A stretch of 64,000 nt of DNA from Streptomyces sp. NBC_01216 (GTDB taxonomy: Bacteria; Actinomycetota; Actinomycetes; Streptomycetales; Streptomycetaceae): NCBI RefSeq assembly GCF_035994945.1, contig NZ_CP108677.1, forward strand, positions 3,162,001 through 3,226,000. The letters are read 5' to 3'. A model generated the notes under the pieces. The model was given only the letters and a program-made list of their open reading frames with translations. It was not told where the DNA came from and ran no database searches. The position numbers and the translations under genes were made by a program. This document shows, in pieces, positions 1 to 64,000 of this stretch (positions are counted from its first letter, which is position 1; each line of letters starts with the position of its first letter).

Positions 1-411
1 GCCACGGTCTTCAACAACGGCAGCGCCCAGCAGACCATCGACGCGATCACCCTGCCGGGGGCCGCGGCGACGGTGACGCTCAAGGCCGCCGAAGGCGCCG
101 GCCCGATCACGATCCCCGCGGGCGGCTCGGTCGTCATCGGCGGCGAGGGCAACGCCTCCGCCGTGATCGAGAACGGCCGCGAGGCCGTCAAGGACGGCGC
201 CGCCCAGCGGGTCGTCTTCAAGCTGAGCCAGACCGGCGACGTGTCCCTGAACGCCTTCGTCGTACCCGCGAAGGGCTACTTCGAGGGGTACGGCCCGAGC
301 GAGCTGCCGAAGCCGCCCGGCGCCACTCCGGACGCCACCCCGTCGGACACCCCGGCCGAGACGCCCTCGGGCGAACCGTCCGGCGACGCCGAGCACGCGG
401 CCGGTCACTGA
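1..411 (+). CDS. Secreted DUF461-type protein, C-terminal part
   Basis: The reading frame is open from the first base, so the start, signal peptide and any lipobox lie outside the window. The visible 136 residues form a beta-rich domain with short motifs (FNNGSAQQTIDAITLPG, IPAGGSVVIGGEGNA, SLNAFVVPAKGYFEGYGP) followed by a Pro/Thr/Ser/Glu-rich tail of about 30 residues. This is the layout of the Streptomyces DUF461 exported proteins, which are distantly similar to the PCu(A)C copper-chaperone fold. Copper binding is not supported here because no Met/His cluster is visible. The gene converges on phoP and is separated from it by a strong hairpin. Family assignment is from recalled sequence pattern. 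Confidence 0.7.
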   Translation, partial: ATVFNNGSAQQTIDAITLPGAAATVTLKAAEGAGPITIPAGGSVVIGGEGNASAVIENGREAVKDGAAQRVVFKLSQTGDVSLNAFVVPAKGYFEGYGPSELPKPPGATPDATPSDTPAETPSGEPSGDAEHAAGH

Positions 412-422
412 CCCGGAACACA

Positions 423-463
423 CGAGGGCGCCCCACCGGATCAGATCCGGTGGGGCGCCCTCG
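423..463. terminator. Bidirectional terminator hairpin
   Basis: Two 20-base arms (423-442 and 444-463, beginning CGAGGGCGCCCC) are perfectly complementary around a single base. The hairpin sits between the convergent DUF461 gene and phoP, where it can stop transcription in both directions. Confidence 0.8.
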
Positions 464-596
464 CGCGTAGGCCGGACGGTCGGTCCTCGCACGCGCGCCA
501 GGCCGGGCGTGTCCGGGTCACCCCGCGACGCGCGCCGGAACCGTACGCCACGCGCCCCGGGAACGGCTCGGCGCGGCGGTCACGGCCGGTCACGGT

Positions 597-1277
597 CTAC
601 GGCTCGAACTTGTAGCCCAGCCCCCGGACCGTCACCAGATAGCGCGGCGCGCCCGGGTCCGGTTCGATCTTGGCGCGCAGCCGCTTGACGTGGACGTCGA
701 GGGTCTTGGTGTCGCCGACGTAGTCCGCGCCCCAGACGCGGTCGATGAGCTGCATCCGCGTCAGCACCCGGCCCGCGTTCCGCAGCAGCATCTCCAGCAG
801 GTCGAACTCCTTCAGCGGAAGGTCGACCTTGCCTCCGGAGACCGTCACGACGTGGCGGTCCACGTCCATCCGCACCGGACCGGCCTCCAGGGCCGCCGGC
901 GTGACCTCCTCCGGTTCCCCGCGGCGGCGCAGCACCGCGCGGATGCGGGCGACCAGCTCCCGCGAGGAGAAGGGCTTGGTGACGTAGTCGTCGGCTCCTA
1001 TCTCCAGGCCGACGACCTTGTCGATCTCGCTGTCCTTGGCGGTCACCATGATGACCGGGACGTTCGAGCGGCCGCGCAGCTGGCGGCACACCTCGGTACC
1101 GGGCAGACCCGGCAGCATCAGGTCGAGGAGGACGAGGTCCGCTCCGTTGCGCTCGAACTCGTCGAGTCCGTCGGGCCCGGTCGCGGCGACCGCGACCTCG
1201 AAGCCTTCCTTGCGGAGCATGTACGACAGGGCGTCGCTGAAGGATTCCTCATCCTCGACGACGAGCACTCGGGTCAC
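597..1277 (-). CDS. phoP: Response regulator PhoP (phosphate)
   Basis: OmpR-family response regulator of 226 residues that switches on the PHO regulon when phosphate is scarce. The receiver domain has the acidic pair D9/E10, phosphoacceptor D52 (in VLLDLMLPG) and K101 (VTKPF). The C-terminal winged helix carries the recognition region TKTLDVHVKRLR and ends in VRGLGYKFEP. The GTG start at 1277 overlaps the phoR stop by 4 bp (GTGA), so the two are probably translationally coupled. The whole protein is very close to the Streptomyces PhoP sequence I remember, and the neighbouring phoR and divergent phoU match the known locus. Expression should come from the promoter upstream of phoR, which contains PHO boxes. 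Confidence 0.96.
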   Translation of the reverse strand: MTRVLVVEDEESFSDALSYMLRKEGFEVAVAATGPDGLDEFERNGADLVLLDLMLPGLPGTEVCRQLRGRSNVPVIMVTAKDSEIDKVVGLEIGADDYVTKPFSSRELVARIRAVLRRRGEPEEVTPAALEAGPVRMDVDRHVVTVSGGKVDLPLKEFDLLEMLLRNAGRVLTRMQLIDRVWGADYVGDTKTLDVHVKRLRAKIEPDPGAPRYLVTVRGLGYKFEP

Positions 1278-2503
1278 GGAAGGACCTCCGGGGCAGGGAG
1301 CGGTTCGGTCATGAGATCGGGGGTGGGCGAGTCGGGCGAACGGCGGTCCCGTGCGGCGCCCGCCTCGGGCAGTCGCAGGGTGAAGGTGGAGCCCTGGCCT
1401 TCGGTGCTCCAGACCGTGACCTCGCCGCCGTGCGAGGCGGCCACGTGCTTGACGATGGCCAGGCCCAGACCCGTACCGCCGGTGGCACGGGAGCGGGCCG
1501 GGTCGACTCGGTAGAAGCGCTCGAAGATGCGCTCCTTGTCCTTGTCGGGGATGCCGATGCCCTGGTCGGTGACGGCTATCTCGATCAGGTCGCCGCCGGG
1601 TGCGGCGATCTTGCGGGCCGCGATGCCGACGCGGGTGTGGGCCGGAGAGTAGTTGACGGCGTTCTCGACGAGGTTGCCGAGAGCGGCGGCGAGCTGGCCG
1701 CGGCTGCCCCAGACGTGCAGGCCGGCGGTGCCGCCGGAGGCCATGGTGATCTGCTTGGTGGAAGCCGGGTGGCGGGAACGGTCGATGGCCTCGGCGACCA
1801 GCTCGTCCACGGGCACCGGCTCGGAGTCCTCCAAGGGGTCGTCGTTCTGGACCCGGGAGAGGTCGATGAGTTCCTGTACGAGATTGGTGAGGCGGGTCGC
1901 CTCGATCTGCATCCGGCCCGCGAAACGGGTGACCGCCTCGGGATCGTCCGAGGCGTCCATGACGGCCTCGGAGAGCAGGGACAGCGCACCGGTCGGGGTC
2001 TTCAGCTCGTGACTCACGTTGGCCACGAAGTCGCGCCGCACCGCCTCGATGCGGCGAGCCTCGGTCAGGTCCTCGACGAGCAGCAGGACCAGGCGGGAAC
2101 CGAGCGGCGCCACCCGGGCGGAGACCGCGAGGGCCTCGACACGGCCGGTGCCGCGCCGGGGCAGATCCAGTTCGACCTGCCGTATCTCCCCGTCGCGACG
2201 GGTGTCCCGGGCCATGTTGAGCATGGGCTCGACAGCCAGCTTGCCGCCCCGGACCAGGCCGAGGGCGTACGCCGCCGAGCTGGCCTTGACCACCGAGTCG
2301 CTCTCGTCGAGAACGACCGCGGAGGACCGCAGCACGGAGAGCACGGTGTCGACACCGGGCGGCAGCACGGCGTCGGTGTGCAGGGAGGTACGGGTGGGTC
2401 GCGCCTGGTCGCGTTCGCTCCAGCGGAACGCCAGCATGGCGATCACGCCGGTGCACACCCCGGCGATCGCTGCCAATGCGGCAACCGCCGCGTTCACGTC
2501 CAT
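1274..2503 (-). CDS. phoR: Phosphate sensor histidine kinase PhoR
   Basis: Membrane-bound sensor kinase of 409 residues that phosphorylates PhoP. One hydrophobic segment lies near residues 5-26, followed by a PAS-like cytoplasmic sensing region, the H-box NVSHELKTP with H165, the N-box NLVENAVNYSP, and G-boxes DQGIGIP and GTGLGLAIV. The ATG at 2503 was chosen because the reading frame upstream of it runs through the PHO-box promoter and lacks protein-like sequence. There is no large extracytoplasmic loop, as is usual for Streptomyces PhoR, which suggests the signal is read inside the cell or through PstSCAB/PhoU. First gene of the phoR-phoP operon, divergent from phoU. Confidence 0.95.
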   Translation of the reverse strand: MDVNAAVAALAAIAGVCTGVIAMLAFRWSERDQARPTRTSLHTDAVLPPGVDTVLSVLRSSAVVLDESDSVVKASSAAYALGLVRGGKLAVEPMLNMARDTRRDGEIRQVELDLPRRGTGRVEALAVSARVAPLGSRLVLLLVEDLTEARRIEAVRRDFVANVSHELKTPTGALSLLSEAVMDASDDPEAVTRFAGRMQIEATRLTNLVQELIDLSRVQNDDPLEDSEPVPVDELVAEAIDRSRHPASTKQITMASGGTAGLHVWGSRGQLAAALGNLVENAVNYSPAHTRVGIAARKIAAPGGDLIEIAVTDQGIGIPDKDKERIFERFYRVDPARSRATGGTGLGLAIVKHVAASHGGEVTVWSTEGQGSTFTLRLPEAGAARDRRSPDSPTPDLMTEPLPAPEVLP

Positions 2504-2577
2504 GCCCTCAAGGTTATGCGGGTCGACGGACACTCTCCCAGCCGTGCGAGTGGCTGCTCGAACAGTCGTCGCCCAGA

Positions 2578-2610
2578 GTTCACCATGGGGACGGCGTTGA
2601 TTCATTTGCC
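2578..2610 (+). promoter_or_regulatory. PHO box cluster 1 (PhoP operator)
   Basis: Three consecutive 11-base units: GTTCACCATGG, GGACGGCGTTG (degenerate) and ATTCATTTGCC. Streptomyces PhoP binds 11-bp direct repeat units with consensus close to GTTCACC. It lies in the divergent phoR/phoU intergenic region, 75 bp upstream of the phoR start. Confidence 0.85.
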
Positions 2611-2641
2611 CTGATGGCGAGGCCGGCGGGCGTCGCCCAGA

Positions 2642-2674
2642 GTTCACCAGGGAGACAGGGTCGGTTCATTTGTG
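2642..2674 (+). promoter_or_regulatory. PHO box cluster 2 (PhoP operator)
   Basis: Three consecutive 11-base units: GTTCACCAGGG, AGACAGGGTCG (degenerate) and GTTCATTTGTG. The pattern (strong, weak, strong) repeats that of the cluster starting 64 bp upstream, and both are preceded by the same bases GTCGCCCAGA. It lies about 100 bp upstream of phoU. The rest of the 2504-2776 gap contains only promoter sequence. Confidence 0.85.
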
Positions 2675-2776
2675 GTGGAGGAGCCGGACGCGTACGGGGC
2701 CGAACGTGGGAGCGTGGGGGTCCGAGCCCCACCCGGACACCGGCCCCCGGACTGCCGTGGAGAAAGAGGGACACCC

Positions 2777-3457
2777 ATGCGGGACGCGTACCACGAGGAA
2801 CTCGACTCGATCGGAGAGAGCCTGGTCGAGATGGCCCGGCTCGTCGGGTCGGCGATCGGGCGCGCCACGACGGCGATGCTCGACGCGGATCTGAAGCTCG
2901 CGGAGAGCGTGATCGCGGCCGACCAGAAGGTCGACGATCTCCAGCACGACCTGGAGGCACGGGCCATAGCCCTCCTCGCACGGCAGCAGCCGGTGGCCAC
3001 GGATCTGCGGATCGTGGTCACCTCGCTGCGGATGAGCGCCGACCTGGAGCGCTCGGGCGACCTGGCGCAGCACGTGGCGAAGCTGGCACGGCTGCGGTTC
3101 CCGGACAGGGCGGTGCCGCGGGACCTGCACGCCACGATCCTGGAGATGGGACAGCTGGCGCAGCGCCTGATGGCGAAGGCCGCCGAGGTCATCATCACGA
3201 AGGACGTCGACCTGGCGCTCCAGCTGGAGCAGGACGACGACGAGATGGACCGGCTGCACCGGACCCTGTTCCAGCACCTGATGGACGACCGATGGAAGCA
3301 CGGCATCGAGACGGCCGTGGACGTGACGCTGCTGGGTCGCTACTACGAGCGTTTCGCGGACCACGCGGTGTCGGTCGCCAAGCGGGTCGTCTACCTGGTG
3401 ACGGGCGAGCACGCGGACGAGCTCCAGCAGACGGACGCGCCGGTGGAGGGCGCGTAG
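2777..3457 (+). CDS. phoU: Phosphate signalling protein PhoU
   Basis: All-helical cytoplasmic protein of 226 residues, with two PhoU repeats, that links phosphate uptake to PhoR-PhoP and dampens the PHO response. It has the typical opening MRDAYHEELDSI and acidic metal-binding helices (MSADLERSGDLAQHVAKLA in repeat 1, LLGRYYERFADHAVSVAKR in repeat 2). The ATG at 2777 follows the ribosome-binding sequence AAAGAGGG. It is divergent from phoRP behind two PHO-box clusters, consistent with PhoP-dependent expression known in Streptomyces. It is not in the pst operon, which lies about 53 kb away in this window. Confidence 0.96.
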   Translation: MRDAYHEELDSIGESLVEMARLVGSAIGRATTAMLDADLKLAESVIAADQKVDDLQHDLEARAIALLARQQPVATDLRIVVTSLRMSADLERSGDLAQHVAKLARLRFPDRAVPRDLHATILEMGQLAQRLMAKAAEVIITKDVDLALQLEQDDDEMDRLHRTLFQHLMDDRWKHGIETAVDVTLLGRYYERFADHAVSVAKRVVYLVTGEHADELQQTDAPVEGA

Positions 3458-3601
3458 GACGCCCCTCCGGGCGCGTCGCCCCGGAGGTTCCGGCCCGGTC
3501 CGGAGCGTCCGGGGATCCGTCGCACCTCTGTGCGCCGTTGATGCGCCCGGTCCGCTGGGCATGCAATGGGGAGAGGCGACGTACGCCTTCGAGGAGGACC
3601 C

Positions 3602-3748
3602 ATGGCCGAATCCCCGACCACCGACCCCCGGCAGGAGCCGCGCCAAGCGGATCACCTGCCCGTTCTCGGCGCCTGCGGGTGCGGCTCGGGCTGCGGCTGC
3701 GGCTGCCAGTCCGGCGGGCCGTGCCAGTGCGGGGGCTGCTGCGGCTAG
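3602..3748 (+). CDS. mtpA: Metallothionein-like protein MtpA
   Basis: A 48-residue cytoplasmic protein whose C-terminal half is almost only Cys, Gly and Gln. It has nine cysteines (C25, C27, C31, C33, C35, C41, C43, C46, C47) in CxC and CC pairs, the pattern that chelates Cu, Zn or Cd thiolate clusters. The ATG at 3602 follows the ribosome-binding site GAGGAGG. A gene called mtpA at the same place, downstream of phoU, has been described in S. lividans. It lies 144 bp after phoU on the same strand. The link between metal storage and phosphate regulation is inferred only from position. Confidence 0.88.
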   Translation: MAESPTTDPRQEPRQADHLPVLGACGCGSGCGCGCQSGGPCQCGGCCG

Positions 3749-3785
3749 CGCCGCATGCGGCGGGCCCGCCCGCGGCACCGAGGAC

Positions 3786-3824
3786 GGGGCCCTGCCCGGG
3801 TATCCGACGAGCCGGGCGGGGCCC
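3786..3824 (+). terminator. mtpA terminator hairpin
   Basis: Arms 3786-3799 (GGGGCCCTGCCCGG) and 3812-3824 pair with one G-U wobble around a 12-base loop. It lies 38 bp after the mtpA stop and before the convergent GNAT gene. Confidence 0.55.
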
Positions 3825-3883
3825 TTCTCCCGGAACCTCCCTGTCGGGTCCCGAAGTCCGGGCCCCGCCGGGTTCCTCGGCCG

Positions 3884-4375
3884 CTATCCCGCCAGTTCGA
3901 GGACGCCGACGGTCTCGCCCCCGGAGACCTCGCCGGTCTTGCGGAAGCCGAGCTTCAGGTAGAACTCCTCGGGTCCGTGCTCCCCCGGCTCCCAGGTGAC
4001 GTACAGGGTGCGGCCTCCGGTGCGCAGGACCTCTTCGCGGACCGCGTCGACGGCGAAGCGCCCATATCCACGGCCTTGCCGGCCGGCCGCGATGTTCAGC
4101 CGCCACAGGCCGCTGCGCCGGTCGTCGGGGTCCTGCTCGGGGTCCCACGGGATGTCGATGAAGGCCATCAGGAAGCCGACGAGTTCGTCACCGTCGAAGA
4201 TCAGTCGCGGCCAGGCGGCGGCGCCGTGCGCGTACGCCTCGGCGAGCGAGTGTGCCACCGGGGCGACGTTCTTCTCCTGCTCGGGCCGGACCCGCAGCTT
4301 CAGGGCGGCGTCCACGTTCTCGGGTGTGATCTTCTCCAGGCGGAGCGTGGCGGTCGTACGGAGTGTGGCGGTCAT
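3884..4375 (-). CDS. GNAT family N-acetyltransferase
   Basis: Cytoplasmic acetyl-CoA-dependent acetyltransferase of 163 residues. The acetyl-CoA loop is R-Q-G-R-G-Y-G (motif A, in AAGRQGRGYGRFAVDAV), followed by the motif B region PEEFYLKLGFRKTGEV. The pattern RLIFDGDELVGFLM ... WRLNIAAGRQGRGYG is typical of spermidine/diamine acetyltransferase-like (PaiA/BltD) members, but the substrate cannot be read from sequence. The ATG at 4375 was chosen because residues upstream of it look non-coding. It converges on mtpA. Monocistronic as far as visible. Confidence 0.85.
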   Translation of the reverse strand: MTATLRTTATLRLEKITPENVDAALKLRVRPEQEKNVAPVAHSLAEAYAHGAAAWPRLIFDGDELVGFLMAFIDIPWDPEQDPDDRRSGLWRLNIAAGRQGRGYGRFAVDAVREEVLRTGGRTLYVTWEPGEHGPEEFYLKLGFRKTGEVSGGETVGVLELAG

Positions 4376-4656
4376 ACGGCGGACGCTACCGATCTTTCGT
4401 GCCCCGGACCCGTGAATACGTTCGAACGCTGCCGGTCCTGGCGGCTTCCGGCCACGCGCCCGATCGCCGGACGTCCGGAACTCACGAGCCCCCCGATGCG
4501 CCGGCGCCGATCGGCCCCCGGCGCGGTGGGCTGCCGGTGCGGGACCGCGCGCCTCCCCTGACCGGACGCCGGCGGGAGGGAGCTGCCCCACCGGACCGAC
4601 GCCCGGCCGTCGCCGGGGGCCGGTCCCGCCGCCGGGACCCAGGACGCGTCTTCGCC

Positions 4657-5121
4657 ATGCGAGCCGCCATGGTCGAACGCTTCCGGCCCATGGTGGACAT
4701 GGGCGCCGGCTGTGGCCTACGGCAAGGCGAGATCCTCGGACTGTCCGTGGATGAGCTGGACTTCGACAGCGGCACCCCGCACGTGGTGCAGCGGCTCAGG
4801 CTCAGCCTGAGCAAGGCCGTGTTCGCGCCCCCGAAGGGCGGCAAGCTCCGTGACGTCCCGCTGCCCGATCCCGTGGCGGAAGCGCTCAAGGAGCACATCA
4901 AGCGGTTCCCGCCCGTCGAGATCACGCTGCCGTGGATGCGAGCGAACGGCCAGCCCGTCACCAAGCGCCTGATCTTCACCGGGCCCGACGGTGGCCATGT
5001 CTGGCGTACCTCGCTGAATGAGGACCACCGGAAACCCGCTCTAGTGTCGGTGGGCGTCATCCCGAAGGCCAAGAGTCGGGAGCACACTGCACTCCGCCCG
5101 CCGCAGGACCCGCCGCGCTGA
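4657..5121 (+). pseudogene. Tyrosine integrase remnant
   Basis: About 155 residues match the catalytic-domain start of actinobacterial phage/ICE integrases: MVDMGAGCGLRQGEILGL contains the first catalytic arginine, and KGGKLRDVPLPDPVAEAL and KRFPPVEITLPW follow. The frame then reads KPALVSVGVIPKAKSREHTALR and runs into a stop exactly where the LRH box should continue. The HxxR, the later His and the tyrosine nucleophile are therefore missing. The N-terminal DNA-binding domain is also absent or unrecognisable before position 4600. It is the scar of an integrative element. No att site or tRNA was found beside it; the 4376-4656 stretch holds nothing else I recognise. Confidence 0.8.
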
Positions 5122-5145
5122 GGTCCCACAGAAGGCCCAGGCCGT

Positions 5146-5186
5146 GAAAACGCCCCCGCCCCGCGCCATTTACGCGGGTCGGGGGC
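5146..5186 (-). terminator. gpmA terminator
   Basis: On the minus strand, arms of 14 bases (5173-5186 and 5152-5165, GCCCCCGACCCGCG type) pair with one wobble around a 7-base loop and are followed by GTTTTC, a short T-run. It is placed 14 bp after the gpmA stop. Confidence 0.8.
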
Positions 5187-5199
5187 ATGATCACGAGAG

Positions 5200-5961
<762 letters not shown>

Positions 5962-6028
5962 GGCCCGAGCCTAATCGACGGTCGACAGTTGACCCCCACC
6001 GTCAATTCGCTGGCGTCCGACCCGTGAG

Positions 6029-6045
6029 ATGCGTAAGTTACGCAT
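6029..6045. promoter_or_regulatory. 17-bp palindrome before the MFS gene
   Basis: ATGCGTAA-G-TTACGCAT is a perfect 8-bp inverted repeat around one base, 40 bp upstream of the MFS transporter start. This is a plausible repressor operator. No regulator gene is adjacent. A weaker inverted repeat (TTGAC/GTCAA) lies at about 5988-6005. Confidence 0.5.
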
Positions 6046-6084
6046 GCCATTGGAGGGACTTACATACACGGGGGCCGGCCACAC

Positions 6085-7437
6085 ATGTCCATCAACTCGC
6101 TCAGACGATCAGCCCGCGCGACCGTCTCCGGTCTCCCCGGTGGCTTCTGGTGGCTCTGGCTGTCCACTCTGGTCAACCGGACCGGCGCTTTCGTCCTCAC
6201 CTTCCTGTCCCTCTACCTGACTCAGGAACTCGGACGCTCGGCCTGGTTCGCGGGTCTCGTCGTCGCGCTCCACGGCCTCGGCGGAGTCGCCGGTTCGCCT
6301 CTCGGCGGCATGCTCGCCGACCGGTGGGGCCGGCGGCCCACCATGGTCACGATGCACCTGGCGGCCGCCGCCTGCGCCACCGCGCTCGCCGTCGTCACCC
6401 ACCCCTGGGCGGTCGCCCTCGTCGTGCTGCTGATGGGTGTCGCCATGCAGGGCGTCCGGCCGTCCATCAACGCCACCATCGCCGACATGGTCCCCGAGTC
6501 CGATCTGCGCCGCGCCTACGCACTGAACTACTGGGCCCTCAACCTCGGCTTCGCCGTCGCGGCGTTCGGCGGGGGCGCGGCGGTCTTCCTCGGCTACCGG
6601 TCCCTGTTCGTCCTGGACGCCGTCGCCACCGCCCTGTGCGCCCTGATCGTCTTCCTCCGCCTGCCCGAGTCCCGCCCCGAGGCGCGCCGCGACCCGGCCG
6701 GGAAGGTCGTCGGGGAGGGCCGGGTCGGCGTCCTCGACGTGCTGCGCGACGCGCCCTTCCGCACCCTGCTCCTGCTCAACCTGTTCGTCTGCCTGGTCTT
6801 CACCGCTCCCTGGATCGGGCTGCCCCTGACGATGACCGGGCAGGGCCTGTCCACCGCCGCCTACGGCGCGGTCATCGCGGTCAACGGCGTCGTCATCGTC
6901 GGTTTCCAGCTGCTGGTCAACAAGGTCACCGACAAGCGCTCGCCGGCCGTGCTGCTCGCGGTCTCCTCGTTGCTCTTCGCCGTCGGCACCGGCGCCACCG
7001 CCCTCGCCGGGACCCCGCTGACCTTCGCCGCGACCGTCGTCGTCTGGACCATCGGCGAGATGATCCACGTCCCGACCAACGCCGCCGCCACCGCCAAGCT
7101 CGCCCCGGCGCACGCCCGCGGTCGCTACCAGGGCGTGATGGGCATGTCCTGGGCGGTCGCCGGCTTCGTCGCCCCGATCCTGGCCGGCTGGGTCGTCGAC
7201 GGGCCGGGGCCCGACGTGCTCTGGGCCTCGTGCGCGGTCATCGGTGCCGCGGCGGCGGCCGGCTACCTCACCCGCCTCCGCAAGGTCCTCACGGACGGCG
7301 CGCCCGGCCGTCCCGGCGACACGGTCGCGTCCTCTCCGTCGGCTCCGCCGGCCGCACTGGTCCCCACGGCCCCGCCCACCGAGCGGGCCGGAGCCGACGG
7401 AACCCCCGACGCACCGGCCTCGTCCGTCCGCGCCTGA
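6085..7437 (+). CDS. MFS transporter, probable drug exporter
   Basis: Integral membrane protein of 450 residues with about 12 hydrophobic segments. The loop 2-3 signature GGMLADRWGRRPTM is the major facilitator motif A (GxLaDrxGrkxxl), and a second conserved loop is INATIADMVPESDLRRAYALNYWALNLGFAV, typical of the MDR-type YajR/DHA1 branch. The last 50 residues are a Pro/Ala/Ser-rich cytoplasmic tail. The ATG at 6085 is in the stretch following CGGGGGCCGG, which can act as ribosome-binding site. Substrate unknown. A palindrome in the promoter suggests repression by an unlinked regulator. Confidence 0.85.
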   Translation: MSINSLRRSARATVSGLPGGFWWLWLSTLVNRTGAFVLTFLSLYLTQELGRSAWFAGLVVALHGLGGVAGSPLGGMLADRWGRRPTMVTMHLAAAACATALAVVTHPWAVALVVLLMGVAMQGVRPSINATIADMVPESDLRRAYALNYWALNLGFAVAAFGGGAAVFLGYRSLFVLDAVATALCALIVFLRLPESRPEARRDPAGKVVGEGRVGVLDVLRDAPFRTLLLLNLFVCLVFTAPWIGLPLTMTGQGLSTAAYGAVIAVNGVVIVGFQLLVNKVTDKRSPAVLLAVSSLLFAVGTGATALAGTPLTFAATVVVWTIGEMIHVPTNAAATAKLAPAHARGRYQGVMGMSWAVAGFVAPILAGWVVDGPGPDVLWASCAVIGAAAAAGYLTRLRKVLTDGAPGRPGDTVASSPSAPPAALVPTAPPTERAGADGTPDAPASSVRA

Positions 7438-7591
7438 ACCCGCCGGGACGGGTACGGGCGGGCGGCGGACGCGCCTCCCGCACAAGGTCACGGGGCGGGC
7501 CGGGTCCTCGTGTGAAGCCCCGGCGGCGGCGCGGCGCGACGGATCAGGCCGACGTGATGGATCAGGGCGGAAGATGCCGGGCGAACGGGTC

Positions 7592-7621
7592 GGGACGGAG
7601 CGGATCGGGACGGAGTGGATC
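7592..7621 (+). repeat. 15-bp tandem repeat
   Basis: Two near-identical copies of GGGACGGAGCGGATC lie side by side in the non-coding space between the MFS gene and the YbjN gene. Further degenerate GGATC units continue to about 7660. Confidence 0.5.
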
Positions 7622-7695
7622 GCCGGGGAAGGGATCGCGCGAGAACGGATCGCGCGGCAGCGACAGAAGACGGCGTTCGGGGGGAGGGGCGCCGC

Positions 7696-8217
7696 TCAGG
7701 ACGCGGGGCCCTCCGGAGCCGGACGCTCTGTCAGGTGCCTGAATGCGTCGAGGTTGCGGGTCGGCTCACCGCGCGAGACCCGCCACTCGTACTCCCGGCG
7801 GATGGCGCTCGCGAAGCCGAGCTCCAGGAGCGTGTTGAAGGAACCGTCGGCGGCTTCGAGTACCGAGCCGAGCAGCCGGTCGAGTTCGTCGGGCGTGACG
7901 GCGGCCAGCGGCAGCTTGCCCGCGAGGTAGATGTCGCCGAGGCCGTCGACCGCGTAACTCACCCCGTAGAGCTTGAGGTTGCGCTCCAGGAGCCAGCGGT
8001 GGACGCCCGCCTCGTTCTCGTCGGGATGCCGGACCACGAAGGCGTTGAGGGAGAGCGAGTGGCGGCCCACGCGCAGCGAGAGCGTGGTGAACAGCTTCCG
8101 TGTGCCCGGAAGTCTGACGACGTACGAGCCCGGTTCGGGCGACTCCCACTCCAGTTCGGCGTCCTTGAGGGTGTCCTCGATGACCCGCCGTACGTCTTCA
8201 GCCACGTCCTCAGCCAT
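7696..8217 (-). CDS. YbjN domain-containing protein
   Basis: A 173-residue protein of the YbjN family (a type III secretion chaperone-like fold; role in actinomycetes unknown). It has the alternating strand/helix pattern with [47 protein letters not shown] and the central [32 protein letters not shown] region. The ATG at 8217 overlaps the end of mshA by 8 bp, so it is the second gene of an mshA operon and is probably translationally coupled. Fixed linkage to mshA in Streptomyces suggests a supporting role there, but nothing in the sequence proves it. Confidence 0.82.
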
Positions 8218-9553
8218 GGTGCGAGCGTACGCGACGGCGGTGGTCGTGCATCGCGGCCGTGTACACGTCCGCCGTGCCGGAGGCCGCCGTGTCCCAGCCG
8301 AAGGAACCGGCGTGCCGGGCCGCCGCGGCACCCATCCTGGCGGACAGGTCCGGGGTGTCCAGGAACCGGCCGAGGGCGCGGGCGTAGTCGGCCGGGTCGT
8401 GGCCCTGCACGAGGAAACCGGTGACGTCGTCCCGTACGGCGACCGGCAGGCCGCCCACCGCCGCCGCGACGACCGGGGTGCCGGCCGCTTGGGCCTCGAT
8501 GGCGACGAGCCCGAAGGACTCGCTGTACGACGGCATGACCAGCACCGAAGCCGCACGGAACCAGTCCGCGAGCCGGGCCTGGCCGACCGGCGGGTGGAAG
8601 CGGACGACGTCCGCGATGCCGAGCCGGGCCGCCAGCTTCTGGAGCCCCTCCGGCTTGGCCAGGCCGCTGCCGCTCGGCCCGCCGACCACGGGTACGACCA
8701 TGCGCGAGCGCAGTGAGGGGTCCCGGTCGAGGAGGAGGGCCGCGGCCCGCAGCAGGATGTCGGGGGCCTTGAGCGGCTGGATGCGGCCCGCGAAGACGGG
8801 GATGAAGGCGTCCGGCGGCAGGCCGAGGCGGGCCCGCGCGGCGGCGCGGCCGTCGGCGGGGCGGAAGTGGTCGAGGTTGACGCCGGGGTGGACGACGGCG
8901 ACCTTGCCGGGGTCGGCCTCGTAGAAGCGGACGAGTTCGTCGGCTTCCTCGTCGGTGTTCGCGATCAGCCGGTCGGCGGCGCGGACGATCTGTGTCTCCC
9001 CGATCACCCGGGCCGCGGGCTCCGGTGTGTCACCGTCGGCGAGGGCCGCGTTCTTGACCTTGGCCATGGTGTGCATGGCGTGCACGAGCGGGACGCCCCA
9101 GCGTTCGGCGGCGAGCCAGCCGACATGGCCGGAGAGCCAGTAGTGGGAGTGGACCAGGTCGTAGTGGCCGGGTCGGTGGCCCGCCCATGCCTGCATCACG
9201 CCGTGGGTGAAGGCGCAGAGCTGGGCGGGCAGCTCTTCCTTGGCCAGCCCCTCGTAGGGTCCGGCGTCCACGTGGCGTACGAGGACACCGGGCGCGAGCT
9301 CGACGACCGGGGCGAGGCCGCCGGTGGTGGCGCGGGTGAAGATCTCGACCTCGATGTTGATCGCGGCGAGGCGCTTGGCGAGCTCGACGATGTAGACGTT
9401 CATGCCGCCCGCGTCGCCGGTTCCCGGCTGGTGGAGTGGCGAGGTGTGGACGCTGAGCATGGCCACCCGACGGGGATGACGGTGACGGCCGGGGAGCCGG
9501 AGCCTGGGCGGTGTCGCCAGGGAGCCGGCGAGCCGGGACACGTACTGGCTCAC
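8210..9553 (-). CDS. mshA: D-inositol-3-phosphate glycosyltransferase MshA
   Basis: GT4 family enzyme of 447 residues that transfers GlcNAc from UDP-GlcNAc to inositol 3-phosphate, the first step of mycothiol synthesis. The N-terminal Rossmann half has the motif [20 protein letters not shown]; the C-terminal half has [18 protein letters not shown] (phosphate binding) and [19 protein letters not shown], the E-x7-E retaining GT4 motif. [18 protein letters not shown] is characteristic of MshA. The N-terminal 35 residues are basic and poorly conserved. The ATG at 9553 is kept; a later start near [11 protein letters not shown] is possible. Partner gene mshD lies at 48.2 kb. Confidence 0.94.
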
Positions 9554-9856
9554 GTCGACGGTCCTTCCGCTCGGAGCGAGGGCTAGCGGTCACCGCGGTA
9601 CGACGGGTACGCGGCATGACAGGCACTGCGGGCACTACGGATGTTGCGGGTACGACGGGTCCGGGCATCCCGAAAGGGAGGCGCGGACGCCCTCCGAAGG
9701 CCAGAACACCGGAATCCCCACATCCATTTCCGTTTTGCCAATTCATTGCCGTGCGGCCCCGGCGTGGCGGCGGTCCGGCAAGGCGACGAGACCGCCCCGG
9801 CGCGGCTGCCGCGCCACGCCCGCCGGCGCGGACGGGGCAGCCCGTAAGCTCGGGCC
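9554..9856. other. Divergent intergenic region, no gene seen
   Basis: This 303-base stretch separates mshA from the methyltransferase gene. It is slightly less GC-rich around 9720-9760. I see repeated GGGTACGACGGGT-like words near 9600-9660 but no reading frame with protein-like sequence, no strong hairpin and no recognisable operator. It must contain both promoters. Confidence 0.5.
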
Positions 9857-10651
9857 ATGGCCCCGCGCACCACCCGCCCCGTCGGCACGACGACCCGCGG
9901 GACCACCAACCCCAACCGGTTGCGCCGCATGGACCGCTGGATCGCCGCCACACACGGACCGGCACTACGGCGGAGCGCGACGGCCCCCGTCGCCGTCGAC
10001 CTCGGCTACGGCGCCGCCCCCTGGACCGCCGTCGAGCTGCTCACGCGGCTGCGCACGGCGGACCCCCGCACCGAGGTCGTGGGCATCGAGATCGAGCCCG
10101 CCAGGGTCGCCGGCGCCCTGCCCTACGCGCGCGAGGGGCTCCGCTTCCTGCACGGCGGCTTCGAGATCCCGGTGCGGGGCGAGGTCTCGCTGATCCGGGC
10201 GGCGAACGTGCTGCGCCAGTACGACGAGGGCGAGGTCGCGGCGGTGTGGGCGCGCCTGTGCGGGCGCCTGACACCCGGCGGCCTGCTGGTGGAGGGGACC
10301 TGCGACGAGATCGGGCGGCGGCACGTCTGGGTGGCGCTCGACCGGTCCGGGCCGCGGACGGTGACCTTCGCCACCCGGCTCGGCTCGCTGGAGCGCCCTT
10401 CCGACCTCGCCGAACGACTGCCGAAGGCGCTCATCCACCGCAATGTGCCGGGCGAGCCGGTGCACGCCTTCCTGCGGGACTTCGACCGGGCATGGGCGGC
10501 CGCGGCGCCGTACGCCTCCCTCGGGGCGCGGCAGCGCTGGATCCGGGCCGTGCGGGATCTGACGGTGGACTGGCCCCTGACGGACGGACAACGGCGTTGG
10601 CGGCAAGGCGAGGTGACCGTGCGCTGGGAGGCACTGGCCCCGCGAGCGTGA
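9857..10651 (+). CDS. Class I SAM-dependent methyltransferase
   Basis: Predicted cytoplasmic methyltransferase of 264 residues. The SAM-binding motif I is APVAVDLGYGAAPWTAVEL (DLGYG rather than the common DxGxGxG), with an acidic strand-2 end at VVGIEIEPARV and a post-motif block at LIRAANVLRQYDEGEVAAVWARL. The central LTPGGLLVEGTCDEIGRRHVW fits motif III. No substrate-specific motif was recognised. The ATG at 9857 follows a weak ribosome-binding sequence. The gene is conserved beside mshA in Streptomyces as far as I recall, but a role in mycothiol metabolism is not shown. Confidence 0.8.
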   Translation: MAPRTTRPVGTTTRGTTNPNRLRRMDRWIAATHGPALRRSATAPVAVDLGYGAAPWTAVELLTRLRTADPRTEVVGIEIEPARVAGALPYAREGLRFLHGGFEIPVRGEVSLIRAANVLRQYDEGEVAAVWARLCGRLTPGGLLVEGTCDEIGRRHVWVALDRSGPRTVTFATRLGSLERPSDLAERLPKALIHRNVPGEPVHAFLRDFDRAWAAAAPYASLGARQRWIRAVRDLTVDWPLTDGQRRWRQGEVTVRWEALAPRA

Positions 10652-10870
10652 CACGGGGCGCGACGCGAAGGCGAGCGGACTTTCCGTCATATACCACCTC
10701 ATCGGCGTGCCGAGGGGAACGTGTCACACCGATATCGCGTCCCCGTGGGGGGAAAGCGGCCTCGCGCCCCTCGTCATCCCCTGTCGCTTTCACGTTTCGC
10801 ATGGCACTATCACCAAGGTCACGAGCAAGTTACTGACGGTAAATCAGATGGGGCCGTCCGAGGGGGAGCT

Positions 10871-11953
10871 TTGAACCGACGCCGCTGGTCCACCGCCACG
10901 CTCACCGTGGTCTGCGCCCTGACGGTGCTGGCCTCGCCCGCGCTGACCCTCCAGGCGAGTGCGGCCCCGACGCCGCCCGCCCCGCGCCCGGGAACCACCG
11001 CGAAGGCGCCCCGGCTTCCCGAGCGGACACTCGAGGAGGTCCGCGCCGAGATCGACGCCCTCTACCGCCAGGCCGCCGTCGCCACCGACGCCTACAACCT
11101 CGCCGAGGAGCAGTCCGAGGAGCAGTCCGAGGAGATCGTGCGGCTGGCCCGGATGATCGTGGCCGGCCGCGAGAAGATCGACCTGCTCAAAGCACAGGCG
11201 GGGGCGGCGGCCCGCGCCCAGTACCGCAACGGGGGCCTCCCGGACGGTGCCCAGTTCGTCCTCACCGACGACCCCCAGCTCTTCCTCGACCACGCGGGGC
11301 GGCTCCAGCAGGGCGCGAAGGCCACCAAGGACCTTCTCGCGGACATGGATCGCACCCAGGCGGAGCTGACCTCCTACGCCAAGGACGCGGGCACGAACTG
11401 GACCCTGCTCGAGGCCAACCGCGTCAAGCAGGCCAAGGCGAAGAAGGACGTCGAGGCCAAGATAGAGGCGGCCAAGAAGCTCGAGTCCGAACTGGCGGCC
11501 GAGGAGCGGGCGCGGCTGCGGCGGCTGGAGGAGCAGGCGCAGAACCGGGCCCAGAGCGCCTGGCTGGACTCCGGAGTCCTCAAGGGCCTGGACGGCAAGG
11601 CGACCGAACAGGGCGAGCGGGCGGTCCGGTTCGCCACCGCGCAGATCGGCAAGCCGTACGTGTGGGGCGCCGAGGGCCCGGGTTCGTACGACTGCTCCGG
11701 CCTGACCCAGAGCGCCTGGGGGGCGGCGGGCAGGTCCATCCCGCGTACCTCGCAGGAGCAGTGGCGGCTGCTGCCGCACGTGGCCGTCAAGGACATGCGG
11801 CCCGGCGACCTCATCGTCTATTTCAAGGACGCCAGCCACATCGGGATGTACGTGGGCGACGGCACGATCGTGCACGCCCCGCGACCCGGCAGGAACGTGA
11901 CGCTGGCGGGCGCGGGTTCGATGGCGATCCTGGGCGTCGTCCGCCCCGGGTGA
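10871..11953 (+). CDS. Secreted NlpC/P60 peptidoglycan hydrolase
   Basis: Exported cell-wall endopeptidase (C40 family) of about 360 residues. A TTG start at 10871 is chosen because it lies next to AGGGGGAG and begins a proper signal peptide: NRRRW, then a hydrophobic core TLTVVCALTVLASPALTL, then a cleavage region near QASAAP. Residues about 60-240 are coiled-coil (EEQSEEQSEEIVRLARMI, KDVEAKIEAAKKLESELAAEERARLRRLEEQ). The catalytic domain has C275 (SYDCSGL), H323 (ASHIGMYVG) and H335 (IVHAP). This is the RipA-like layout of Streptomyces hydrolases acting in growth or sporulation. The start codon is the least certain part. Confidence 0.85.
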   Translation: MNRRRWSTATLTVVCALTVLASPALTLQASAAPTPPAPRPGTTAKAPRLPERTLEEVRAEIDALYRQAAVATDAYNLAEEQSEEQSEEIVRLARMIVAGREKIDLLKAQAGAAARAQYRNGGLPDGAQFVLTDDPQLFLDHAGRLQQGAKATKDLLADMDRTQAELTSYAKDAGTNWTLLEANRVKQAKAKKDVEAKIEAAKKLESELAAEERARLRRLEEQAQNRAQSAWLDSGVLKGLDGKATEQGERAVRFATAQIGKPYVWGAEGPGSYDCSGLTQSAWGAAGRSIPRTSQEQWRLLPHVAVKDMRPGDLIVYFKDASHIGMYVGDGTIVHAPRPGRNVTLAGAGSMAILGVVRPG

Positions 11954-12056
11954 CGGCACCGCCGAGACCGGTCCGGTCTCCGCTGCCGTTTACCGGCTCC
12001 CGCCCGTCCACCGCCGGAGCCGACGGTCGCCCGCCGGCTCCGGCGGGGCCCCGTCC

Positions 12057-12110
12057 GACCGACGGACGTCCCGCCCGGGACGTCCGGGACGTCCGGGACG
12101 TCCGTCGGTC
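12057..12110 (+). terminator. Long hairpin with embedded tandem repeat
   Basis: Arms 12057-12072 and 12095-12110 (GGGACGTCCGTCGGTC) are perfectly complementary over 16 bp. The 22-base loop contains part of a 9-bp tandem repeat, CGGGACGTC x3 at 12076-12102, which is itself palindromic. It lies about 100 bp after the NlpC/P60 stop and may end that transcript. The rest of the 423-base gap (11954-12376) shows only the promoter and ribosome-binding site GGGGGGAGGGAAGGAA of the phosphatase gene. Confidence 0.45.
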
Positions 12111-12376
12111 CGACTCCCGGCCGTGACCCGGGAGCCGGGAGCCGTATACGGAATCCTTCGGTCCGCACATCCGTCCCGCGCGGCCGTCGCCACGTGATGT
12201 TCGTCATGACTCCGCGGGCGACAACCTCCCCATGCGCGGCATATGCCATCCGCTCCCCGGTACTCGTCCCGTGATCACCATTCCGCTCCCCGCCGGGGTA
12301 CCGCTATGGTCCCGGTCTGGCGGGTCGTCGTTCGGCGTCCTGCCTGCCCTCGGGGGGAGGGAAGGAACCAGGTCCG

Positions 12377-13621
12377 ATGTCCGTACCCGTACCGCGACAG
12401 AGAATCGCCTCTGCTGCGGCGACCGGCGTTGCCACCGCCGCGGCCGGCACCGATCTCACCCTGCTGGTCGTCGAGGACGACCCGGCGGGTGCCCTCGCCG
12501 TGCCCGAACTGCTCGCCGCGGACGGCACCCGCGTCCGCATCCGCACCGCCCGCAACCTCACCGAGGCGGAGCGGCTGCTCACCGACGACGTGCACTGCGT
12601 CCTGGTCGACCTCGCCCTGCCCGGCCCCCGAGCCTCCTGCGACGACCCGCTGGCGCCACTGCGGCACCTCCTCCGCCTCGCGCCGCGCCACGCCGTCCTG
12701 GCCCTCGCGGCCTCGGCGGACGCCGAGCTGGCGGCGGAGGCGGTACGCGTCGGGGCACAGGACCACCTGTTCCGCGAGGAGCTCGACGGACGGCTGCTGA
12801 GCCGGGCGATCCGCTACGCGGTCGAGCGCAAGCGCGCGGACGCGGTGCAGGTGAAACTGGCCGAGTCGCGGCTGCGGGCCCAGGAGAACGCGCGCCTGGA
12901 GCGCGGGCTGCTGCCCACCCCCCTGCTCGACGGCTCGGACCTGCGCTTCGCCGCCCGCTACCGGCCCGGCCGCTCGCGCGCGCTGCTCGGCGGCGACTTC
13001 TACGACACCGTCCGCACCCCGGACGGCACGGTGCACGTGATGATCGGCGACGTCTGCGGGCACGGCCCGGACGAGGCGGCGCTCGGGGTCGAGCTGCGGA
13101 TCGCGTGGCGGGCGCTGACCTTCGCCGGACTGTGCGGGGACGAACTGCTCTCGACACTGCAGAAGGTGCTGGAGCACGAGCGGGAAAGCGAGGAGATCTT
13201 CGCGACCCTCTGCACGGTCGACATCGCAGCGGACGGCCGCCGGGCCGGCCTCTGCCTGGCCGGACACCCCTCCCCGCTGATCGCCCGGCAGGGCCGGCCC
13301 GCCCGCTTGCTGCCCTACGAGGACGGCGGCCCGGCGCTGGGGCTGCTCCCCCGCGCCCGCTGGCCGCGCCGCCAGGTGGAGCTGGGCGGGGCCTGGAGCC
13401 TGCTGATGTACACGGACGGCCTCATCGAGGGCCGCTCGGCGGGTCCCGGATCGCCGCGGCTCGGTCAGGACGGCATGGTCGACATGATCAACCGGCAGCT
13501 GGCCTCAGGCCTGCGGGGTGAGGACCTCCTGGAGGCCGCGGTCACGGAGGTGCGCGAGCTCAACGGCGGGGAGCTGACGGACGACGTGGCGGTGCTGGCA
13601 CTGGAAAGGGCCCGGGGATAG
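12377..13621 (+). CDS. PP2C/SpoIIE-type serine phosphatase with receiver domain
   Basis: A 414-residue protein with an N-terminal response-regulator receiver domain (LTLLVVEDDPAGALAVPELL, phosphoacceptor in CVLVDLALPG) joined by a helical linker (AVQVKLAESRLRAQENARLERGLLPTP) to a SpoIIE/RsbU phosphatase domain with metal-binding aspartates in LLGGDFYD, IGDVCGHGPDEA and YTDGLIEGR. Such RsbU-like proteins dephosphorylate anti-anti-sigma factors in partner-switching cascades. The receiver lacks the usual switch Lys-Pro (here DHLFREELDG), so canonical phosphorylation is doubtful. No sigma/anti-sigma genes are adjacent. The 3' end overlaps its own terminator hairpin. Confidence 0.88.
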   Translation: MSVPVPRQRIASAAATGVATAAAGTDLTLLVVEDDPAGALAVPELLAADGTRVRIRTARNLTEAERLLTDDVHCVLVDLALPGPRASCDDPLAPLRHLLRLAPRHAVLALAASADAELAAEAVRVGAQDHLFREELDGRLLSRAIRYAVERKRADAVQVKLAESRLRAQENARLERGLLPTPLLDGSDLRFAARYRPGRSRALLGGDFYDTVRTPDGTVHVMIGDVCGHGPDEAALGVELRIAWRALTFAGLCGDELLSTLQKVLEHERESEEIFATLCTVDIAADGRRAGLCLAGHPSPLIARQGRPARLLPYEDGGPALGLLPRARWPRRQVELGGAWSLLMYTDGLIEGRSAGPGSPRLGQDGMVDMINRQLASGLRGEDLLEAAVTEVRELNGGELTDDVAVLALERARG

Positions 13622-13632
13622 CCCCCGGGCCC
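13608..13632. terminator. Terminator overlapping the phosphatase stop codon
   Basis: GGGCCCGGGG (13608-13617) pairs perfectly with 13623-13632 around ATAGC, and the stop codon TAG lies in the loop. It separates the phosphatase gene from the convergent DUF2516 gene. Confidence 0.7.
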
Positions 13633-13696
13633 TCGTTCGGGTCTCGCGCCTCGACCGCCCGCCGGTCACCGGCGCGGTGCCGGGACGGCGGGCGGT

Positions 13697-14041
13697 TCAG
13701 CGCCCGCCGTTGTAGGGCCCGTACGGCCCGTCGCTGCTGGAGCCGCCCCGCCGGCCGCCGCCACCGCCCGAGATCTGCCGGACGGCCGGACGGACGTCCA
13801 CCATGAAGACGATGGCCGCGATGAGGCCGGCGATCTGCAGGAACAGCATCCCCGGCAGCAGCAGGTTCAGCGCGAGGTTGACACCCAGCAGGATCAACCA
13901 GAACTTCTTGGTCTTCTTGTCCGCGGCGCGGTAGGCGTCCTCGCGCACCGTCGCCGCGATCGCGAACGAGGCGACAGCGAAGCCGATGAAGACCAGCCAC
14001 ATCACCAGCGAGAGGATGGAATCGAACCCGTCGCGCAACAT
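13697..14041 (-). CDS. DUF2516 family membrane protein
   Basis: Small membrane protein of about 114 residues with three hydrophobic segments (SLVMWLVFIGFAVASFAIAA, KFWLILLGVNLALNLLLPG, LQIAGLIAAIVFMVDVRPAV) and a Gly/Arg/Ser-rich C-terminal tail. The segment REDAYRAADKKTKKFWL is typical of DUF2516. The function is not known. The ATG at 14041 is preferred; a GTG nine bases upstream is an alternative. Third gene of a co-oriented run after the XRE regulator and HbhA-like genes, 88 bp beyond the latter. Confidence 0.8.
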   Translation of the reverse strand: MLRDGFDSILSLVMWLVFIGFAVASFAIAATVREDAYRAADKKTKKFWLILLGVNLALNLLLPGMLFLQIAGLIAAIVFMVDVRPAVRQISGGGGGRRGGSSSDGPYGPYNGGR

Positions 14042-14128
14042 ACTGAGCACCGCCTCGTGAATGGTTGGAGCGCCTCGCGGCCAAGGTACCCGGTACAACG
14101 CACCGGGCACCCTGATTGGTGCCCCGCC

Positions 14129-14683
14129 TTACTTCTCCGTGGCGGCGGGGGCCTTCTTGGCCGGCGACTTGCGGGCCGGGGCCCTGCGGGCGGCGGGCGC
14201 CTTCTTGGCCGCCGGCTCCTCGGCCGCGGCACGCGGCTCCGGCTCGGCGTCCGGCTCGACGACGACGGCGATCTCCGTGATGCCCTCGGCCGCCTCACCG
14301 CGCCACGACTTGACGGTCTCCTCGCCGTGCGCGGCGACCTCCTCGTACTTCTCACGCGCCTTGACCGCGTACTCGGCGGCGACACCGACACCGCGCAGCG
14401 CCAGGTCCTGGGCGGTCTCGCCCAGCTTCTTCAGGTCGGTGTCGAGGGTGCCGACGACCTCCGTGAACTTCGAGGTCACGGTGGCCTGCGCCTCCTTCGC
14501 GCGGTCGGACACCTTCTCCTGCACGGCCTTGGGGTCGGTCTTCCGCACGGCATCGATCCGGGCGGGCGCCTCGGCGGCGATCTGCTCGATCAGTCCGGGC
14601 ACCTTCTTGGCCTGCTGGACGGCGAGGTCGGCGGTGCCGGCGGCGAAGTAGAGCGGGGTACGCAGTTCTTCGATGATGGCCAT
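14129..14683 (-). CDS. HbhA-like Lys/Ala-rich protein
   Basis: A 184-residue helical protein: about 130 residues of amphipathic helix (IIEELRTPLYFAAGTADLAVQ, KVPGLIEQIAAEAPARI, REKYEEVAAHGEETVKSW) and a C-terminal tail of KKAPA/RRAPA/KSPAKKAPA repeats like those of mycobacterial heparin-binding haemagglutinin and histone H1. In Streptomyces such proteins are abundant, and binding to DNA, heparin-like glycans or membranes has been suggested; which applies here is not visible. It sits between the XRE regulator and the DUF2516 gene on the same strand. Confidence 0.82.
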   Translation of the reverse strand: MAIIEELRTPLYFAAGTADLAVQQAKKVPGLIEQIAAEAPARIDAVRKTDPKAVQEKVSDRAKEAQATVTSKFTEVVGTLDTDLKKLGETAQDLALRGVGVAAEYAVKAREKYEEVAAHGEETVKSWRGEAAEGITEIAVVVEPDAEPEPRAAAEEPAAKKAPAARRAPARKSPAKKAPAATEK

Positions 14684-14716
14684 GGGTGTGGTCCTCCCGG
14701 ATGTGTACGTACTGGA

Positions 14717-15202
14717 CTACGGCTGGGGCGAGGTCGACGGACGCCCGGCCCCGGGCGCGTCGGGAAGCCCGGCGGCGTCAGGGGCGTCGGACGCCTCGGG
14801 CCCGGACTCCTGCCGCGCTCCGGCGGCGGAGTCCGTGACCGGGCCCGCGGCGGCGTCGGCGGCGTTCTCCTTGCGGAAGGAGTCGTAGATCTGGAGCAGA
14901 ACCTGCTTCTGCCGCTCGTTGATCGAGGGATCGGCCAGTATGACGGCGCGCGTCTCCAGCTCCTCCCGCTCCTTCTCGTCGAGGATCCCGGCCCGCACGT
15001 ACAGCGTCTCGGCGGAGATCCGCAGGGCCTTGGCGACCTGCTGCAGCACTTCGGCGCTGGGCTTGCGCAGACCTCGCTCGATCTGGCTCAGGTACGGATT
15101 CGACACCCCCGCGGCGTCCGCGAGCTGCCGCAGGGACAGCTGCGCGGTGCGCCGCTGCTCGCGGAGGTACTCGCCGAGACTGCCGACGTTCAGTGATGCC
15201 AT
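14717..15202 (-). CDS. XRE family transcriptional regulator
   Basis: A 161-residue DNA-binding protein. The N-terminal HTH_3 domain covers about residues 8-65 (LGEYLREQRRTAQLSLRQLAD; recognition helix around NPYLSQIERGLRKPS). A helical middle (REELETRAVILADPSINERQKQVLLQIYDSF) is shared with Streptomyces regulators of this type, and the last 50 residues are a disordered Ala/Ser/Asp/Pro tail. A perfect palindrome lies 28 bp upstream of its ATG, so it probably represses itself and possibly the two genes downstream. Its promoter side marks the border with the transposon-bearing island. Confidence 0.88.
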   Translation of the reverse strand: MASLNVGSLGEYLREQRRTAQLSLRQLADAAGVSNPYLSQIERGLRKPSAEVLQQVAKALRISAETLYVRAGILDEKEREELETRAVILADPSINERQKQVLLQIYDSFRKENAADAAAGPVTDSAAGARQESGPEASDAPDAAGLPDAPGAGRPSTSPQP

Positions 15203-15230
15203 GCCTCCGAAGATGCCACCCTCCGCTAAC

Positions 15231-15254
15231 TATTGCAAGCACCTGCTTGCAATA
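15231..15254. promoter_or_regulatory. Palindromic operator of the XRE regulator
   Basis: TATTGCAAGC-ACCT-GCTTGCAATA is a perfect 10-bp inverted repeat with a 4-base spacer, centred about 40 bp upstream of the XRE gene start. It is AT-rich compared with its surroundings, as expected for a promoter-overlapping operator. Confidence 0.7.
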
Positions 15255-15279
15255 GTGCGCCGGGTCACGTGTGACCGAG

Positions 15280-15435
15280 TGTGACTCGCAGCGATAACTG
15301 TCACTTCGCAGGGATTTCTGTCACCAGTCGGCCGTAGTCGCCGAGCGGTGAGTTGGCCCGTGTGTCCTGTCGCATTGAAGCTGTCGGATTCTCACCGCTT
15401 CTCGTTCGCGCTGTCGGATTCTCAGTGTGTCGCGC
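15280..15435 (+). repeat. Transposon end with iterated TGTC sites
   Basis: Several related words beginning TGTC/TGTG lie between the XRE promoter and tnsA: TGTGACTCGCAG (15280), TGTCACTTCGCAG (15299), TGTCACC (15319), TGTCGCA (15368), TGTCGGATTCTCA (15382 and an exact copy at 15412) and TGTCGCGC (15428). The first two units align over about 19-20 bp. Iterated transposase-binding sites starting TGT are the hallmark of Tn7 and Tn5053/Tn402-type ends. The exact outer boundary and target duplication could not be fixed. Confidence 0.6.
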
Positions 15436-15540
15436 GCTGAGCGGCGACGTTTGCCCCATACGTGGGGTTTGATCTCATTTTCCTGGTCTGGTTCTCGCGG
15501 TACCTGTCACGGTCGTTTCGGCAGGTACGCGGAGCCGGGG

Positions 15541-16275
15541 GTGGCGATGGATCTGGGTCTGGTCGATGTCGAGTGGGCTGATGGTGAGGGTGGCGGGCTG
15601 CGGAGGTCCGTGCTGGAGGCGGTGTCCCGGGTTCGGTTCGAGTCGGTGCTTCCGGTGCGGCGGTTCACGTCGTACCGCGGGCAGCGGCACTTCACGGGCT
15701 GGTACTGGGCGGCGACGACGCAGTCGCTGGTGGGGTTCGAGTCGTGGCTGGAGCGGGACCGGGCCATGCTCCTTGACCATGACCGGAGGGTGGTGGGGCT
15801 GGCCTCGCAGCCGTTCCGGGTGACATGGCAGGGGGAGAAGCACCGGATCTCGCATACGCCGGACTACTTTGCACGGCTGGAGGACGGCTCGGGCCTGGTC
15901 GTCGATGTCCGGCCGGCGGACCGGGTCGGCCCGGAGGACGCGGTGAAGTTCTCGGCGACCGAAGCGATATGCCAGGAGATGGGCTGCTGGTCCTTCGCCC
16001 TGGTGCACGAGCCCGATCCGGTGGAGATGACCAACGTTCGCTGGCTGTCTGGCTACCGGCATCCACGCAACCGGGTCGGCGACGTCGCGAAACGCCTCAT
16101 GGACGCCTTTGATGACCCGCGGTTGCTCATGGACGGCGCCGAGGCAGTGGGGGACCCGTTGTCCGTCCTGCCGACGCTCTACCACCTGCTGTGGTGCGGT
16201 GACCTGCGTCTTGACCTGTCGGTGCCGTTGGGAGACGGCGCCGTGATCGGCCGCGCGGCGGCGAGTCATGGCTGA
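15541..16275 (+). CDS. tnsA: TnsA-like transposase endonuclease subunit
   Basis: A 244-residue restriction-endonuclease-fold protein that, in Tn7, cuts the 5' ends of the transposon while TnsB joins the 3' ends. Candidate active-site residues are E67 (FESWLERD), D108 (HTPDYFARL) and D122-V-R124 (VVDVRPADR). Escherichia coli TnsA uses E, D and Q-x-K, so the Lys position is Arg here. The GTG at 15541 is chosen because GGAG lies 6 bases before it; an ATG two codons later is possible. The gene end overlaps tnsB by 8 bp. Presence of TnsA implies cut-and-paste rather than replicative transposition, if R124 is functional. Confidence 0.85.
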   Translation: MAMDLGLVDVEWADGEGGGLRRSVLEAVSRVRFESVLPVRRFTSYRGQRHFTGWYWAATTQSLVGFESWLERDRAMLLDHDRRVVGLASQPFRVTWQGEKHRISHTPDYFARLEDGSGLVVDVRPADRVGPEDAVKFSATEAICQEMGCWSFALVHEPDPVEMTNVRWLSGYRHPRNRVGDVAKRLMDAFDDPRLLMDGAEAVGDPLSVLPTLYHLLWCGDLRLDLSVPLGDGAVIGRAAASHG

Positions 16276-18346
16276 ACTGGCGCCACGCGGGGTTCTGCGG
16301 GTCGGGGACCGGATTCGGTTCGAGGGCCACAACCAGCAGATCATCGGCCTGGATGGAATGACCCTGCGGCTGCTCAGCGACGAGGGCGACACCAGTGTCA
16401 TGGCTGCCGGCTACGTGATGGCGGCCGCCGATTTCGAGGTGCTGGACCGTGGGCCGGAGGCGGTTCCGGAACGAGTCCTGCCGCCGTTCGCGTTGGTGGA
16501 CGCGTTGCCGACGGCGGCCGTCGAGCAGGCCCGGTTCTGGGAACAGCACGTGGTGGAAGTACTGACCGGGCTGCCTCCGGATGCTCCGGAAGGCACGTCT
16601 CCTCGGCCTGAGTACGACCCGGCCTGGCGGACGCTGATGGAGCGAGAAGCTGCGAAGGTGGCCGAGCTGGCGGCCGGCGGGCAGCAGATGAGCAAGCGGA
16701 CCTTTCTGCGGATGCGGCAGCGCTACGAGGCCGAGGGGTTGTGGGGGCTGGTGGACGGCCGGTCCCGGAAACCGCCGGCCCCGGTCCCCGGCACGGGAAG
16801 GACGGACGAGCGCGTCGTCGAGGCGGTCACCGAGGCCCTGGCCGGGCAGACGGACCTTTCGACGGGGGATCGCAAGCGGCTCATGCTGCGGGCCGAGCAG
16901 ATCCTCGCCGCGAAGCACGGCGAGGAAGCGGTGAAGCTCCTGCCGACGAGGGCGACCTTCTACCGGCTGGTGAACAGCCTCGCCAGGAACAACGAGTCCT
17001 TCGGTTCGGCCACGGTCCGCCGCCAGCGAGCGCGTCGGCCCGTGGGGCCGTTCACTCCCTCCATGGCCGCCCGCCCCGGGGAGATCGTGCAGATCGACTC
17101 CACGCGGCTGGACGTGATGGCGGTGCTGGACGACGGAGTCGTGGCCCGCCCGGAACTGACGATCGCGGTCGATGTCACGACACGCACGATCTGCGCGGCC
17201 CTGCTCAGGCCCGCGGGCACGAAAGGCGTCGACGCCGCGGTGCTGCTGGCGAGAATGCTGGTTCCCGAGCCGATGCGGCCGGGCTGGAGCCAGACCCTGG
17301 CGATGTCGGACTCGGTCCTGCCGCACCAGCGGCTCATGGCGGTGGACACGCGGTTGGAGAAGGCCGCGGCCAAGCCGGTCATCGTCCCGGACACCATCGT
17401 CATCGACCACGGCAAGGTGTTCGTCTCCGACACGTTCTCCTCCGCCTGCTCGCTGCTGGGGATCTCCTTGCAGCTCGCGAGGCCCAGGACCCCGACGGAC
17501 AAGGCGATCGTGGAGAGGACGTTCGCGTCGATCAACTCACTGTTCTGCCAGTACGTCGCGGGCTACACCGGCTCCGATGTCACCCGTCGCGGCAGCGATC
17601 CGGCCTCCGAGGCGGTCTGGACCCTCGCCCAGCTCCAGGATCTCCTGGACGAGTGGATCATCTGCTGGCAGCAGCGTCCGCACGAGGGTCTGCGCAACCC
17701 CTATATGGCGGGGCGGACGCTGTCGCCGAACGAGTCGTACGCCATCGCCGTCGCCCGCACCGGATACTTGCCGGTCGCTCTGTCGGCGGCGGACTACATC
17801 GAGCTGCTACCCGCGGTCTGGAGGGCCGTCAACGACTACGGCATCAAGGTCAACTACCGCACCTACGACAGCCCCGAGCTCAACCGGCTACGAAGGCAGC
17901 CGTCCGGGGTGACGGGCAAGCAGGATCTGTGGGAGGTCCACTACGACCCCTACGACGTCTCCCGCGTCTGGGTACGGCGAAGCGACAGCCGCCGATGGAT
18001 CGAAGCCCTGTGGACACACCTGCCCATGGTCCGGGCCCCTTTCGCCGACTTCACCTGGCGCCACGCACGCCAACTTCTCGCCGACCAAGGCCGCGACGAC
18101 ACCAGCGAGACCGCCATCGCCCAGGTCCTGGCCAAGCTTCTGCGCAGGTCGGGAAAGCCGCCGGCCGGATCGGAACAGGTCATGGCCCGCACCCGGGCAT
18201 CCCTTGAGGCCCCCGCACGGCCCACACTCCCGCCTGCCCGGTCCGCCGATGCGGACGACAGCGAGACCGAAGGGCCGGAGGATGCGCCGGTCACCCCGTT
18301 CGGCGTCTTCAACCCCCTGGAAGAGGAAGGAAACCCGCTGTGGTGA
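16268..18346 (+). CDS. tnsB: TnsB-like DDE transposase
   Basis: A 692-residue retroviral-integrase-fold transposase. Residues about 130-200 contain winged-helix DNA-binding segments (MSKRTFLRMRQRYEAEGLWGLVDGR), and 80 residues later comes a second one. The catalytic core has D277 (IVQIDSTRL), D380 (TIVIDHGKV) and E416 (KAIVERTF), the last two 36 residues apart as expected. A Mu-type C-terminal beta-barrel follows (ALWTHLPMVRAPF), then a disordered acidic tail that in Tn7 contacts TnsC. It overlaps both tnsA (8 bp) and tnsC (7 bp). It should bind the iterated TGTC sites upstream of tnsA. Confidence 0.92.
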   Translation: MAELAPRGVLRVGDRIRFEGHNQQIIGLDGMTLRLLSDEGDTSVMAAGYVMAAADFEVLDRGPEAVPERVLPPFALVDALPTAAVEQARFWEQHVVEVLTGLPPDAPEGTSPRPEYDPAWRTLMEREAAKVAELAAGGQQMSKRTFLRMRQRYEAEGLWGLVDGRSRKPPAPVPGTGRTDERVVEAVTEALAGQTDLSTGDRKRLMLRAEQILAAKHGEEAVKLLPTRATFYRLVNSLARNNESFGSATVRRQRARRPVGPFTPSMAARPGEIVQIDSTRLDVMAVLDDGVVARPELTIAVDVTTRTICAALLRPAGTKGVDAAVLLARMLVPEPMRPGWSQTLAMSDSVLPHQRLMAVDTRLEKAAAKPVIVPDTIVIDHGKVFVSDTFSSACSLLGISLQLARPRTPTDKAIVERTFASINSLFCQYVAGYTGSDVTRRGSDPASEAVWTLAQLQDLLDEWIICWQQRPHEGLRNPYMAGRTLSPNESYAIAVARTGYLPVALSAADYIELLPAVWRAVNDYGIKVNYRTYDSPELNRLRRQPSGVTGKQDLWEVHYDPYDVSRVWVRRSDSRRWIEALWTHLPMVRAPFADFTWRHARQLLADQGRDDTSETAIAQVLAKLLRRSGKPPAGSEQVMARTRASLEAPARPTLPPARSADADDSETEGPEDAPVTPFGVFNPLEEEGNPLW

Positions 18347-19410
18347 CTCCGCCTGACACCCATGACGACGAGCACAACCCGCTGACCACCAAGGACGGCT
18401 GGAGACAGTTCGTCGACGACGCCCCGGTCTGCCCGGCCATGCTCTCGCCACGGGCCTTCAAGGCCCTCACCGAGGAGAAGCGTCTCGCTTACAACGAGCC
18501 CCGGCTGGACTACCACTCCCGGCTCGTGATCGTGGCCACCCCCACCGTCCGCAACGTGTTCACCACCGGACGGCGCCTGGTCCTGCTCAACCGGCACCAG
18601 ATCTCCGGCCGCCGCGGGCTGATCGTCACCGGCCAGGCCGGGACCGGCAAGACGACCGCCATCGCCCAGCTCGGCCGCAACCATGAACTTCTGGTCCGCA
18701 AACGGCTCGGCTCGGCCGCCGCAGGGCGACTGCCGGTCGTCTACGTCACCGTCCCGCCCCGGGCCACCCCGAAGATGCTCGCCATCGAGTTCGCCCGGTT
18801 CCTCGGCCTTCCCGTCGTCCGGCAGGAGACCCAGACCTCCATCACCAACGCCGTCTGCGACCTGCTGATCAAAATGCGTGTCGAACTCGCGCTCGTCGAC
18901 GAGATCCACAACCTCAACCTCGCCACCCAGACCGGGGCCGAAGCCTCCGACCAGCTCAAATACCTGTCCGAGCGGATCCCCGCCACCTTCGTGCTCGCCG
19001 GCATCGACGTCGCCGCGAGCGGCCTGTTCAGCGGGGTCCGGGGTCAGCAGATCGCTGGCCGATACACCGTCACCGAGACCGAACCGTTCGCCTACGGCAC
19101 CACCGGGCAGCGGCAGAACTGGCGGAACCTGGTCGCCTCGCTCGAAGACGCCCTGCGACTCCACCGGCACAAGCCCGGCAGCCTGGTCAAACTCGACGGC
19201 TACCTCCACGAACGCACTGACGGCGCGATCGGCAGCCTCTCCCAGCTCGTCCGCGGCGCCGCCCTTGAGGCCATCATCAACGGCAGCGAGGCCATCACCC
19301 GCAAGACTCTGGAGACCATCGAGGTCGACCAGACTGCCGAGGACGCCCGCCAGGAACACCGCCGCAACCGTCGCCCCCGCCGCCGGAGGCCGGATGTCGA
19401 CGCAGCCTGA
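18340..19410 (+). CDS. tnsC: TnsC/TniB-like AAA+ ATPase
   Basis: ATPase of 356 residues that in Tn7-like systems polymerises on DNA and links target selection to the transposase. The Walker A motif GQAGTGKTT is at about residues 98-106 and Walker B LALVDEIHN near 184-192; the AAA+ sensor region follows at ATFVLAGIDVAASGLF. The N-terminal 60 residues (CPAMLSPRAFKALTEEKRLAYNE) and a basic C-terminal tail (RRNRRPRRRRPD) flank the core. The start uses one of two tandem GTG codons (18340 or 18343) overlapping the tnsB stop. The end overlaps tniQ by 17 bp. Confidence 0.9.
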   Translation: MVTPPDTHDDEHNPLTTKDGWRQFVDDAPVCPAMLSPRAFKALTEEKRLAYNEPRLDYHSRLVIVATPTVRNVFTTGRRLVLLNRHQISGRRGLIVTGQAGTGKTTAIAQLGRNHELLVRKRLGSAAAGRLPVVYVTVPPRATPKMLAIEFARFLGLPVVRQETQTSITNAVCDLLIKMRVELALVDEIHNLNLATQTGAEASDQLKYLSERIPATFVLAGIDVAASGLFSGVRGQQIAGRYTVTETEPFAYGTTGQRQNWRNLVASLEDALRLHRHKPGSLVKLDGYLHERTDGAIGSLSQLVRGAALEAIINGSEAITRKTLETIEVDQTAEDARQEHRRNRRPRRRRPDVDAA

Positions 19411-20269
19411 CCAACTTCGTCAGCTGCCCATCGCTCTCGGGCCCATCCACAACGAGACCGTCGGTTCCTATCTCCACCGCCTGGCCGTCGCCAACAACCG
19501 TCCCGCGGGCTTCCTCGCCCGCCTCCTTGGACCGCTGCCGCTGGAGTTCTCCCCGCTCAGCAACACCACGGCCGGCTGGACTCCCCACTCGCCTGAACGC
19601 CTGGCCACACTCTCCGGGCGCCCAACGTCCCAGCTCGCCCGGGCCCTGCCCGCGCTCGCCGACTTCCTCAGCCCGCATGCTCCCGGGCGGCGAACGGAAC
19701 AGCTGATCAGCCGCCCCTGCCGCTGCTGCACAGCCCGCCGCAGCCTCACCGCTTCCGTGGTCATCACCCTCTCGCCTGCCCACGTCCACCTCTGCCTGCG
19801 GCATCAGCTCTGGACCCGCTCCACTCACGACATCCCGCTCGTCTCCTTGCCGGAAGTCATCGAGGCCCAGCGTCGACTCGACCAGCTCGCCCGCCGTCAC
19901 CGCCAGGTCCGACAAGCCCTCGACCTGGCACGGAGAATCGTCGAGGACTGGTCCGCCTCCGGAATGCCGATCGATCTTGGAAAGGAGTGGACCGACCGCC
20001 TCGACCGAGTCGAAGCTCTCGCGGTCAGCAAGAAGATCTCGGCTGAGGACCGCAGCCACCTCGCGGCGTTCCCCGAAGTCGTGGTGCTGACGCACCTGAT
20101 CCTCGACCCGCCCACCACTGCCCTCGATCCCAAGGAGCTCTATCTTGCGACGACCGCCGAGCTGAGCCGACGATTCGCGCGGATCTACACCACCCTCGGA
20201 ACCCAGGACCCCCTCTACCGGCGCTTCTGTCTCTATCGCGAACGAGACTTCCGTGAGGCTCCGGGCTAA
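19394..20269 (+). CDS. tniQ: TniQ family target-selection protein
   Basis: A 291-residue protein of the TniQ/TnsD family, which recruits TnsC to the target. The start MSTQPDQLRQLPIALGPIHNETVGSY contains the characteristic P-x(n)-NE(T/S)-x-S-(Y/W) block, followed by the zinc ribbon C-R-C-C ... HLCLRH (about residues 113-140). After that comes a helical region with little similarity to known TnsD. At this size it is closer to the short TniQ of Tn5053 and CRISPR-associated transposons than to the 500-residue sequence-specific TnsD. No TnsE, no second TniQ and no Cas gene are visible, so how the site is chosen is open. Confidence 0.87.
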   Translation: MSTQPDQLRQLPIALGPIHNETVGSYLHRLAVANNRPAGFLARLLGPLPLEFSPLSNTTAGWTPHSPERLATLSGRPTSQLARALPALADFLSPHAPGRRTEQLISRPCRCCTARRSLTASVVITLSPAHVHLCLRHQLWTRSTHDIPLVSLPEVIEAQRRLDQLARRHRQVRQALDLARRIVEDWSASGMPIDLGKEWTDRLDRVEALAVSKKISAEDRSHLAAFPEVVVLTHLILDPPTTALDPKELYLATTAELSRRFARIYTTLGTQDPLYRRFCLYRERDFREAPG

Positions 20270-20278
20270 GTTCGACTC

Positions 20279-20539
20279 GTGGACGGCACGGAGATCACCA
20301 TCAAGCTCACCCCCGACGAGGCACTCGTCCTCTCGGACTGGCTGGAGCGAGTTCAGATGACGGACCTCAGTCGTCTGGTTGACGACCCAGCCGCCTGGGC
20401 CCCGATCCACAAGCTCGCGGGGATGCTGGACAAGGCGCTTCCCGGGATCTTCGCCGCTGACTACGCGGAGCGTCTGGATGCAGCACGGCGCCGCCTGCGG
20501 GAGACCATGGGCAGCTTCACGGAAGAGCAAGGCAGCTGA
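20279..20539 (+). CDS. Small acidic helical protein after tniQ
   Basis: An 86-residue protein with a GTG start 9 bp after the tniQ stop, so it is in the same operon. It has a short strand (TEITIKLTPDEALVLSDWLERV) and helices (AAWAPIHKLAGMLDKALPGIFAADYAERLDAARRRL). The type is common in Streptomyces as an uncharacterised small protein. No domain known to me fits. It could be a transposition accessory factor or cargo. Confidence 0.65.
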   Translation: MDGTEITIKLTPDEALVLSDWLERVQMTDLSRLVDDPAAWAPIHKLAGMLDKALPGIFAADYAERLDAARRRLRETMGSFTEEQGS

Positions 20540-20623
20540 CCTGCACACGCTTCCGTGGAAGCAAGCCCGTTGAGAACACCAAAGTCCCGGCGCTCTTCAG
20601 CAACAATGCCTACTCGTCGCGCC

Positions 20624-21214
20624 TCATGCGTCGGCGCTGAGCGGGAACATGATGCTCAACCTCGGCAGCCTGCGAGCCGCTTCTTCTTCATCCCAGACGT
20701 TCCAGCGCTTCCCGGCCGGGCCCTGGCCGACCGCGTGCTCGCCCCGCCGGGTCCGCACCGCCGCATAGAAGGCATCCCCGCACTCGTCGGGATCCCCAGT
20801 CACAAGCCCGAATGCTTCCAACGCCACATAGTCGAGCGATTCCCAACCGGGCCAGTCATCGCCCCAGGACCTCCAAGTTCGCCCCGCCAGGCGCAGGACA
20901 TCAGGAGTGTCAGCCAGAGCATCAGGGTCGAGCACGGCTCGCCCGAAGGCTTCTTTGCCCAGCCCGACCATCCAGAGGCCGAAGTAGCAGAAGTCGTCAT
21001 CCGAACACCGGCCACCGAAGATCCGCTCCGCCGCAGCCACTAGTTCCCAGGAGAAAGCCTGACGGGTCACTTGGTCCAGGCACATCTGGAACTCAACGAT
21101 CTCTTCCAGCGGCCTGCGCGACAAATCCTCACGAAGCCATGTAAGTCGTGCATCTCTGCTTTGCGTCTGGCGGCGACAGGTCTCCACGAGTTCCCAGAAC
21201 TTCTCAAGGTTCAC
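20624..21214 (-). CDS. DUF4240 domain-containing protein
   Basis: A 196-residue protein that begins VNLEKFWELVETCRR, matching the usual DUF4240 opening (FW-x-L-I/V-E), then RPLEEIVEFQMCLDQVTRQAFSWELVAAA, DDFCYFGLWMVGLGKEAFGRAVLDPDALAD and WESLDYVALEAFGL. DUF4240 proteins are found in polymorphic-toxin immunity and defence neighbourhoods, but function is unproven. The GTG at 21214 is chosen from family start position; an ATG at 21256 in frame is the alternative. It converges on the tns operon, with an 84-bp gap to it, and is probably cargo. Confidence 0.75.
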   Translation of the reverse strand: MNLEKFWELVETCRRQTQSRDARLTWLREDLSRRPLEEIVEFQMCLDQVTRQAFSWELVAAAERIFGGRCSDDDFCYFGLWMVGLGKEAFGRAVLDPDALADTPDVLRLAGRTWRSWGDDWPGWESLDYVALEAFGLVTGDPDECGDAFYAAVRTRRGEHAVGQGPAGKRWNVWDEEEAARRLPRLSIMFPLSADA

Positions 21215-21370
21215 GAAGAGCACCCTGCCAGGCACCACTGACAACGGACGGGCCACCTGGCGCCCTCGTCACTTCCGCGAGAGCCAGATCGTTTGAGATA
21301 GTCACCGGCCCGCAGTCCCAGAACATCTGGCACCTATGCAAGTCAGCGTCACGTCAACTGCCACCTGCGC

Positions 21371-21383
21371 TGCGACAGGACAC
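21371..21383 (-). repeat. 13-bp inverted match to the transposon end
   Basis: On the minus strand this reads GTGTCCTGTCGCA, identical to 15362-15374 in the tnsA-side repeat region, in inverted orientation. It could mark the far end of the transposon, immediately before the IS3 remnant. Only one such match was found and the flanking bases do not align well, so chance is possible. Confidence 0.25.
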
Positions 21384-21405
21384 CGTGAATGGTTGACGGG
21401 GCCCG

Positions 21406-21804
21406 GTGAGCGTCGGGGGTGGCCCGCACGGCAGCGATCGCCGCTTGCCAGCTAGGCTCCGCGAGAAGAAGCCGCCGTACGACACCGAGTTCCGTGAGGG
21501 CGCGGTGCGCATCGTGGTCGAGACCGGGAGGTCGGCCGGGGACGTCACCGAGGAGCTCGGGATCAACCCGGGCACGCCGCACAGCTGGGTGTCGCGGTGG
21601 CGGCGCAACGGGACGACGTCCTCGGACCGGCTCGTACAACCGACAGCCGCCAGTGGCGGTGGCGGTAGCGGTCGGGTGCGGGAGGCAGAGCGGGCCGAGC
21701 TGGAGCGGCTGCGCCGGGAGATCGGGGAGAAGAACAAGCGGATCCGGGAGCTGGAGACGGAACGTGATGCCTTCAAGCGATGCATGGCCCCCTGGGTGAA
21801 GTGA
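21406..21804 (+). pseudogene. IS3-type orfA transposase remnant
   Basis: About 130 residues with the HTH domain of IS3-family OrfA (PPYDTEFREGAVRIVVETGRS, HSWVSRWRRNG) and a C-terminal leucine-zipper-like helix (AELERLRREIGEKNKRIRELETERDAFKR), ending CMAPWVK. This is close to a full OrfA, but the catalytic OrfB that should follow by frameshift is absent: the next 200 bases show no DDE motif. The remnant therefore cannot transpose by itself. It lies between the tns operon and the restriction-modification genes and may have helped assemble the island. Confidence 0.75.
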
Positions 21805-22008
21805 CCGAGAACGCTCCGGAGGCGGTGGTGGAGGTTCCCCTCACGCTGACCAGCACCATCAGTCTGCGCGCGACCGGCCCTGGCCACTTCCTGCTCATCG
21901 AGGTGCCATCCTGGCCGCAGGGAAGCGACACGCCGCCCGACAGGTCGCCCGCAGCACTTGTGATCATCACCCTGTGGGTCGGCGCATCCGTGTGCTACCC
22001 CTGACGTC

Positions 22009-22929
22009 ATGAGCTCAGATGCGAACGACAGGGTCCGCCCTGGAGACTTGCCGACGATGGCCTTCACGATTCTCTCGGAGGCGTTCTTCGACGATCGGGG
22101 ACGTTCGGTTCCCTTCCATCTGCGGGACAAGCGGAACACCCAGGATGACCCGTTCGATGAGTACGTCACCGATCTTCTCCACGAACAGTTGCCGGCGGAG
22201 GTGATTGTTCTGCGGGCAGACAAACCCTTGGTAAGCCCCGACGCTGTCATTGCGAGGCCCGAGGAGTACGAGCTCCTGAGGGCAGGTGGGGTCGACTACG
22301 ACCCCCGGGCGATCTTCGGCCTCGAGGTCAAGAAGGTCGACCTGGGCAAGAACGGGAAGCCCGCCCGTTCCACGGGTCTCGACTACAACAGCACCCCGCC
22401 TTGCGCAACCGTCCGCGTTTACGCCGAGGACGGCAACGAGATCCGCATCCCTGGCTTCTACCTGTTTGTCGCTCTTAAGGGAAACGAAGAGGGTGGCATG
22501 GTGCAAGTGCATTCGATGGTCCTGGTGGCCGGTGCTGCTCTAAATAAAGATGTGGATCTCTATGACCGCATCACGGGAACGCGCACCAAGCAGATTGGAC
22601 TTGGTACATACGGTGACGGAGCGAACCGGGTAAGGCCGATGCTGCTCTTCTCTAACCCACTCGGTTGGGAATGGATGCTCGGTGCGGCAACTTTCATCAG
22701 TGAGCGCAATGACCTTGCAGACGACCCGTCCCTCGCTCACGTACGCGACATGACCCGTACCGTCTCACCAGGGGTGTCCGAGCTCTTCCATTGTTACCGG
22801 CTTGCCAAACTGTCTCCCCCGGTCGAGGAGATCGCGCACGACCCCTTCCCGCAGCCATCGAAGCGAAAGGAGGAGACGGCTCAGCGGGGCCGGTTCGAGA
22901 TCAATCTGCGAACACTCACCCTCGGTTAG
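22009..22929 (+). CDS. Probable restriction endonuclease (PD-(D/E)xK)
   Basis: A 306-residue protein without a name I can recall. A PD-(D/E)xK nuclease core is visible: D78 in LVSPDAVIA, then E106-V-K108 in IFGLEVKKVDLG after 27 residues. The region between contains PEEYELL, and after it come GIPGF-like and FYLFVALKGN strands. Its position beside a DNA methyltransferase, in convergent orientation with a 14-bp overlap at the stops, makes a restriction role the best inference. The ATG at 22009 has no clear ribosome-binding site; ATG 22057 (MAFTILSEAFF) after GGAG is an alternative. Several stretches are AT-richer than the backbone (for example 22540-22570), suggesting transfer. Confidence 0.65.
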   Translation: MSSDANDRVRPGDLPTMAFTILSEAFFDDRGRSVPFHLRDKRNTQDDPFDEYVTDLLHEQLPAEVIVLRADKPLVSPDAVIARPEEYELLRAGGVDYDPRAIFGLEVKKVDLGKNGKPARSTGLDYNSTPPCATVRVYAEDGNEIRIPGFYLFVALKGNEEGGMVQVHSMVLVAGAALNKDVDLYDRITGTRTKQIGLGTYGDGANRVRPMLLFSNPLGWEWMLGAATFISERNDLADDPSLAHVRDMTRTVSPGVSELFHCYRLAKLSPPVEEIAHDPFPQPSKRKEETAQRGRFEINLRTLTLG

Positions 22930-25078
22930 AACGCACGTCGAGAGCGGCGGCGGCTGCGGCGACCGCCTCTCCGGCTTCCGCCGCCAACTCCTCGACGGAC
23001 AGCGAGTTTCCGGGAACGGTATGCAGTGCGAGGACAGAGCCCCTGACCACGGATTCGACGTCCGCATACCCGACCTTGACGCCAGCCTCCTTGCACTCAC
23101 GCAGCGCGATAATGGCACGCTCCCTCACTGCCTCCACCGAGCACCCCTCGGGCCCCACGTGTCCGATCAGCCGGCACACGACGATCGAATCCAGGTTCGA
23201 CGGATCGGCCGCACTTGACTTAATGGTGCTCGTGCTCATTTCTGCCTTCACAGGCTGCACTGCGGTAATTACCAGTCCCGCGTTCTCCAATGCCTTGACC
23301 AGCTCAACCCATCCCGCAATTCGAGCCTGATGAAAGGTGAACGCAAGCAGACCATTCGACCTAAGGAGTCGGGCACACTCCTTCCATACTGCGGCAATGG
23401 CATGGCCAAACTCGGCGGGATCTGCGGACTGGACTTCCTCTGCATGGCGCGTGGTGTTGGAGTCTGCCGGGTAGCTCTCGAATGGCTGGAGCTGCCGAAG
23501 CCATGCGTGGAAGAAGTCGGCGAGTTCACTGTAGTGGACGTTGTCCATGAAAGGGGGGTCGGTGATGACCAGATCTACTGATGCATCCGGGAGGTCGAAG
23601 GATGCCGATGATCCATAGTGAACGTACGCACTCGCTCTCCCTTGATCGAAGGACTCAGCGTCACCGATCTCTAGCGAAAGAGGATGCGACAGCCCGAAGA
23701 CGCGCTCCGAGTTATCGCCCACGGGCACGAGATCATGCGGAGCACGCTTGTACTCCCACGCGCGGATGATACGAGACTGATAGAGCGTCGAGAAGGCGCC
23801 AGAGGATGCGGAAGTACCCCAGGGATGCGCTTCGAGCGGAGTCCGTTCGGGCTTTAGGACATGGTTGGAGAACATGTGCCGGACGGCACCAGTCCCTTCA
23901 CCCTTGAACGAGCAGAAGAGATTGTTGAATTCAAGCACGCCAGAGAAAAGTGCGGCCAGCGCCTCGCGCTCCGGTCCGGATTCAAGGTCGCGGATAGCCT
24001 TGCCAAGCAACCCAAGGCTATAGAGCTGACGAGCGTTGAAGAACTGACGCCACTCGCGATAGTTCCAGCGGATGGCCTGTCGGGTGTTATGGCCGTCATC
24101 CAATGTGCCGGCTGGCAGTACGAGCTCCTCGCCTCGCTCCTCAAGCAGCTTCTCAGCCTTCGCGTAAAGCGCGAGGTCGAAGTCGTCGATGGGTTCGTAC
24201 AGCCGTGATCCGTCTGCATCAAGCACTTGTTTCGCATACATGCGGAGCTGCGGAGGCTGCCCCCCCAAAGCGTCGATGACTTTGGCCGCGTGACCCTGAG
24301 AACAAGTCATGGTCGCGCGGTTTACCGGGCCAACGAGGTCTGAGACCTGGTTGCAGGCAGGACATGTCAGCTGCTTATCCTTCACCACATCGACGATTGC
24401 AATGGCGTGACAGTGCGGACACGTCGCCTTGCTGGCCGGATATTTCTTCGGATAGGCATGCCGAGCAAAGACGTACCGACTGAATAGCTCCACGGGCGGC
24501 ACGTCGGGAGGACATTGGGGACACTGGGCGAGGGCGACCCAGAAGTAGTAGAGGACGGGCCGACCACGCTCATCCCTGTGCAACTGATCGATTTCAGAGC
24601 GGACCTGAGACTCTACTTGCTTAAATGCCCGGTCCAGTCGAGTCCGATCCCAAGGAGCCAGCGCCTGCCGCTGAACCAGTGTCGCCACCGGGTTGATGTC
24701 CCTGCCGATCACTCGCGCACCGAGCTTTGCTGCCTCCGCGAGCGTCGTGCCGGAGCCGGCAAAGGGGTCGCAGACAATAAGACCTTCGAGCCGAAGCGCA
24801 TTGCTGTAGCACTCGATGGCATCTTGTTCGTCCTGCGCAACAGCTGCGGCCAGGATCCCACGGAAAACAGAGCCAAGGCGTTGCGCCCACCACTTGTGAG
24901 TGTGCGTGGCCGGTCGGTGCACCTCCTTGCGCCAGGACTCCCGCTCGGCCGCGGCCGACACGATCCCGGCAGGGAAAGCCGTCTCCAGCGCTGTCACCGC
25001 AGGGATCGAACTCCGAACGATCGACGTCGGGCCGTCTTCTGTAGCGCTGAAGATGCTGTCCTGCTCAAAGATCGTCAT
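22916..25078 (-). CDS. Zn-ribbon DNA methyltransferase (DUF1156/COG1743-like)
   Basis: A 720-residue amino-methyltransferase. The N-terminus has HTHKWWAQRLGSVFRGILAAA, resembling the HxxWWARR entry of DUF1156 methylases, then SAM motif I DPFAGSGTT at residues 104-112. Three Cys pairs (C186/C189, C220/C223, C239/C242) form Zn-ribbons. The catalytic motif IV TDPPF is at 506-510, typical of N6-adenine or N4-cytosine methylation. The ATG at 25078 begins MTIFEQDS. It converges on the nuclease gene with a 14-bp overlap. It most likely protects host DNA from that nuclease; the recognition site is unknown. Confidence 0.85.
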   Translation of the reverse strand: MTIFEQDSIFSATEDGPTSIVRSSIPAVTALETAFPAGIVSAAAERESWRKEVHRPATHTHKWWAQRLGSVFRGILAAAVAQDEQDAIECYSNALRLEGLIVCDPFAGSGTTLAEAAKLGARVIGRDINPVATLVQRQALAPWDRTRLDRAFKQVESQVRSEIDQLHRDERGRPVLYYFWVALAQCPQCPPDVPPVELFSRYVFARHAYPKKYPASKATCPHCHAIAIVDVVKDKQLTCPACNQVSDLVGPVNRATMTCSQGHAAKVIDALGGQPPQLRMYAKQVLDADGSRLYEPIDDFDLALYAKAEKLLEERGEELVLPAGTLDDGHNTRQAIRWNYREWRQFFNARQLYSLGLLGKAIRDLESGPEREALAALFSGVLEFNNLFCSFKGEGTGAVRHMFSNHVLKPERTPLEAHPWGTSASSGAFSTLYQSRIIRAWEYKRAPHDLVPVGDNSERVFGLSHPLSLEIGDAESFDQGRASAYVHYGSSASFDLPDASVDLVITDPPFMDNVHYSELADFFHAWLRQLQPFESYPADSNTTRHAEEVQSADPAEFGHAIAAVWKECARLLRSNGLLAFTFHQARIAGWVELVKALENAGLVITAVQPVKAEMSTSTIKSSAADPSNLDSIVVCRLIGHVGPEGCSVEAVRERAIIALRECKEAGVKVGYADVESVVRGSVLALHTVPGNSLSVEELAAEAGEAVAAAAAALDVRSNRG

Positions 25079-25203
25079 TCATACCTCCAAGTTCCGCTCA
25101 AGTATCCCTTGATTCCGCCGCTGCACCGCGGACTCACTGGGGCACACAGCTAACGATCGGCACCCATGTATCCGATACAGGTCGAACTAGTTCAATCAAC
25201 CTT

Positions 25204-25251
25204 ACCTAGGTGACCAGTAGTCGGCAAGTAGACTGACCTAGGCCGACTAGG
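25204..25251. promoter_or_regulatory. Repeated CCTAGG boxes before the GntR gene
   Basis: ACCTAGGT (25204-25211) and ACCTAGGC (25236-25243) are 32 bp apart, about three helical turns, and ACTAGG follows at 25246-25251, 9 bp before the GntR start. The 8-bp words are palindromic or nearly so. This fits an autoregulatory operator over the promoter. Confidence 0.45.
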
Positions 25252-25259
25252 ATCACCGC

Positions 25260-25640
25260 ATGGAGCTAAGCCCAGACGATCCGCGCCCCGCCTATCTGCA
25301 GATCGCCGCTGCTCTACGTGAGCAGATCTTGGACGGCAGGCTCGAGCCCGGCTCTCGGCTTCCGTCCGGCAGGGAGCTCGCGAAGGAGTTCGGCACCGCG
25401 TTGATGACCGCTCAGAACGCCCTTCGGGTTCTCCGCGACGAGGGGCTAGTAAGTCCTCAGCAAGGCCGGGGCGTGTTCGTTCGTGCCCCCGAGCTGGAGG
25501 CCGATACACAGGTCCACCACGCACAGGCACCCCTGGCATCACAACTGGAGGCGATCCTTGTTGAGCTGCTCAAGGTGAATCAACGCCTGGCCGCCATCGA
25601 GAGGCGTCTCGACGATGAGGTACATGGGGTCGTCGATTGA
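25260..25640 (+). CDS. GntR family transcriptional regulator
   Basis: A 126-residue regulator consisting of the winged-helix GntR domain (PAYLQIAAALREQILDGRLEPGSRLPSGRELAKEFG ..., in two blocks; recognition region MTAQNALRVLRDEGLV; wing GRGVFVRAP) and a short helical C-terminus (ASQLEAILVELLKVNQRLAAIERRLDDEV) without an effector domain. Such short GntR proteins are common in Streptomyces plasmids and integrative elements (KorSA-like). It is divergent from the methyltransferase gene with 181 bp between, so it may control that gene as well as itself. Confidence 0.88.
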   Translation: MELSPDDPRPAYLQIAAALREQILDGRLEPGSRLPSGRELAKEFGTALMTAQNALRVLRDEGLVSPQQGRGVFVRAPELEADTQVHHAQAPLASQLEAILVELLKVNQRLAAIERRLDDEVHGVVD

Positions 25641-25776
25641 TCGTCCGACGCCCCTCGTCCGCTCTCGAGTCGTCACTCGGGAGCGATGTCGGTAGATGCC
25701 AGCTTGCCGCGCGCCGTGCCGTTCAAGCTACATGCCGCGAACGCTGGCACTCCCGCTCGTGAAGTGCGTCGGCAAG

Positions 25777-26126
25777 TCACTGCCTGCCCGCTCCTCGTGG
25801 CGCGCGCGAGGTGAGGGCCAGCTGGAGGGGGAGGCAACTCCCCGGAAGGTGCCGCAGATAGCTGGTGAGCGCCGTAGCGCGGGAAGCAGCGGCTTCCCTC
25901 AAGGGCGCCAGTGCGTCGCAAGCCCGTGCCTCGTCCAGTCGCAGGAGGCGATCGGCCGCGTGCAGTACGGCGGCTCCGGCCAGGGCGTCGACGGCGGGGC
26001 GGAGGAACATCCGGGAGCTGTGCTTCTTGGCGCCGAGCAGCAGCCGCTCGTACTCGTGCTGGCGCCAGGCTGGGTACGTCCCGCCGCCACCGGAGGGGTT
26101 CGCTACTTGGGAGGATGACGATCGCC
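25777..26126 (-). pseudogene. Unrecognised coding fragment at the island edge
   Basis: About 110 codons on the minus strand have the G/C third-position bias of real Streptomyces genes and a protein-like sequence (TYPAWRQHEYERLLLGAKKH, RPAVDALAGAAVLHAADRLLRLDEARA, ALTSYLRHLPGSCLPLQLAL). No start codon with a ribosome-binding site was found, and upstream codons look random, so the 5' end is probably lost. I do not recognise the family. It lies in the 25641-26171 gap between the GntR gene and the Eis-like gene; the remainder of that gap shows nothing. Confidence 0.4.
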
Positions 26127-26171
26127 CCGCGCCGCTGAGTTCTCCGCCGCTGCCGCCACCCGGCGGACCTG

Positions 26172-27416
26172 TCAGAAGACGTCGGGGCACCACGGCCGGC
26201 GGGCGGCCCGCAGCAGTGTGTCGGCGCGTGCGGCGGCGCCCGGTGTGAGTTCCTCTGCCCGGCCCAGGTCCACGAGCCGCACCGCGGACTCGTCGCCGAG
26301 CGAGAGCGTGCCCAGCTCGGCCACGTCGAGGGCCAGGTCGGCGGACTCGGTGGTGCGCGTGCAGTCGGCGCCGTCGGGTCCGGCGTCGAGACGGTAGCGC
26401 CCGCCGGCCAGACCGTCATGGTCCCGCACCTCGAGGACGAGGGTGCCGGAGGATCCGTAGGCCCGGTTCCGCAGGACCTGGACGACGTCCAGGACGCGGA
26501 CCCACAGCATGTCGGCGTGCGTCGTGACCCGGGCGGCGCGCGGGTCGGGCAGCAGCAACGGGAGCAGGTCGTCGGGGGCGCGGAGGCCGGACTTGACGCG
26601 GGTCACCCAGTCGACGGAGCACAGGAACCGCCACAGGGCCCGTTCGGCCGCCGGGGTGACGGCGATCAGGTCCTTGACGGTGGCCGTGTTCAACGGCTGC
26701 TTGCCGTCCTCCCAACGGTCGTCGCAGACGTAGGCGGCGTAGCCCTCGGCCACGCCCGACTCGGAGCGGTAGACGGCGTAGAAGGGTTCGGTCCACGGCT
26801 CCGTGTGGAAGTGACGTCCGGTGACGACGTCCCAGCCTCGGGTGTCCCGTTCGACGACGCCGGGCCGGACGCCGGCCAGCCTGCGGTGCAGCACCGGGCC
26901 GATGCGGCGGATCTCCGCTCCGTCGGCGAAGTCGATCCGTCCGCCGTCCTCCGGGCGCCCTGAGCGACGCGGGTCGAGGCCCGCGCGGCGGACGTCGACG
27001 GTCCACTCGGTGGTCCACGACGCCGGGCCGAAGCCGAACCGGCCGTAGATCGGATACTCGGCGGCGATGAGCGTGGCCACGGCGTCGCCCCGCTCCTTGG
27101 CCGCGGCGAGGTCGTCGGCCATCATCCGGCTGAGCAGACCACGCCTGCGGTGGGTGGCGGAGACGGTGACCCCGGAGACGGCGTCGGCGACGAGCCTGCC
27201 GCCGCCCACCGTGCTGAGCTGCTGGGTGAACGAACGGAAGGTGGCGACGACCCGCCCGCGGTCGAAGACCCCGTACACACGGGAGAGGTCGACGTGGGGC
27301 AGCCGGTCGGCGACCTCCTCGTCCGTGACGACGGGCGGCCGGAGGAAGCCCGTGTGGACGGCGCGCAGCCAGCCGCCGTACTCGGACTCGGCGACGACAC
27401 GCACCTCAAGGCTCAT
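26172..27416 (-). CDS. Eis-like GNAT N-acetyltransferase
   Basis: A 414-residue acetyltransferase of the Eis/enhanced-intracellular-survival family: an N-terminal GNAT domain with acetyl-CoA motif [21 protein letters not shown], a second degenerate GNAT domain (residues about 160-290, WRFLCSVDW) and a C-terminal sterol-carrier-like domain, ending PWCPDVF. In mycobacterial Eis the C-terminal carboxylate is catalytic, and the terminal Phe here matches that design. Family substrates include aminoglycosides and lysine side chains; the actual one is unknown. Backbone gene at the right border of the island. It lies downstream of rsiG on the same strand. Confidence 0.9.
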
Positions 27417-27530
27417 TCTCCGAGGCTATGCCGCCTTCCCCGCCGCTCGCACTCGGGTTTCACCGGACCTTGCGGAGCGGCCGCCCCGCCCCTCTCCCGG
27501 GATGTCGGAACCACCCCGGGAAGGCGGACC

Positions 27531-28124
27531 TCAGGTCAGCAGGTCGTCCACCTGCGCTTCCCCTTCGCGGTAGCGGCGGGCGATCTCCGCGCTGCAGTCG
27601 TCGGCCGTCCGCTGAAGCTGCTGGCGCCGACGGGAGACCTGCTGCTCGTAGCCGGCGAGCCGCCCCATCCCCGTGTGCAGTTCCTCGTCCGTACGGGCCG
27701 CCAGGTCCGACAGCTCGACCTCCGACAGCATCTCCGTGGCGAGCCTGCGGTACTCCTCGCCACGTGGCGTCGACAGCGTCACGTGCCGCGCCGAGGTCCG
27801 CAGCCGGGATGGCGCGTCCGCGAGGATCTCCGAGAGCCGGTCGAGGACCGGTGTCTCGGGGTCCGTACGACGGGCCAGCTCGGCCCGCAGGATGTCGATC
27901 CGGCCCTGCAGCATCCGGCGGACGTAGCTGAGGTCGGCCTCGTCGCCCTGGGCGTCACGGCGCAGGGCACGCAGCTCCGACAGGCGCAGGGTGGTGATGT
28001 CCGGTGTCGTCCGTTCCGGCAGGGCGGGCTCGGCCGACCGCTGGACAGGTGGTCGTATGGCCGCGGCGGCCCGGGTCAGCTCTACGGGGCCGGACGGCGT
28101 CTGCCCGGCGCCAGGTGCACTCAT
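27531..28124 (-). CDS. rsiG: Anti-sigma factor RsiG (c-di-GMP-dependent)
   Basis: A 197-residue coiled-coil protein. Two copies of the c-di-GMP binding signature E(X)3S(X)2R(X)3Q(X)3D are present: E62-S66-R69-Q73-D77 and E160-S164-R167-Q171-D175, one on each of the two long helices. This is the diagnostic pattern of RsiG, which with c-di-GMP sequesters the sporulation sigma factor WhiG and delays entry into sporulation in Streptomyces. The ATG at 28124 follows GAGGGGACG. No whiG gene is in the window. The N-terminal 40 residues are Ala/Pro-rich and probably disordered. Confidence 0.92.
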
Positions 28125-28250
28125 GTGATTCGTCCCCTCGACCGGTGCGGATCCGCACCGCCTGTAAGGCATCGTGCCACTCCGCACGTGCACGTGCAGG
28201 CGCTCTGCACCCGTTCAGCCCCTGACGATTCGGTCGGTAGGTTGGTCCGT

Positions 28251-28676
28251 ATGCGAGCAGTGGTGCAGAGGGTCGACGGCGCGAGCGTCGTCGTCGCAGG
28301 GGAAACGGTCGGCGAGATCGTCGGCGAGGGGCTGTGTGTGCTGGTGGGGGTCACCCACGACGACACACCGGAGAAGGCGGCACAGCTCGCCAGGAAGCTG
28401 TGGTCCGTTCGCATGCTTCAGGGAGAGAAATCCTGTTCCGACGTGAATGCGCCCTTGCTGGTGATTTCGCAGTTCACCCTCTACGGGGACGCCCGCAAGG
28501 GCCGCCGTCCGACCTGGAACGCGGCGGCGCCCGGCCAGGTCGCCGAGCCCCTCGTCGACGAGGTGGTGGCCCGCCTCCGTGAGCTCGGCGCTCATGTGGA
28601 GACGGGCCGGTTCGGAGCCGAGATGCGCGTCTCGCTCACGAATCACGGCCCGTTCACGGTGCTCGTCGAGGTCTGA
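28251..28676 (+). CDS. dtd: D-aminoacyl-tRNA deacylase
   Basis: Cytoplasmic editing enzyme of 141 residues that removes D-amino acids wrongly attached to tRNA. It starts [15 protein letters not shown] and has the two active-site motifs [15 protein letters not shown] (SQxTL) and [11 protein letters not shown] (NxGPxT; Phe replaces the more common Val). Length is normal for Dtd. The gene is divergent from rsiG with 126 bp between them and converges on ygfZ. Confidence 0.95.
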
Positions 28677-28730
28677 CACCTGCCCGGGGAGGCCGCACGA
28701 CGCACCGGCCCGGCGCGTCGGGCCGCAGCC

Positions 28731-28772
28731 ACGGCTACGGCTACGGCTACGGCTACGGCTACGGCTACGGCT
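28731..28772. repeat. Hexanucleotide tandem repeat (ACGGCT)7
   Basis: Seven perfect copies of ACGGCT in the dtd/ygfZ convergent space. The repeat overlaps the last two codons and the stop of ygfZ. Read in the ygfZ frame on the minus strand it is CCG-TAG repeated, so each unit adds another stop codon. Confidence 0.95.
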
Positions 28773-29742
28773 CGACGATCGTCTCCTGTGCCGCGGCCGT
28801 GTCCCCCGCGAGCAGCTTCGCGTCCACCGGCACGTTCCGCTTCACCACCGCCAGGGCGATCGGCCCCAGCTCGTGGTGGCGGGCCGAGGTCGTGACGAAG
28901 CCGAGTTGCCGGCCCTCGGCGCCGTCGGAGGCGAGCCGCAGCGGTGTGCCGTGGCCGGGCAGATGCACCTCGCTGCCGTCCAGGTGCAGGAAGACGAGCC
29001 GACGCGGCGGCTTGCCCAGGTTCTGGACACGGGCGACGGTCTCCTGCCCCCGGTAGCAGCCCTTCTGGAGATGCACCGCGCTGCCGATCCAGCCCAGCTC
29101 GTGCGGGATGGTGCGGTGATCGGTCTCGAAGCCGAGCCGCGGACGGTGGCCCTCGACCCGCAGCGCCTCGTACGCCAGGATGCCGGCGGCCGGGCCGTGC
29201 GCGGCGGCGAAGGACGCCAGGTCGGCGCGGGGCAGGAACACCTCACGGCCGTGCGCCGTCTCGCGGACGACCGCGCCCGGCGGGACCTCGGCGATGGAGC
29301 CGGCCGGCAGGTGGACGACGGCGAAGTCGTCGGTACGGTCGGCGACCTCGACGCGGTAGAAGAACTTCATCGACTCCAGGTAGGCGACGAGCTCTTCGCG
29401 CGTGCCCGGCTCGACATGCGCCCAGACCGTCTCGCCGTCGTCGACGACGTAGAGCGCGTGCTCGATGTGGCCGTTGGCGGAGAGGATCAACGCCTCGGTG
29501 GCCTGGCCGGCCGGAAGGTCGCTCATGTGCTGGGTGAGCAACAGGTGCAGCCAGCTCAGTCGGTCGTCGCCGGAGACGGTGACGACACCGCGGTGGGAGA
29601 GGTCGACGAAACCGTTGCCGTCGGCCAGGGAGCGCTGTTCGCGGAACAGGTCGCCGTAGTGGGCGGCCACGCCTTCGTCCCGGCCCTCGGCAGGGACGGC
29701 GCCGGGCAGGGACAGCAGGGGGCTCTGCGGGGATCGCTGCAT
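28765..29742 (-). CDS. ygfZ: Folate-binding protein YgfZ
   Basis: A 325-residue tetrahydrofolate-dependent protein related to the glycine-cleavage T-protein, needed for certain Fe-S enzymes and tRNA modification. The diagnostic motif K-G-C-Y-x-G-Q-E is present as LQKGCYRGQETVARVQN. The N-terminal GcvT-like domain has DLSHRGVVTVSGDDRLSWLHLLLTQ. The ATG at 29742 begins MQRSPQSP; an internal start is possible because the first 20 residues are poorly conserved. It lies 10 bp downstream of nur on the same strand and may be co-transcribed with it. Its stop lies inside a hexanucleotide repeat. Confidence 0.9.
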   Translation of the reverse strand: MQRSPQSPLLSLPGAVPAEGRDEGVAAHYGDLFREQRSLADGNGFVDLSHRGVVTVSGDDRLSWLHLLLTQHMSDLPAGQATEALILSANGHIEHALYVVDDGETVWAHVEPGTREELVAYLESMKFFYRVEVADRTDDFAVVHLPAGSIAEVPPGAVVRETAHGREVFLPRADLASFAAAHGPAAGILAYEALRVEGHRPRLGFETDHRTIPHELGWIGSAVHLQKGCYRGQETVARVQNLGKPPRRLVFLHLDGSEVHLPGHGTPLRLASDGAEGRQLGFVTTSARHHELGPIALAVVKRNVPVDAKLLAGDTAAAQETIVEP

Positions 29743-29752
29743 GGCGTCCAGC

Positions 29753-30190
29753 CTACGACTCGGCCTCGGCCGCCTTGCGGGAGCAGTCCTGACAGCGGCC
29801 GAAGATCGCGAAGTGCTTCATGTCGGTCTCGAAGCCGAAGGTCTCGCGGAGCTTGCCGGTGAAGTCCTCCGCGACCTGCACGTCCGCCTCGATCACCTCG
29901 GTGCAGTCCCGGCACACCAGGTGGAGATGGTGGTGCCGGTCGGCCAGGTGGTAGGTCGGCGCACCGTGGCCCAGGTGGGCGTGGCTGACCAGTCCCAGCT
30001 CCTCCAGGAGCTCCAGCGTCCGGTACACGGTGGAGATGTTCACGCCGGAGGCGGTCTTGCGCACCTCGCCCAGGATGTCGTCCGGGGTCGCGTGTTCCAG
30101 GGCGTCCACGGCCTCCAGGACGAGCTGGCGCTGGGGCGTCAGCCGGTAGCCGCGCTGCCGCAGGTCGCTTTTCCAGTCGGTGCTCACCAC
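29753..30190 (-). CDS. nur: Nickel uptake regulator Nur (Fur family)
   Basis: A 145-residue metal-dependent repressor. It begins VVSTDWKSDLRQRGYRLTPQRQ and matches S. coelicolor Nur nearly throughout as I remember it, including the winged helix (GVNISTVYRTLELLEELGLVSH), the His-rich metal site GAPTYHLADRHHHLHLVC and the structural Cys pairs CRDC and CQDC. Nur represses nickel transport and sodF when nickel is plentiful and indirectly allows sodN. The start is the first of two tandem GTG codons, giving the known length. No Nur box (TTGC-N6-GCAA type) was seen before the gene itself. Confidence 0.92.
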   Translation of the reverse strand: MVSTDWKSDLRQRGYRLTPQRQLVLEAVDALEHATPDDILGEVRKTASGVNISTVYRTLELLEELGLVSHAHLGHGAPTYHLADRHHHLHLVCRDCTEVIEADVQVAEDFTGKLRETFGFETDMKHFAIFGRCQDCSRKAAEAES

Positions 30191-30237
30191 GCCCCCCAGT
30201 GTAGGAGGGCGCGGCGGGTCACCGGGGGCTCGCGGGC

Positions 30238-30810
30238 CTACTTGAAGAAGGCGATGCCGTCGTCCGGCAGGTCCCCGAGGCCGCGGGCCATCTCCGCGAC
30301 CTCCTCGGGGCTGACGACCTTCTTCAGGTGGGCCGACATGTACGGCCGCAGCGGGACCTCGGGGGTGGCCTTCTCGCCCACCCACATCAGGTCGCCCTTG
30401 ACGTAGCCGTAGAGCCGCTTGCCGCCGCTGTACGGGCCGGAGGCCGCCGTACGGGCCACGGCGTCGGTGACGATGTCGATCTGCGGCTTCTGGTCGGCGA
30501 GCTCGCCGTACCAGATCTCGACGATGCCCTGGTCACGCACCATGACGATCTCGACCTTGCGGTCCTTGTCGATCCGCCAGTAGCCGCTTTCGCTCTCCAG
30601 GGGCCGGACCTGCTTGCCCTCGTTGTCCAGGACCCAGGAGTGCGAGACGTACTCGATGACGTCCCGGCCGTCGTGGCTGAAGGTGACGGACTGGCCGAAG
30701 TTGCACTTCTCGGCGCCGGGGAAGTCGGAGACCCCGACCCCTTCCCACGTGCCGAGGAGGAACGCGAGGGGCAGGAGGTCCGGATTGAGGTCGGACGGAA
30801 TCTCGATCAT
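30238..30810 (-). CDS. Nitrobindin / FABP-like heme-binding protein
   Basis: A 190-residue beta-barrel protein of the nitrobindin (UPF0678, THAP4-like) family. The barrel opening motif G-T-W-x-G-x-G is present in FLLGTWEGVGVSDFP, with strands RDVIEYVSHSWVLDNEG, YWRIDKDRKVEIVMV and GIVEIWYGEL. Family members bind ferric heme and isomerise peroxynitrite to nitrate. The heme-ligand histidine near the C-terminus is plausibly in MSAHLKKV. It is directly upstream of nur (47 bp), so both could be on one transcript; the pairing of a Fur-family gene and a heme/NO protein is suggestive only. Confidence 0.85.
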   Translation of the reverse strand: MIEIPSDLNPDLLPLAFLLGTWEGVGVSDFPGAEKCNFGQSVTFSHDGRDVIEYVSHSWVLDNEGKQVRPLESESGYWRIDKDRKVEIVMVRDQGIVEIWYGELADQKPQIDIVTDAVARTAASGPYSGGKRLYGYVKGDLMWVGEKATPEVPLRPYMSAHLKKVVSPEEVAEMARGLGDLPDDGIAFFK

Positions 30811-30838
30811 GAGCGGCTCTGTCGATCTCTAGAGGTGG

Positions 30839-30937
30839 TCAGCGCTGGCCCTGGTACAGCTTCTTCACGGCCAGTCCGGTGAAGGCGAGCACGCCGACGC
30901 AGACCAGGACCAGCAGGGTTTCGAAGAAGATGATCAC
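30839..30937 (-). CDS. 32-residue single-span membrane peptide
   Basis: A short reading frame with GTG start at 30937 preceded by GAGGAGC at good distance. It encodes MIIFFETLLVLVCVGVLAFT and then GLAVKKLYQGQR: one strongly hydrophobic helix of about 20 residues with a basic C-terminal end, i.e. inside-facing. G/C third positions are high as in real genes. It ends 28 bp before the nitrobindin start, so it is probably the first gene of that operon. The function is unknown. Confidence 0.7.
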   Translation of the reverse strand: MIIFFETLLVLVCVGVLAFTGLAVKKLYQGQR

Positions 30938-31034
30938 GGGGTGCTCCTCGAATGAGCGTGAAGGCAGAACGGGCCGGGCACCAGCTTAGTGGGCTGGTGT
31001 CCAGCGCCGCCTGCGAGGTGGGTACCGCCCGTCG

Positions 31035-31988
31035 TCAGCCCAGGAGCTGGTTCTGGAGGGCGACGGTCTGCTGGAAGGGCACCGTGAGCGCCCCGCCCTC
31101 GCGGGACTGGGTGATCAGGGCGACGGTGTCGCCGGCCTGGATGTGGACCCACCGGGTCTGCTCCGCGCCGTACGGCTTCGTCTCCGCGAACGGGTAGAGG
31201 ACGTTGAACGGCATGCGGATGTCGGTGGTCGCGGCGTCGATCTCCCCGGAGCGCACACCGTCCGGGAAGCGGCCGAAGGACGAACCCGCTTGCAGCGCGC
31301 TGTCCTTGAAGTCCTCCGCGAACGCGACCGAGTTGAACCGCAGCAGGTGGATGCGGGTCGTGGTGCCGTCGGGAGTCGTCCAGCCCCGGGCGGCGATGTG
31401 CCGCAGGGCGGACTCGTCGAGGGCCTGCTTGAGCGTGACCCTGGCGTCCTTGTCGTACCGCGAGACGTACTCGTCCACCGTGACCCAGCCGCCTTTCAGC
31501 TCGGGGTCGACCGTGGCACCCGCCGGGGCCGGGAGGAGCAGTTCCCGGAGGTCCGCGTAGTGGATCTCACCCGCGTTGCCCTCGGTGAACGGGCGCGGAG
31601 CGTCCCGCGGCAGAGCCGGGAGGCGCAGCTCCGGGTATTCCCAGCGTCCGTCGCTCTCGGTGGCCAGACCGGGCACGTCGGTGCGTTCCATGGACGTGAT
31701 CTTGAGCGCGGTGCCGGTGCCGAGCCCTCCGCACACGACGACGGCGGCGGTCCAGCGGGCGACGGCCCACAGGACCCGCTTCGAGGACCTGCGCGCGGGC
31801 GGATCGGCGGGGACCTCCGGGCCCGTGGCCCCCGCGGACGCCACGAGGACCTCCGGGCTCGCGGTGGGAGCCTCCGGTGCCGGGACGGCGGGAGCCTCCG
31901 GTGCCCCGGCGGCCGGTGCGGACCCGGGCGTCCCGGCGGGTTCGTCCCGGTCCTGTGCCGGAATCCTCGCGTCCGTCTGCTCGGTCAT
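31035..31988 (-). CDS. Membrane-anchored protein, paralogue 3 of an operon
   Basis: A 317-residue protein: about 70 disordered N-terminal residues rich in Pro/Ala/Glu, one membrane helix (VARWTAAVVVCGGLGTGTALKI), then an extracytoplasmic domain. It carries the motif DLRELLLPAPAGATVD, shared with the two genes upstream, and GGWVTVDEYVSRYDKDARV. The ATG at 31988 overlaps the previous stop by 4 bp. Function unknown. It is the last gene of a three-gene coupled operon of related exported-domain proteins. Confidence 0.75.
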   Translation of the reverse strand: MTEQTDARIPAQDRDEPAGTPGSAPAAGAPEAPAVPAPEAPTASPEVLVASAGATGPEVPADPPARRSSKRVLWAVARWTAAVVVCGGLGTGTALKITSMERTDVPGLATESDGRWEYPELRLPALPRDAPRPFTEGNAGEIHYADLRELLLPAPAGATVDPELKGGWVTVDEYVSRYDKDARVTLKQALDESALRHIAARGWTTPDGTTTRIHLLRFNSVAFAEDFKDSALQAGSSFGRFPDGVRSGEIDAATTDIRMPFNVLYPFAETKPYGAEQTRWVHIQAGDTVALITQSREGGALTVPFQQTVALQNQLLG

Positions 31989-32944
31989 ATGTACTCCCCC
32001 GGGGACTCGATGTGGTCCATCTGCTTCTTCACCAGTGCGGCCACCGCGGACTTGTCGAACGGCTTGACCCCCGCGGCGGTGACGGTGACGTAGACGTCCG
32101 AGTCGTAGGCGGCGCAGACCATCCCGTCGAGCTGGTATGCCTGCTCCTTCTTGCTCAGGCTCTTGTCCGAAGGGATGAGATTGCAGAAGGACTTCGTGTG
32201 CCCGTCGATCTTCGGTCCCTTGGGGAACTTCAGCAGTCCGGAGATCTCCTTGCGGAGCTCGAACATGTCACGGATGCGCTTCTTGTCCTTCATCTGCGTG
32301 ATGTGTACGTACACCACGAGGTCCGTGTCGGAGGAGACGAAGGTGCGGACCCCGACTCCCTGGACGCCGAGGCGGTCGATCCGCTTCTCGTAGTCCCGGC
32401 GCTTCTTGCCGGAGAGGCCCTTGGCCTGCTCCTTGAGCAGGGCCGTGGCCTCCTTCGCACCGAGTTCGCCGTCGTTCCCGAAGGTCTCGACATCGGGGCC
32501 GAGGTCGTAGCCGGAGGGCGCGGGCAGCAGGAGCTTGCTCAGCGGCGTCGAGGACTTGCCCCGGAGGGCGGCGGTGGCCGGGTCCTCGTCCTTCGCCTTC
32601 GTGTCGGGCTCCTCCCACACCACGGTGTCGGCGGTGCGGTCCGCGGCCGCGACGGTGACGCCGGTGTACGTCACGCCGCCGCCGACCGCTCCGAGGACGA
32701 GGACGGCGGGAAGGACGACCGTCAGCAGCCGCCGGGCGCGACCGGGCCGGGCCGGGGCGTCCGGCGGCACGGTGGAGGCGAACACGTCGCCCTCGTCGGG
32801 CACGGTGTTCCCACCCCCGTCGGGAGTCGTCCTCCCGGCCCCGTCGGGCATGGCGTCCCCGGCCCCGCCGGGGGTCGTGTTCCCGGCCTCGTCGGGCGTG
32901 GTGGTGCGGTCGTCGTCGCTCACGGTGTTCCGGTCCTCGTTCAC
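31985..32944 (-). CDS. Membrane-anchored protein, paralogue 2 of an operon
   Basis: A 319-residue protein with a disordered N-terminus containing repeated TTPDxxGN-like units (about residues 9-55), one membrane helix (RRLLTVVLPAVLVLGAVGGGV) and an extracytoplasmic domain with the shared motif PLSKLLLPAPSGYDLG and a later helix-rich region (EATALLKEQAKGLSGKKRRDYEKR). Two cysteines (SFCNLIP, MVCAAY) may form a disulfide. The GTG at 32944 overlaps the upstream stop (GTGA). Function unknown. Confidence 0.75.
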   Translation of the reverse strand: MNEDRNTVSDDDRTTTPDEAGNTTPGGAGDAMPDGAGRTTPDGGGNTVPDEGDVFASTVPPDAPARPGRARRLLTVVLPAVLVLGAVGGGVTYTGVTVAAADRTADTVVWEEPDTKAKDEDPATAALRGKSSTPLSKLLLPAPSGYDLGPDVETFGNDGELGAKEATALLKEQAKGLSGKKRRDYEKRIDRLGVQGVGVRTFVSSDTDLVVYVHITQMKDKKRIRDMFELRKEISGLLKFPKGPKIDGHTKSFCNLIPSDKSLSKKEQAYQLDGMVCAAYDSDVYVTVTAAGVKPFDKSAVAALVKKQMDHIESPGEYI

Positions 32945-33774
32945 AGGCGCCCCAGCTGTCGCTCGGCCACTGAGGAGATGTCCTTCTTGGAGATCTTCTT
33001 GGTGTCGAACATGAAGACCTCGACGGCGATGTCGCCGCGGCTGAGGTAGGCGCGGGCCTCGTAGAAGTCGAGGTAGCCCGCTTTCCTCTTCACCGGGAAG
33101 ACATAGAAGCGGCCGTTGGCGGAGCCCTTGAGCGCCACGCCCTCGTTCTCGGCGTACTCGTCGTCGGCCATGTACGACATCTGTTCTTCGGCGTGGTCCC
33201 GCGAGCCGAGAACGTCGCTGGGGCGGTACTGCACCAGCCGGATCTCGGTCACCCGGTACTGGCCCGTCTTCCAGGACGTGGCCGCGATACGGCGGATCCC
33301 GCTCTCCAGCTGGTAGCCGAGGGCCCGGCCGGGATGGTTGAAATCGTCGGCGTACTCGGGCAGGGTCACCCAGCCGTCGTCGTCCGTGAAGTCCGTCTTC
33401 TTCGCTCCCGCCGGTTTGGGCAGCAGCAGCTTGCGCAGATCCCCGTTCGTCTTGACCGCGCGGTCCTCGGTGGCCGACAGCGGCTCGATCGTGCCGCCCT
33501 TCGGCAGCGGCTTCGGGTAGGCGAGACCCGGCTGGTTGAGGGCCGGCAGCGCTGTCGGTTCGCGCTGGGCCTGAACGCCGTATCCCACGGCCGTGCCACC
33601 GACGAGACCGAGGACGGCGGCGACGGCGATCAGGGCGACGGTCCGGCCGGTCCGGCGGGTGCGCGGCGGCGTGGCCTCGGGCGGGCCGCCGGAGTCGACG
33701 GCGGCGACGGAGTCCTCCGGTCCGTCTGTCGTGGTGTCGGTTGTCTGTATGGCTTCCAAAGGGGGTCCCCCCAC
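32941..33774 (-). CDS. Membrane-anchored protein, paralogue 1 of an operon
   Basis: A 277-residue protein: disordered acidic N-terminus (EAIQTTDTTTDGPEDSVAA), one membrane helix (RTVALIAVAAVLGLVGGTAVGYGV), and an extracytoplasmic domain with the shared motif DLRKLLLPKPAGAKKTD, DDGWVTLPEYADDFNHPGRA and a C-terminal strand pair (GDIAVEVFMFDTKKISKKD). The GTG at 33774 is used; a TTG five codons later after GGGGGGACC is an alternative. First gene of the operon, divergent from the DsrE-like gene. Function unknown. Confidence 0.72.
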   Translation of the reverse strand: MGGPPLEAIQTTDTTTDGPEDSVAAVDSGGPPEATPPRTRRTGRTVALIAVAAVLGLVGGTAVGYGVQAQREPTALPALNQPGLAYPKPLPKGGTIEPLSATEDRAVKTNGDLRKLLLPKPAGAKKTDFTDDDGWVTLPEYADDFNHPGRALGYQLESGIRRIAATSWKTGQYRVTEIRLVQYRPSDVLGSRDHAEEQMSYMADDEYAENEGVALKGSANGRFYVFPVKRKAGYLDFYEARAYLSRGDIAVEVFMFDTKKISKKDISSVAERQLGRL

Positions 33775-33865
33775 GAGACCTGAATCGCAGATTCCTTAAC
33801 CTGCGCACCCCTCTGACTCACGAGTGACGCATGGGGTTGTAGAGGTTCGCATTACAGTTCGGCAT

Positions 33866-34228
33866 ATGGCGAAGAAGCTCGTGATCAAGGTGACCGCCGG
33901 GGACGATGCCCCCGAACGCTGCTCGCAGGCCTTCACGGTGGCCGCCGTCGCAGTCGCCAGCGGAGTGGAGGTATCGCTCTGGCTGACGGGCGAGGCGTCG
34001 TGGTTCGCGCTCCCCGGACGTGCGGCGGAGTTCGAGCTGCCGCACGCGGCGCCCCTTCCGGACCTGATCGACGCGATCCTGGCGGCGGGACGGCTGACCC
34101 TGTGCACGCAGTGCGCGGCCCGCCGCGAGATCACCGAGAAGGATCTCCTGGACGGCGTCCGTATCGCCGGCGCGCAGGTCTTCGTCCAGGAGGCGATGGC
34201 CGACGAGACCCAGGCCCTCGTCTACTGA
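33866..34228 (+). CDS. DsrE family protein
   Basis: A 120-residue protein of the DsrE/DsrF fold: MAKKLVIKVTAGDDAPERCSQA forms strand 1 and the first helix, followed by GVEVSLWLTGEASWFALPG and LTLCTQCAARREITEKDLLDGVRIAG. A CxxC pair (LCTQCA) sits where sulfur-relay members keep their reactive cysteine. Start ATG 33866 is preferred over an upstream GTG because the family begins at the first strand. A role in sulfur or redox chemistry is possible, and a sulfurtransferase gene lies 0.8 kb away. Confidence 0.8.
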   Translation: MAKKLVIKVTAGDDAPERCSQAFTVAAVAVASGVEVSLWLTGEASWFALPGRAAEFELPHAAPLPDLIDAILAAGRLTLCTQCAARREITEKDLLDGVRIAGAQVFVQEAMADETQALVY

Positions 34229-34297
34229 CCGCGACCCCGCCCCGCTCCGTCCGGCTCAGGGGCGCTGCTCCAGGCACTGCGCTGCTCCAGGCGCGGC

Positions 34298-34561
34298 TCA
34301 GGGCTCGTGGCGCTTCTTGCCGTCGAGTTCGTCCCACCACTCGTCCGACGTGGGGTCACCGGAGGGGTCGTCCCACCAGCGGTCCTCGGGCCCCCGCCGG
34401 TTCGCGATCATCGCGGCGACGGGCGGGATGACCATGGCCACCACGCACATCCCGATGGCGGCCGGCATGGAGAACAGGCGTACGACGGCCCAGGCGCCCA
34501 CGAAGAGGACCAGGCAGGCACCCATCATCCAGAAGTAGACGTGCCGACGCCGCGCGTACAC
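34298..34561 (-). CDS. DUF3099 family small membrane protein
   Basis: An 87-residue protein with two membrane helices (FWMMGACLVLFVGAWAVVRLF and AIGMCVVAMVIPPVAAMIA) and an acidic, Trp-rich C-terminus (EDRWWDDPSGDPTSDEWWDELDG). The pattern NRRGPEDRWW after helix 2 is typical of DUF3099. The start is GTG 34561. It converges on the DsrE-like gene. Function unknown. Confidence 0.82.
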   Translation of the reverse strand: MYARRRHVYFWMMGACLVLFVGAWAVVRLFSMPAAIGMCVVAMVIPPVAAMIANRRGPEDRWWDDPSGDPTSDEWWDELDGKKRHEP

Positions 34562-34586
34562 CCCTTCAGGATACGACCGCGGGCAA

Positions 34587-34651
34587 GCCGGAGGGCCGTG
34601 CCTCAGGTCCTGGTACGGGCGTCCAACCCCCAGGAGGCACGGCCCTCCGGC
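34587..34651 (-). terminator. Hairpin after the DUF1416 gene
   Basis: Eighteen-base arms (34587-34604 and 34634-34651, GCCGGAGGGCCGTGCCTC type) are perfectly complementary around a 29-base loop whose ends can also pair. It starts 18 bp after the DUF1416 stop on the minus strand. Confidence 0.7.
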
Positions 34652-34668
34652 CGTTCACGGGTCGCGGA

Positions 34669-34956
34669 TCAGACCGCGATGGCGACCTCCGCGAGGCCAC
34701 CCTTCTGCGCCACGACCTGGCGGTCGGCGGTGCCGCCGGGGACCAGGGCGCGTACGGTCCAGGTGCCCTCGGCCGCGTAGAAGCGGAACTGACCGGTGGC
34801 GGAGGTCGGGACCTCGGCCGTGAACTCGCCGGTCGAGTCGAGAAGGCGGACGTAACCGGTGACGGGCTCGCCGTCCTTGGTCACGAAGCCCTGGATGGTG
34901 GTCTCACCGGGCTTGATCGTCGAGGCGTCGGGGCCGCCGGGCTGCGCTCCACACAT
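34669..34956 (-). CDS. DUF1416 domain-containing protein
   Basis: A 95-residue protein beginning MCGAQPGGPDASTIKPGETTI, the standard DUF1416 start with the conserved Cys2, followed by an immunoglobulin-like beta sandwich (QGFVTKDGEPVTGYVRLLDS, GQFRFYAAEGTWTVRALVPGG). It lies 51 bp downstream of the sulfurtransferase gene on the same strand, a pairing that is nearly constant in actinomycetes and suggests it is a partner or sulfur acceptor. Biochemical role unproven. Confidence 0.88.
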   Translation of the reverse strand: MCGAQPGGPDASTIKPGETTIQGFVTKDGEPVTGYVRLLDSTGEFTAEVPTSATGQFRFYAAEGTWTVRALVPGGTADRQVVAQKGGLAEVAIAV

Positions 34957-35007
34957 GATGTTCTGTCCTTGTCGTCGAGGGGTCCGGAGGAGGGGAGGTC
35001 CGGGGCC

Positions 35008-35853
35008 TTACTTGTTGGCGCCGAGCTCGATCGGCACGCCGACGAGGGAGCCGTACTCGGTCCAGGAGCCGTCGTAGTTCTTGACGTTCTCGACACCGAG
35101 CAGCTCGTGCAGCACGAACCAGGTCAGCGCGGAGCGCTCACCGATGCGGCAGTACGCGATGGTGTCCTTCGCCAGGTCGACCCGCTCCTGCTCGTAGAGG
35201 GCCTTGAGCTCGTCGTCCGACTTGAAGGTGCCGTCGTCGTTGGCGTTCTTCGACCACGGGATGTTGCGGGCGCTCGGCACGTGACCGGGGCGCTGGGACT
35301 GCTCCTGCGGAAGGTGGGCCGGGGCGAGCAGCTTGCCGGAGAACTCGTCGGGCGAGCGGACGTCGACCAGGTTCCGGCTGCCGATCGCGGCGACCACGTC
35401 GTCGCGGAAGGCGCGGATCGCGGTGTTCTGCGCCTTGGCCTTGTAGTCGGTCGCGGGGCGGGCCGGCACCTCGGCGCCGTCGACCAGGTCGCGGGAGTCG
35501 AGCTCCCACTTCTTGCGACCGCCGTCGAGGAGCTTCACGTTCTCGTGGCCGTAGAGCTTGAAGTACCAGTAGGCGTAGGAGGCGAACCAGTTGTTGTTGC
35601 CGCCGTAGAGAACCACGAGCGTGTCGTTGGCGATGCCCTTGGCCGACAGGAGCTTCTCGAAGCCCTCCTGGTCGACGAAGTCACGGCGGACCGGGTCCTG
35701 GAGGTCCTTCGTCCAGTCGATCCGGATGGCGTTCCTGATGTGGTTCTTCTCGTAGGCCGAGGTGTCCTCGTCGACCTCGACGAGGGCGACCTTCGGGTCG
35801 TCGAGGTGGGCCTCGACCCAGTCGGCGTCTACCAGGACGTCGCTGCGGCTCAT
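35008..35853 (-). CDS. sseA: Thiosulfate/3-mercaptopyruvate sulfurtransferase
   Basis: A 281-residue tandem-rhodanese enzyme transferring sulfane sulfur from thiosulfate or mercaptopyruvate to an acceptor. The N-terminal inactive rhodanese domain has LYGGNNNWFASYAYWYFKLYG and LLDGGRKKW; the C-terminal active domain has LVDVRSPDEFSG and the loop AYCRIGERSA with the catalytic cysteine. CRIGERS is the form seen in actinobacterial CysA/SseA proteins. It is followed by the DUF1416 gene and preceded by a short Cys-containing leader reading frame. The symbol is by family, not certain. Confidence 0.9.
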   Translation of the reverse strand: MSRSDVLVDADWVEAHLDDPKVALVEVDEDTSAYEKNHIRNAIRIDWTKDLQDPVRRDFVDQEGFEKLLSAKGIANDTLVVLYGGNNNWFASYAYWYFKLYGHENVKLLDGGRKKWELDSRDLVDGAEVPARPATDYKAKAQNTAIRAFRDDVVAAIGSRNLVDVRSPDEFSGKLLAPAHLPQEQSQRPGHVPSARNIPWSKNANDDGTFKSDDELKALYEQERVDLAKDTIAYCRIGERSALTWFVLHELLGVENVKNYDGSWTEYGSLVGVPIELGANK

Positions 35854-36000
35854 GCTGTTCTCCTCCGGGGCAGTGTTCGGCGGTGTGGTGCGGTGTGGCG
35901 CAGGGTGGTGCGGGTACGCGTCATGGTGTGCGTACGGACTGCACGGAGACCCCGACTTCGCGTCAAAGGGCCTGAGGAATACGGGAATCGAGCGTCCCGC

Positions 36001-36081
36001 TCAGACGGAGCGACAGAGCATGGCGGCGACGCGGCACAGGTCTACTGCCCGCCGCTTCGTGAGATCCGCCTGTCGCTTCAT
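36001..36081 (-). CDS. Leader peptide with Cys codons before the sulfurtransferase
   Basis: A 26-residue reading frame with ATG at 36081 after GAGGG. It starts MKRQADLTKRRAVDLCRVAA and ends MLCRSV, with Cys codons at 16 and 23. Streptomyces genes for sulfur and cysteine metabolism often carry such RRAVDLCRVA-type leaders, and short Cys-codon upstream frames act as cysteine-responsive attenuators in mycobacteria. The 147 bp between it and the sulfurtransferase start would be the switch region. Apart from it, an operator-like repeat and a terminator, the 35854-36283 gap shows nothing else. Confidence 0.75.
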   Translation of the reverse strand: MKRQADLTKRRAVDLCRVAAMLCRSV

Positions 36082-36122
36082 GCCCTCGATCGTAGGGACG
36101 GACAGGCGGCCGTGTCACCGGC

Positions 36123-36141
36123 GTGTCACATTTTGAGACAC
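36123..36141. promoter_or_regulatory. GTGTC-N9-GACAC inverted repeat
   Basis: GTGTCACATTTTGAGACAC lies about 40 bp upstream of the leader peptide start, and another GTGTCAC word is at 36112-36118. It is locally AT-rich and may be an operator or part of the promoter of the sulfurtransferase transcript. Confidence 0.35.
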
Positions 36142-36183
36142 GATCGTCCGAGATGCGGGATGAGAGGGCTCCGGAAACAGCGT

Positions 36184-36209
36184 CGGACGCCCCGCGGGCG
36201 GGGCGTCCG
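36184..36209 (-). terminator. Terminator after the DUF2993 gene
   Basis: CGGACGCCCCG pairs perfectly with CGGGGCGTCCG around CGGG, 75 bp beyond the DUF2993 stop and before the sulfurtransferase promoter. Confidence 0.6.
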
Positions 36210-36283
36210 GCCAGCGCTTCTACGGTTCGGACGAGGACGTCTCAACATGTGGCATGCTCGTGTCCGAGGGGTGTCAGGGCGTC

Positions 36284-36973
36284 TCAGCCGGCGAGAGCCA
36301 CGTCCGTGCCGGTCACCGAGACGGCCACGCCGTCCTCACGGGCCTCGACCCGCTCCAACTCCATACCGGCCGGCAGACCGCCGATCTCCCGGTCGAAGTC
36401 CGTGCGCTCGCGGATCGCGTCCTCGATGCCGGGAACGCCTTCCAGCGGCACCTTGTCGGCACGCACCCGGATGGTGTCCCCGTCCACCAGAGTCACCGAC
36501 GAGACCACGCTGCGCGTGATCGCGCGGCCCAGCACGTGCACCTGGCCGGTCACCTTGAGCTTGCCGTCACCGCCGTAGGCGACGACCACGTCCCGGTCGG
36601 CCGCGGCGGCGAGGTCCGCGTAGGAGATCAGCGCGGTGCCGGTGGCCGAGCGCGCCCGCGCGCTGGTGTAACCGGCGCCGAGGGTCACGTCGTGGAGCGT
36701 GGCCGTCAGCTCGCCGATCCGGAGGTTCTTGGCACCGGCGCGGGCCTCGACACCGGTCAGTCTCACCTCGACCTCGTCCAGGCGCTTGTCCATGACCTGT
36801 GTCAGGAAGGGGAAGCCCTTGATGTCGACGTCCGTCGAACCCGCCCGCGCGGAGCCCAGCCGGACGCGGTCGGCCGCCTCCGACTCGGCGTAGGCCACGG
36901 CGAGGCGGTCCAGGCCCACGAAGATCCCGCCCAGCACAACGGCGAGGATCAGCAATACGCGCAGTGCTCGCAT
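36284..36973 (-). CDS. LmeA-like DUF2993 lipid-binding protein
   Basis: A 229-residue exported protein with one N-terminal hydrophobic segment (VLLILAVVLGGIFVGLDRLAV) followed by a DUF2993 domain (DVDIKGFPFLTQVMDKRLDEVEVRLTG ... in two blocks, ITRSVVSSVTLVDGDTIRVRA). Members such as mycobacterial LmeA bind phospholipids and support cell-envelope glycolipid synthesis. The GFPFLTQ motif is the best family marker. It is 141 bp downstream of the large membrane-protein gene, on the same strand, and closes with its own hairpin. Confidence 0.85.
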   Translation of the reverse strand: MRALRVLLILAVVLGGIFVGLDRLAVAYAESEAADRVRLGSARAGSTDVDIKGFPFLTQVMDKRLDEVEVRLTGVEARAGAKNLRIGELTATLHDVTLGAGYTSARARSATGTALISYADLAAAADRDVVVAYGGDGKLKVTGQVHVLGRAITRSVVSSVTLVDGDTIRVRADKVPLEGVPGIEDAIRERTDFDREIGGLPAGMELERVEAREDGVAVSVTGTDVALAG

Positions 36974-37084
36974 GACCTGTACGTCCCCCCAAGGTGTGTG
37001 CGCCGACGACGCCGGCCCCCCGACACGAAGATCGACGCGTCGGGGGGCCGGTTGGTTCCCGCGGGCGCCTGCCGGTCCGCCTCT

Positions 37085-37107
37085 CGGCCGTAGGCCACCC
37101 GACAGGC
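37085..37107 (-). repeat. Dispersed 3'-end repeat, copy 1
   Basis: On the minus strand GCCTGTCGGGTGGCCTACGG plus CCG lies 8 bp after the stop of the membrane-protein gene. Two more copies with 1-4 differences lie at 51491 and 62549, each just after a gene's stop codon. Confidence 0.7.
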
Positions 37108-37114
37108 TCTCAGC

Positions 37115-38446
37115 TCAGACCAGGACGCGGCCGAGCAGGTGGACGGCGGGAGCTGCGAGCGCCAGCGGCAGTGCGACACCGGCCGTCATGTGCACGAAGC
37201 GGGACGGGTAGTCGTAGGCGGCGACCCGCAGGCCGGCCAGTGCGCAGGCACCGGCACCCAGGCCCAGCAGCGCTCCCGAGGCCACTCCCGCGCCCCCGAG
37301 GGACCCGGCCACGATCCCGGCGCCCGCGGCGGCCAGCAGCGCCACCACGACGGAGACCGGTGCGGGCAGCGGCAGCGCGCGGGCCGGTACGGCCGCGGCG
37401 ACCGCGAGCGCGCCCGCGATCACGGCCTCCGGGGCCGCGCCGAGGTGACCGGTGGCCACGATCGTCAGCGCCGCCGAGGCGACGGTGGCCATCAGGCCGT
37501 ACATCCGCTCGTCCGGGTCGGCGTGGCTTCGCAACTGGAGGACGAGCGTGAGCAGCACCCAGACACCGAGGGTGCCGAGGATCGCGGCGGGCGCGTGCGC
37601 GCGGCCGGTGGCCAGCAGGACGACGTCGGCGGCGAGTCCGCCGGCGAAGGCGAGGGCGATACCCTGCCGGGCCGGCCACATGCCGTTGAGCCGGAACCAG
37701 CCCGCCGCGGTGACCGCCTGGAGCAGCACGACCGGCAGGAGCAGTCCGTACGGGCCGAGGGCCGCGCCGACGGCGAGCAGGACGCCGAGGACGGCGGTGA
37801 GGACGGCCGGCCGCATCCCGGGGTCGATGATCGGCGAACGGCCCTCGGCACGGGCACGCTGCGCGTCGGTGATCCGGGCACTGCCCGTGACGGTGGCGGT
37901 GGAGTAGGCGGGCCCGTCCGCGGGCTCCGTCACCGGCTCCGTCGCGGGCCGCGGTGCGGCCGGCGCCTCCGGCGGCAACGGCTGGGCGACCTGCGTGCCG
38001 TACGGGGTGTACGAGTCCGCCGGGGCTTGCGTGCCGTGCGTCGCGTACGGGTCCGAGGCGGTCTGAGCGCCGTGCGTTCCGTACGCGCCGGAGGAGGTCT
38101 GCGTGCCGTACGCGCCGGAGGGCGCCGCCGGTACCTGCGTGCCGTACGTGACGTACGGGTCCGAAGGGACCTGCGGGTACGGGGTGACGGGCGGGTACGG
38201 GTCGGTTCCCGGCGAAGCGGGAGGGGCGCCGGAATGGTCGGCCGGGTACGCGGCCCGCGGCTGCTGCCGGTACTCCTCCTGGTACGCCCCGGTCCCTCCC
38301 GGCCCGACCGTGGGCTGGTAACGGGTGTCCCAGGTCTGGCCCTCCCACGTCTGGGTGACCTCGGGGTCCGGGTGACCGCCGCCGGGGTCCCGGTGCCCGC
38401 GCCCCGTGGCGTAGGGATCGTACGGATGCTGCGGATCGCTGCTCAT
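37115..38446 (-). CDS. Large membrane protein with Tyr/Gly/Pro-rich head
   Basis: A 443-residue protein. The first 200 residues are low-complexity, with YGTQ/YGTH-type repeats ([19 protein letters not shown]) and many Pro and Asp, probably cytoplasmic and disordered. The rest contains about ten hydrophobic segments ([58 protein letters not shown] and others). No transporter family signature was recognised. The ATG at 38446 is 10 bp after the stop of the MoaD-like gene, so both are on one transcript. Function unknown. Confidence 0.78.
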
Positions 38447-38456
38447 GCTGTGCGGT

Positions 38457-38711
38457 TCACCCTCCTGCGAACGGCGGGAGCACCTCGACCGTGCCGCCCT
38501 CGGCAAGCCGTACCGTCTCATGGTCGCGGGTCCCGACGGGGTCACCGTCGACGAGGAACGAACACCGCTGGAGCACCCGGACGAGCTCGCCCGGGTGCTT
38601 CCCGCGGGCCGCTTCCAGCGCCTGCGCCAGCGTCTCGGCGGTGTACGGCTCCTCGGCGACACCGGCGGCGGCCTTGGCCGCGGCCCAGTAGCGGATCGTC
38701 CCCGCTGCCAT
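38457..38711 (-). CDS. MoaD/ThiS family sulfur carrier
   Basis: An 84-residue ubiquitin-fold protein: [19 protein letters not shown], then [30 protein letters not shown], then [13 protein letters not shown]. The C-terminal Gly-Gly is where a thiocarboxylate is formed, and LPPFAGG is the MoaD-type ending, suggesting molybdopterin synthase small subunit or a related carrier. The ATG at 38711 follows AAGGGAG. No other molybdopterin genes are near. It lies 45 bp after the hydrolase gene. Confidence 0.85.
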
Positions 38712-38756
38712 AGCGGCGCTCCCTTCGTTCGTGTGCGCGCCGCTCCCCATGATGGG

Positions 38757-39566
38757 CTATCGGGCCACCAGCCAGTCCCCGAGGCGGGCGAGCAGCTCGT
38801 CGTCGGCCGCGTTCTCCGCGTGGCCCATGCCGGGCTCCAGCCAGAGTTCGGCCGGTCCGGCCGCCGCCAGCATGCGGGGATGGTCGACGGGGAAGTACGG
38901 GTCCCGGTCGCCGTGCACGATCAGCAGGGGTGTCGGGGCGATCAGCGGGACCGCCTCGACGGGGGACAGCGGCACGGGGTCCCAGGGCCGGTGGTCGATC
39001 CGGGTGCGCAGCCCGAAGCGGCCGACCAACCGGCCCACCGGCCGGGTGATCAGCCAGTGGACGCGCCGCATCGACGGCGTCCCCCGGTAGTACCAACGGG
39101 CGGGGGCGCTCACGGCGGCCACCGCGTCGGTGTGCCCGCCGTCACGCCCCCGCTCGAGCGCCGCGTGCCGGAGGACCACCGAGCCACCCATCGAGAAGCC
39201 GACCGTCACCACCCGGGAGTGACCCCGCTCACGGGCCCAGCGCACCGCCGCCGAGAGGTCGAGCACCTCACGGTCGCCGACGGTGGAGACCCCCGCGGAG
39301 CGGCCGTGGCCGCGGAAGGAGAAGGTCACGACCGCCGCGTGGGCGGAGAGCACCCGGGCGGCCCGCCGGACGGAGGGCCGGTCGGCCGCGCCGGTGAACC
39401 CGTGTGCGACGACCACGGCCGTATCGCTGACTCCCGCCGTACACGGCTCGTACACCGCTTCGATACGGACACCGTCATCCGCGAGCAACACGGCCCGCCG
39501 AGCAGTGGACCGGGCCGCCGCCGCGCCCCCGCGCGCGGCGCGAGGGAACGAGGAATCATCCACCAT
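38757..39566 (-). CDS. Alpha/beta hydrolase
   Basis: A 269-residue hydrolase. The nucleophile elbow is VGFSMGGS (G-x-S-x-G), the oxyanion region is [16 protein letters not shown], the acid is near [13 protein letters not shown] and the catalytic His is in GMGHAENA. The substrate is not evident; esterase or lipase-like activity is the usual role. The ATG at 39566 is chosen because GAGGG lies upstream; an ATG at 39596 lacks one. It is divergent from glnR and heads a run with the MoaD-like and membrane-protein genes. Confidence 0.85.
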
Positions 39567-39618
39567 GTGAAATCGGCCCTCTGCCTCGGAACTCATGTGA
39601 GCTATTCTGCTTGCCAGA

Positions 39619-39650
39619 GGATCCGGGCAACGCAGCCCCCGGGTCCTTTT
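39619..39650 (+). terminator. Terminator-like hairpin in the glnR leader
   Basis: GGATCCGGG (39619-39627) pairs with CCCGGGTCC (39638-39646) with one mismatch and is followed directly by TTTTGTGTTT. It resembles an intrinsic terminator, yet no gene on this strand ends upstream: the nearest upstream gene is divergent. A second hairpin (GCTCTCG/CGAGAGC) follows near 39690-39710. Confidence 0.5.
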
Positions 39651-39857
39651 GTGTTTCCCGGCCGTTGTTACGGCCAGATGAACAAAAGCTCTCGTGGGCG
39701 CGAGAGCCGCACCGCAGGACCAGCCGATCAAGTGCCGCAGACGCCCCGCACGCCTGGAGGCGTGAGGGGATCCCCTCTCGCAGGGACGAGGAGGACTCGA
39801 CGTTATGGGCGAGCGAACGAAGGACGACCGACCGACGACCCGGGCAGGTGGGGCGCG

Positions 39858-40658
39858 ATGAGTTCACTGCTGCTCCTGACCAACGCACTCCAGCCGTCGA
39901 CCGAGGTGCTCCCCGCACTCGGCCTGCTGCTGCACAACGTGCGGGTGGCCCCTGCCGAGGGCCCCGCGCTGGTCGACACCCCCGGTGCCGACGTCATCCT
40001 CATCGACGGCCGCCGCGACCTCCCACAGGTACGCAGCCTCTGTCAGCTGCTCCGCTCCACGGGCCCCGGCTGCCCCCTGATCCTGGTCGTCACCGAGGGC
40101 GGCCTCGCGGCGGTCACCGCCGACTGGGGCATCGACGACGTGCTGCTCGACACGGCGGGCCCGGCCGAGGTCGAGGCGCGGCTGCGGCTCGCGATGGGCC
40201 GCCAGCAGATCGTCTCCGACGACTCCCCGATGGAGATCCGCAACGGCGACCTCTCGGTGGACGAGGCGACCTACAGCGCCAAGATCAAGGGCCGGGTCCT
40301 GGACCTGACCTTCAAGGAGTTCGAGCTCCTGAAGTACCTCGCTCAGCACCCCGGCCGGGTCTTCACCCGGGCGCAGCTCCTCCAGGAGGTCTGGGGCTAC
40401 GACTACTTCGGCGGCACCCGAACGGTCGATGTCCACGTACGGAGGCTCCGGGCCAAGCTCGGACCCGAGCACGAGTCGCTGATCGGCACCGTCCGCAACG
40501 TCGGCTACCGCTTCGTCACCCCGGAGAAGGTGGAGCGCGCGGCGGAGGAGGCCCGGGTCAAGGAGGAGGCCCGGGTCAAGGACGCCGCGCGGGACGTCAC
40601 TCCGACGGAGGACACGGCCGACGTACCGGCGGCAGCGGTGCGGCCTGCCGGTGGGTAG
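39858..40658 (+). CDS. glnR: Nitrogen response regulator GlnR
   Basis: A 266-residue OmpR-type regulator that controls nitrogen assimilation genes (glnA, glnII, amtB and others). The sequence [20 protein letters not shown] and the remainder match S. coelicolor GlnR closely as recalled. The receiver keeps D50 (VILIDGRRD) but lacks the usual N-terminal acidic pair, in line with GlnR being an atypical, phosphorylation-independent orphan regulator. The winged-helix domain ([38 protein letters not shown]) is followed by a charged tail with an [16 protein letters not shown] repeat. No kinase gene is adjacent. Confidence 0.95.
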
Positions 40659-40682
40659 GTCCCCCCGCGTAGACTGCCGCGC

Positions 40683-41705
40683 GTGGCCAAGGTGACGCGG
40701 GACGACGTAGCGCGACTGGCGGGTACTTCGACCGCCGTCGTGAGCTACGTCATCAACAACGGACCCCGGCCGGTCGCCCCGGCCACGCGCGAGCGTGTCC
40801 TCGCCGCCATCAGGGAGCTGGGCTACCGCCCGGACCGGGTGGCCCAGGCGATGGCCTCGCGGCGCACCGACCTCATAGGCATGATCGTCCCGGACGCGCG
40901 GCAGCCGTTCTTCGCGGAGATGGCGCACGCGGTCGAGCAGGCCGCCGCCGAGCGCGGCAAGATGGTCCTCGTCGGGAACTCCGACTACCGGGACGAACGC
41001 GAGATCCACTACCTCCGCGCCTTCCTCGGGATGCGGGTCTCCGGCCTGATCCTGGTCAGCCAGGGAATGAGCGAGCAGGCCGCGAGCGAGATCGAGGCAT
41101 GGGACGCGCGGGTGGTGCTGCTGCACGAGCGGCCCGAGGCGCTCGACGACGTGGCCGTCGTCACGGACGACATCGGCGGCGCCCAGCTCGCCACCCGGCA
41201 CCTCCTGGAGCACGGCCACCCCTACGTGGCCTGTCTCGGCGGCGTGCCGAGCACCCCGGCCGTCGGCGACCCGGTCGCGGACCACGTCGAGGGATGGCGG
41301 CGCGCGATGGTGGAGTCCGGGCGCTCGGTCGAGGGCCGGTTGTTCGAGGCGCCGTACAACCGCTACGACGCGTACCGGATCGCCTTGAAGATCCTCGCCG
41401 GGCCCGACTGCCCGCCGGCCATCTTCTGCTCCACCGACGACCAGGCCTTCGGCGTGCTGCGCGCCGCCCGCGAGCTGCGGATCGACGTGCCGGGAGAGCT
41501 GGCCGTGGCGGGCTTCGACGACGTGAAGGAAGCGGCGCTGACGGATCCGCCGCTGACCACGATCTCCTCCGACCGCCCGGCGATGGCCCGGGCGGCGGTG
41601 GACCTCGTGCTGGACGACTCACTGCGGGTGGCGGGACCCCGGCGGGAGCGGGTGAAGCAGTTCCCCTCGGCGCTGATCCTCCGCCGTAGCTGCGGCTGCG
41701 GATAA
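40683..41705 (+). CDS. LacI family transcriptional regulator
   Basis: A 340-residue repressor: N-terminal HTH ([25 protein letters not shown]), hinge ([23 protein letters not shown]) and a periplasmic-binding-protein-like sugar domain ([74 protein letters not shown] in blocks). It ends with RRSCGCG. The GTG at 40683 starts [10 protein letters not shown]. It is 24 bp downstream of glnR in the same direction and could be read through from it. The ligand is unknown; no sugar gene is adjacent. Confidence 0.92.
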
Positions 41706-41775
41706 GGCCCCCGTCGGGGTCAGGGCACCACCCCGCCCCACTTCCTTATTTCGGGCATACAGGGTTCTGTCGGGC

Positions 41776-41808
41776 TTCTCAGGACGTGCTCAGGAAGCTC
41801 TCATGAAC
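41776..41808 (+). promoter_or_regulatory. Three 11-bp direct repeats before the HtrA gene
   Basis: TTCTCAGGACG, TGCTCAGGAAG and CTCTCATGAAC are contiguous 11-base units sharing (G/T)CTCA. OmpR-family regulators bind such helically phased direct repeats, and the mycobacterial MprA box also contains paired CTCA words. Most likely bound by the response regulator encoded 1.2 kb downstream. It ends 19 bp before the HtrA start. Confidence 0.65.
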
Positions 41809-41827
41809 GGCTCGCAGAGTCATTGCC

Positions 41828-42889
41828 ATGACGGACTACCAGCAGCCGCAGCAGCCGTACTACCCGCCGCAGCCCCCGAGGCCCCCACGGCACCCGGCCG
41901 AGCCGCTCAGCGCCGGTCCGGGCACCACGGTCCGGCCCGCCGACGGGCACGTGCCCCCGCCGGCCCCGCCGAGCGCCCACGGCCCGGCACACGCGGCCCC
42001 CGAACCGCGCGGGCGCGCCAGGCGGGGCACCGGGCTGCTCGTCGCCGTGGCCATCGCCGCGGCGGCGATCGGCGGCGGCACGGCCACCCTCGTCCAGCAG
42101 CTCACCGCCGACGGCACCACGACCGGGTCCGGCCCCGTCAGCGGCGCGAACGTCTCCGCGAGCAGCCGGGGCACGGTCGCCGGGGTCGCCGCGGCCGTCT
42201 CCCCCTCCATCGTGGAGATCTCCGCGGCCTCGACGTCCGGGAAGTCGACCGGCTCCGGCGTGGTCATCACCGCCGACGGCGAGATCGTCACCAACAACCA
42301 CGTGGTCTCCGGCGCCACCACGCTCAAGGTCCGGCTGTCCGACGGCACCTCCTACGACGCCGCCGTGGTGGGCACCGACCCCGACAAGGACCTGGCTCTG
42401 ATCAAGCTCCAGGGAGCGTCCGGCCTGAAGGCGGCCACCCTCGGCGAGTCGGACAAGGTCGCCGTCGGCGACGAGGTCGTCGCGATCGGCTCCCCCGAGG
42501 GCCTGACCGGCACCGTCACCAGCGGCATCGTCTCGGCGCTCGACCGCGACGTGACCGTGGCGAAGGACGACGGTCAGGACCAGCGTCAGCCGCAGTACGA
42601 CCCGCGGCAGGGCTGGCCCTTCGAATTCGGCGGCCAGGAGTTCAACGGCGACACCGGCACGTCGAAGACGACCTACAAGGCGCTCCAGACCGACGCCTCG
42701 CTCAACCCCGGGAATTCCGGTGGCGCGCTGATCAATATGAACGGCGAGATCATCGGAATCAATTCGGCCATGTACGCACCGAGTTCCTCGAACAGTTCTT
42801 CGGCCGGCAGTATCGGCCTCGGATTCGCCATTCCGATCGACACCGTGAAGGCCGATCTGGAACAGCTCCGCGCGGGCGGCTCCCGCTGA
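41828..42889 (+). CDS. HtrA/DegP-like membrane serine protease
   Basis: A 353-residue envelope protease: about 60 cytoplasmic Pro-rich residues, one membrane helix ([20 protein letters not shown]), then a trypsin-like domain outside with the triad H158 (VTNNHVV), D188 ([10 protein letters not shown]) and S297 (NPGNSGGAL). No PDZ domain follows, because the protein ends soon after the protease domain ([16 protein letters not shown]), so it is shorter than typical HtrA. Its neighbours are a two-component system as in the mycobacterial mprAB-pepD locus, so it is probably induced by envelope stress through the repeats at 41776-41808. Confidence 0.9.
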
Positions 42890-42969
42890 ACGGCGGCCCC
42901 CGCGACCCGGGCGGCGACCCCCGGCGGAGCGACTCGTACGGCCCGAGCGACCCATGGGACGCTGGGGCC

Positions 42970-43683
42970 ATGACTGAAGGCGAGCGCATCCTCATCGTCG
43001 ACGACGAGCCCGCCGTACGGGAGGCGCTGCGACGCAGCCTCGCGTTCGAGGGCTACGGCACCGAGGTCGCCGTCGACGGACTGGACGCCCTCACGGCCCT
43101 GGAGGCGTACGCGCCCGACCTCGTCGTCCTCGACGTCCAGATGCCCCGGATGGACGGCCTGACCGCGGCCCGCCGCATCCGGGCGGCCGGCTCGACCGTG
43201 CCGATCCTGATGCTGACGGCCCGCGACACCGTCGGCGACCGGGTGACCGGACTCGACGCCGGCGCGGACGACTACCTGGTGAAACCCTTCGAACTGGACG
43301 AGCTGTTCGCCCGGATCAGGGCCCTGCTGCGGCGCAGCTCCTACGCCCCCGCGGCGGGCGAGGCGCCCCCGGGCGACGTCCTGGCCTTCGACGACCTGCG
43401 GATGGACCTGACGACCCGCGAGGTCAGCAGGGCCGGCCGGCCGGTGGAACTGACGCGGACGGAGTTCACCCTCCTGGAGATGTTCCTGGCCCATCCGCGG
43501 CAGGTGCTGACCCGGGAGCAGATCCTGAAGGCCGTTTGGGGTTTCGACTTCGAACCCAGCTCGAACTCCCTGGACGTGTACGTGATGTACCTGCGCCGCA
43601 AGACCGAGGCCGGCGGCGAACCACGCCTGGTCCACACGGTGCGCGGGGTGGGCTACGTCCTGCGGGGCGGAGGCCCGGAGTGA
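42970..43683 (+). CDS. MprA-like OmpR-family response regulator
   Basis: A 237-residue regulator with receiver domain ([23 protein letters not shown]; phosphoacceptor in [13 protein letters not shown]; switch Lys in YLVKPFEL) and winged helix ([46 protein letters not shown]). The [15 protein letters not shown] recognition segment is typical of the MprA/TcrA/CutR branch. The ATG at 42970 is 80 bp after the protease stop, and the stop overlaps the kinase start by 4 bp. Confidence 0.93.
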
Positions 43684-45107
43684 GAGGTCCGGTGGCATGG
43701 TTCCGGTCGAGGCCGCTGCGGTCGCGACTGGCCCTGCTGACGGCGACGGCGGTGGCCTTGGCGGTGGCCGCCGTGTCACTGGCCTGCTGGTTCGTGACCC
43801 GGGCCCAGCTGGAGGGGGAGCTGGACGCCTCACTGCGCCGCTCGCAGTTCACCCAGGACGAGGCCCGCGCCCTGCTCAACTCCTGCGGGCCGGCCGCGCA
43901 GAAGCCTCCGGGCTATCCGCAGTTCGGCTCCGACACCCGGCAGATCGTCTCGGCGGACGGCGTGGTCTGCTCCCTGGGCGCCTCGAAGATCCCGGTGACT
44001 CCCGAGGACGTCGCCGTGGTCGAGCGGCGGGAGCCGTACGCGCTGCATACCACGACGGCCGAGGACGGCTCGCAGATGCGGGTCTACACCTACCCCGTGC
44101 GCAACCAGGCGGTGGCCGTGTCGGTGGCCCGTCCGCTCGCCGAGATCGACAACTCGATGTCCACGCTCGGCTGGGTCCTCCTGCTGGTCTCCGGGATCGG
44201 TGTGGTGGGCGCCGGCGCGGCCGGACTGTGGGTGGCACGGGCCGGGCTGAAGCCGGTGGACCGGCTGACGGCCGCGGTCGAGCATGTGGCGGTGACCGAG
44301 GACCTGACGGTGCGCATCCCGGTCGAGGGCGAGGACGAGATCGCCCGGCTGTCCCGCTCCTTCAACGCGATGACGGCGGCGCTGGCGTCCTCCCGGGACC
44401 GGCAGTCCCAGCTGATCGCCGACGCGGGTCACGAGCTGCGCACCCCGCTGACCTCGCTGCGCACCAACATCGAACTCCTCGCCCGCAGCGAACGGACGGG
44501 CCGCGCGCTGCCGCCCGACGACCGGCGGGCGCTGATGGCCTCGGTGAAGGCCCAGATGACGGAGCTGGCGGCGCTGATCGGCGACCTCCAGGAGCTGGCC
44601 CGCCCCGACGCGGCCGAGCCGGGCCCGCTGGAGGTGGTGCCGCTGCACGGCATCCTGCGTTCGGCCCTGGAGCGGGCGCGGCTGCGCGGACCCGAGCTGA
44701 CGTTCGTCACCGACCTCGCGCCCTGGTACGTGCGGGCGACGCCGGCCGCCCTGGAACGCGCGCTGGTGAACGTGCTGGACAACGCGGTGAAGTTCTCGCC
44801 GCCGGGGGGCACGGTCGAGGTGACCCTGATGCGCGGCGAGCTGACGGTCCGCGACCACGGTCCGGGCATCCCTCCCGAGGAGCTCCCGCACGTCTTCGAC
44901 CGTTTCTGGCGTTCCCCGTCGGCCCGCGCTCTGCCGGGCTCGGGCCTGGGCCTGTCGATCGTGGCCCGCACGGTCCAGCAGGCCGGGGGGACGGCCGCCC
45001 TCCGGGTGGCGGAGGGCGGCGGCGCGGAGGCGGTCCTCCGGCTGCCGGGCGCGCCGACCCCGCCGCCGGAGGGCAGGTCCGTTCCGGAGAGCCGGCCGAC
45101 CGCCTGA
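43680..45107 (+). CDS. MprB-like sensor histidine kinase
   Basis: A 475-residue kinase with two membrane helices ([22 protein letters not shown] and [24 protein letters not shown]) enclosing an extracytoplasmic sensor of about 120 residues, then HAMP ([19 protein letters not shown]), H-box [16 protein letters not shown]-box [11 protein letters not shown], and G-boxes [10 protein letters not shown] and GSGLGLSIV. The sensor has two cysteines (NSCGPAA, VVCSLG) that might form a redox-sensitive or stabilising disulfide. The GTG at 43680 overlaps the regulator stop (GTGA). Confidence 0.93.
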
Positions 45108-45131
45108 CCCTCCGCCCCACAGGTCCCCCTG

Positions 45132-46028
<897 letters not shown>

Positions 46029-46194
46029 GGCAGGCGATTATGACGGGGACGCGTCAAGAATCACAGATGTGATCCGGCCCTCCCGCGCGGACACATACCC
46101 GTGCTCGGCCGCCCGGCGGCGCGGGCGTCGGCTTCTCCCGTCCCCGGACGGCGTCCGGTCCTCACGGCCTGGCGTGACACCGAGTGGACACGCG

Positions 46195-46232
46195 GAGGGG
46201 GCGGCGCCCGTCGAGACGGACGCCGCCCCCTC
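46195..46232 (-). terminator. Terminator after the 5'-nucleotidase gene
   Basis: Arms 46195-46212 and 46215-46232 (GAGGGGGCGGCG core) pair at 17 of 18 positions. It begins 16 bp after the 5'-nucleotidase stop on the minus strand. Confidence 0.7.
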
Positions 46233-46247
46233 CCGGGGCCCGAGGGC

Positions 46248-48074
46248 CTACTGCACGACCGTGATCCGGTCGGCCGCCGGCGCGGCCAGCGGGGCCGACG
46301 CCGAGGAGTGCGCCGTCAGGTAGGCGTTGAACAGGTCCAGGTCGGACGCGCCGACCAGCTTGTTCGTGCCCGCCGCGAGGGCCGGGAAGCCGTCGCCACC
46401 GCCCGCGAGGAACTCGTTCATCGCGACGCGGTAGCTCTTCGACGGGTCGATCGCCTCACCGTTCAGCATGACCGAACCGTCCACGACACGGTCCGCGCCC
46501 GACTTCGTCATGTCGAGCGTGTAGGTGAGACCCCCGGAGACCTGAAGGATCTTGACCGAGGCCGCGTTGGCGCCGCTGACCTGCTGCTTCAGCGCGGCCA
46601 GCAGGTTGGCGCCGGACAGGTCGACGACGTTCATCATGTTGGTGAAGGGCTGCACGGTGAATGCCTCGCCGTACGTCACCACTCCGTCGCCCTCGCTGCC
46701 GGAGGCCGCGTAGACCAGGTCCGAGCGGATGCCGCCCGGGTTCATCAGGGCCAGCTGCGCGCCGCCCTTGTCCGCCGGGGCCAGGCCCTCCAGCTGGGCG
46801 TCGGCGATCAGGTCGCCGAGAGGCTTCTCGTACGCCGTCGAGCCGCGGCCGTTGATGTCCGTGGCGATGTAGCCCTGCGGCCGGTTCGCGATCGGGGCGG
46901 ACAGCGTGCGCCAGTCCTCGATCAGCTTCGTCATGTCGGCGGCCTTGGGCACGTCACGCGTGACGACGTGGTTCGCCGAGGCGACCGACGTGCGGACGAT
47001 GTCCTTGGTACGGCGGTCGTAGGTCAGCGTGGTGTCCGTGTAGAGCTTGCCGTAGGAGGCCGCCGAGGTGACCAGTCGCGGCTTGCCCGCGGGGTCCGGG
47101 ATGGTGCACACGTACGCCTGGTGGGTGTGGCCGGTGACCAGCGCGTCGACCTGCGGGCTCACGTGCTTGGCGATCTCGGTGATCGGGCCGGAGATGCCGT
47201 CGCCCTGGCCGGGGCTGTCGCAGTCGTAGTTGTACGAGGAGGAGGCCGGCGCCCCGCCCTCGTGGATCAGCGCGACGATCGACTTGACGCCCTTGCGCTC
47301 CAGGACCTTCGTGTACTTGTTGATCGTCTCGACCTCGTCGCCGAACTTCAGGCCCTTCACGCCCTCGGCGGTGACGATGTTCGGGGTGCCCTCCAGGGTC
47401 ACACCGATGAAGCCGATCCGGACGCCGTTCTTCTCCCAGATGAAGTACGGGTCGAGCAGCGGCTTGCCGGTCTTCTCCTTCGTCACGTTGGCGGCGAGGT
47501 AGGGGAAGTCGGCGCCCTTGAACTTCTTGCCCTTGACGTAACACCCGCCCGTCGGGTGGCAGCCGCCGTTCTGTATCCGGGACAGCTCGCGCGCGCCCTC
47601 GTCGAACTCGTGGTTGCCCACCGAGGTGACGTCGAGGTCCAGCCTGTTCAGCGCGTTGATCGTCGGCTCGTCGTGGAAGAGCCCCGACAGCAGCGGCGAG
47701 GCACCGATCAGGTCACCGGCCGCGGCCGTGACGGAGTAACGGTTCCCCTTGCGGGCCTGGCGCAGGTGCGTCGCCAGGTACTCGACGCCGCCCGCGTCGA
47801 TCTTCTCGGTGGTGCCGTCCGCGTGGGTCCGCGTGACCTGGCCGGAGGAGCCGGCCGGCGGCTCCAGGTTGCCATGCAGGTCGTTGAAGGAGAGCAACTG
47901 GACGTCGACCGTCCGACCCCAGCCGTGTCCGTGTCCGTGGCCGTGTCCGTGGCGCGCCGACTGCCCGGCCGCGCCGGCCGGCATCGCGGCGACGAGCGCG
48001 CCGACGGTGGCGAATGCCGCACCGGCGACGAGAACCCGCCGCCCCGCCCTGTTCCTCTTCGGTGTCGCTGACAT
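46248..48074 (-). CDS. Secreted 5'-nucleotidase/metallophosphatase
   Basis: A 608-residue exported enzyme that releases phosphate from nucleotides. Signal peptide: RRVLVAGAAFATVGALVAAM, cleavage near AGA. A histidine-rich stretch (RHGHGHGHGHGWG, residues 41-53) follows, probably a metal-binding flexible segment. The metallophosphatase domain has LLSFNDLHGNLEPP, AAGDLIGASPLL, TSVGNHEFDEG and VTGHTHQAYVC; the C-terminal 5'-nucleotidase domain has NPGGIRSDL and a substrate-stacking region. Extracellular phosphate scavenging fits the phosphate theme of the window. I did not find a convincing PHO box in its 150-bp promoter. Confidence 0.92.
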   Translation of the reverse strand: MSATPKRNRAGRRVLVAGAAFATVGALVAAMPAGAAGQSARHGHGHGHGHGWGRTVDVQLLSFNDLHGNLEPPAGSSGQVTRTHADGTTEKIDAGGVEYLATHLRQARKGNRYSVTAAAGDLIGASPLLSGLFHDEPTINALNRLDLDVTSVGNHEFDEGARELSRIQNGGCHPTGGCYVKGKKFKGADFPYLAANVTKEKTGKPLLDPYFIWEKNGVRIGFIGVTLEGTPNIVTAEGVKGLKFGDEVETINKYTKVLERKGVKSIVALIHEGGAPASSSYNYDCDSPGQGDGISGPITEIAKHVSPQVDALVTGHTHQAYVCTIPDPAGKPRLVTSAASYGKLYTDTTLTYDRRTKDIVRTSVASANHVVTRDVPKAADMTKLIEDWRTLSAPIANRPQGYIATDINGRGSTAYEKPLGDLIADAQLEGLAPADKGGAQLALMNPGGIRSDLVYAASGSEGDGVVTYGEAFTVQPFTNMMNVVDLSGANLLAALKQQVSGANAASVKILQVSGGLTYTLDMTKSGADRVVDGSVMLNGEAIDPSKSYRVAMNEFLAGGGDGFPALAAGTNKLVGASDLDLFNAYLTAHSSASAPLAAPAADRITVVQ

Positions 48075-48218
48075 CTCTCCCCTTTGTCCCTACGACTACC
48101 TGGTCTGCCCGCGCAGCCTAGAGTCAACGCGCGTAGCGCAACAGGGGGTAACGGGTTACAAGGTGGTTGCCTCCGCCTTTCCGGCGGGTCGGAGCACCGC
48201 CGCCGTAGGCTCGTACCC

Positions 48219-49145
48219 ATGACTTCTGACGCGGCGCCGGCCCTCGAACCCGGACGGCAGATCCAGACCCTCGACGAACTCTCCCCCGGCCAGGTCCAGG
48301 ACGTCCTCGACCTGCTGGAGGCCGCGGACCGCGCCGACGGCCTGCACGCCGTGTCCGAGCAGGGCCGGCTCTACCTGCGTCACGGCCGGCGCGAGGGAGT
48401 GAGCCACTTCCTGCTCACCGTCGGCCCGCACCTCTACGGCTACGCCCAACTGGAGGACACCGACCCGGTGGAGGCTCCCGCCGCCGAGCTCGTCGTGCAC
48501 CCCTCGCACCGGGGCCGCGGACACGGAAGGGCGTTGGGTTCGGCGCTGCTCGCCGCCTCGGGCAAGCGACTGCGGGTATGGGCGCACGGCGGGAAGTCGG
48601 CGGCCCGGCACCTCGCCCAGGTGCTCGGCCTGACCCTCTTCCGGGAACTGCGCCAGCTGCGCCGGCCGTTGGTGCCACTCGACATCCCGGAGCCGGCGCT
48701 GCCCGAGGGAGTCACCGTCCGTACCTTCGTCCCCGGCCGGGACGACACCGCCTGGCTCGCCGTCAACGCGGCGGCATTCGCCCACCATCCCGAGCAGGGG
48801 TCGCTCGCCCAGCGCGATCTCGACGACCGCATGTCCGAGCCCTGGTTCGACCCGAAGGGCTTCTTCCTCGCCGAGCGGGAGGGCCGGCTGGTCGGCTTCC
48901 ACTGGACGAAGGTGCACGCCGAGGAGCACCTGGGCGAGGTCTACGTGGTCGGCGTCCTGCCCGAGGAGCAGGGCGGTGGCCTGGGCAAGGCGCTCACCGC
49001 GATCGGGCTGCGGCACCTGGCGGCGCAGACGCTGCCGACGGCGATGCTGTACGTGGACGCGGACAACACGGCGGCGGTGACGGTGTACGAGCGGCTGGGG
49101 TTCGCCACGCACGAGGTGGACCTGATGTACCGCACGGAGTCCTGA
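48219..49145 (+). CDS. mshD: Mycothiol synthase MshD
   Basis: A 308-residue acetyltransferase catalysing the last step of mycothiol formation (acetyl-CoA onto Cys-GlcN-Ins). Two GNAT domains are in tandem: the first has ELVVHPSHRGRGHGRALGSALLA, the second GEVYVVGVLPEEQGGGLGKALTAIGLRHL with the active acetyl-CoA loop. The ending TAVTVYERLGFATHEVDLMYRT is characteristic of MshD. The ATG at 48219 gives the usual length. It is divergent from the 5'-nucleotidase gene. mshA is at 8.2 kb in the same window. Confidence 0.95.
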   Translation: MTSDAAPALEPGRQIQTLDELSPGQVQDVLDLLEAADRADGLHAVSEQGRLYLRHGRREGVSHFLLTVGPHLYGYAQLEDTDPVEAPAAELVVHPSHRGRGHGRALGSALLAASGKRLRVWAHGGKSAARHLAQVLGLTLFRELRQLRRPLVPLDIPEPALPEGVTVRTFVPGRDDTAWLAVNAAAFAHHPEQGSLAQRDLDDRMSEPWFDPKGFFLAEREGRLVGFHWTKVHAEEHLGEVYVVGVLPEEQGGGLGKALTAIGLRHLAAQTLPTAMLYVDADNTAAVTVYERLGFATHEVDLMYRTES

Positions 49146-49282
49146 CCCACGGCACGCGTCCGCGAGCGGGCCGGGGCCCCCGGGGCTCCGGCCCGGCACC
49201 ACGCGGGGCCCGCGTGACGGGCGGACACGTCGGCGGAGGCGGAATCCGGCGCTGACGAGGGGAGGTTGACACCACCGCTCCT

Positions 49283-49326
49283 TTCCACCACCCTTTCACT
49301 ACTTGATTAGTGAAAGGGTGGTGGAA
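49283..49326. promoter_or_regulatory. 19-bp perfect inverted repeat before the YtrA-type GntR
   Basis: TTCCACCACCCTTTCACTA (49283-49301) and its exact reverse complement (49308-49326) flank CTTGAT. A TTGACA box lies at 49266-49271. The repeat ends 4 bp before the chosen GTG start of the regulator, so it is most likely its autoregulatory operator; as RNA it would also form a hairpin masking the ribosome-binding site. Confidence 0.8.
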
Positions 49327-49330
49327 GGAC

Positions 49331-49717
49331 GTGCTCGAGTACCGGATCGACCGGCGCAGCGGGGTCGCCACCTATCTCCAGATCGTCCAGCAGACGAAAC
49401 AGGCCCTGCGCATGGGCCTCCTGGAGCCCGGCGACAAGCTGCCCACCGCGCGCGAGGTCGTCGAGGCGACGGCGATCAACCCGAACACGGTCCTCAAGGC
49501 CTACCGCGAACTGGAACGCGAAGGGCTCGTCGAGGCCCGCCGCGGACTGGGCACCTTCGTCCGCGCCACGCTCGGTGCCACCCCCGCCGAATCGCCGCTG
49601 CGCGGCGAACTCGCCGACTGGACACGCCGGGCACGCGCCTCCGGCCTGGACCGGGACGACGTGGCCGCGCTCTTCACGACCGCGCTGGACGAACACTTCG
49701 AGGGGGACGACGCATGA
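49331..49717 (+). CDS. GntR family regulator, YtrA type
   Basis: A 128-residue repressor beginning VLEYRIDRRSGVATYLQIVQ, the standard YtrA-subfamily start. The winged helix covers residues about 10-75 (TAREVVEATAINPNTVLKAYRELEREGLVEARRG in blocks), and a short dimerisation tail follows (DWTRRARASGLDRDDVAALFTTALDEHF). GTG 49331 is chosen on family grounds; GTG 49310 lies inside the palindrome and is less likely. It overlaps the ABC ATPase gene by 4 bp (ATGA), a standard YtrA operon in which the regulator represses its own transporter, often released by cell-wall antibiotics. Confidence 0.9.
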   Translation: MLEYRIDRRSGVATYLQIVQQTKQALRMGLLEPGDKLPTAREVVEATAINPNTVLKAYRELEREGLVEARRGLGTFVRATLGATPAESPLRGELADWTRRARASGLDRDDVAALFTTALDEHFEGDDA

Positions 49718-50565
49718 CGACCCACACCACGCTGGAAACCACCGGACTGGGCAAACGCTACGGAGGACGCGCGCGCCGCTGGGCCCTGCGGGACTGCTCC
49801 TTCCGGCTCCCCGCCGGCCGCGTGTGCGCCGTCGTCGGCCCGAACGGCGCCGGCAAGTCCACCCTCCTCGCGCTCGCCGCCGGACTCCTGCTGCCCACCG
49901 AGGGCACCGTCCACGCCCCGGCCCGCGCCGACCTCGCCTACGTGGCCCAGGACAAGCCGCTCTACCCGCAGCTCACCGTCGCCGAGACCCTGCGGATGGG
50001 ACGCGAGCTCAACCCCGGCCGCTGGGACGACACCGTGGCCGCACGGATCGCCGAAGCCGGCCCCCTCGACCCCGGCACCCGGGTACGCGCCCTGTCCGGC
50101 GGACAGCGCACCCGGCTCGCCCTCGCCCTCGCCCTGGGCAAACGCCCCGGCCTGCTGCTCCTGGACGAGCCGATGGCCGACCTCGACCCACTGGCCCGCC
50201 GCGAGCTCATGGGCGCACTGATGGCCGACGCCGCCGACCGCGGCACGACGGTCGTGCTCTCCTCCCACGTGCTCGGCGAACTGGAAGGCACCTGCGACCA
50301 CCTGCTGCTGGTCGACGGCGGCCGGATCCGCCTCGACGGCGGCGTCGACGCACTCCTCGCGTCCCACTGCCTGCTCACCGGCCCGGTCGCCGACCTCGCC
50401 CCGCACACCGTCGTCGAATCCCGCACGACAGGCCGTCAGCTCACCGCACTCATCCGGCGGGAAGGCCGCGTCGAAGGACCGTGGCGGGTCACCGAACCCA
50501 CCCTGGAGGAACTCCTCCTGGCCCACCTGCGCGCCGCGAAGTCCCCCGAAGGAGCCGTCGCATGA
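49714..50565 (+). CDS. ABC transporter ATP-binding protein
   Basis: A 283-residue ATPase with Walker A VGPNGAGKSTLL, Q-loop region YVAQDKPLYPQLTV, signature LSGGQRTRLALALAL, Walker B LLLLDEPMADLDP and switch His in VLSSHVLGEL. The C-terminal part (residues about 215-283) is a regulatory domain with GPVADLAPHTVV. This is the type found with single-gene permeases in bacteriocin/antibiotic-type exporters. Coupled by 4-bp overlaps to the regulator before and the permease after. Confidence 0.93.
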   Translation: MTTHTTLETTGLGKRYGGRARRWALRDCSFRLPAGRVCAVVGPNGAGKSTLLALAAGLLLPTEGTVHAPARADLAYVAQDKPLYPQLTVAETLRMGRELNPGRWDDTVAARIAEAGPLDPGTRVRALSGGQRTRLALALALGKRPGLLLLDEPMADLDPLARRELMGALMADAADRGTTVVLSSHVLGELEGTCDHLLLVDGGRIRLDGGVDALLASHCLLTGPVADLAPHTVVESRTTGRQLTALIRREGRVEGPWRVTEPTLEELLLAHLRAAKSPEGAVA

Positions 50566-51488
50566 GCACCCCCGCACGCAAGGGACCGTCCCTCCTGAAG
50601 GGTTCCTCCTGGGTCACCGTCCGCCAGCACCGGCGCGCCCTGTGGGTGGCCGCGACGGGAGTGACGCTGAGCCTCGCCGTCATCGGCGGGCTGCGCTGGT
50701 GGGACGCCCGCCCCTCCGCGCCCGACGGGAGCGGGTCCTTCGGCGCGCTCCGGCCGGCCATGGGGTACGCCTCCCTGGGCATGCTGGTCCTGCCCCTGCT
50801 GGCCGGCGTCTTCGTCGCCGGCCCGATGGTGGCGCGCGAGCTGGAGTCGGGGACGTACCGCCTGGCCCTGACCCAGTCGGTGACCCCCACCCGCTGGCTC
50901 GCCGCGAAACTGCTGACCGCGGGCACGGTCGCGATCACCGGCACCCTCGCCCTGATCGGGGTCTACCAGCTCGGCCTGGCGCGGGTGGACGGCACCTACC
51001 TCTTCCACTGGGCGGACCGCGGCCCCTACGAGGCGTCCGGTCCGGTGCTCCTCGCCCAGGTCCTGCTGGCCCTCGCCCTCGGCGCGCTCGTCGGACAGCT
51101 CGTCCGGCGCACGGTCCCCGCCATGTCGTCCACCGGCCTCGTCCTCGGCACGGTGATCCTCCTCCTCGGCAGGGCGCGCTGGAACCTGCTGCCGGTACGA
51201 ACGGTCACCGGGCCGCCGGAACAGCCCCTTCCCGTCCCCCACGACGCGCTCACCCTGGACACCGGCCTCATCGGCCCCGGCGGCGCCCGGCTCCCGGAGT
51301 GGACCTGCTCCGAGTACGCCGACCCGCGGGGCTGCCCGCCCGGCCTCGGCATCACCCACCGGTACGCCGACTACCATCCGCACGCCCACTTCTGGCCGAC
51401 CCAGCTCCTCGAGACCGGCATCCTGCTGGCCCTGACCGGACTCGCGCTCTACGCCGCGTTCCGCCTCCTGCGCGCCCGGCACGCCTGA
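50562..51488 (+). CDS. ABC transporter permease
   Basis: A 308-residue membrane protein with about six hydrophobic segments (LWVAATGVTLSLAVIGGL, MLVLPLLAGVFVAGPMVA, TAGTVAITGTLALIGVYQLG, VLLAQVLLALALGALVGQL, STGLVLGTVILLLG, ILLALTGLALYAAFRLL). The conserved permease segment ARELESGTYRLALTQSVTPTRWLAAK is typical of ABC-2 type exporters. A long outside loop (residues about 205-275) contains two cysteines (TCSEYADPRGC). Last gene of the YtrA-type operon; it is followed at once by a dispersed repeat. Confidence 0.88.
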   Translation: MSTPARKGPSLLKGSSWVTVRQHRRALWVAATGVTLSLAVIGGLRWWDARPSAPDGSGSFGALRPAMGYASLGMLVLPLLAGVFVAGPMVARELESGTYRLALTQSVTPTRWLAAKLLTAGTVAITGTLALIGVYQLGLARVDGTYLFHWADRGPYEASGPVLLAQVLLALALGALVGQLVRRTVPAMSSTGLVLGTVILLLGRARWNLLPVRTVTGPPEQPLPVPHDALTLDTGLIGPGGARLPEWTCSEYADPRGCPPGLGITHRYADYHPHAHFWPTQLLETGILLALTGLALYAAFRLLRARHA

Positions 51489-51490
51489 GT

Positions 51491-51513
51491 GCCTGTCGGG
51501 TGGCCTCCGGCCG
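51491..51513 (+). repeat. Dispersed 3'-end repeat, copy 2
   Basis: GCCTGTCGGGTGGCCTCCGG plus CCG starts 2 bp after the permease stop. It matches copy 1 (37085-37107, minus strand) at 22 of 23 positions. Confidence 0.7.
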
Positions 51514-51947
51514 GGCGGTCACGTCCTGGCACGCACGCTGCCGGCGTTGCCGGGATACCTCGGTAGCTCCGCCACGGCGGCCTCCCGGCGCCTTGGAATC
51601 TCATGCACCAAACCGCGTCCACCTGTCAATCGAAGGCCACCCGGCAGGCTTCGAGCGCCCGAGACGCCGTGCGGGGTCGGGCCGGCCCACCGCGCACCAC
51701 GCCGGAAGGACGGCACCCGCGGCCCGCCCACCAGGCCCGTACCGGCCCCGGCGGGGCCCATGAGGGCCCCGCCCCCGATTCCCACAGGACACGTCCTCGT
51801 TACCGGGCATTCAGACACGCTTGCGACGCTCACGCAATGAAGCCCGCCGTGCCCGCGCCCCGCCAGGCACTCCCCAAAGGGAGACTTCCCTCCGCCACGG
51901 CCCGCTCCGACGCGCCCGACCGCCCCTTCGCGCGGAAGAATAGGTCC
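51514..51947 (+). other. Long upstream region of ppk, no other gene seen
   Basis: The stretch between the ABC operon and the chosen ppk start is 434 bases. An in-frame ATG at 51837 would add 37 residues to Ppk, but those residues look non-conserved. GTTACCGGGCATTCAGACACG near 51800-51820 resembles degenerate 11-bp PHO units and would suit the known PhoP control of ppk, but the match is poor. No hairpin of note. Confidence 0.4.
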
Positions 51948-54221
51948 ATGAGCCAGCAGCCCGCCGAGGTACCGGTCCAGTCCTCCGCCACGTCTTCCGC
52001 CACGCCCTCCGCGCAGAACGGACGGACGTCCCCGCAGCCGTCCATCGGATCCATAGCCGCGCACCGCCCCCACACGGTCAACGCGGGCCCCGTGTCGGAC
52101 CTCGAACCCGACCTGGACTCCGACCTCGACGCGTACGAGGACGACGGCGACGCGGGCGAGCTTCCCCAGGGCCGCTTCCTCGACCGCGAACGCAGTTGGC
52201 TCGCGTTCAACGAACGGGTCCTCGAACTCGCCGAGGACCCCACGACGCCGCTGCTCGAACGGGCGAACTTCCTGGCGATCTTCGCCTCGAACCTCGACGA
52301 GTTCTTCATGGTCCGCGTCGCCGGCCTCAAACGCCGCATCGCCACCGGCGTCGCCACCCGCTCCGCGTCCGGCCTCCAGCCCCGCGAGGTACTGGACCTG
52401 ATCTGGACCCGCTCGCGCGAACTCATGGCCCGGCACGCCGCCTGCTACCAGCAGGACGTCGCCCCGGCCCTCGCCGACGAGGGCATCCACCTGATCCGCT
52501 GGCCGGAGCTCACGGAGAAGGAACAGGCGCGCCTCTTCACCCTGTTCCGCCAGCAGATCTTCCCCGTCCTCACCCCGCTGGCCGTCGACCCCGCACACCC
52601 CTTCCCGTACATCTCCGGCCTCTCGCTCAACCTCGCCGTCGTCGTGCGCAACCCGGTCAGCGGCCACCGCCACTTCGCCCGGGTGAAGGTGCCGCCGCTG
52701 CTCTCCCGCTTCCTGGAGGCGTCCCCCGAGCGCTACGTCCCCCTCGAGGACGTCATCGCCGCGCATCTGGAGGAACTCTTCCCCGGCATGGAGGTGCTGG
52801 CGCACCACATGTTCCGGGTGACCCGGAACGAGGACCTCGAAGTCGAGGAGGACGACGCCGAGAACCTGCTCCAGGCCCTGGAGAAGGAACTCCTGCGCCG
52901 TCGCTTCGGACCGCCGGTCCGCCTGGAGGTCGAGGAGTCCATCGACCCGTACGTGCTCGACCTGCTCGTGCGCGAACTGAAGATCTCCGACGCCGAGGTC
53001 TACCCGCTGCCCGGCCCGCTCGACCTCACCGGCCTGTTCGGGATCGCGGGCCTGGACCGGCCCGAGCTGAAGTACCCCAAGTTCATCGCCGGCACCCACC
53101 GCGACCTGGCCGAGGTCGAGTCCGCCTCCGCGCCCGACATCTTCATGGCGCTGCGCGAACGGGACGTGCTGCTGCACCACCCCTACGACTCCTTCTCCAC
53201 GTCCGTGCAGGCGTTCCTGGAACAGGCCGCCGCCGACCCCGACGTCCTCGCCATCAAGCAGACGCTGTACCGGACCTCCGGCAAGTCCCCCATCGTCGAC
53301 GCGCTCATCGACGCGGCCGAGGCGGGCAAGCAGGTCCTCGTCCTCGTCGAGATCAAGGCCCGCTTCGACGAGCAGGCCAACATCAAGTGGGCCCGCAAGC
53401 TGGAGGAGGCCGGCTGTCACGTCGTCTACGGCCTCGTCGGACTCAAGACCCACTGCAAGCTGTCGCTGGTGGTCCGTCAGGAAGGCGAGCTGCTGCGCCG
53501 CTACTCCCACGTCGGCACCGGCAACTACCACCCCAAGACCGCCCGCCTCTACGAGGACCTCGGTCTGCTCACCGCCGACCCGCAGGTCGGCGCCGACCTC
53601 TCCGACCTGTTCAACCGGCTCTCCGGCTACTCGCGGCGCGAGACCTACCGGCGCCTGCTCACCGCCCCCAAGTCCCTGCGGGACGGACTCGTCGCCCGGA
53701 TCAACAAGGAGGTCGCCCACCACCACGCCGGGCGTCCCGCCTACGTCCGGATCAAGGTCAACTCGCTGGTAGACGAGGCGATCATCGACGCCTGTTACCG
53801 GGCCGCGCAGGCCGGCGTCCCCGTCGACATCTGGGTCCGCGGCATCTGCGCGGTGCGGCCCGGCGTCGCCGGACTGTCCGAGAACATCCGGGTCCGTTCG
53901 ATACTCGGACGCTTCCTGGAGCACTCCCGGATCTTCGCCTTCGGCAACGGAGGCGAGCCCGAGGTCTGGCTGGGCAGCGCCGACATGATGCACCGCAACC
54001 TGGACCGCAGGATCGAGGCCCTCGTCCGGGTCTCCGACCCGGCCCACCGGGCCGCCCTGACCCGGCTCCTGGAGACCGGAATGTCCGACACCACCTCCTC
54101 CTGGCACCTCGGCCCGGACGGGAACTGGACGCGGCACGCGACCGACCCGGAAGGCCGGCCCCTGCGGCACGTCCAGGAGATGCTCATCGACGCGCGGAGG
54201 CGCCGGCGTGCACAACCCTGA
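51948..54221 (+). CDS. ppk: Polyphosphate kinase
   Basis: A 757-residue PPK1 enzyme that reversibly makes polyphosphate from ATP. The first 70 residues (from [11 protein letters not shown]) are disordered and acidic. The N-domain has [20 protein letters not shown] and [14 protein letters not shown]; the catalytic C-domains have [41 protein letters not shown] and the autophosphorylated His motif [16 protein letters not shown], then [18 protein letters not shown]. The end ([17 protein letters not shown]) is the RNA-degradosome-type PPK tail. The end overlaps the CHAD gene by 14 bp. Regulated by PhoP in S. lividans. Confidence 0.95.
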
Positions 54222-55197
54222 CCACGACGTCCCCGCCACGGCCACGGCGGGCGACGTCCTCTCCCCCTACCTCCAGGCGCGCGCCGGTGACTTCCTGCGC
54301 GGCCTGCGCCTGCACGCCGAAAGCGGCGCCGACACGGCCGGAGCCGGGGAGGCCGCCCGGTCCCTGAGATCCGCCGCGCGCCGCATCAGCGGGACCCTGC
54401 ACACCTTCCGCCCGCTGCTCGACGCCGCCTGGGCCGACCAGCTCCGCACGGAACTGGCCTGGCTGTCCGGCACCCTGGCGCTCGAACACGCCTGCACCTC
54501 CCGGCTGGTCCGGCTGGTGGACGCGCTGTCCCGCCTGTCGAGCGGCGGCGGGCCGGTACCCGCCGCCCGGGGCGCCGAACGGGCCGGACTGACGGTGGGC
54601 GCGGCCCGCGCGGGCGCCCTCCTGGAGCGCCAGCTCACCCTCGCCCGCACCCGCGCCCACTCGGCCGCGCTGCAGGCGCTCGGGTCCTCCCGCTTCCACG
54701 CCCTCGCCGACACGGTCGCCCTGCTCGCCTCCGAGGTCCCGCTGGGGCCCGCCGCGTCGGCCCCGGCGGCCGACGTCCTCGACATCCCCGCCGAGACCGT
54801 CGAACGGCGACTCCGGGACGCGGTCGCCGCGCTGCCGCTGACCCGCGCGGCCCACCCGTACAACGCCGACGCCCTCGCCCTGGGTGCCGCCGAGACCCAG
54901 GACGCCCCCTGGCACCAGACCCGGCTGCTGCTGCGGCTGCACCGCTACGCCGCCGAAGTCGTCCACCGCGGCACCGACCCGGACCCCGTGCTCTACGAGG
55001 CCGGGCGCACCCTGGACCGCCACCGGGACGCCTCCGAGGCCGCCGTGGCCGCTGCCACGGCGGCCCGTACCCCGCGGATCGCTCCGGCGACCGCGTACGC
55101 CCTGGGCGTCCTGCACGCGGACCAGCGCCATGAGGTCGAGGCCGCCCGCTTCGCCTTCCAGCGGGCCTGGCAGCGGACGACGGCGGCGGTCCCGTGA
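54208..55197 (+). CDS. CHAD domain protein
   Basis: A 329-residue helical protein of the CHAD family (conserved histidine alpha-helical domain), which binds inorganic polyphosphate through conserved His, Arg and Lys on two four-helix bundles. Visible segments: [35 protein letters not shown] (split blocks, with the R/K-x3-R-x3-R pattern), and in the second half [17 protein letters not shown] and [15 protein letters not shown]. Start GTG 54208 overlaps ppk by 14 bp and the stop overlaps the Nudix gene by 4 bp, giving a tight ppk-CHAD-Nudix operon. Confidence 0.88.
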
Positions 55198-55616
55198 CAG
55201 CGGCGACGCCCGTCCAGGCGGCCGGCTGCGCACTGTGGCGGCGGGTCGCCGGCGGCCGGGCACCGGGCATCGAGATCGCCCTGGTCCACCGGCCGAAGTA
55301 CGACGACTGGTCGCTGCCGAAGGGCAAGCAGAAGCACGGCGAGACGCTCCGCGCCTGCGCCGTCCGCGAGGTCCGGGAGGAGACGGGCCAGGAGTGCGTC
55401 CTGGGAACCCGGCTCCCGACCGCCCGCTACCTGGCGAGCGGACGGCCGAAGGAGGTCGCCTACTGGGCGGCCGAGGCGGTGGGGGGCGTCTTCGTCCCCG
55501 ACGACGAGGTCGACCGGCTCCTCTGGCTCGCCCCCGCCGAGGCCCGCGGGCGCCTCACCCAGCCGCGGGACCGTGAGCTCCTCGACGCGCTCCTGGACAC
55601 CCTGTCCACCCCCTGA
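55194..55616 (+). CDS. Nudix hydrolase (MutT-like)
   Basis: A 140-residue hydrolase of nucleoside-diphosphate-X compounds. The Nudix box runs from G in GKQKHGETLRACAVREVREE to TG, with the full G-x5-E-x7-R-E-x2-E-E-x-G pattern. The N-terminus (AGCALWRRVAGGRAPGIEIALVHRP, SLPKGKQK) resembles mycobacterial MutT1-type proteins, though the C-terminal phosphatase domain of MutT1 is absent. In an operon with ppk and CHAD it could act on diadenosine polyphosphates or on nucleotides from polyphosphate metabolism; this is inference. Confidence 0.9.
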   Translation: MTAATPVQAAGCALWRRVAGGRAPGIEIALVHRPKYDDWSLPKGKQKHGETLRACAVREVREETGQECVLGTRLPTARYLASGRPKEVAYWAAEAVGGVFVPDDEVDRLLWLAPAEARGRLTQPRDRELLDALLDTLSTP

Positions 55617-55724
55617 CGTCGCCCACCGCCCGCCCACCGCCCGCCCGGCGGCCCCCGGTCCCCGGACCATCCCGTGCCGTGCCCGCACCGCGCCCCGCCG
55701 GAACGCACCCGGCCTTCCGGCACG

Positions 55725-55768
55725 GTTCACTTTCCGTTCACTCTCCCCCGTCGGCGGCTTCACCTGAT
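55725..55768 (+). promoter_or_regulatory. PHO box array before pstS
   Basis: Four contiguous 11-base units: GTTCACTTTCC, GTTCACTCTCC, CCCGTCGGCGG (degenerate) and CTTCACCTGAT, followed by a CCTAATTT stretch that may include the -10 region. This is a classical Streptomyces PhoP operator and the strongest in the window. It ends 124 bp upstream of pstS. Confidence 0.92.
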
Positions 55769-55892
55769 CTGCCTAATTTCGGCCGTACAAGGTGCACAGG
55801 CACAGCGACGCACCACGACCCCGACACGCGCCGCCGTTACGTTCAGGACACCAAGGTCCACGGCAGGCGGCTTCTGGAAGGAACACCCGAAA

Positions 55893-57029
55893 GTGAAGCT
55901 TTCGCGCAAGAACGGGCTTCGCGCCACCGCGATCGGTGCCCTCGCCGTCTCCGGCGCCCTGGTCCTCACGGCGTGTGGTTCGGACAACAACAACGAGGCG
56001 ACCCCGAGCGGCGACAAGACCTCCGCCGCGGCCTCCGACATCACGTGCGACGGCGCCAAGGGCCAGCTGCTCGCCGCCGGGTCCAGCGCGCAGAAGAACG
56101 CCATGGACCTGTGGGTCAAGAACTTCCAGGCCGCCTGCTCCGGCGTCGAGGTCAACTACCAGGCCATCGGCTCCGGCGGCGGCATCACCAAGTTCAACCA
56201 GGGCCAGGTCGCCCTCGCCGGCTCCGACTCCGCCCTGAAGGACGAAGAGGTCGCCGAGTCGCAGAAGATCTGCACCGGCGGCAAGGGCATCAACCTGCCC
56301 ATGGTCGGCGGGCCCATCGCCATCGGCTACAAGCTGAACGGTGTGGACAACCTCGTCCTCGACGCCCCGACCATCGCCAAGATCTTCGACGCCAAGATCA
56401 CCAAGTGGAACGACGAGGCGATCGCCAAGCTGAACCCGGGCGTGACCCTGCCCGACAGCGCCATCCAGGCCTTCCACCGCTCGGACGAGTCGGGCACCAC
56501 CCAGAACCTGGGCAAGTACCTCTCGACCGCCGCCCCGGCCGACTGGAAGTACGACCCGAAGTCGAAGTCGTGGCCGGCCCCCGGTGGCCAGGCCGCCAAC
56601 GGTTCCTCCGGTGTCGCGACCGCGGTCAAGGACGCCGAGGGCTCCATCGGCTACTTCGAGCTCTCCTACGCCACCGCCAACAAGATCTCCACGGTCAAGG
56701 TGAACACCGGTGCCGCCGCCCCGGTCGAGGCCACCACGGAGAACGCCTCCAAGGCCATCGCCGCCGCCAAGGTCAAGGGCACCGGCAACGACCTCGCGCT
56801 GTCCCTGGACTACGCCACCAAGGCCGAGGGCGCCTACCCGCTGATCCTCGTCACCTACGAGATCGCCTGCGACAAGGGCAACAAGGCCGAGACCCTGCCC
56901 ACCCTGAAGGCATTCCTGAACTACACCGCCAGCGAGGAGGGCCAGAAGGTCCTCTCCGAGGCCGGCTACGCCCCGCTCCCGGCCGAGATCGCGGCCAAGG
57001 TCCGCGAGATCGTCCCCACCCTGTCCTGA
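55893..57029 (+). CDS. pstS: Phosphate-binding lipoprotein PstS
   Basis: A 378-residue solute-binding lipoprotein of the high-affinity phosphate transporter. The lipobox is LVLTACGSDNN with the lipidated cysteine near residue 27. Phosphate-binding loops are AAGSSAQKNAMDLW, GSGGGITKFNQGQVALAGSDSAL and FHRSDESGTTQNLGKYL. Start GTG 55893 follows GGAAGGAA at good distance. It is secreted in large amounts under phosphate limitation in Streptomyces. First gene of pstSCAB, downstream of a four-unit PHO box; a hairpin separates it from pstC. Confidence 0.96.
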   Translation: MKLSRKNGLRATAIGALAVSGALVLTACGSDNNNEATPSGDKTSAAASDITCDGAKGQLLAAGSSAQKNAMDLWVKNFQAACSGVEVNYQAIGSGGGITKFNQGQVALAGSDSALKDEEVAESQKICTGGKGINLPMVGGPIAIGYKLNGVDNLVLDAPTIAKIFDAKITKWNDEAIAKLNPGVTLPDSAIQAFHRSDESGTTQNLGKYLSTAAPADWKYDPKSKSWPAPGGQAANGSSGVATAVKDAEGSIGYFELSYATANKISTVKVNTGAAAPVEATTENASKAIAAAKVKGTGNDLALSLDYATKAEGAYPLILVTYEIACDKGNKAETLPTLKAFLNYTASEEGQKVLSEAGYAPLPAEIAAKVREIVPTLS

Positions 57030-57042
57030 TCCCCGGCCGGGT

Positions 57043-57071
57043 CCGGTCCGTCGCTCACACCGACGGGCCGG
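57043..57071 (+). terminator. Intercistronic hairpin between pstS and pstC
   Basis: CCGGTCCGTCG (57043-57053) pairs with CGACGGGCCGG (57061-57071) with one wobble around CTCACAC. No T-run follows. It may partly stop transcription or protect the pstS 3' end, making pstS more abundant than pstCAB. Confidence 0.5.
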
Positions 57072-57138
57072 TTCCGGCATCCGGTGCACCGCCGCCAGGA
57101 GCCGTACAGCAGTCCGGCCCCGCAGACCGGAGAGACCG

Positions 57139-58116
57139 ATGGTTACGACAACCACACCACCCATACGAAAGAGCCGGCGCGCCACGAGCGCGACCCGCCC
57201 CGGAGACCGGATCTTCCTCGGCCTGTCCCGCGGTTCCGGCATCACCCTGCTGGTGATCATGGCCGCGATCGCGGTCTTCCTCACCTACCGCGCCGTCCTC
57301 GCCATCTCGCAGGACTCCACGAACTTCCTCACCACCTCCGAGTGGAACCCGACCGGACAGCCGCCCGTCTTCGGCATCGCCGTCCTCGCCTTCGGCACCG
57401 TCGTCTCGTCGGTCATCGCGATGGCCATCGCCGTGCCGGTCGCGATCGGCATCGCGCTGTTCATCTCGCACTACGCGCCCCGCAAGCTGGCCAAGCCGCT
57501 CGCGTACGTGGTCGACCTGCTCGCCGCCGTGCCCAGCATCATCTACGGCCTGTGGGGCGCGATCTTCCTCGTCCCGTACCTCGGCGGACTGAACCAGTGG
57601 CTCGACCAGTACCTGGGCTGGACGTACATCTTCGACAAGTCCATGGACGGCGTCGCCCGTAACCTCTTCACCGTGGGCATCCTGCTGGCGATCATGATCC
57701 TGCCGATCATCACCAACGTGACCCGTGAGGTCTTCCTCCAGGTCCCGCGGATGCACGAGGAGGCCGCCCTGGCCCTCGGCGCCACCCGCTGGGAGGTCAT
57801 CCGGATGTCGGTCCTCCCCTTCGGCCGCTCGGGCATCATCTCGGCCTCGATGCTCGGTCTCGGCCGCGCGCTCGGCGAGACCATGGCCGTCGCCGTGGTG
57901 CTCTCCCCCAGCTTCGTCATCTCCGGCTACCTGCTCGACCCGGGCGGCGGCACCTTCGCCCAGAACATCGCGGCCAAGTTCAACGAGGCCAACGAGTTCG
58001 GCCGGGACGCCCTGATCGCCTCCGGCCTGGTCCTCTTCGCCATCACCCTGCTGGTCAACGGCGCGGCCCGGTGGATCATCGCCCGCCGCAAGGACTACTC
58101 GGGAGCCGCCGCGTGA
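57139..58116 (+). CDS. pstC: Phosphate ABC transporter permease PstC
   Basis: A 325-residue inner-membrane permease with six predicted helices (GITLLVIMAAIAVFLTYRA, VFGIAVLAFGTVVSSVIAMA, DLLAAVPSIIYGLWGAIFLV, LFTVGILLAIMILPIITNV, SGIISASMLGLGRALGETMAVA, LIASGLVLFAITLLVNGAA). The EAA loop EEAALALGATRWEVIRMSVLP contacts PstB. ATG 57139; the pstA start lies 89 bp after the stop. Confidence 0.95.
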   Translation: MVTTTTPPIRKSRRATSATRPGDRIFLGLSRGSGITLLVIMAAIAVFLTYRAVLAISQDSTNFLTTSEWNPTGQPPVFGIAVLAFGTVVSSVIAMAIAVPVAIGIALFISHYAPRKLAKPLAYVVDLLAAVPSIIYGLWGAIFLVPYLGGLNQWLDQYLGWTYIFDKSMDGVARNLFTVGILLAIMILPIITNVTREVFLQVPRMHEEAALALGATRWEVIRMSVLPFGRSGIISASMLGLGRALGETMAVAVVLSPSFVISGYLLDPGGGTFAQNIAAKFNEANEFGRDALIASGLVLFAITLLVNGAARWIIARRKDYSGAAA

Positions 58117-58204
58117 GCACCGCGCACGCGGCCCGGCCGCAGACCACAGCGAAGACCGCGCCTGAGCTCCGCGCGGGCGGAGAAGACACGGTAGGGGGCA
58201 CAGC

Positions 58205-59281
58205 ATGAGCCACGCCATACAGGACCGTCCGCCGGTGACCACCGCCGTACGACAGGACCGGCTGAAGCACGCCCGCGTGCCGCGCTGGACGCCCGCCGCC
58301 GTCGCCGCCGGCTCGATCGCCGCCGCCGTCGGCATCGGCCTCGCCGCCGGCTGGCACAGCCGCGTCCAGTGGGGCCTGATCGCCGCCCTGCTCTTCGTCC
58401 TCGCCACCTACGCGATCACCACCCGGGTCGAGGGCAGCCGCCAGGCCAAGGACCGCGTCGCGACCAGCCTCGTCTGGGTCTGCTTCGTGCTGGCCGTCGT
58501 CCCGCTGCTCTCCCTCGCGTGGGTCACGATCAGCAAGGGCATGGACGTCCTCGACGGGTACTTCCTCACCCACTCGATGAACGGCGTCCTCGACGCCGAG
58601 GCCGGCGGCGGGCTCTACCACGCCCTGCTCGGCACCATCGAGCAGGTGGCCATCGCGACCCTGATCGCCGCGCCGATCGGACTGCTGACCGCCGTCTACC
58701 TGGTCGAGTACGGCAGTGGCAAGCTGTCCCAGGCCGTCACCTTCTTCGTCGACGTGATGACCGGCATCCCCTCGATCGTCGCGGGCCTGTTCATCCTCGC
58801 CACCTGGAATCTGATGCTGGGCTTCGGGCCCTCCGGATTCGCCGGCGCGATGGCGCTCGCCATCCTGATGATGCCCGTCGTGGTCCGCTCCACCGAGGAG
58901 ATGCTCAAGCTCGTCCCCAACGAGCTCCGCGAGGCATCCCTCGCCCTCGGCATCCCGAAGTGGCGCACCATCCTGAAGGTGGTCCTGCCCACCGCCATCG
59001 GCGGCATCACCACGGGCGTCATGCTCGCGGTCGCCCGCATCACCGGTGAGACGGCCCCCGTGCTGCTCCTCGTGTTCGGCACCAAGCTGATCAACCCGAA
59101 CCCCTTCGAAGGCGCCCAGTCCTCGCTGCCGCTCTACGTGTACGAGCAGTACGCGGTCGGCACCGACGCCGCCGTGGGCCGCGCCTGGGCCGCAGCGCTC
59201 GTCCTGATCGCCTTCGTCATGATCCTCAACATGGTCGCCCGCGGCATCGCCCGCTGGAAGGCCCCGAAGACCGGCCGCTAG
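58205..59281 (+). CDS. pstA: Phosphate ABC transporter permease PstA
   Basis: A 358-residue permease with a longer N-terminal region than E. coli PstA (two extra hydrophobic stretches, PAAVAAGSIAAAVGIGLAAG and WGLIAALLFVLATYAIT). The conserved parts are GTIEQVAIATLIAAPIGLLTAVYL, VDVMTGIPSIVAGLFIL, the EAA loop LREASLALGIPKWRTILKVVLP, and LAVARITGETAPVLLLVFG. ATG 58205 follows GTAGGGGGC. Third gene of pstSCAB. Confidence 0.95.
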   Translation: MSHAIQDRPPVTTAVRQDRLKHARVPRWTPAAVAAGSIAAAVGIGLAAGWHSRVQWGLIAALLFVLATYAITTRVEGSRQAKDRVATSLVWVCFVLAVVPLLSLAWVTISKGMDVLDGYFLTHSMNGVLDAEAGGGLYHALLGTIEQVAIATLIAAPIGLLTAVYLVEYGSGKLSQAVTFFVDVMTGIPSIVAGLFILATWNLMLGFGPSGFAGAMALAILMMPVVVRSTEEMLKLVPNELREASLALGIPKWRTILKVVLPTAIGGITTGVMLAVARITGETAPVLLLVFGTKLINPNPFEGAQSSLPLYVYEQYAVGTDAAVGRAWAAALVLIAFVMILNMVARGIARWKAPKTGR

Positions 59282-59334
59282 AAATCGGCATGCGGCCCCG
59301 CCGCGTGAGCGACCACCTCTGGAAGTGAATTGAT

Positions 59335-60111
59335 ATGGCCAAGCGAATCGACGTCAGCGGCCTCTCCGCCTACTACGGCGCCCACAAGGCGATCGACGAC
59401 ATCTCCATGACCGTCGAGCCCCGCTCGGTGACGGCCTTCATCGGTCCCTCGGGCTGCGGCAAGTCCACCTTCCTGCGCACCCTGAACCGCATGCACGAGG
59501 TCACCCCCGGCGGCCGCGTCGAGGGCAAGGTGATGCTGGACGACGAGAACCTGTACGGCTCCCACGTCGACCCGGTCGCCGTGCGCCGCACGGTCGGCAT
59601 GGTCTTCCAGCGCCCGAACCCCTTCCCCACGATGTCGATCTTCGACAACGTGGCGGCGGGTCTGCGGCTGAACGGCTCGTACAAGAAGTCGCAGCTCAAC
59701 GACATCGTCGAGCGTTCCCTCAAGGGCGCGAACCTCTGGAACGAGGTCAAGGACCGCCTGAACAAGCCCGGCGCGGGCCTCTCCGGCGGCCAGCAGCAGC
59801 GCCTGTGCATCGCCCGCGCGATCGCGGTGGAACCGGACGTCCTGCTGATGGACGAGCCCTGCTCCGCGCTGGACCCGATCTCCACCCTCGCCATCGAGGA
59901 CCTGATCGGCGAGCTGAAGGAGCGCTTCACCATCGTCATCGTGACGCACAACATGCAGCAGGCGGCGCGCGTCTCCGACCGCACGGCCTTCTTCAACCTG
60001 GCGGCCGTGGGCCAGCCGGGCAAGCTGATCGAACTCGACGACACCGAGCGCATCTTCTCCAACCCGAGCGTCCAGGCGACCGAGGACTACATCTCGGGCC
60101 GCTTCGGATAG
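59335..60111 (+). CDS. pstB: Phosphate ABC transporter ATPase PstB
   Basis: A 258-residue ATPase: Walker [15 protein letters not shown]-loop [15 protein letters not shown] (the PNPFP block is PstB-specific), signature [16 protein letters not shown], Walker [14 protein letters not shown] and switch histidine [16 protein letters not shown] 59335. Last gene of the operon, closed by the hairpin at 60233-60261. In many bacteria PstB works with PhoU to signal phosphate status; phoU is unlinked here. Confidence 0.96.
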
Positions 60112-60232
60112 TCCGCTCCCCAGACGTCCGGCCGTGTACCCGCCGGGGCGGCCACTCAGCGCCCCCGGCCCGGGTCCGACGACCGGGCAGCACGTCCTGC
60201 GGTGCTGCATGGCGGTGCCACCGCACGACGAA

Positions 60233-60261
60233 GGGCCCGGCTCCCCCAGGGAGCCGGGCCC
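60233..60261. terminator. Terminator of the pst operon
   Basis: GGGCCCGGCTCCC (60233-60245) pairs perfectly with 60249-60261 around a 3-base loop, between the convergent pstB and pit genes. Confidence 0.85.
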
Positions 60262-60311
60262 ATCAACGTTCTCACGCACGGTGTCAGGCGGCGGGCGGAA
60301 GGGCACCCCCG

Positions 60312-60371
60312 CGGAGGTACGGCCCCGCAACCACGGAAGTACGGCCGGAACCACGGAAGTACGGCCGCAAC
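60312..60371 (+). repeat. 20-bp imperfect tandem repeat x3
   Basis: Units near CACGGAAGTACGGCCGCAAC at 60312-60331 (degenerate), 60332-60351 and 60352-60371 lie in the pstB-pit convergent space, just after the pit stop on the minus strand. Confidence 0.7.
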
Positions 60372-60383
60372 CGCGGGCGGGAG

Positions 60384-61382
60384 CTAACCGAAGAACAGCT
60401 GGACCACGTAGAAGCTCAGCGCCGCAACCAGCGCGGCGGCCGGCATCGTGATGAACCAGCCGAGGACGATGTTCTTCGCGACGCCCCAGCGCACCGCGTT
60501 CACACGCTTCGTCGCCCCCACACCCATGATCGCCGAGGTGATCACGTGCGTCGTCGAGATCGGCGCGTGGAAGAGGAACGCCGAACCGAACATGATCGAC
60601 GCACCCGTCGTCTCCGCGGCGAAGCCCTGCGGCGGGTCCAGCTCGATGATCTTGCGGCCGAGGGTCCGCATGATCCGCCAGCCACCCGCGTACGTGCCGA
60701 GCGAGAGCATCACGGCGCAGGCGATCTTCACCCACACCGGGATGTCGTCCCCGGACTGCTGCACATCGGCGATGACCAGGGCCATCACCACGATGCCCAT
60801 CGTCTTCTGGGCGTCCTGCAGACCGTGACCGAGCGCCATGCCGGCCGCCGAGACCGTCTGGGCGATCCGGAAACCGCGCTTCGTCTTGTGCGGGTTGGCC
60901 TTGCGAAAGATCCACATGATCCCGCACATGACCAGGTAACCGACGAGGAGGCCGACCACCGGCGACACGAACATGGGGATCACGACCTTGTCGAGCACCC
61001 CCGACCAGATCACCTCGGTACCACCGGCCAGCGCCGCGCCCACCATGCCGCCGAACAGGGCGTGGGAGGACGAGGACGGCAGACCGAAGTACCAGGTCAG
61101 CAGGTTCCAGAGGATCGCCCCCACCAGCGCGGCGAAGAGGATGCCCATCCCCTTGTCACCGGTGGGCGTCTCGATGAGACCCTCACTGACCGTCTTGGCG
61201 ACCCCGCTGCCCATGAAGGCACCCGCGAGGTTCATCACCGCGGCCATCGCCAGCGCCGCCCGAGGGGTCAGCGCCCGCGTGGAGACCGAGGTCGCGATGG
61301 CGTTGGCGGAGTCGTGGAACCCGTTCGTATACGTGAAGCCGAGCGCGACACCAATGGTCACGATCAGCGCAAAGGTGTCCAC
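60384..61382 (-). CDS. pitH1: Low-affinity phosphate transporter, Pit family
   Basis: A 332-residue integral membrane protein of the PiT family, with about ten helices. Two inverted signature regions are present: TYTNGFHDSANAIATSVSTR near the N-terminus and FGSAFLFHAPISTTHVITSAIMG near the C-terminus, and GLPSSSSHALFGGMVGAALAG. It imports metal-phosphate with protons when phosphate is plentiful. The N-terminus begins MDTFALIVTIGVALG. It lies 6 bp downstream of the DUF47 gene, a standard pair. The symbol follows the S. coelicolor name as I recall it. Confidence 0.93.
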   Translation of the reverse strand: MDTFALIVTIGVALGFTYTNGFHDSANAIATSVSTRALTPRAALAMAAVMNLAGAFMGSGVAKTVSEGLIETPTGDKGMGILFAALVGAILWNLLTWYFGLPSSSSHALFGGMVGAALAGGTEVIWSGVLDKVVIPMFVSPVVGLLVGYLVMCGIMWIFRKANPHKTKRGFRIAQTVSAAGMALGHGLQDAQKTMGIVVMALVIADVQQSGDDIPVWVKIACAVMLSLGTYAGGWRIMRTLGRKIIELDPPQGFAAETTGASIMFGSAFLFHAPISTTHVITSAIMGVGATKRVNAVRWGVAKNIVLGWFITMPAAALVAALSFYVVQLFFG

Positions 61383-61388
61383 GAAGCC

Positions 61389-62009
61389 TCAGGACTCCTT
61401 GACCGCGATGGTCTCCACGGTGTTCGCCACGTGCTCGAAGGCGTCGGCCGCCTCTTCCAGCACATCCACGATCTGCTTGAGCTTGAGCACCTCGATGGCG
61501 TCGTACTTGCCGTTGAAGAGATGGGCGAGCAGCTTGCGGTGGATCTGGTCGGCCTGGTTCTCGAGCCGGTTGACCTCGATCCAGTACTCCGTGAGGTCGT
61601 TCATCGTCCGCAGGTTCGGCATGGCCTCGGCGGTCAGCTCCGCCGCTCGGGCCAGCACCTCGATCTGCTGCTCGACGCCCTTGGGAAGTTCCTCGACGTT
61701 GTAGAGGACGACCAGGTCGACGGCCTCCTCCATGAAGTCCATGATGTCGTCGAGGGAGGAGGCGAGGGAGTAGATGTCCTCGCGGTCGAACGGTGTGATG
61801 AACGAGGAGTTCAACTGGTGGAAGATGGCGTGGGTCGCGTCGTCACCGGCGTGCTCCGCTGCCCGCATCCGCTCCGCGATCTCGGCCCGGGCGGAGGTGT
61901 CCGCTCCGAGCAGTTCCATCAGGAGCTTCGAGCCCGTCACGATGTTGTCCGCGGACGCGGCGAACATGTCGTAGAAGCTCGTCTCCCTGGGGGTTAGACG
62001 AAATCGCAC
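61389..62009 (-). CDS. DUF47 PhoU-like phosphate transport accessory protein
   Basis: A 206-residue helical protein of the DUF47/TIGR00153 family, PhoU-like in fold. Segments: ETSFYDMFAASADNIVTGSKLLMELL, AEHAGDDATHAIFHQLNSSFITPFDREDIY, SLDDIMDFMEEAVDLVVLYNV and NRLENQADQIHRKLLAHLF, with acidic metal-binding helices. It is encoded just before pit and is thought to regulate it. The start ATG 62009 lies close to CCCTGGG/GAGGACC ribosome-binding-like sequence. Confidence 0.92.
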   Translation of the reverse strand: MRFRLTPRETSFYDMFAASADNIVTGSKLLMELLGADTSARAEIAERMRAAEHAGDDATHAIFHQLNSSFITPFDREDIYSLASSLDDIMDFMEEAVDLVVLYNVEELPKGVEQQIEVLARAAELTAEAMPNLRTMNDLTEYWIEVNRLENQADQIHRKLLAHLFNGKYDAIEVLKLKQIVDVLEEAADAFEHVANTVETIAVKES

Positions 62010-62152
62010 GTGGGGTCCTCGGGGTGCTGGGTTCGGTCAGGCTGATGCTAGGCGCATCATCCGGCCACGGCTAACCGGCGTCCCTTCAGTGTCGCCCATC
62101 AGGCACAGTGATCTGCACGGGCCCCCACCCGGATCGGCGGGGATCGGTACCA

Positions 62153-62171
62153 TATACCCACGAGGGGTATA
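62153..62171. promoter_or_regulatory. CsoR operator
   Basis: TATACCC-ACGAG-GGGTATA is an inverted repeat with 7-bp arms, 30 bp upstream of csoR. It matches the GC-core, AT-edge operator (ATACCCC/GGGGTAT type) known for CsoR proteins and indicates autoregulation. Confidence 0.85.
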
Positions 62172-62201
62172 CACACCCTTTCTGGACAACGGGAGGACGC
62201 G

Positions 62202-62546
62202 ATGACGACCACCGAGGCGGCCGAGGTCACCCCCGAGACCGCCGAGCCGGACCACGCCCACGGCGTGCACGGCTACCACCAGCAGAAGGACGAGCACCTC
62301 AAGCGCCTGCGCCGGATCGAGGGCCAGGTCCGCGGCCTGCAGCGGATGGTCGACGAGGACGTCTACTGCATCGACATACTCACTCAGGTCTCCGCCTCCA
62401 CCAAGGCACTGCAGTCCTTCGCGCTCCAGCTCCTGGAGGAGCACCTGCGCCACTGCGTCGCCGACGCGGCGCTCAAGGGCGGCGACGAGGTCGAGGCGAA
62501 GGTCGAGGAGGCCACCAAGGCCATCGCGCGGATGCTGCGCACCTGA
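62202..62546 (+). CDS. csoR: Copper-sensing repressor CsoR
   Basis: A 114-residue all-helical repressor that leaves DNA on binding Cu(I). The Cys-His-Cys copper ligands are at C56, H81 and C85, exactly the 25/4 spacing of CsoR. The conserved helix LKRLRRIEGQVRGLQRMV contacts DNA. The N-terminal 25 residues are variable and His-containing. The ATG at 62202 follows GGGAGGA. No copZ or copA gene follows, so it acts on distant targets as well as itself through the palindrome upstream. Confidence 0.94.
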   Translation: MTTTEAAEVTPETAEPDHAHGVHGYHQQKDEHLKRLRRIEGQVRGLQRMVDEDVYCIDILTQVSASTKALQSFALQLLEEHLRHCVADAALKGGDEVEAKVEEATKAIARMLRT

Positions 62547-62548
62547 GA

Positions 62549-62571
62549 GCCCGTCGGGTGACCTTCGGCCG
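62549..62571 (+). repeat. Dispersed 3'-end repeat, copy 3
   Basis: GCCCGTCGGGTGACCTTCGG plus CCG starts 2 bp after the csoR stop and can fold with the following GACAGGCTC into a hairpin. It matches copies at 51491 and 37085 at 20 of 23 positions. Confidence 0.65.
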
Positions 62572-62744
62572 ACAGGCTCCGAGCCGAGACGCGGACCCCG
62601 CAGACCCGGCGACCCGGGACCACCGAAACCCGACACAAGGGGTCAGATCGGACGAAACGGGCAGGCTTCAGGATGTGCCCACCTGGCCGAAACTCGACGG
62701 TGAGCCACACCGACGCGATGGCGGACCGCATGCGCCCGGCCCGG

Positions 62745-62948
62745 TCAGCGCCCCGGCCCGCTGCCGCCGCCCCGGCCGGACGGCTCCGCGGCGACCCGCA
62801 GCACCTCGTCGATCCGGTCCGGGCTGAGCCGCTCACCCTCGGCGGCCGACGCCGCGATGATCAGCTCGCCACACAGTTCGATCTCGGCGAGGGCGACGCA
62901 CTCCTGGTCGGTGGGCACGATCGCGGTACTGGGCGGAGCCACGCGCAT
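62745..62948 (-). CDS. Small conserved protein of unknown function
   Basis: A 67-residue protein: MRVAPPSTAIVPTDQECVAL, then AEIELCGELIIAASAAEGERLSPDRIDEVLRVAAEPSGRGGG. One amphipathic helix region with two cysteines (C17, C26) and a disordered Gly/Arg tail. It resembles uncharacterised short Streptomyces proteins found at this place. The ATG at 62948 follows AGGAAGAGGTG. No function can be assigned. Confidence 0.7.
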   Translation of the reverse strand: MRVAPPSTAIVPTDQECVALAEIELCGELIIAASAAEGERLSPDRIDEVLRVAAEPSGRGGGSGPGR

Positions 62949-63048
62949 TCACCTCTTCCTGCCGGCGTCGGTCTCCCAGCGTAGGGAGCCCGCCACACGC
63001 CGCGCATGACACGTCCGGACCATTTGTCCGTGGCCCGACGGCCCCCGG

Positions 63049-63876
63049 CTACGCCTCGATCCGGCCCGCGTAGATGTCCTTGCGCTCCGGGAGCCGGACG
63101 ACGACCGGCGCGCCGAAGCCGTACAGCAGGGTCGTCGACGCGACGGCGACCGTGCGCCCCTGGTTGGCGAAGCTGAACTGGTGCCGCACCTTGCGCAGCA
63201 GCCCCGCGCGGTCCAGATAAGCGTCGAAGGGCACCGTGTCCGTGGAGAACCCTTTCGCCGCCGCGGTCAGCGCCCCTCGTACCTGCGGCGAGGCGGCCCG
63301 CGCGGCCACCCCGATGTCCGCCACCCCCCGGTAGTGGCCGACCCTCACCCCCGCCAGCTCGACCTCGCCGACGTACGTCACGCGCCGCGCGCCGCGCAGC
63401 AGCTCGGCGGCGGCGGCCGGATCGGTGGCTCCGCCGGTGACGAGATTGCCGTCGTCGAGCGTGGTGGTGTCGACCCGGACCCACTTGTCCGCGGGGACCC
63501 CGGCCCCGCGGTTCTTCATGTAGAGCGCACCCGGTGCCAGGAGTTCGGTGATGGGCTGGTGCTCGCTGGCGCCGGTGGCGTCGCTGGGCAGGACGACCCG
63601 GAGTCGGCCGGTGCGCAGCCGGAAGTCGTAGGCGCCCTCGCCCCGGATGGTCACCCGGGTTCCGCCGGTCGCCATCTCCATCGACGTACTCGCCTTGGAG
63701 GTCCCCGCCCGGGCCAGCACCTCTGCCGCCGCCCGCACGGTCCGCGCCGGGTCACCGGCGGGCCTGGGGTCCTCGGCCGCGCCGCACCCGCCGGTGGCGA
63801 CCGCTCCGACGAGGGTGGCGGCGACGGCCCACGCGCCGCCGCGTCCGTGCCGCCGTCCGTACACCTCGACCACCAT
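63049..63876 (-). CDS. Lipoprotein of the LprG/LppX-like type
   Basis: A 275-residue predicted lipoprotein. The signal peptide GAWAVAATLVGAVATGGC ends in a lipobox-like TGGC with the cysteine near residue 29. The mature part is a beta-rich domain (SKASTSMEMATGGTRVTIRGEGAYDFRLRTG in blocks, KWVRVDTTTLDDGN, PFDAYLDRAGLLRKVRHQF), the pattern of the LprG/LppX/LprF lipid-carrier fold common in actinobacteria. The ATG at 63876 is chosen because it gives a proper signal peptide; upstream codons look non-coding. The remaining bases to 64000 hold its promoter only. Confidence 0.82.
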   Translation of the reverse strand: MVVEVYGRRHGRGGAWAVAATLVGAVATGGCGAAEDPRPAGDPARTVRAAAEVLARAGTSKASTSMEMATGGTRVTIRGEGAYDFRLRTGRLRVVLPSDATGASEHQPITELLAPGALYMKNRGAGVPADKWVRVDTTTLDDGNLVTGGATDPAAAAELLRGARRVTYVGEVELAGVRVGHYRGVADIGVAARAASPQVRGALTAAAKGFSTDTVPFDAYLDRAGLLRKVRHQFSFANQGRTVAVASTTLLYGFGAPVVVRLPERKDIYAGRIEA

Positions 63877-64000
63877 CGCCTGCCAACCCCCAAGACCGTG
63901 AAGCCGCTTGCCCGGGACGCACCCTCTTTCCGGGCGCCGAGGGCCTGGTGAGAACCCATCCGGATAACGACGGTCCCGGCCCCTCGTCACGCGCAGTACG

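Follow-up and report, generated by a model that had tools for sequence, protein, structure and literature searches.

Within the window (the whole 64,000-nt stretch of Streptomyces DNA analysed here), we identified a transposon that is most probably (about 80%) an autonomous Tn7-like element whose single TniQ, together with TnsC, directs insertion to the ends of other transposons. Judging from the flanks of its copies and relatives, other jumping genes appear to serve the element as landing pads.

Extent, mobility and proteins of the window element

The element has TGT..ACA ends and a 5-bp target duplication, the features by which a Tn7-like element is recognised (Table 1). An earlier note had described an intact-looking Tn7-like transposon at 15280..20539; intactness is borne out, as all four transposition genes are present with open frames and both ends and the duplication are defined, but the ends (TGTCCTGTCGCA/TGCGACAGGACA, with CCGTG on both sides, as sought by its proposed check) place the element at 15363-21382. 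Likewise, the TGTC repeat region that it had noticed before tnsA is the element's own left end only from 15363 onwards, whereas 15280-15362, with the TGTC repeats at 15280-15325, is the terminus of another element. No disabling mutation was found in the operon, and a TnsB survey of genomes showed something other than a fixed, non-mobile locus of all Streptomyces; either finding had been named as a refutation.

A second copy in the same genome (G000, contig C3) is 100% identical to the window copy across 5,296 bp and 99.9% identical across another 732 bp; farther along, it contains an insert of 1.7 kb. Its duplication is ACCGC rather than CCGTG, and the combination of identity over 5,296 bp with different duplications indicates recent movement. 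In another genome (G310), two sites are occupied by copies that do not differ anywhere in their 4,997 bp. On this sequence evidence, the window element is a real, recently mobile relative of Tn7 which, to judge from its ends, moves as a unit and makes 5-bp target duplications. A scan of IMG/VR for the left end gave 0 matches.

Table 1. Features of the window element and of the adjoining target region (positions are those of the window)
Feature	Position	Strand	Remarks
Host XRE-family gene adjoining insertion	14717..15202	-	Single match in each of 80 genomes searched
Conserved palindrome upstream of XRE gene	15229..15256	.	ACTATTGCAAGCA..TGCTTGCAATAGT; fixed reference of XRE attachment region
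Class C left terminus of another mobile element	15280..15362	+	83 bp; target entered by window transposon
Class C terminus rungs	15280, 15299, 15319	+	TGTGACTCG, TGTCACTTC, TGTCACC
Target duplication CCGTG, left copy	15358..15362	.	5 bp
Whole transposon	15363..21382	+	6,020 bp; termini TGTCCTGTCGCA / TGCGACAGGACA
Left (tnsA-side) end, transposase-type repeats	15363..15423	+	TGTCCTGTCGCA at 15363; TGTCGGATTCTC at 15382 and 15412
tnsA-like endonuclease gene	15427..16275	+	282 aa as called; start codon uncertain
tnsB-like DDE transposase gene	16268..18346	+	692 aa
tnsC-like AAA+ ATPase gene	18340..19410	+	356 aa
tniQ gene	19394..20269	+	291 aa; sole target-selector candidate of element
86-aa ORF, cargo	20279..20539	+	Without Pfam family
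DUF4240 gene, cargo	20624..21256	-	Pfam
Right terminus	21371..21382	+	Perfect inverted repeat of left 12 bp
Target duplication CCGTG, right copy	21383..21387	.	5 bp

The TnsA-, TnsB-, TnsC- and TniQ-like genes of the earlier note are all present and open, with family matches in NCBIfam or Pfam. TnsA matches NF033179 (TnsA_like_Actin, NCBIfam; 289.5 bits, cut-off 110) and stays under the cut-off of Pfam PF08722 (21 vs. 26.5); in this putative endonuclease, PD..VD.RP is invariant in 11 sequences, with Arg in place of the Lys of Tn7 TnsA. The start of tnsA is doubtful, as the alignment of distant relatives begins only at about residue 32-76. TnsB passes the cut-off for Mu-transpos_C (Pfam), its acidic residues are invariant across 11 sequences, and its best solved relative is TnsB of Tn6677; TnsC passes the cut-offs for both TniB and AAA_22 (Pfam) and matches VchTnsC (1.6e-13). 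TniQ barely passes PF06527 (27.7 bits, cut-off 27); its zinc-finger residues C109, C112, C134, and H137 are invariant in 24 sequences, and at least 44 relatives, many of them named TniQ, were found among 8,000 scored candidates. Sequence comparison gave no solved relative of TniQ, and the AlphaFold model of this protein, with a mean pLDDT of 57.5, is of poor quality.

The earlier statement that the element has a single short TniQ, without a TnsD-sized protein, TnsE, Cas protein or guide RNA, also stands: its six ORFs include one 291-aa TniQ and, in Pfam and NCBIfam, nothing TnsE-like, no Cas family and no resolvase, while searches of the element for known RNA families (Rfam, E up to 1) and for CRISPR-like array repeats were empty. 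The 86-aa ORF is regarded as cargo because a 4,994-bp relative (L033) has no room for such an ORF. No serine recombinase was found in the stretches examined of 18 related genomes; at two loci with elements that are more distantly related (L012 and L021), tnsB does have a resolvase-like gene at a distance of about 5 kb. By its gene set, the element is a member of the actinobacterial TnsA-TnsB-TnsC-TniQ group.

Position of insertions relative to other mobile elements

The left-end pattern, counted with up to three mismatches in 392 sampled Streptomyces genomes, was found at 51 places in 40 genomes (reversed-pattern control, 0). Flanks were made distinct by sequence before counting, which gave 50; one of the 51 places (G174 C46:24071), whose flank is a class A terminus with a score of 3, stands outside the counts. 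Eleven of 19 plasmid records were examined and gave 8 distinct flanks. Classes could be assigned to 39 of 58 flanks. Classes A, B, and C comprise insertions into other mobile elements with TGT ends, at a fixed spot ~83 bp in from the left terminus; insertions of class D lie next to a Tn3-family transposon, 8-11 bp beyond its inverted repeat.

The 50 distinct flanks show a TGT peak at 83/84 bp and TGKC peaks at 64/65 and 44/45 bp before the insertion. Scored as a ladder (TGT/TGKC/TGKC at 83, 64, and 44 bp), 16 flanks reached 3, compared to 13 of 81,993 control positions, and 24 reached at least 2, compared to 581 of 81,993 controls (0.7%); six more presented a Tn3-family inverted repeat with a 28-bp core ending 22-25 bp away (0 of 4,907 controls). 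Ladder or Tn3 repeat was thus present in 30 of the 50 flanks, and 20 failed this strict rule; the rule and the naming of classes A-C draw on one set of flanks. Tn3 targets are without the full ladder, which makes a single recognition rule for all classes a tentative one, and one class B member (L194), with its terminus at 91 bp, scores 0. Of the 39 classed flanks, 36 were aligned, and a TGKC anchor lies 42-45 bp from the insertion in 34 of these, a result whose tightness is favoured by picking the anchor within 41-47 bp.

Complete copies number 17 (of 40 left ends listed); they are 234-9,878 bp long, have exact duplications and all fall in classes A (2), B (5), C (6, with one of the 17, L201, obtained via a class C query), and D (4). 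When both sides of these copies and of L153 were scored, the tnsA-side flank reached 2-3 in 12 and carried the Tn3 repeat in four, while the opposite flank scored 0 in 13 and 1 in five, and never higher. Random insertion, with survivors found only in the non-coding DNA of other mobile elements, is therefore scarcely credible: it would give neither this one-sidedness nor a spread of ~2 bp at the three peaks, and it would not bring 30 of 50 flanks under a rule that 0.7% of random positions at the same loci follow. The 14 of 58 flanks that fit no class by eye, of which one (L142) looks like a chance match, are what it has in its favour; by eye, five of the 19 unclassed flanks still lie at transposon ends.

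Few events could also appear as many if the 83-bp outer terminus and the left end travelled as one unit. Some flanks are alike within a class, and L146 and L183 share the same 5-mer, as such hitch-hiking would predict; however, 37 distinct 5-mers precede the 39 classed insertions, the 17 complete copies have exact duplications between outer terminus and left end, class A, B, and C termini also occur without an interruption, and one empty site was found (L104, which shows in joined form the target of the relative L037, whose TnsB identity is 58-59%), making this account very improbable.

The outer elements of L034 and L199 have exact duplications of their own (AGACT and GATCT, respectively), and those of L038 and L035 match at 4/5 bases; no gene moving the class A, B or C outer elements was found. 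Class D is assigned to Tn3 because Tn3 transposase, DUF4158, and resolvase genes adjoin the repeat in one plasmid. A res site had been considered as the target of the C3 copy, which lies 29 bp past a resolvase stop codon, and was rejected as the motif proved to be the Tn3-family terminal repeat. An IS21 origin of class C, considered from its repeats, is possible: its neighbours in two plasmids are HTH and XRE genes, but in the L191 plasmid a weak left-end match has on its left an annotated transposase and ATP-binding pair with an IS21-like layout. Three copies entered left ends of the type found in this subfamily itself: L153, which has a duplication, and one more copy are 113 bp in, and L192 is 82 bp in.

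The window insertion and the XRE region

Other family members have inserted repeatedly in the XRE promoter region. Among the best 80 of 163 positive genomes by TnsB match, 13 (G000 included) have a TnsB relative within 4 kb of the XRE gene in the same orientation, and insertions of two other lineages begin 35-54 bp past the palindrome, 5/10 of them with exact duplications; copy numbers from the TnsB genome survey, which scored two candidates per genome, are lower bounds. These observations would fit a window copy inserted site-specifically at the XRE promoter as in those lineages. Such attachment is nevertheless improbable, as the window transposon lies ~106 bp past the palindrome, 83 bp inside an outer element that begins 23 bp past it, and as neither the C3 copy nor any listed relative with at least 90% TnsB identity is located there. 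A solo left end in G272, 163 bp from an XRE start, likewise lies within a class C terminus, 83 bp in. The same class C end recurs at the XRE site of G005 and, next to a different flank, in G208; no clear match was found for the right end of the window's outer element. As a specificity control, the 10 other-lineage XRE insertions scored 0 (9) or 1 (1) on the ladder.

The earlier note had offered a constant site next to the XRE gene and scattered sites as the two outcomes of a comparison of insertion sites. The XRE site is recurrent for other members; copies of this element are scattered genome-wide, as the second outcome had it, but not at random, since most lie at a fixed distance from, and on a fixed side of, transposon ends.

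Target recognition and comparison with known systems

We propose that TniQ and TnsC set the tnsA-side end nearest the target, so that insertion would fall ~83 bp inside the left terminus in classes A-C and 8-11 bp outside the Tn3 inverted repeat in class D. These targets have in common a TGKC 42-45 bp ahead of the insertion, which in most cases is rung three of a 20-bp ladder such as transposases bind. The target would be read by TniQ, probably as DNA rather than as bound protein, and TnsC may set the spacing by analogy with Tn7. The two G000 copies lie in classes C and D and the two G310 copies in classes A and B; identical copies in different target classes suggest that one selector reads all classes.

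It is possible but unlikely that TniQ or TnsC senses not the DNA letters but a foreign transposase or resolvase that occupies the end of its own element. Although position and side do not vary, the target classes have little sequence in common apart from the TGT/TGKC rungs; classes C and D were both entered by copies that match perfectly for 5,296 bp, and precedents are described in the available parts of two papers, on res-site hunting (PMC11406308) and on IS beside XerC sites (PMC10132070). Reading of naked DNA would, on the other hand, explain the TGKC in 34 of 36 aligned classed flanks, and the targets of L168 and L183 are relics that have lost part of the ladder. A broader view, that the element represents a hyperparasitic Tn7-like class whose TniQ recognises general transposon-end architecture (the ladder as DNA or as transposase-covered DNA), landing on unrelated transposons and riding between chromosome and plasmid, is tentative, with odds somewhat short of even; if true, one element would land on many unrelated resident transposons.

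Insertion directed by TniQ to transposon ends, if confirmed, would show how mobile DNA can be targeted by nothing more than a minimal TniQ, with no TnsD, TnsE or CRISPR, and would make a new module for targeting available. The natural insertion sites number in the dozens, the rule is testable in a single plasmid assay, and a route is suggested by which layered islands of nested transposons accumulate in Streptomyces.

Tn7 makes a 5-bp duplication, has TGT..ACA ends and inserts at a fixed distance from and side of its target, with the tnsA-side end nearest. The window element shares duplication length, ends, distance, side, and orientation; it differs in that neither a TnsD-sized selector nor TnsE is among its six genes and in that its classed sites are mobile-element ends, not a host gene such as glmS. 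The Cas effector and guide RNA of CRISPR-associated transposons were not found in the element. In a search of the open-licence PMC literature, no Tn7-like element was found described as targeting other transposons' ends.

The remaining comparisons are with the available parts of the sources. The Tn5053/Tn402 'res site hunters' (PMC11406308) likewise have one TniQ and targets linked to the Tn3 family, and resolvase bound at res has been proposed as the target cue of Tn5053; the family lacks TnsA, carries its own resolvase and enters res, whereas the window element has TnsA, has no resolvase and enters ends. IS5075/IS4321 (PMC8269217) also target Tn3-family terminal inverted repeats, as a safe harbour, but use an IS1111-family enzyme, insert within the repeat and have no Tns proteins. 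The ISAjo2/IS1202 family (PMC10132070) is alike in its TnsB-like transposase, TGT..ACA ends, 5-bp duplication, and position relative to a recombinase site, constant in both distance and orientation, and differs in its dif/pdif target and in having no further Tn7-type proteins. Tn7706 of Rhodococcus (PMC12915292) is an actinobacterial tnsA-tnsB-tniB-tniQ transposon as well, but is 19.4 kb long, and no target rule is stated there for it. Clade 2 of Benler et al., to which the window element is assigned by host group only, has the same set of TnsB, TnsC, and TnsD/TniQ and a similar end ladder of transposase sites; boundaries and cargo are defined for that clade, and the part of the paper available gives no target rule for it. 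The element is best read as a variant, new in its targeting, within a known family rather than as a new class of mechanism.

Genes, ends, and relatives of the element

As the earlier note had claimed, the element contains four overlapping frames that belong to TnsA-, TnsB-, TnsC-, and TniQ-like families. TnsA scored 289.5 bits against the NCBI family TnsA_like_Actin, the best solved matches of TnsB and TnsC were Tn6677 proteins, and TniQ, just above the Pfam cut-off (27.7 vs. 27), retained the finger C-x2-C ... C-x2-H in 24 of 24 aligned relatives. A second copy is present on another contig of the host genome (C3; 145,945 bp). The edges of the match between the two copies, which continues beyond 1.7 kb of DNA inserted into the C3 one, fix both ends and therefore give a length of 6,020 bp; the left (tnsA-side) terminus is TGTCCTGTCGCA, a perfect inverted repeat closes the other end, and 5-bp target duplications surround the window copy (CCGTG) and the C3 copy (ACCGC). 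Ends and duplication, left for later definition in the earlier note, are hence located, and the interval proposed there (15280..20539) must be shifted, as the true start and the true end both lie further right.

Coordinates of features in the window and in selected loci (L, fetched loci; G, sampled Streptomyces genomes)
Feature	Location	Remarks
XRE gene	14717–15202 (−)	
Palindrome	15229–15256	
XRE-promoter attachment site	14717–15256	also in loci L039, L040, L042, L088, and L100
Element	15363–21382	
Match to C3 copy	15363–20658	C3 11300–16595, 100% identity; 99.9% beyond the 1.7-kb insertion, up to window 21385
Insertion in C3 copy	L003 16595–18295	IS5-like transposase (by eye)
86-aa ORF		inside element, 3′ of tniQ
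DUF4240 gene		inside element, 3′ of tniQ
Adjoining element, 306-aa protein	within 22009–25078	no Pfam or NCBIfam match
Adjoining element, 720-aa methyltransferase	within 22009–25078	partial similarity to DUF1156 family tied to anti-phage islands; NF042963, 128.9 bits (cut-off 1000)
Outer element after plasmid dnaB gene	L199 7601–9641	641 bp, TGTAGG-ended, duplication GATCT
Tandem TGTAGG-ended elements	L198 8987–10581	4–5 bp between neighbours
Class A terminus	G174 C46:24071	place outside the flank counts

TnsB relatives (E ≤ 1e-60; up to two candidates per genome scored) were found in 163 of 392 Streptomyces genomes; among the matches listed, identity reached at least 90% at six or more places in at least four genomes, and G310 has a third copy additional to those in the TnsB list. 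TnsB relatives of 45–54% identity lie near both main-contig ends in seven genomes (G057, G065, G107, G150, G153, G227, and G283), mostly within tens of kilobases; in G116, two contigs carry them roughly 1.4 kb from their start. The copy in G231 (L032) has broken tnsA and tnsC frames and is, therefore, probably an older insertion. Benler et al. 2021 (PMC8649781) describe a Tn7-like clade dominated by Actinobacteria and without a characterised member; by host and gene set, the element is a putative member of this clade.

The XRE promoter and the nested window copy

The window copy adjoins a conserved XRE gene, itself next to a gene that we take to be HbhA-like. This XRE gene had one match per genome in all 80 genomes searched (the best 80 of the 163 with TnsB relatives), and 13 of them, the host included, have a TnsB relative no more than 4 kb away, in constant orientation. 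At the XRE promoter, two more lineages occur (ends TGTCCGTTC and TGACCTGTCTC); they start 41–45 bp (five cases) and 35–54 bp (five cases) past the palindrome, respectively, and five of the ten insertions have exact 5-bp duplications. Because of these recurrent starts and duplications, the promoter is considered an attachment site for at least two other Tn7-like lineages. Another element with an exact duplication lies 235 bp away in L049. The left flank of the window copy opens with TGTGACTCGCAGCGATAAC-TGTCACTTCGCAGGGATTTC-TGTCACC, which starts 23 bp past the palindrome and 83 bp before the window element. A similar terminus occurs at the identical 23 bp in G005 and with another flank in G208; the left flank of the window copy is therefore a terminus belonging to a different mobile element, inside which the window element is nested.

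Insertion at the ends of other transposons

The left-end pattern of the subfamily, run on the 392 genomes with ≤3 mismatches, matched 51 places in 40 genomes, while the reversed pattern matched none. All genome places plus eleven plasmid loci yielded 58 distinct flanks (50 genome, 8 plasmid), which were aligned at the insertion point and classed by eye. Classes A (8 flanks) and B (10 flanks) are termini of TGTAGG/TGTGGG-ended elements, class C (14 flanks) comprises mostly TGTGAC-ended elements, including the window's outer element, and class D (7 flanks) is a Tn3-family inverted repeat. Five of the 19 unclassed flanks were placed at transposon ends by eye, i.e., in a TGTCCGTTC-type end (L161), in left ends like that of the element itself (L156, L153_1614, and L192_6001), and beside a right end of that kind (L182); fourteen fit nothing, including L142, which is probably a chance match.

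The classed copies are real insertions and do not reflect shared descent. Across the 39 classed insertions, 37 different 5-mers occur, and among 40 listed left ends, 17 are part of complete copies whose ends match and whose 5-bp duplications are exact (two in class A, five in B, six in C, and four in D; 234 to 9,878 bp). Eight of these 17 (L214, L194, L203, L209, L188, L201, L190, and L213; 234–1,996 bp) have no room for tns genes and are probably non-autonomous forms moved in trans; a further complete copy (682 bp) lies inside a left end like its own. Plasmids also contain uninterrupted termini of classes A, B, and C, and G295 has the empty site of the relative L037 (TnsB identity 58–59%; located 92 bp inside a class B end), with the duplicated 5-mer present once. 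The host carries its chromosomal copy in class C and its C3 copy in class D, and two G310 copies identical over 4,997 bp lie in classes B and A; therefore, differences between elements do not set target choice.

The outer elements are likewise mobile: in L034, a 237-bp outer element has AGACT on either side, the L199 element has its own duplication, and those of L038 and L035 agree at four of five bases. Among the matches listed, three more plasmids have a class B match that overlaps a DnaB-like helicase gene; with the position of the L199 element directly after dnaB, this suggests that the dnaB 3′ end may be an attachment site. The L198 tandem looks as if insertion had been repeated at one fixed point.

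A ladder of motifs precedes the insertion point: across the 50 flanks from genomes, TGT peaks 83 and 84 bp and TGKC 64/65 and 44/45 bp before it. Using a fixed score (TGT at 81–85, TGKC at 62–66, and TGKC at 42–46; one point per rung), all three rungs were present in 16/50 flanks vs. 13/81,993 positions drawn at random from these loci, and two or more in 24/50 vs. 581/81,993. Six other flanks of the 50 carry the Tn3 repeat (28-bp core ending 22–25 bp off; 0/4,907 in the comparison), whose outer edge (..GGGCC), where intact, lies 8–11 bp from the insertion as read off the sequences. Among the 36 of 39 class A–D flanks aligned (L168, L176, and L194 omitted), 34 have a TGKC 42–45 bp off, and the other two have none within 41–47. 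The ten XRE-promoter insertions, serving as a control for whether any Tn7-like element would score here, scored 0 in nine cases and 1 in one. Since the tnsA-side flank had been searched first, the far flank of the 18 complete copies was also checked: it scored 0 in 13 and 1 in five, with no Tn3 repeat at 22–25 bp in any of the 18 and one weak match (L194; 7 mismatches, at 30 bp). On the tnsA side, 12 of the 18 scored 2–3, four have the Tn3 repeat, and the remaining two scored 0 (L194) and 1 (L153).

Putative target recognition and comparison with known elements

In Tn7-like elements, a protein with a TniQ domain marks where to insert, and distance and side are set by a ring of TnsC (PMC11406308). 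The sole TniQ-domain protein here is the 291-aa TniQ (AlphaFold model poor; mean pLDDT 57.5), which would bind rungs two and three of the outer ladder or, on class D targets, the one TGTCAC in the Tn3 repeat; it may sense bare DNA or a DNA-bound transposase. Such predicted binding fits the constant side, with the tnsA-side end closest to the target, the constant distance, and the common motif 42–45 bp away.

In the open-licence literature, we found no report of a TnsABC-TniQ element aimed at the termini of several transposon kinds. Where the earlier note left target selection unexplained by the known Tn7 classes, the targets can now be named as transposon ends for most flanks. Tn5053 elements have one TniQ and hunt res sites (PMC11406308), IS5075 and IS4321 insert in the terminal repeats of Tn21-like transposons (PMC8269217), and ISAjo2 relatives, with a TnsB-like transposase, insert 5 bp from XerC sites (PMC10132070); targeting of sites in other mobile elements is thus already known. 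The finding is real and testable, and the element is a new variant within the Tn7-like elements; we refrain from naming a new class, as its machinery is familiar and its selector's mode of reading is one that we infer.
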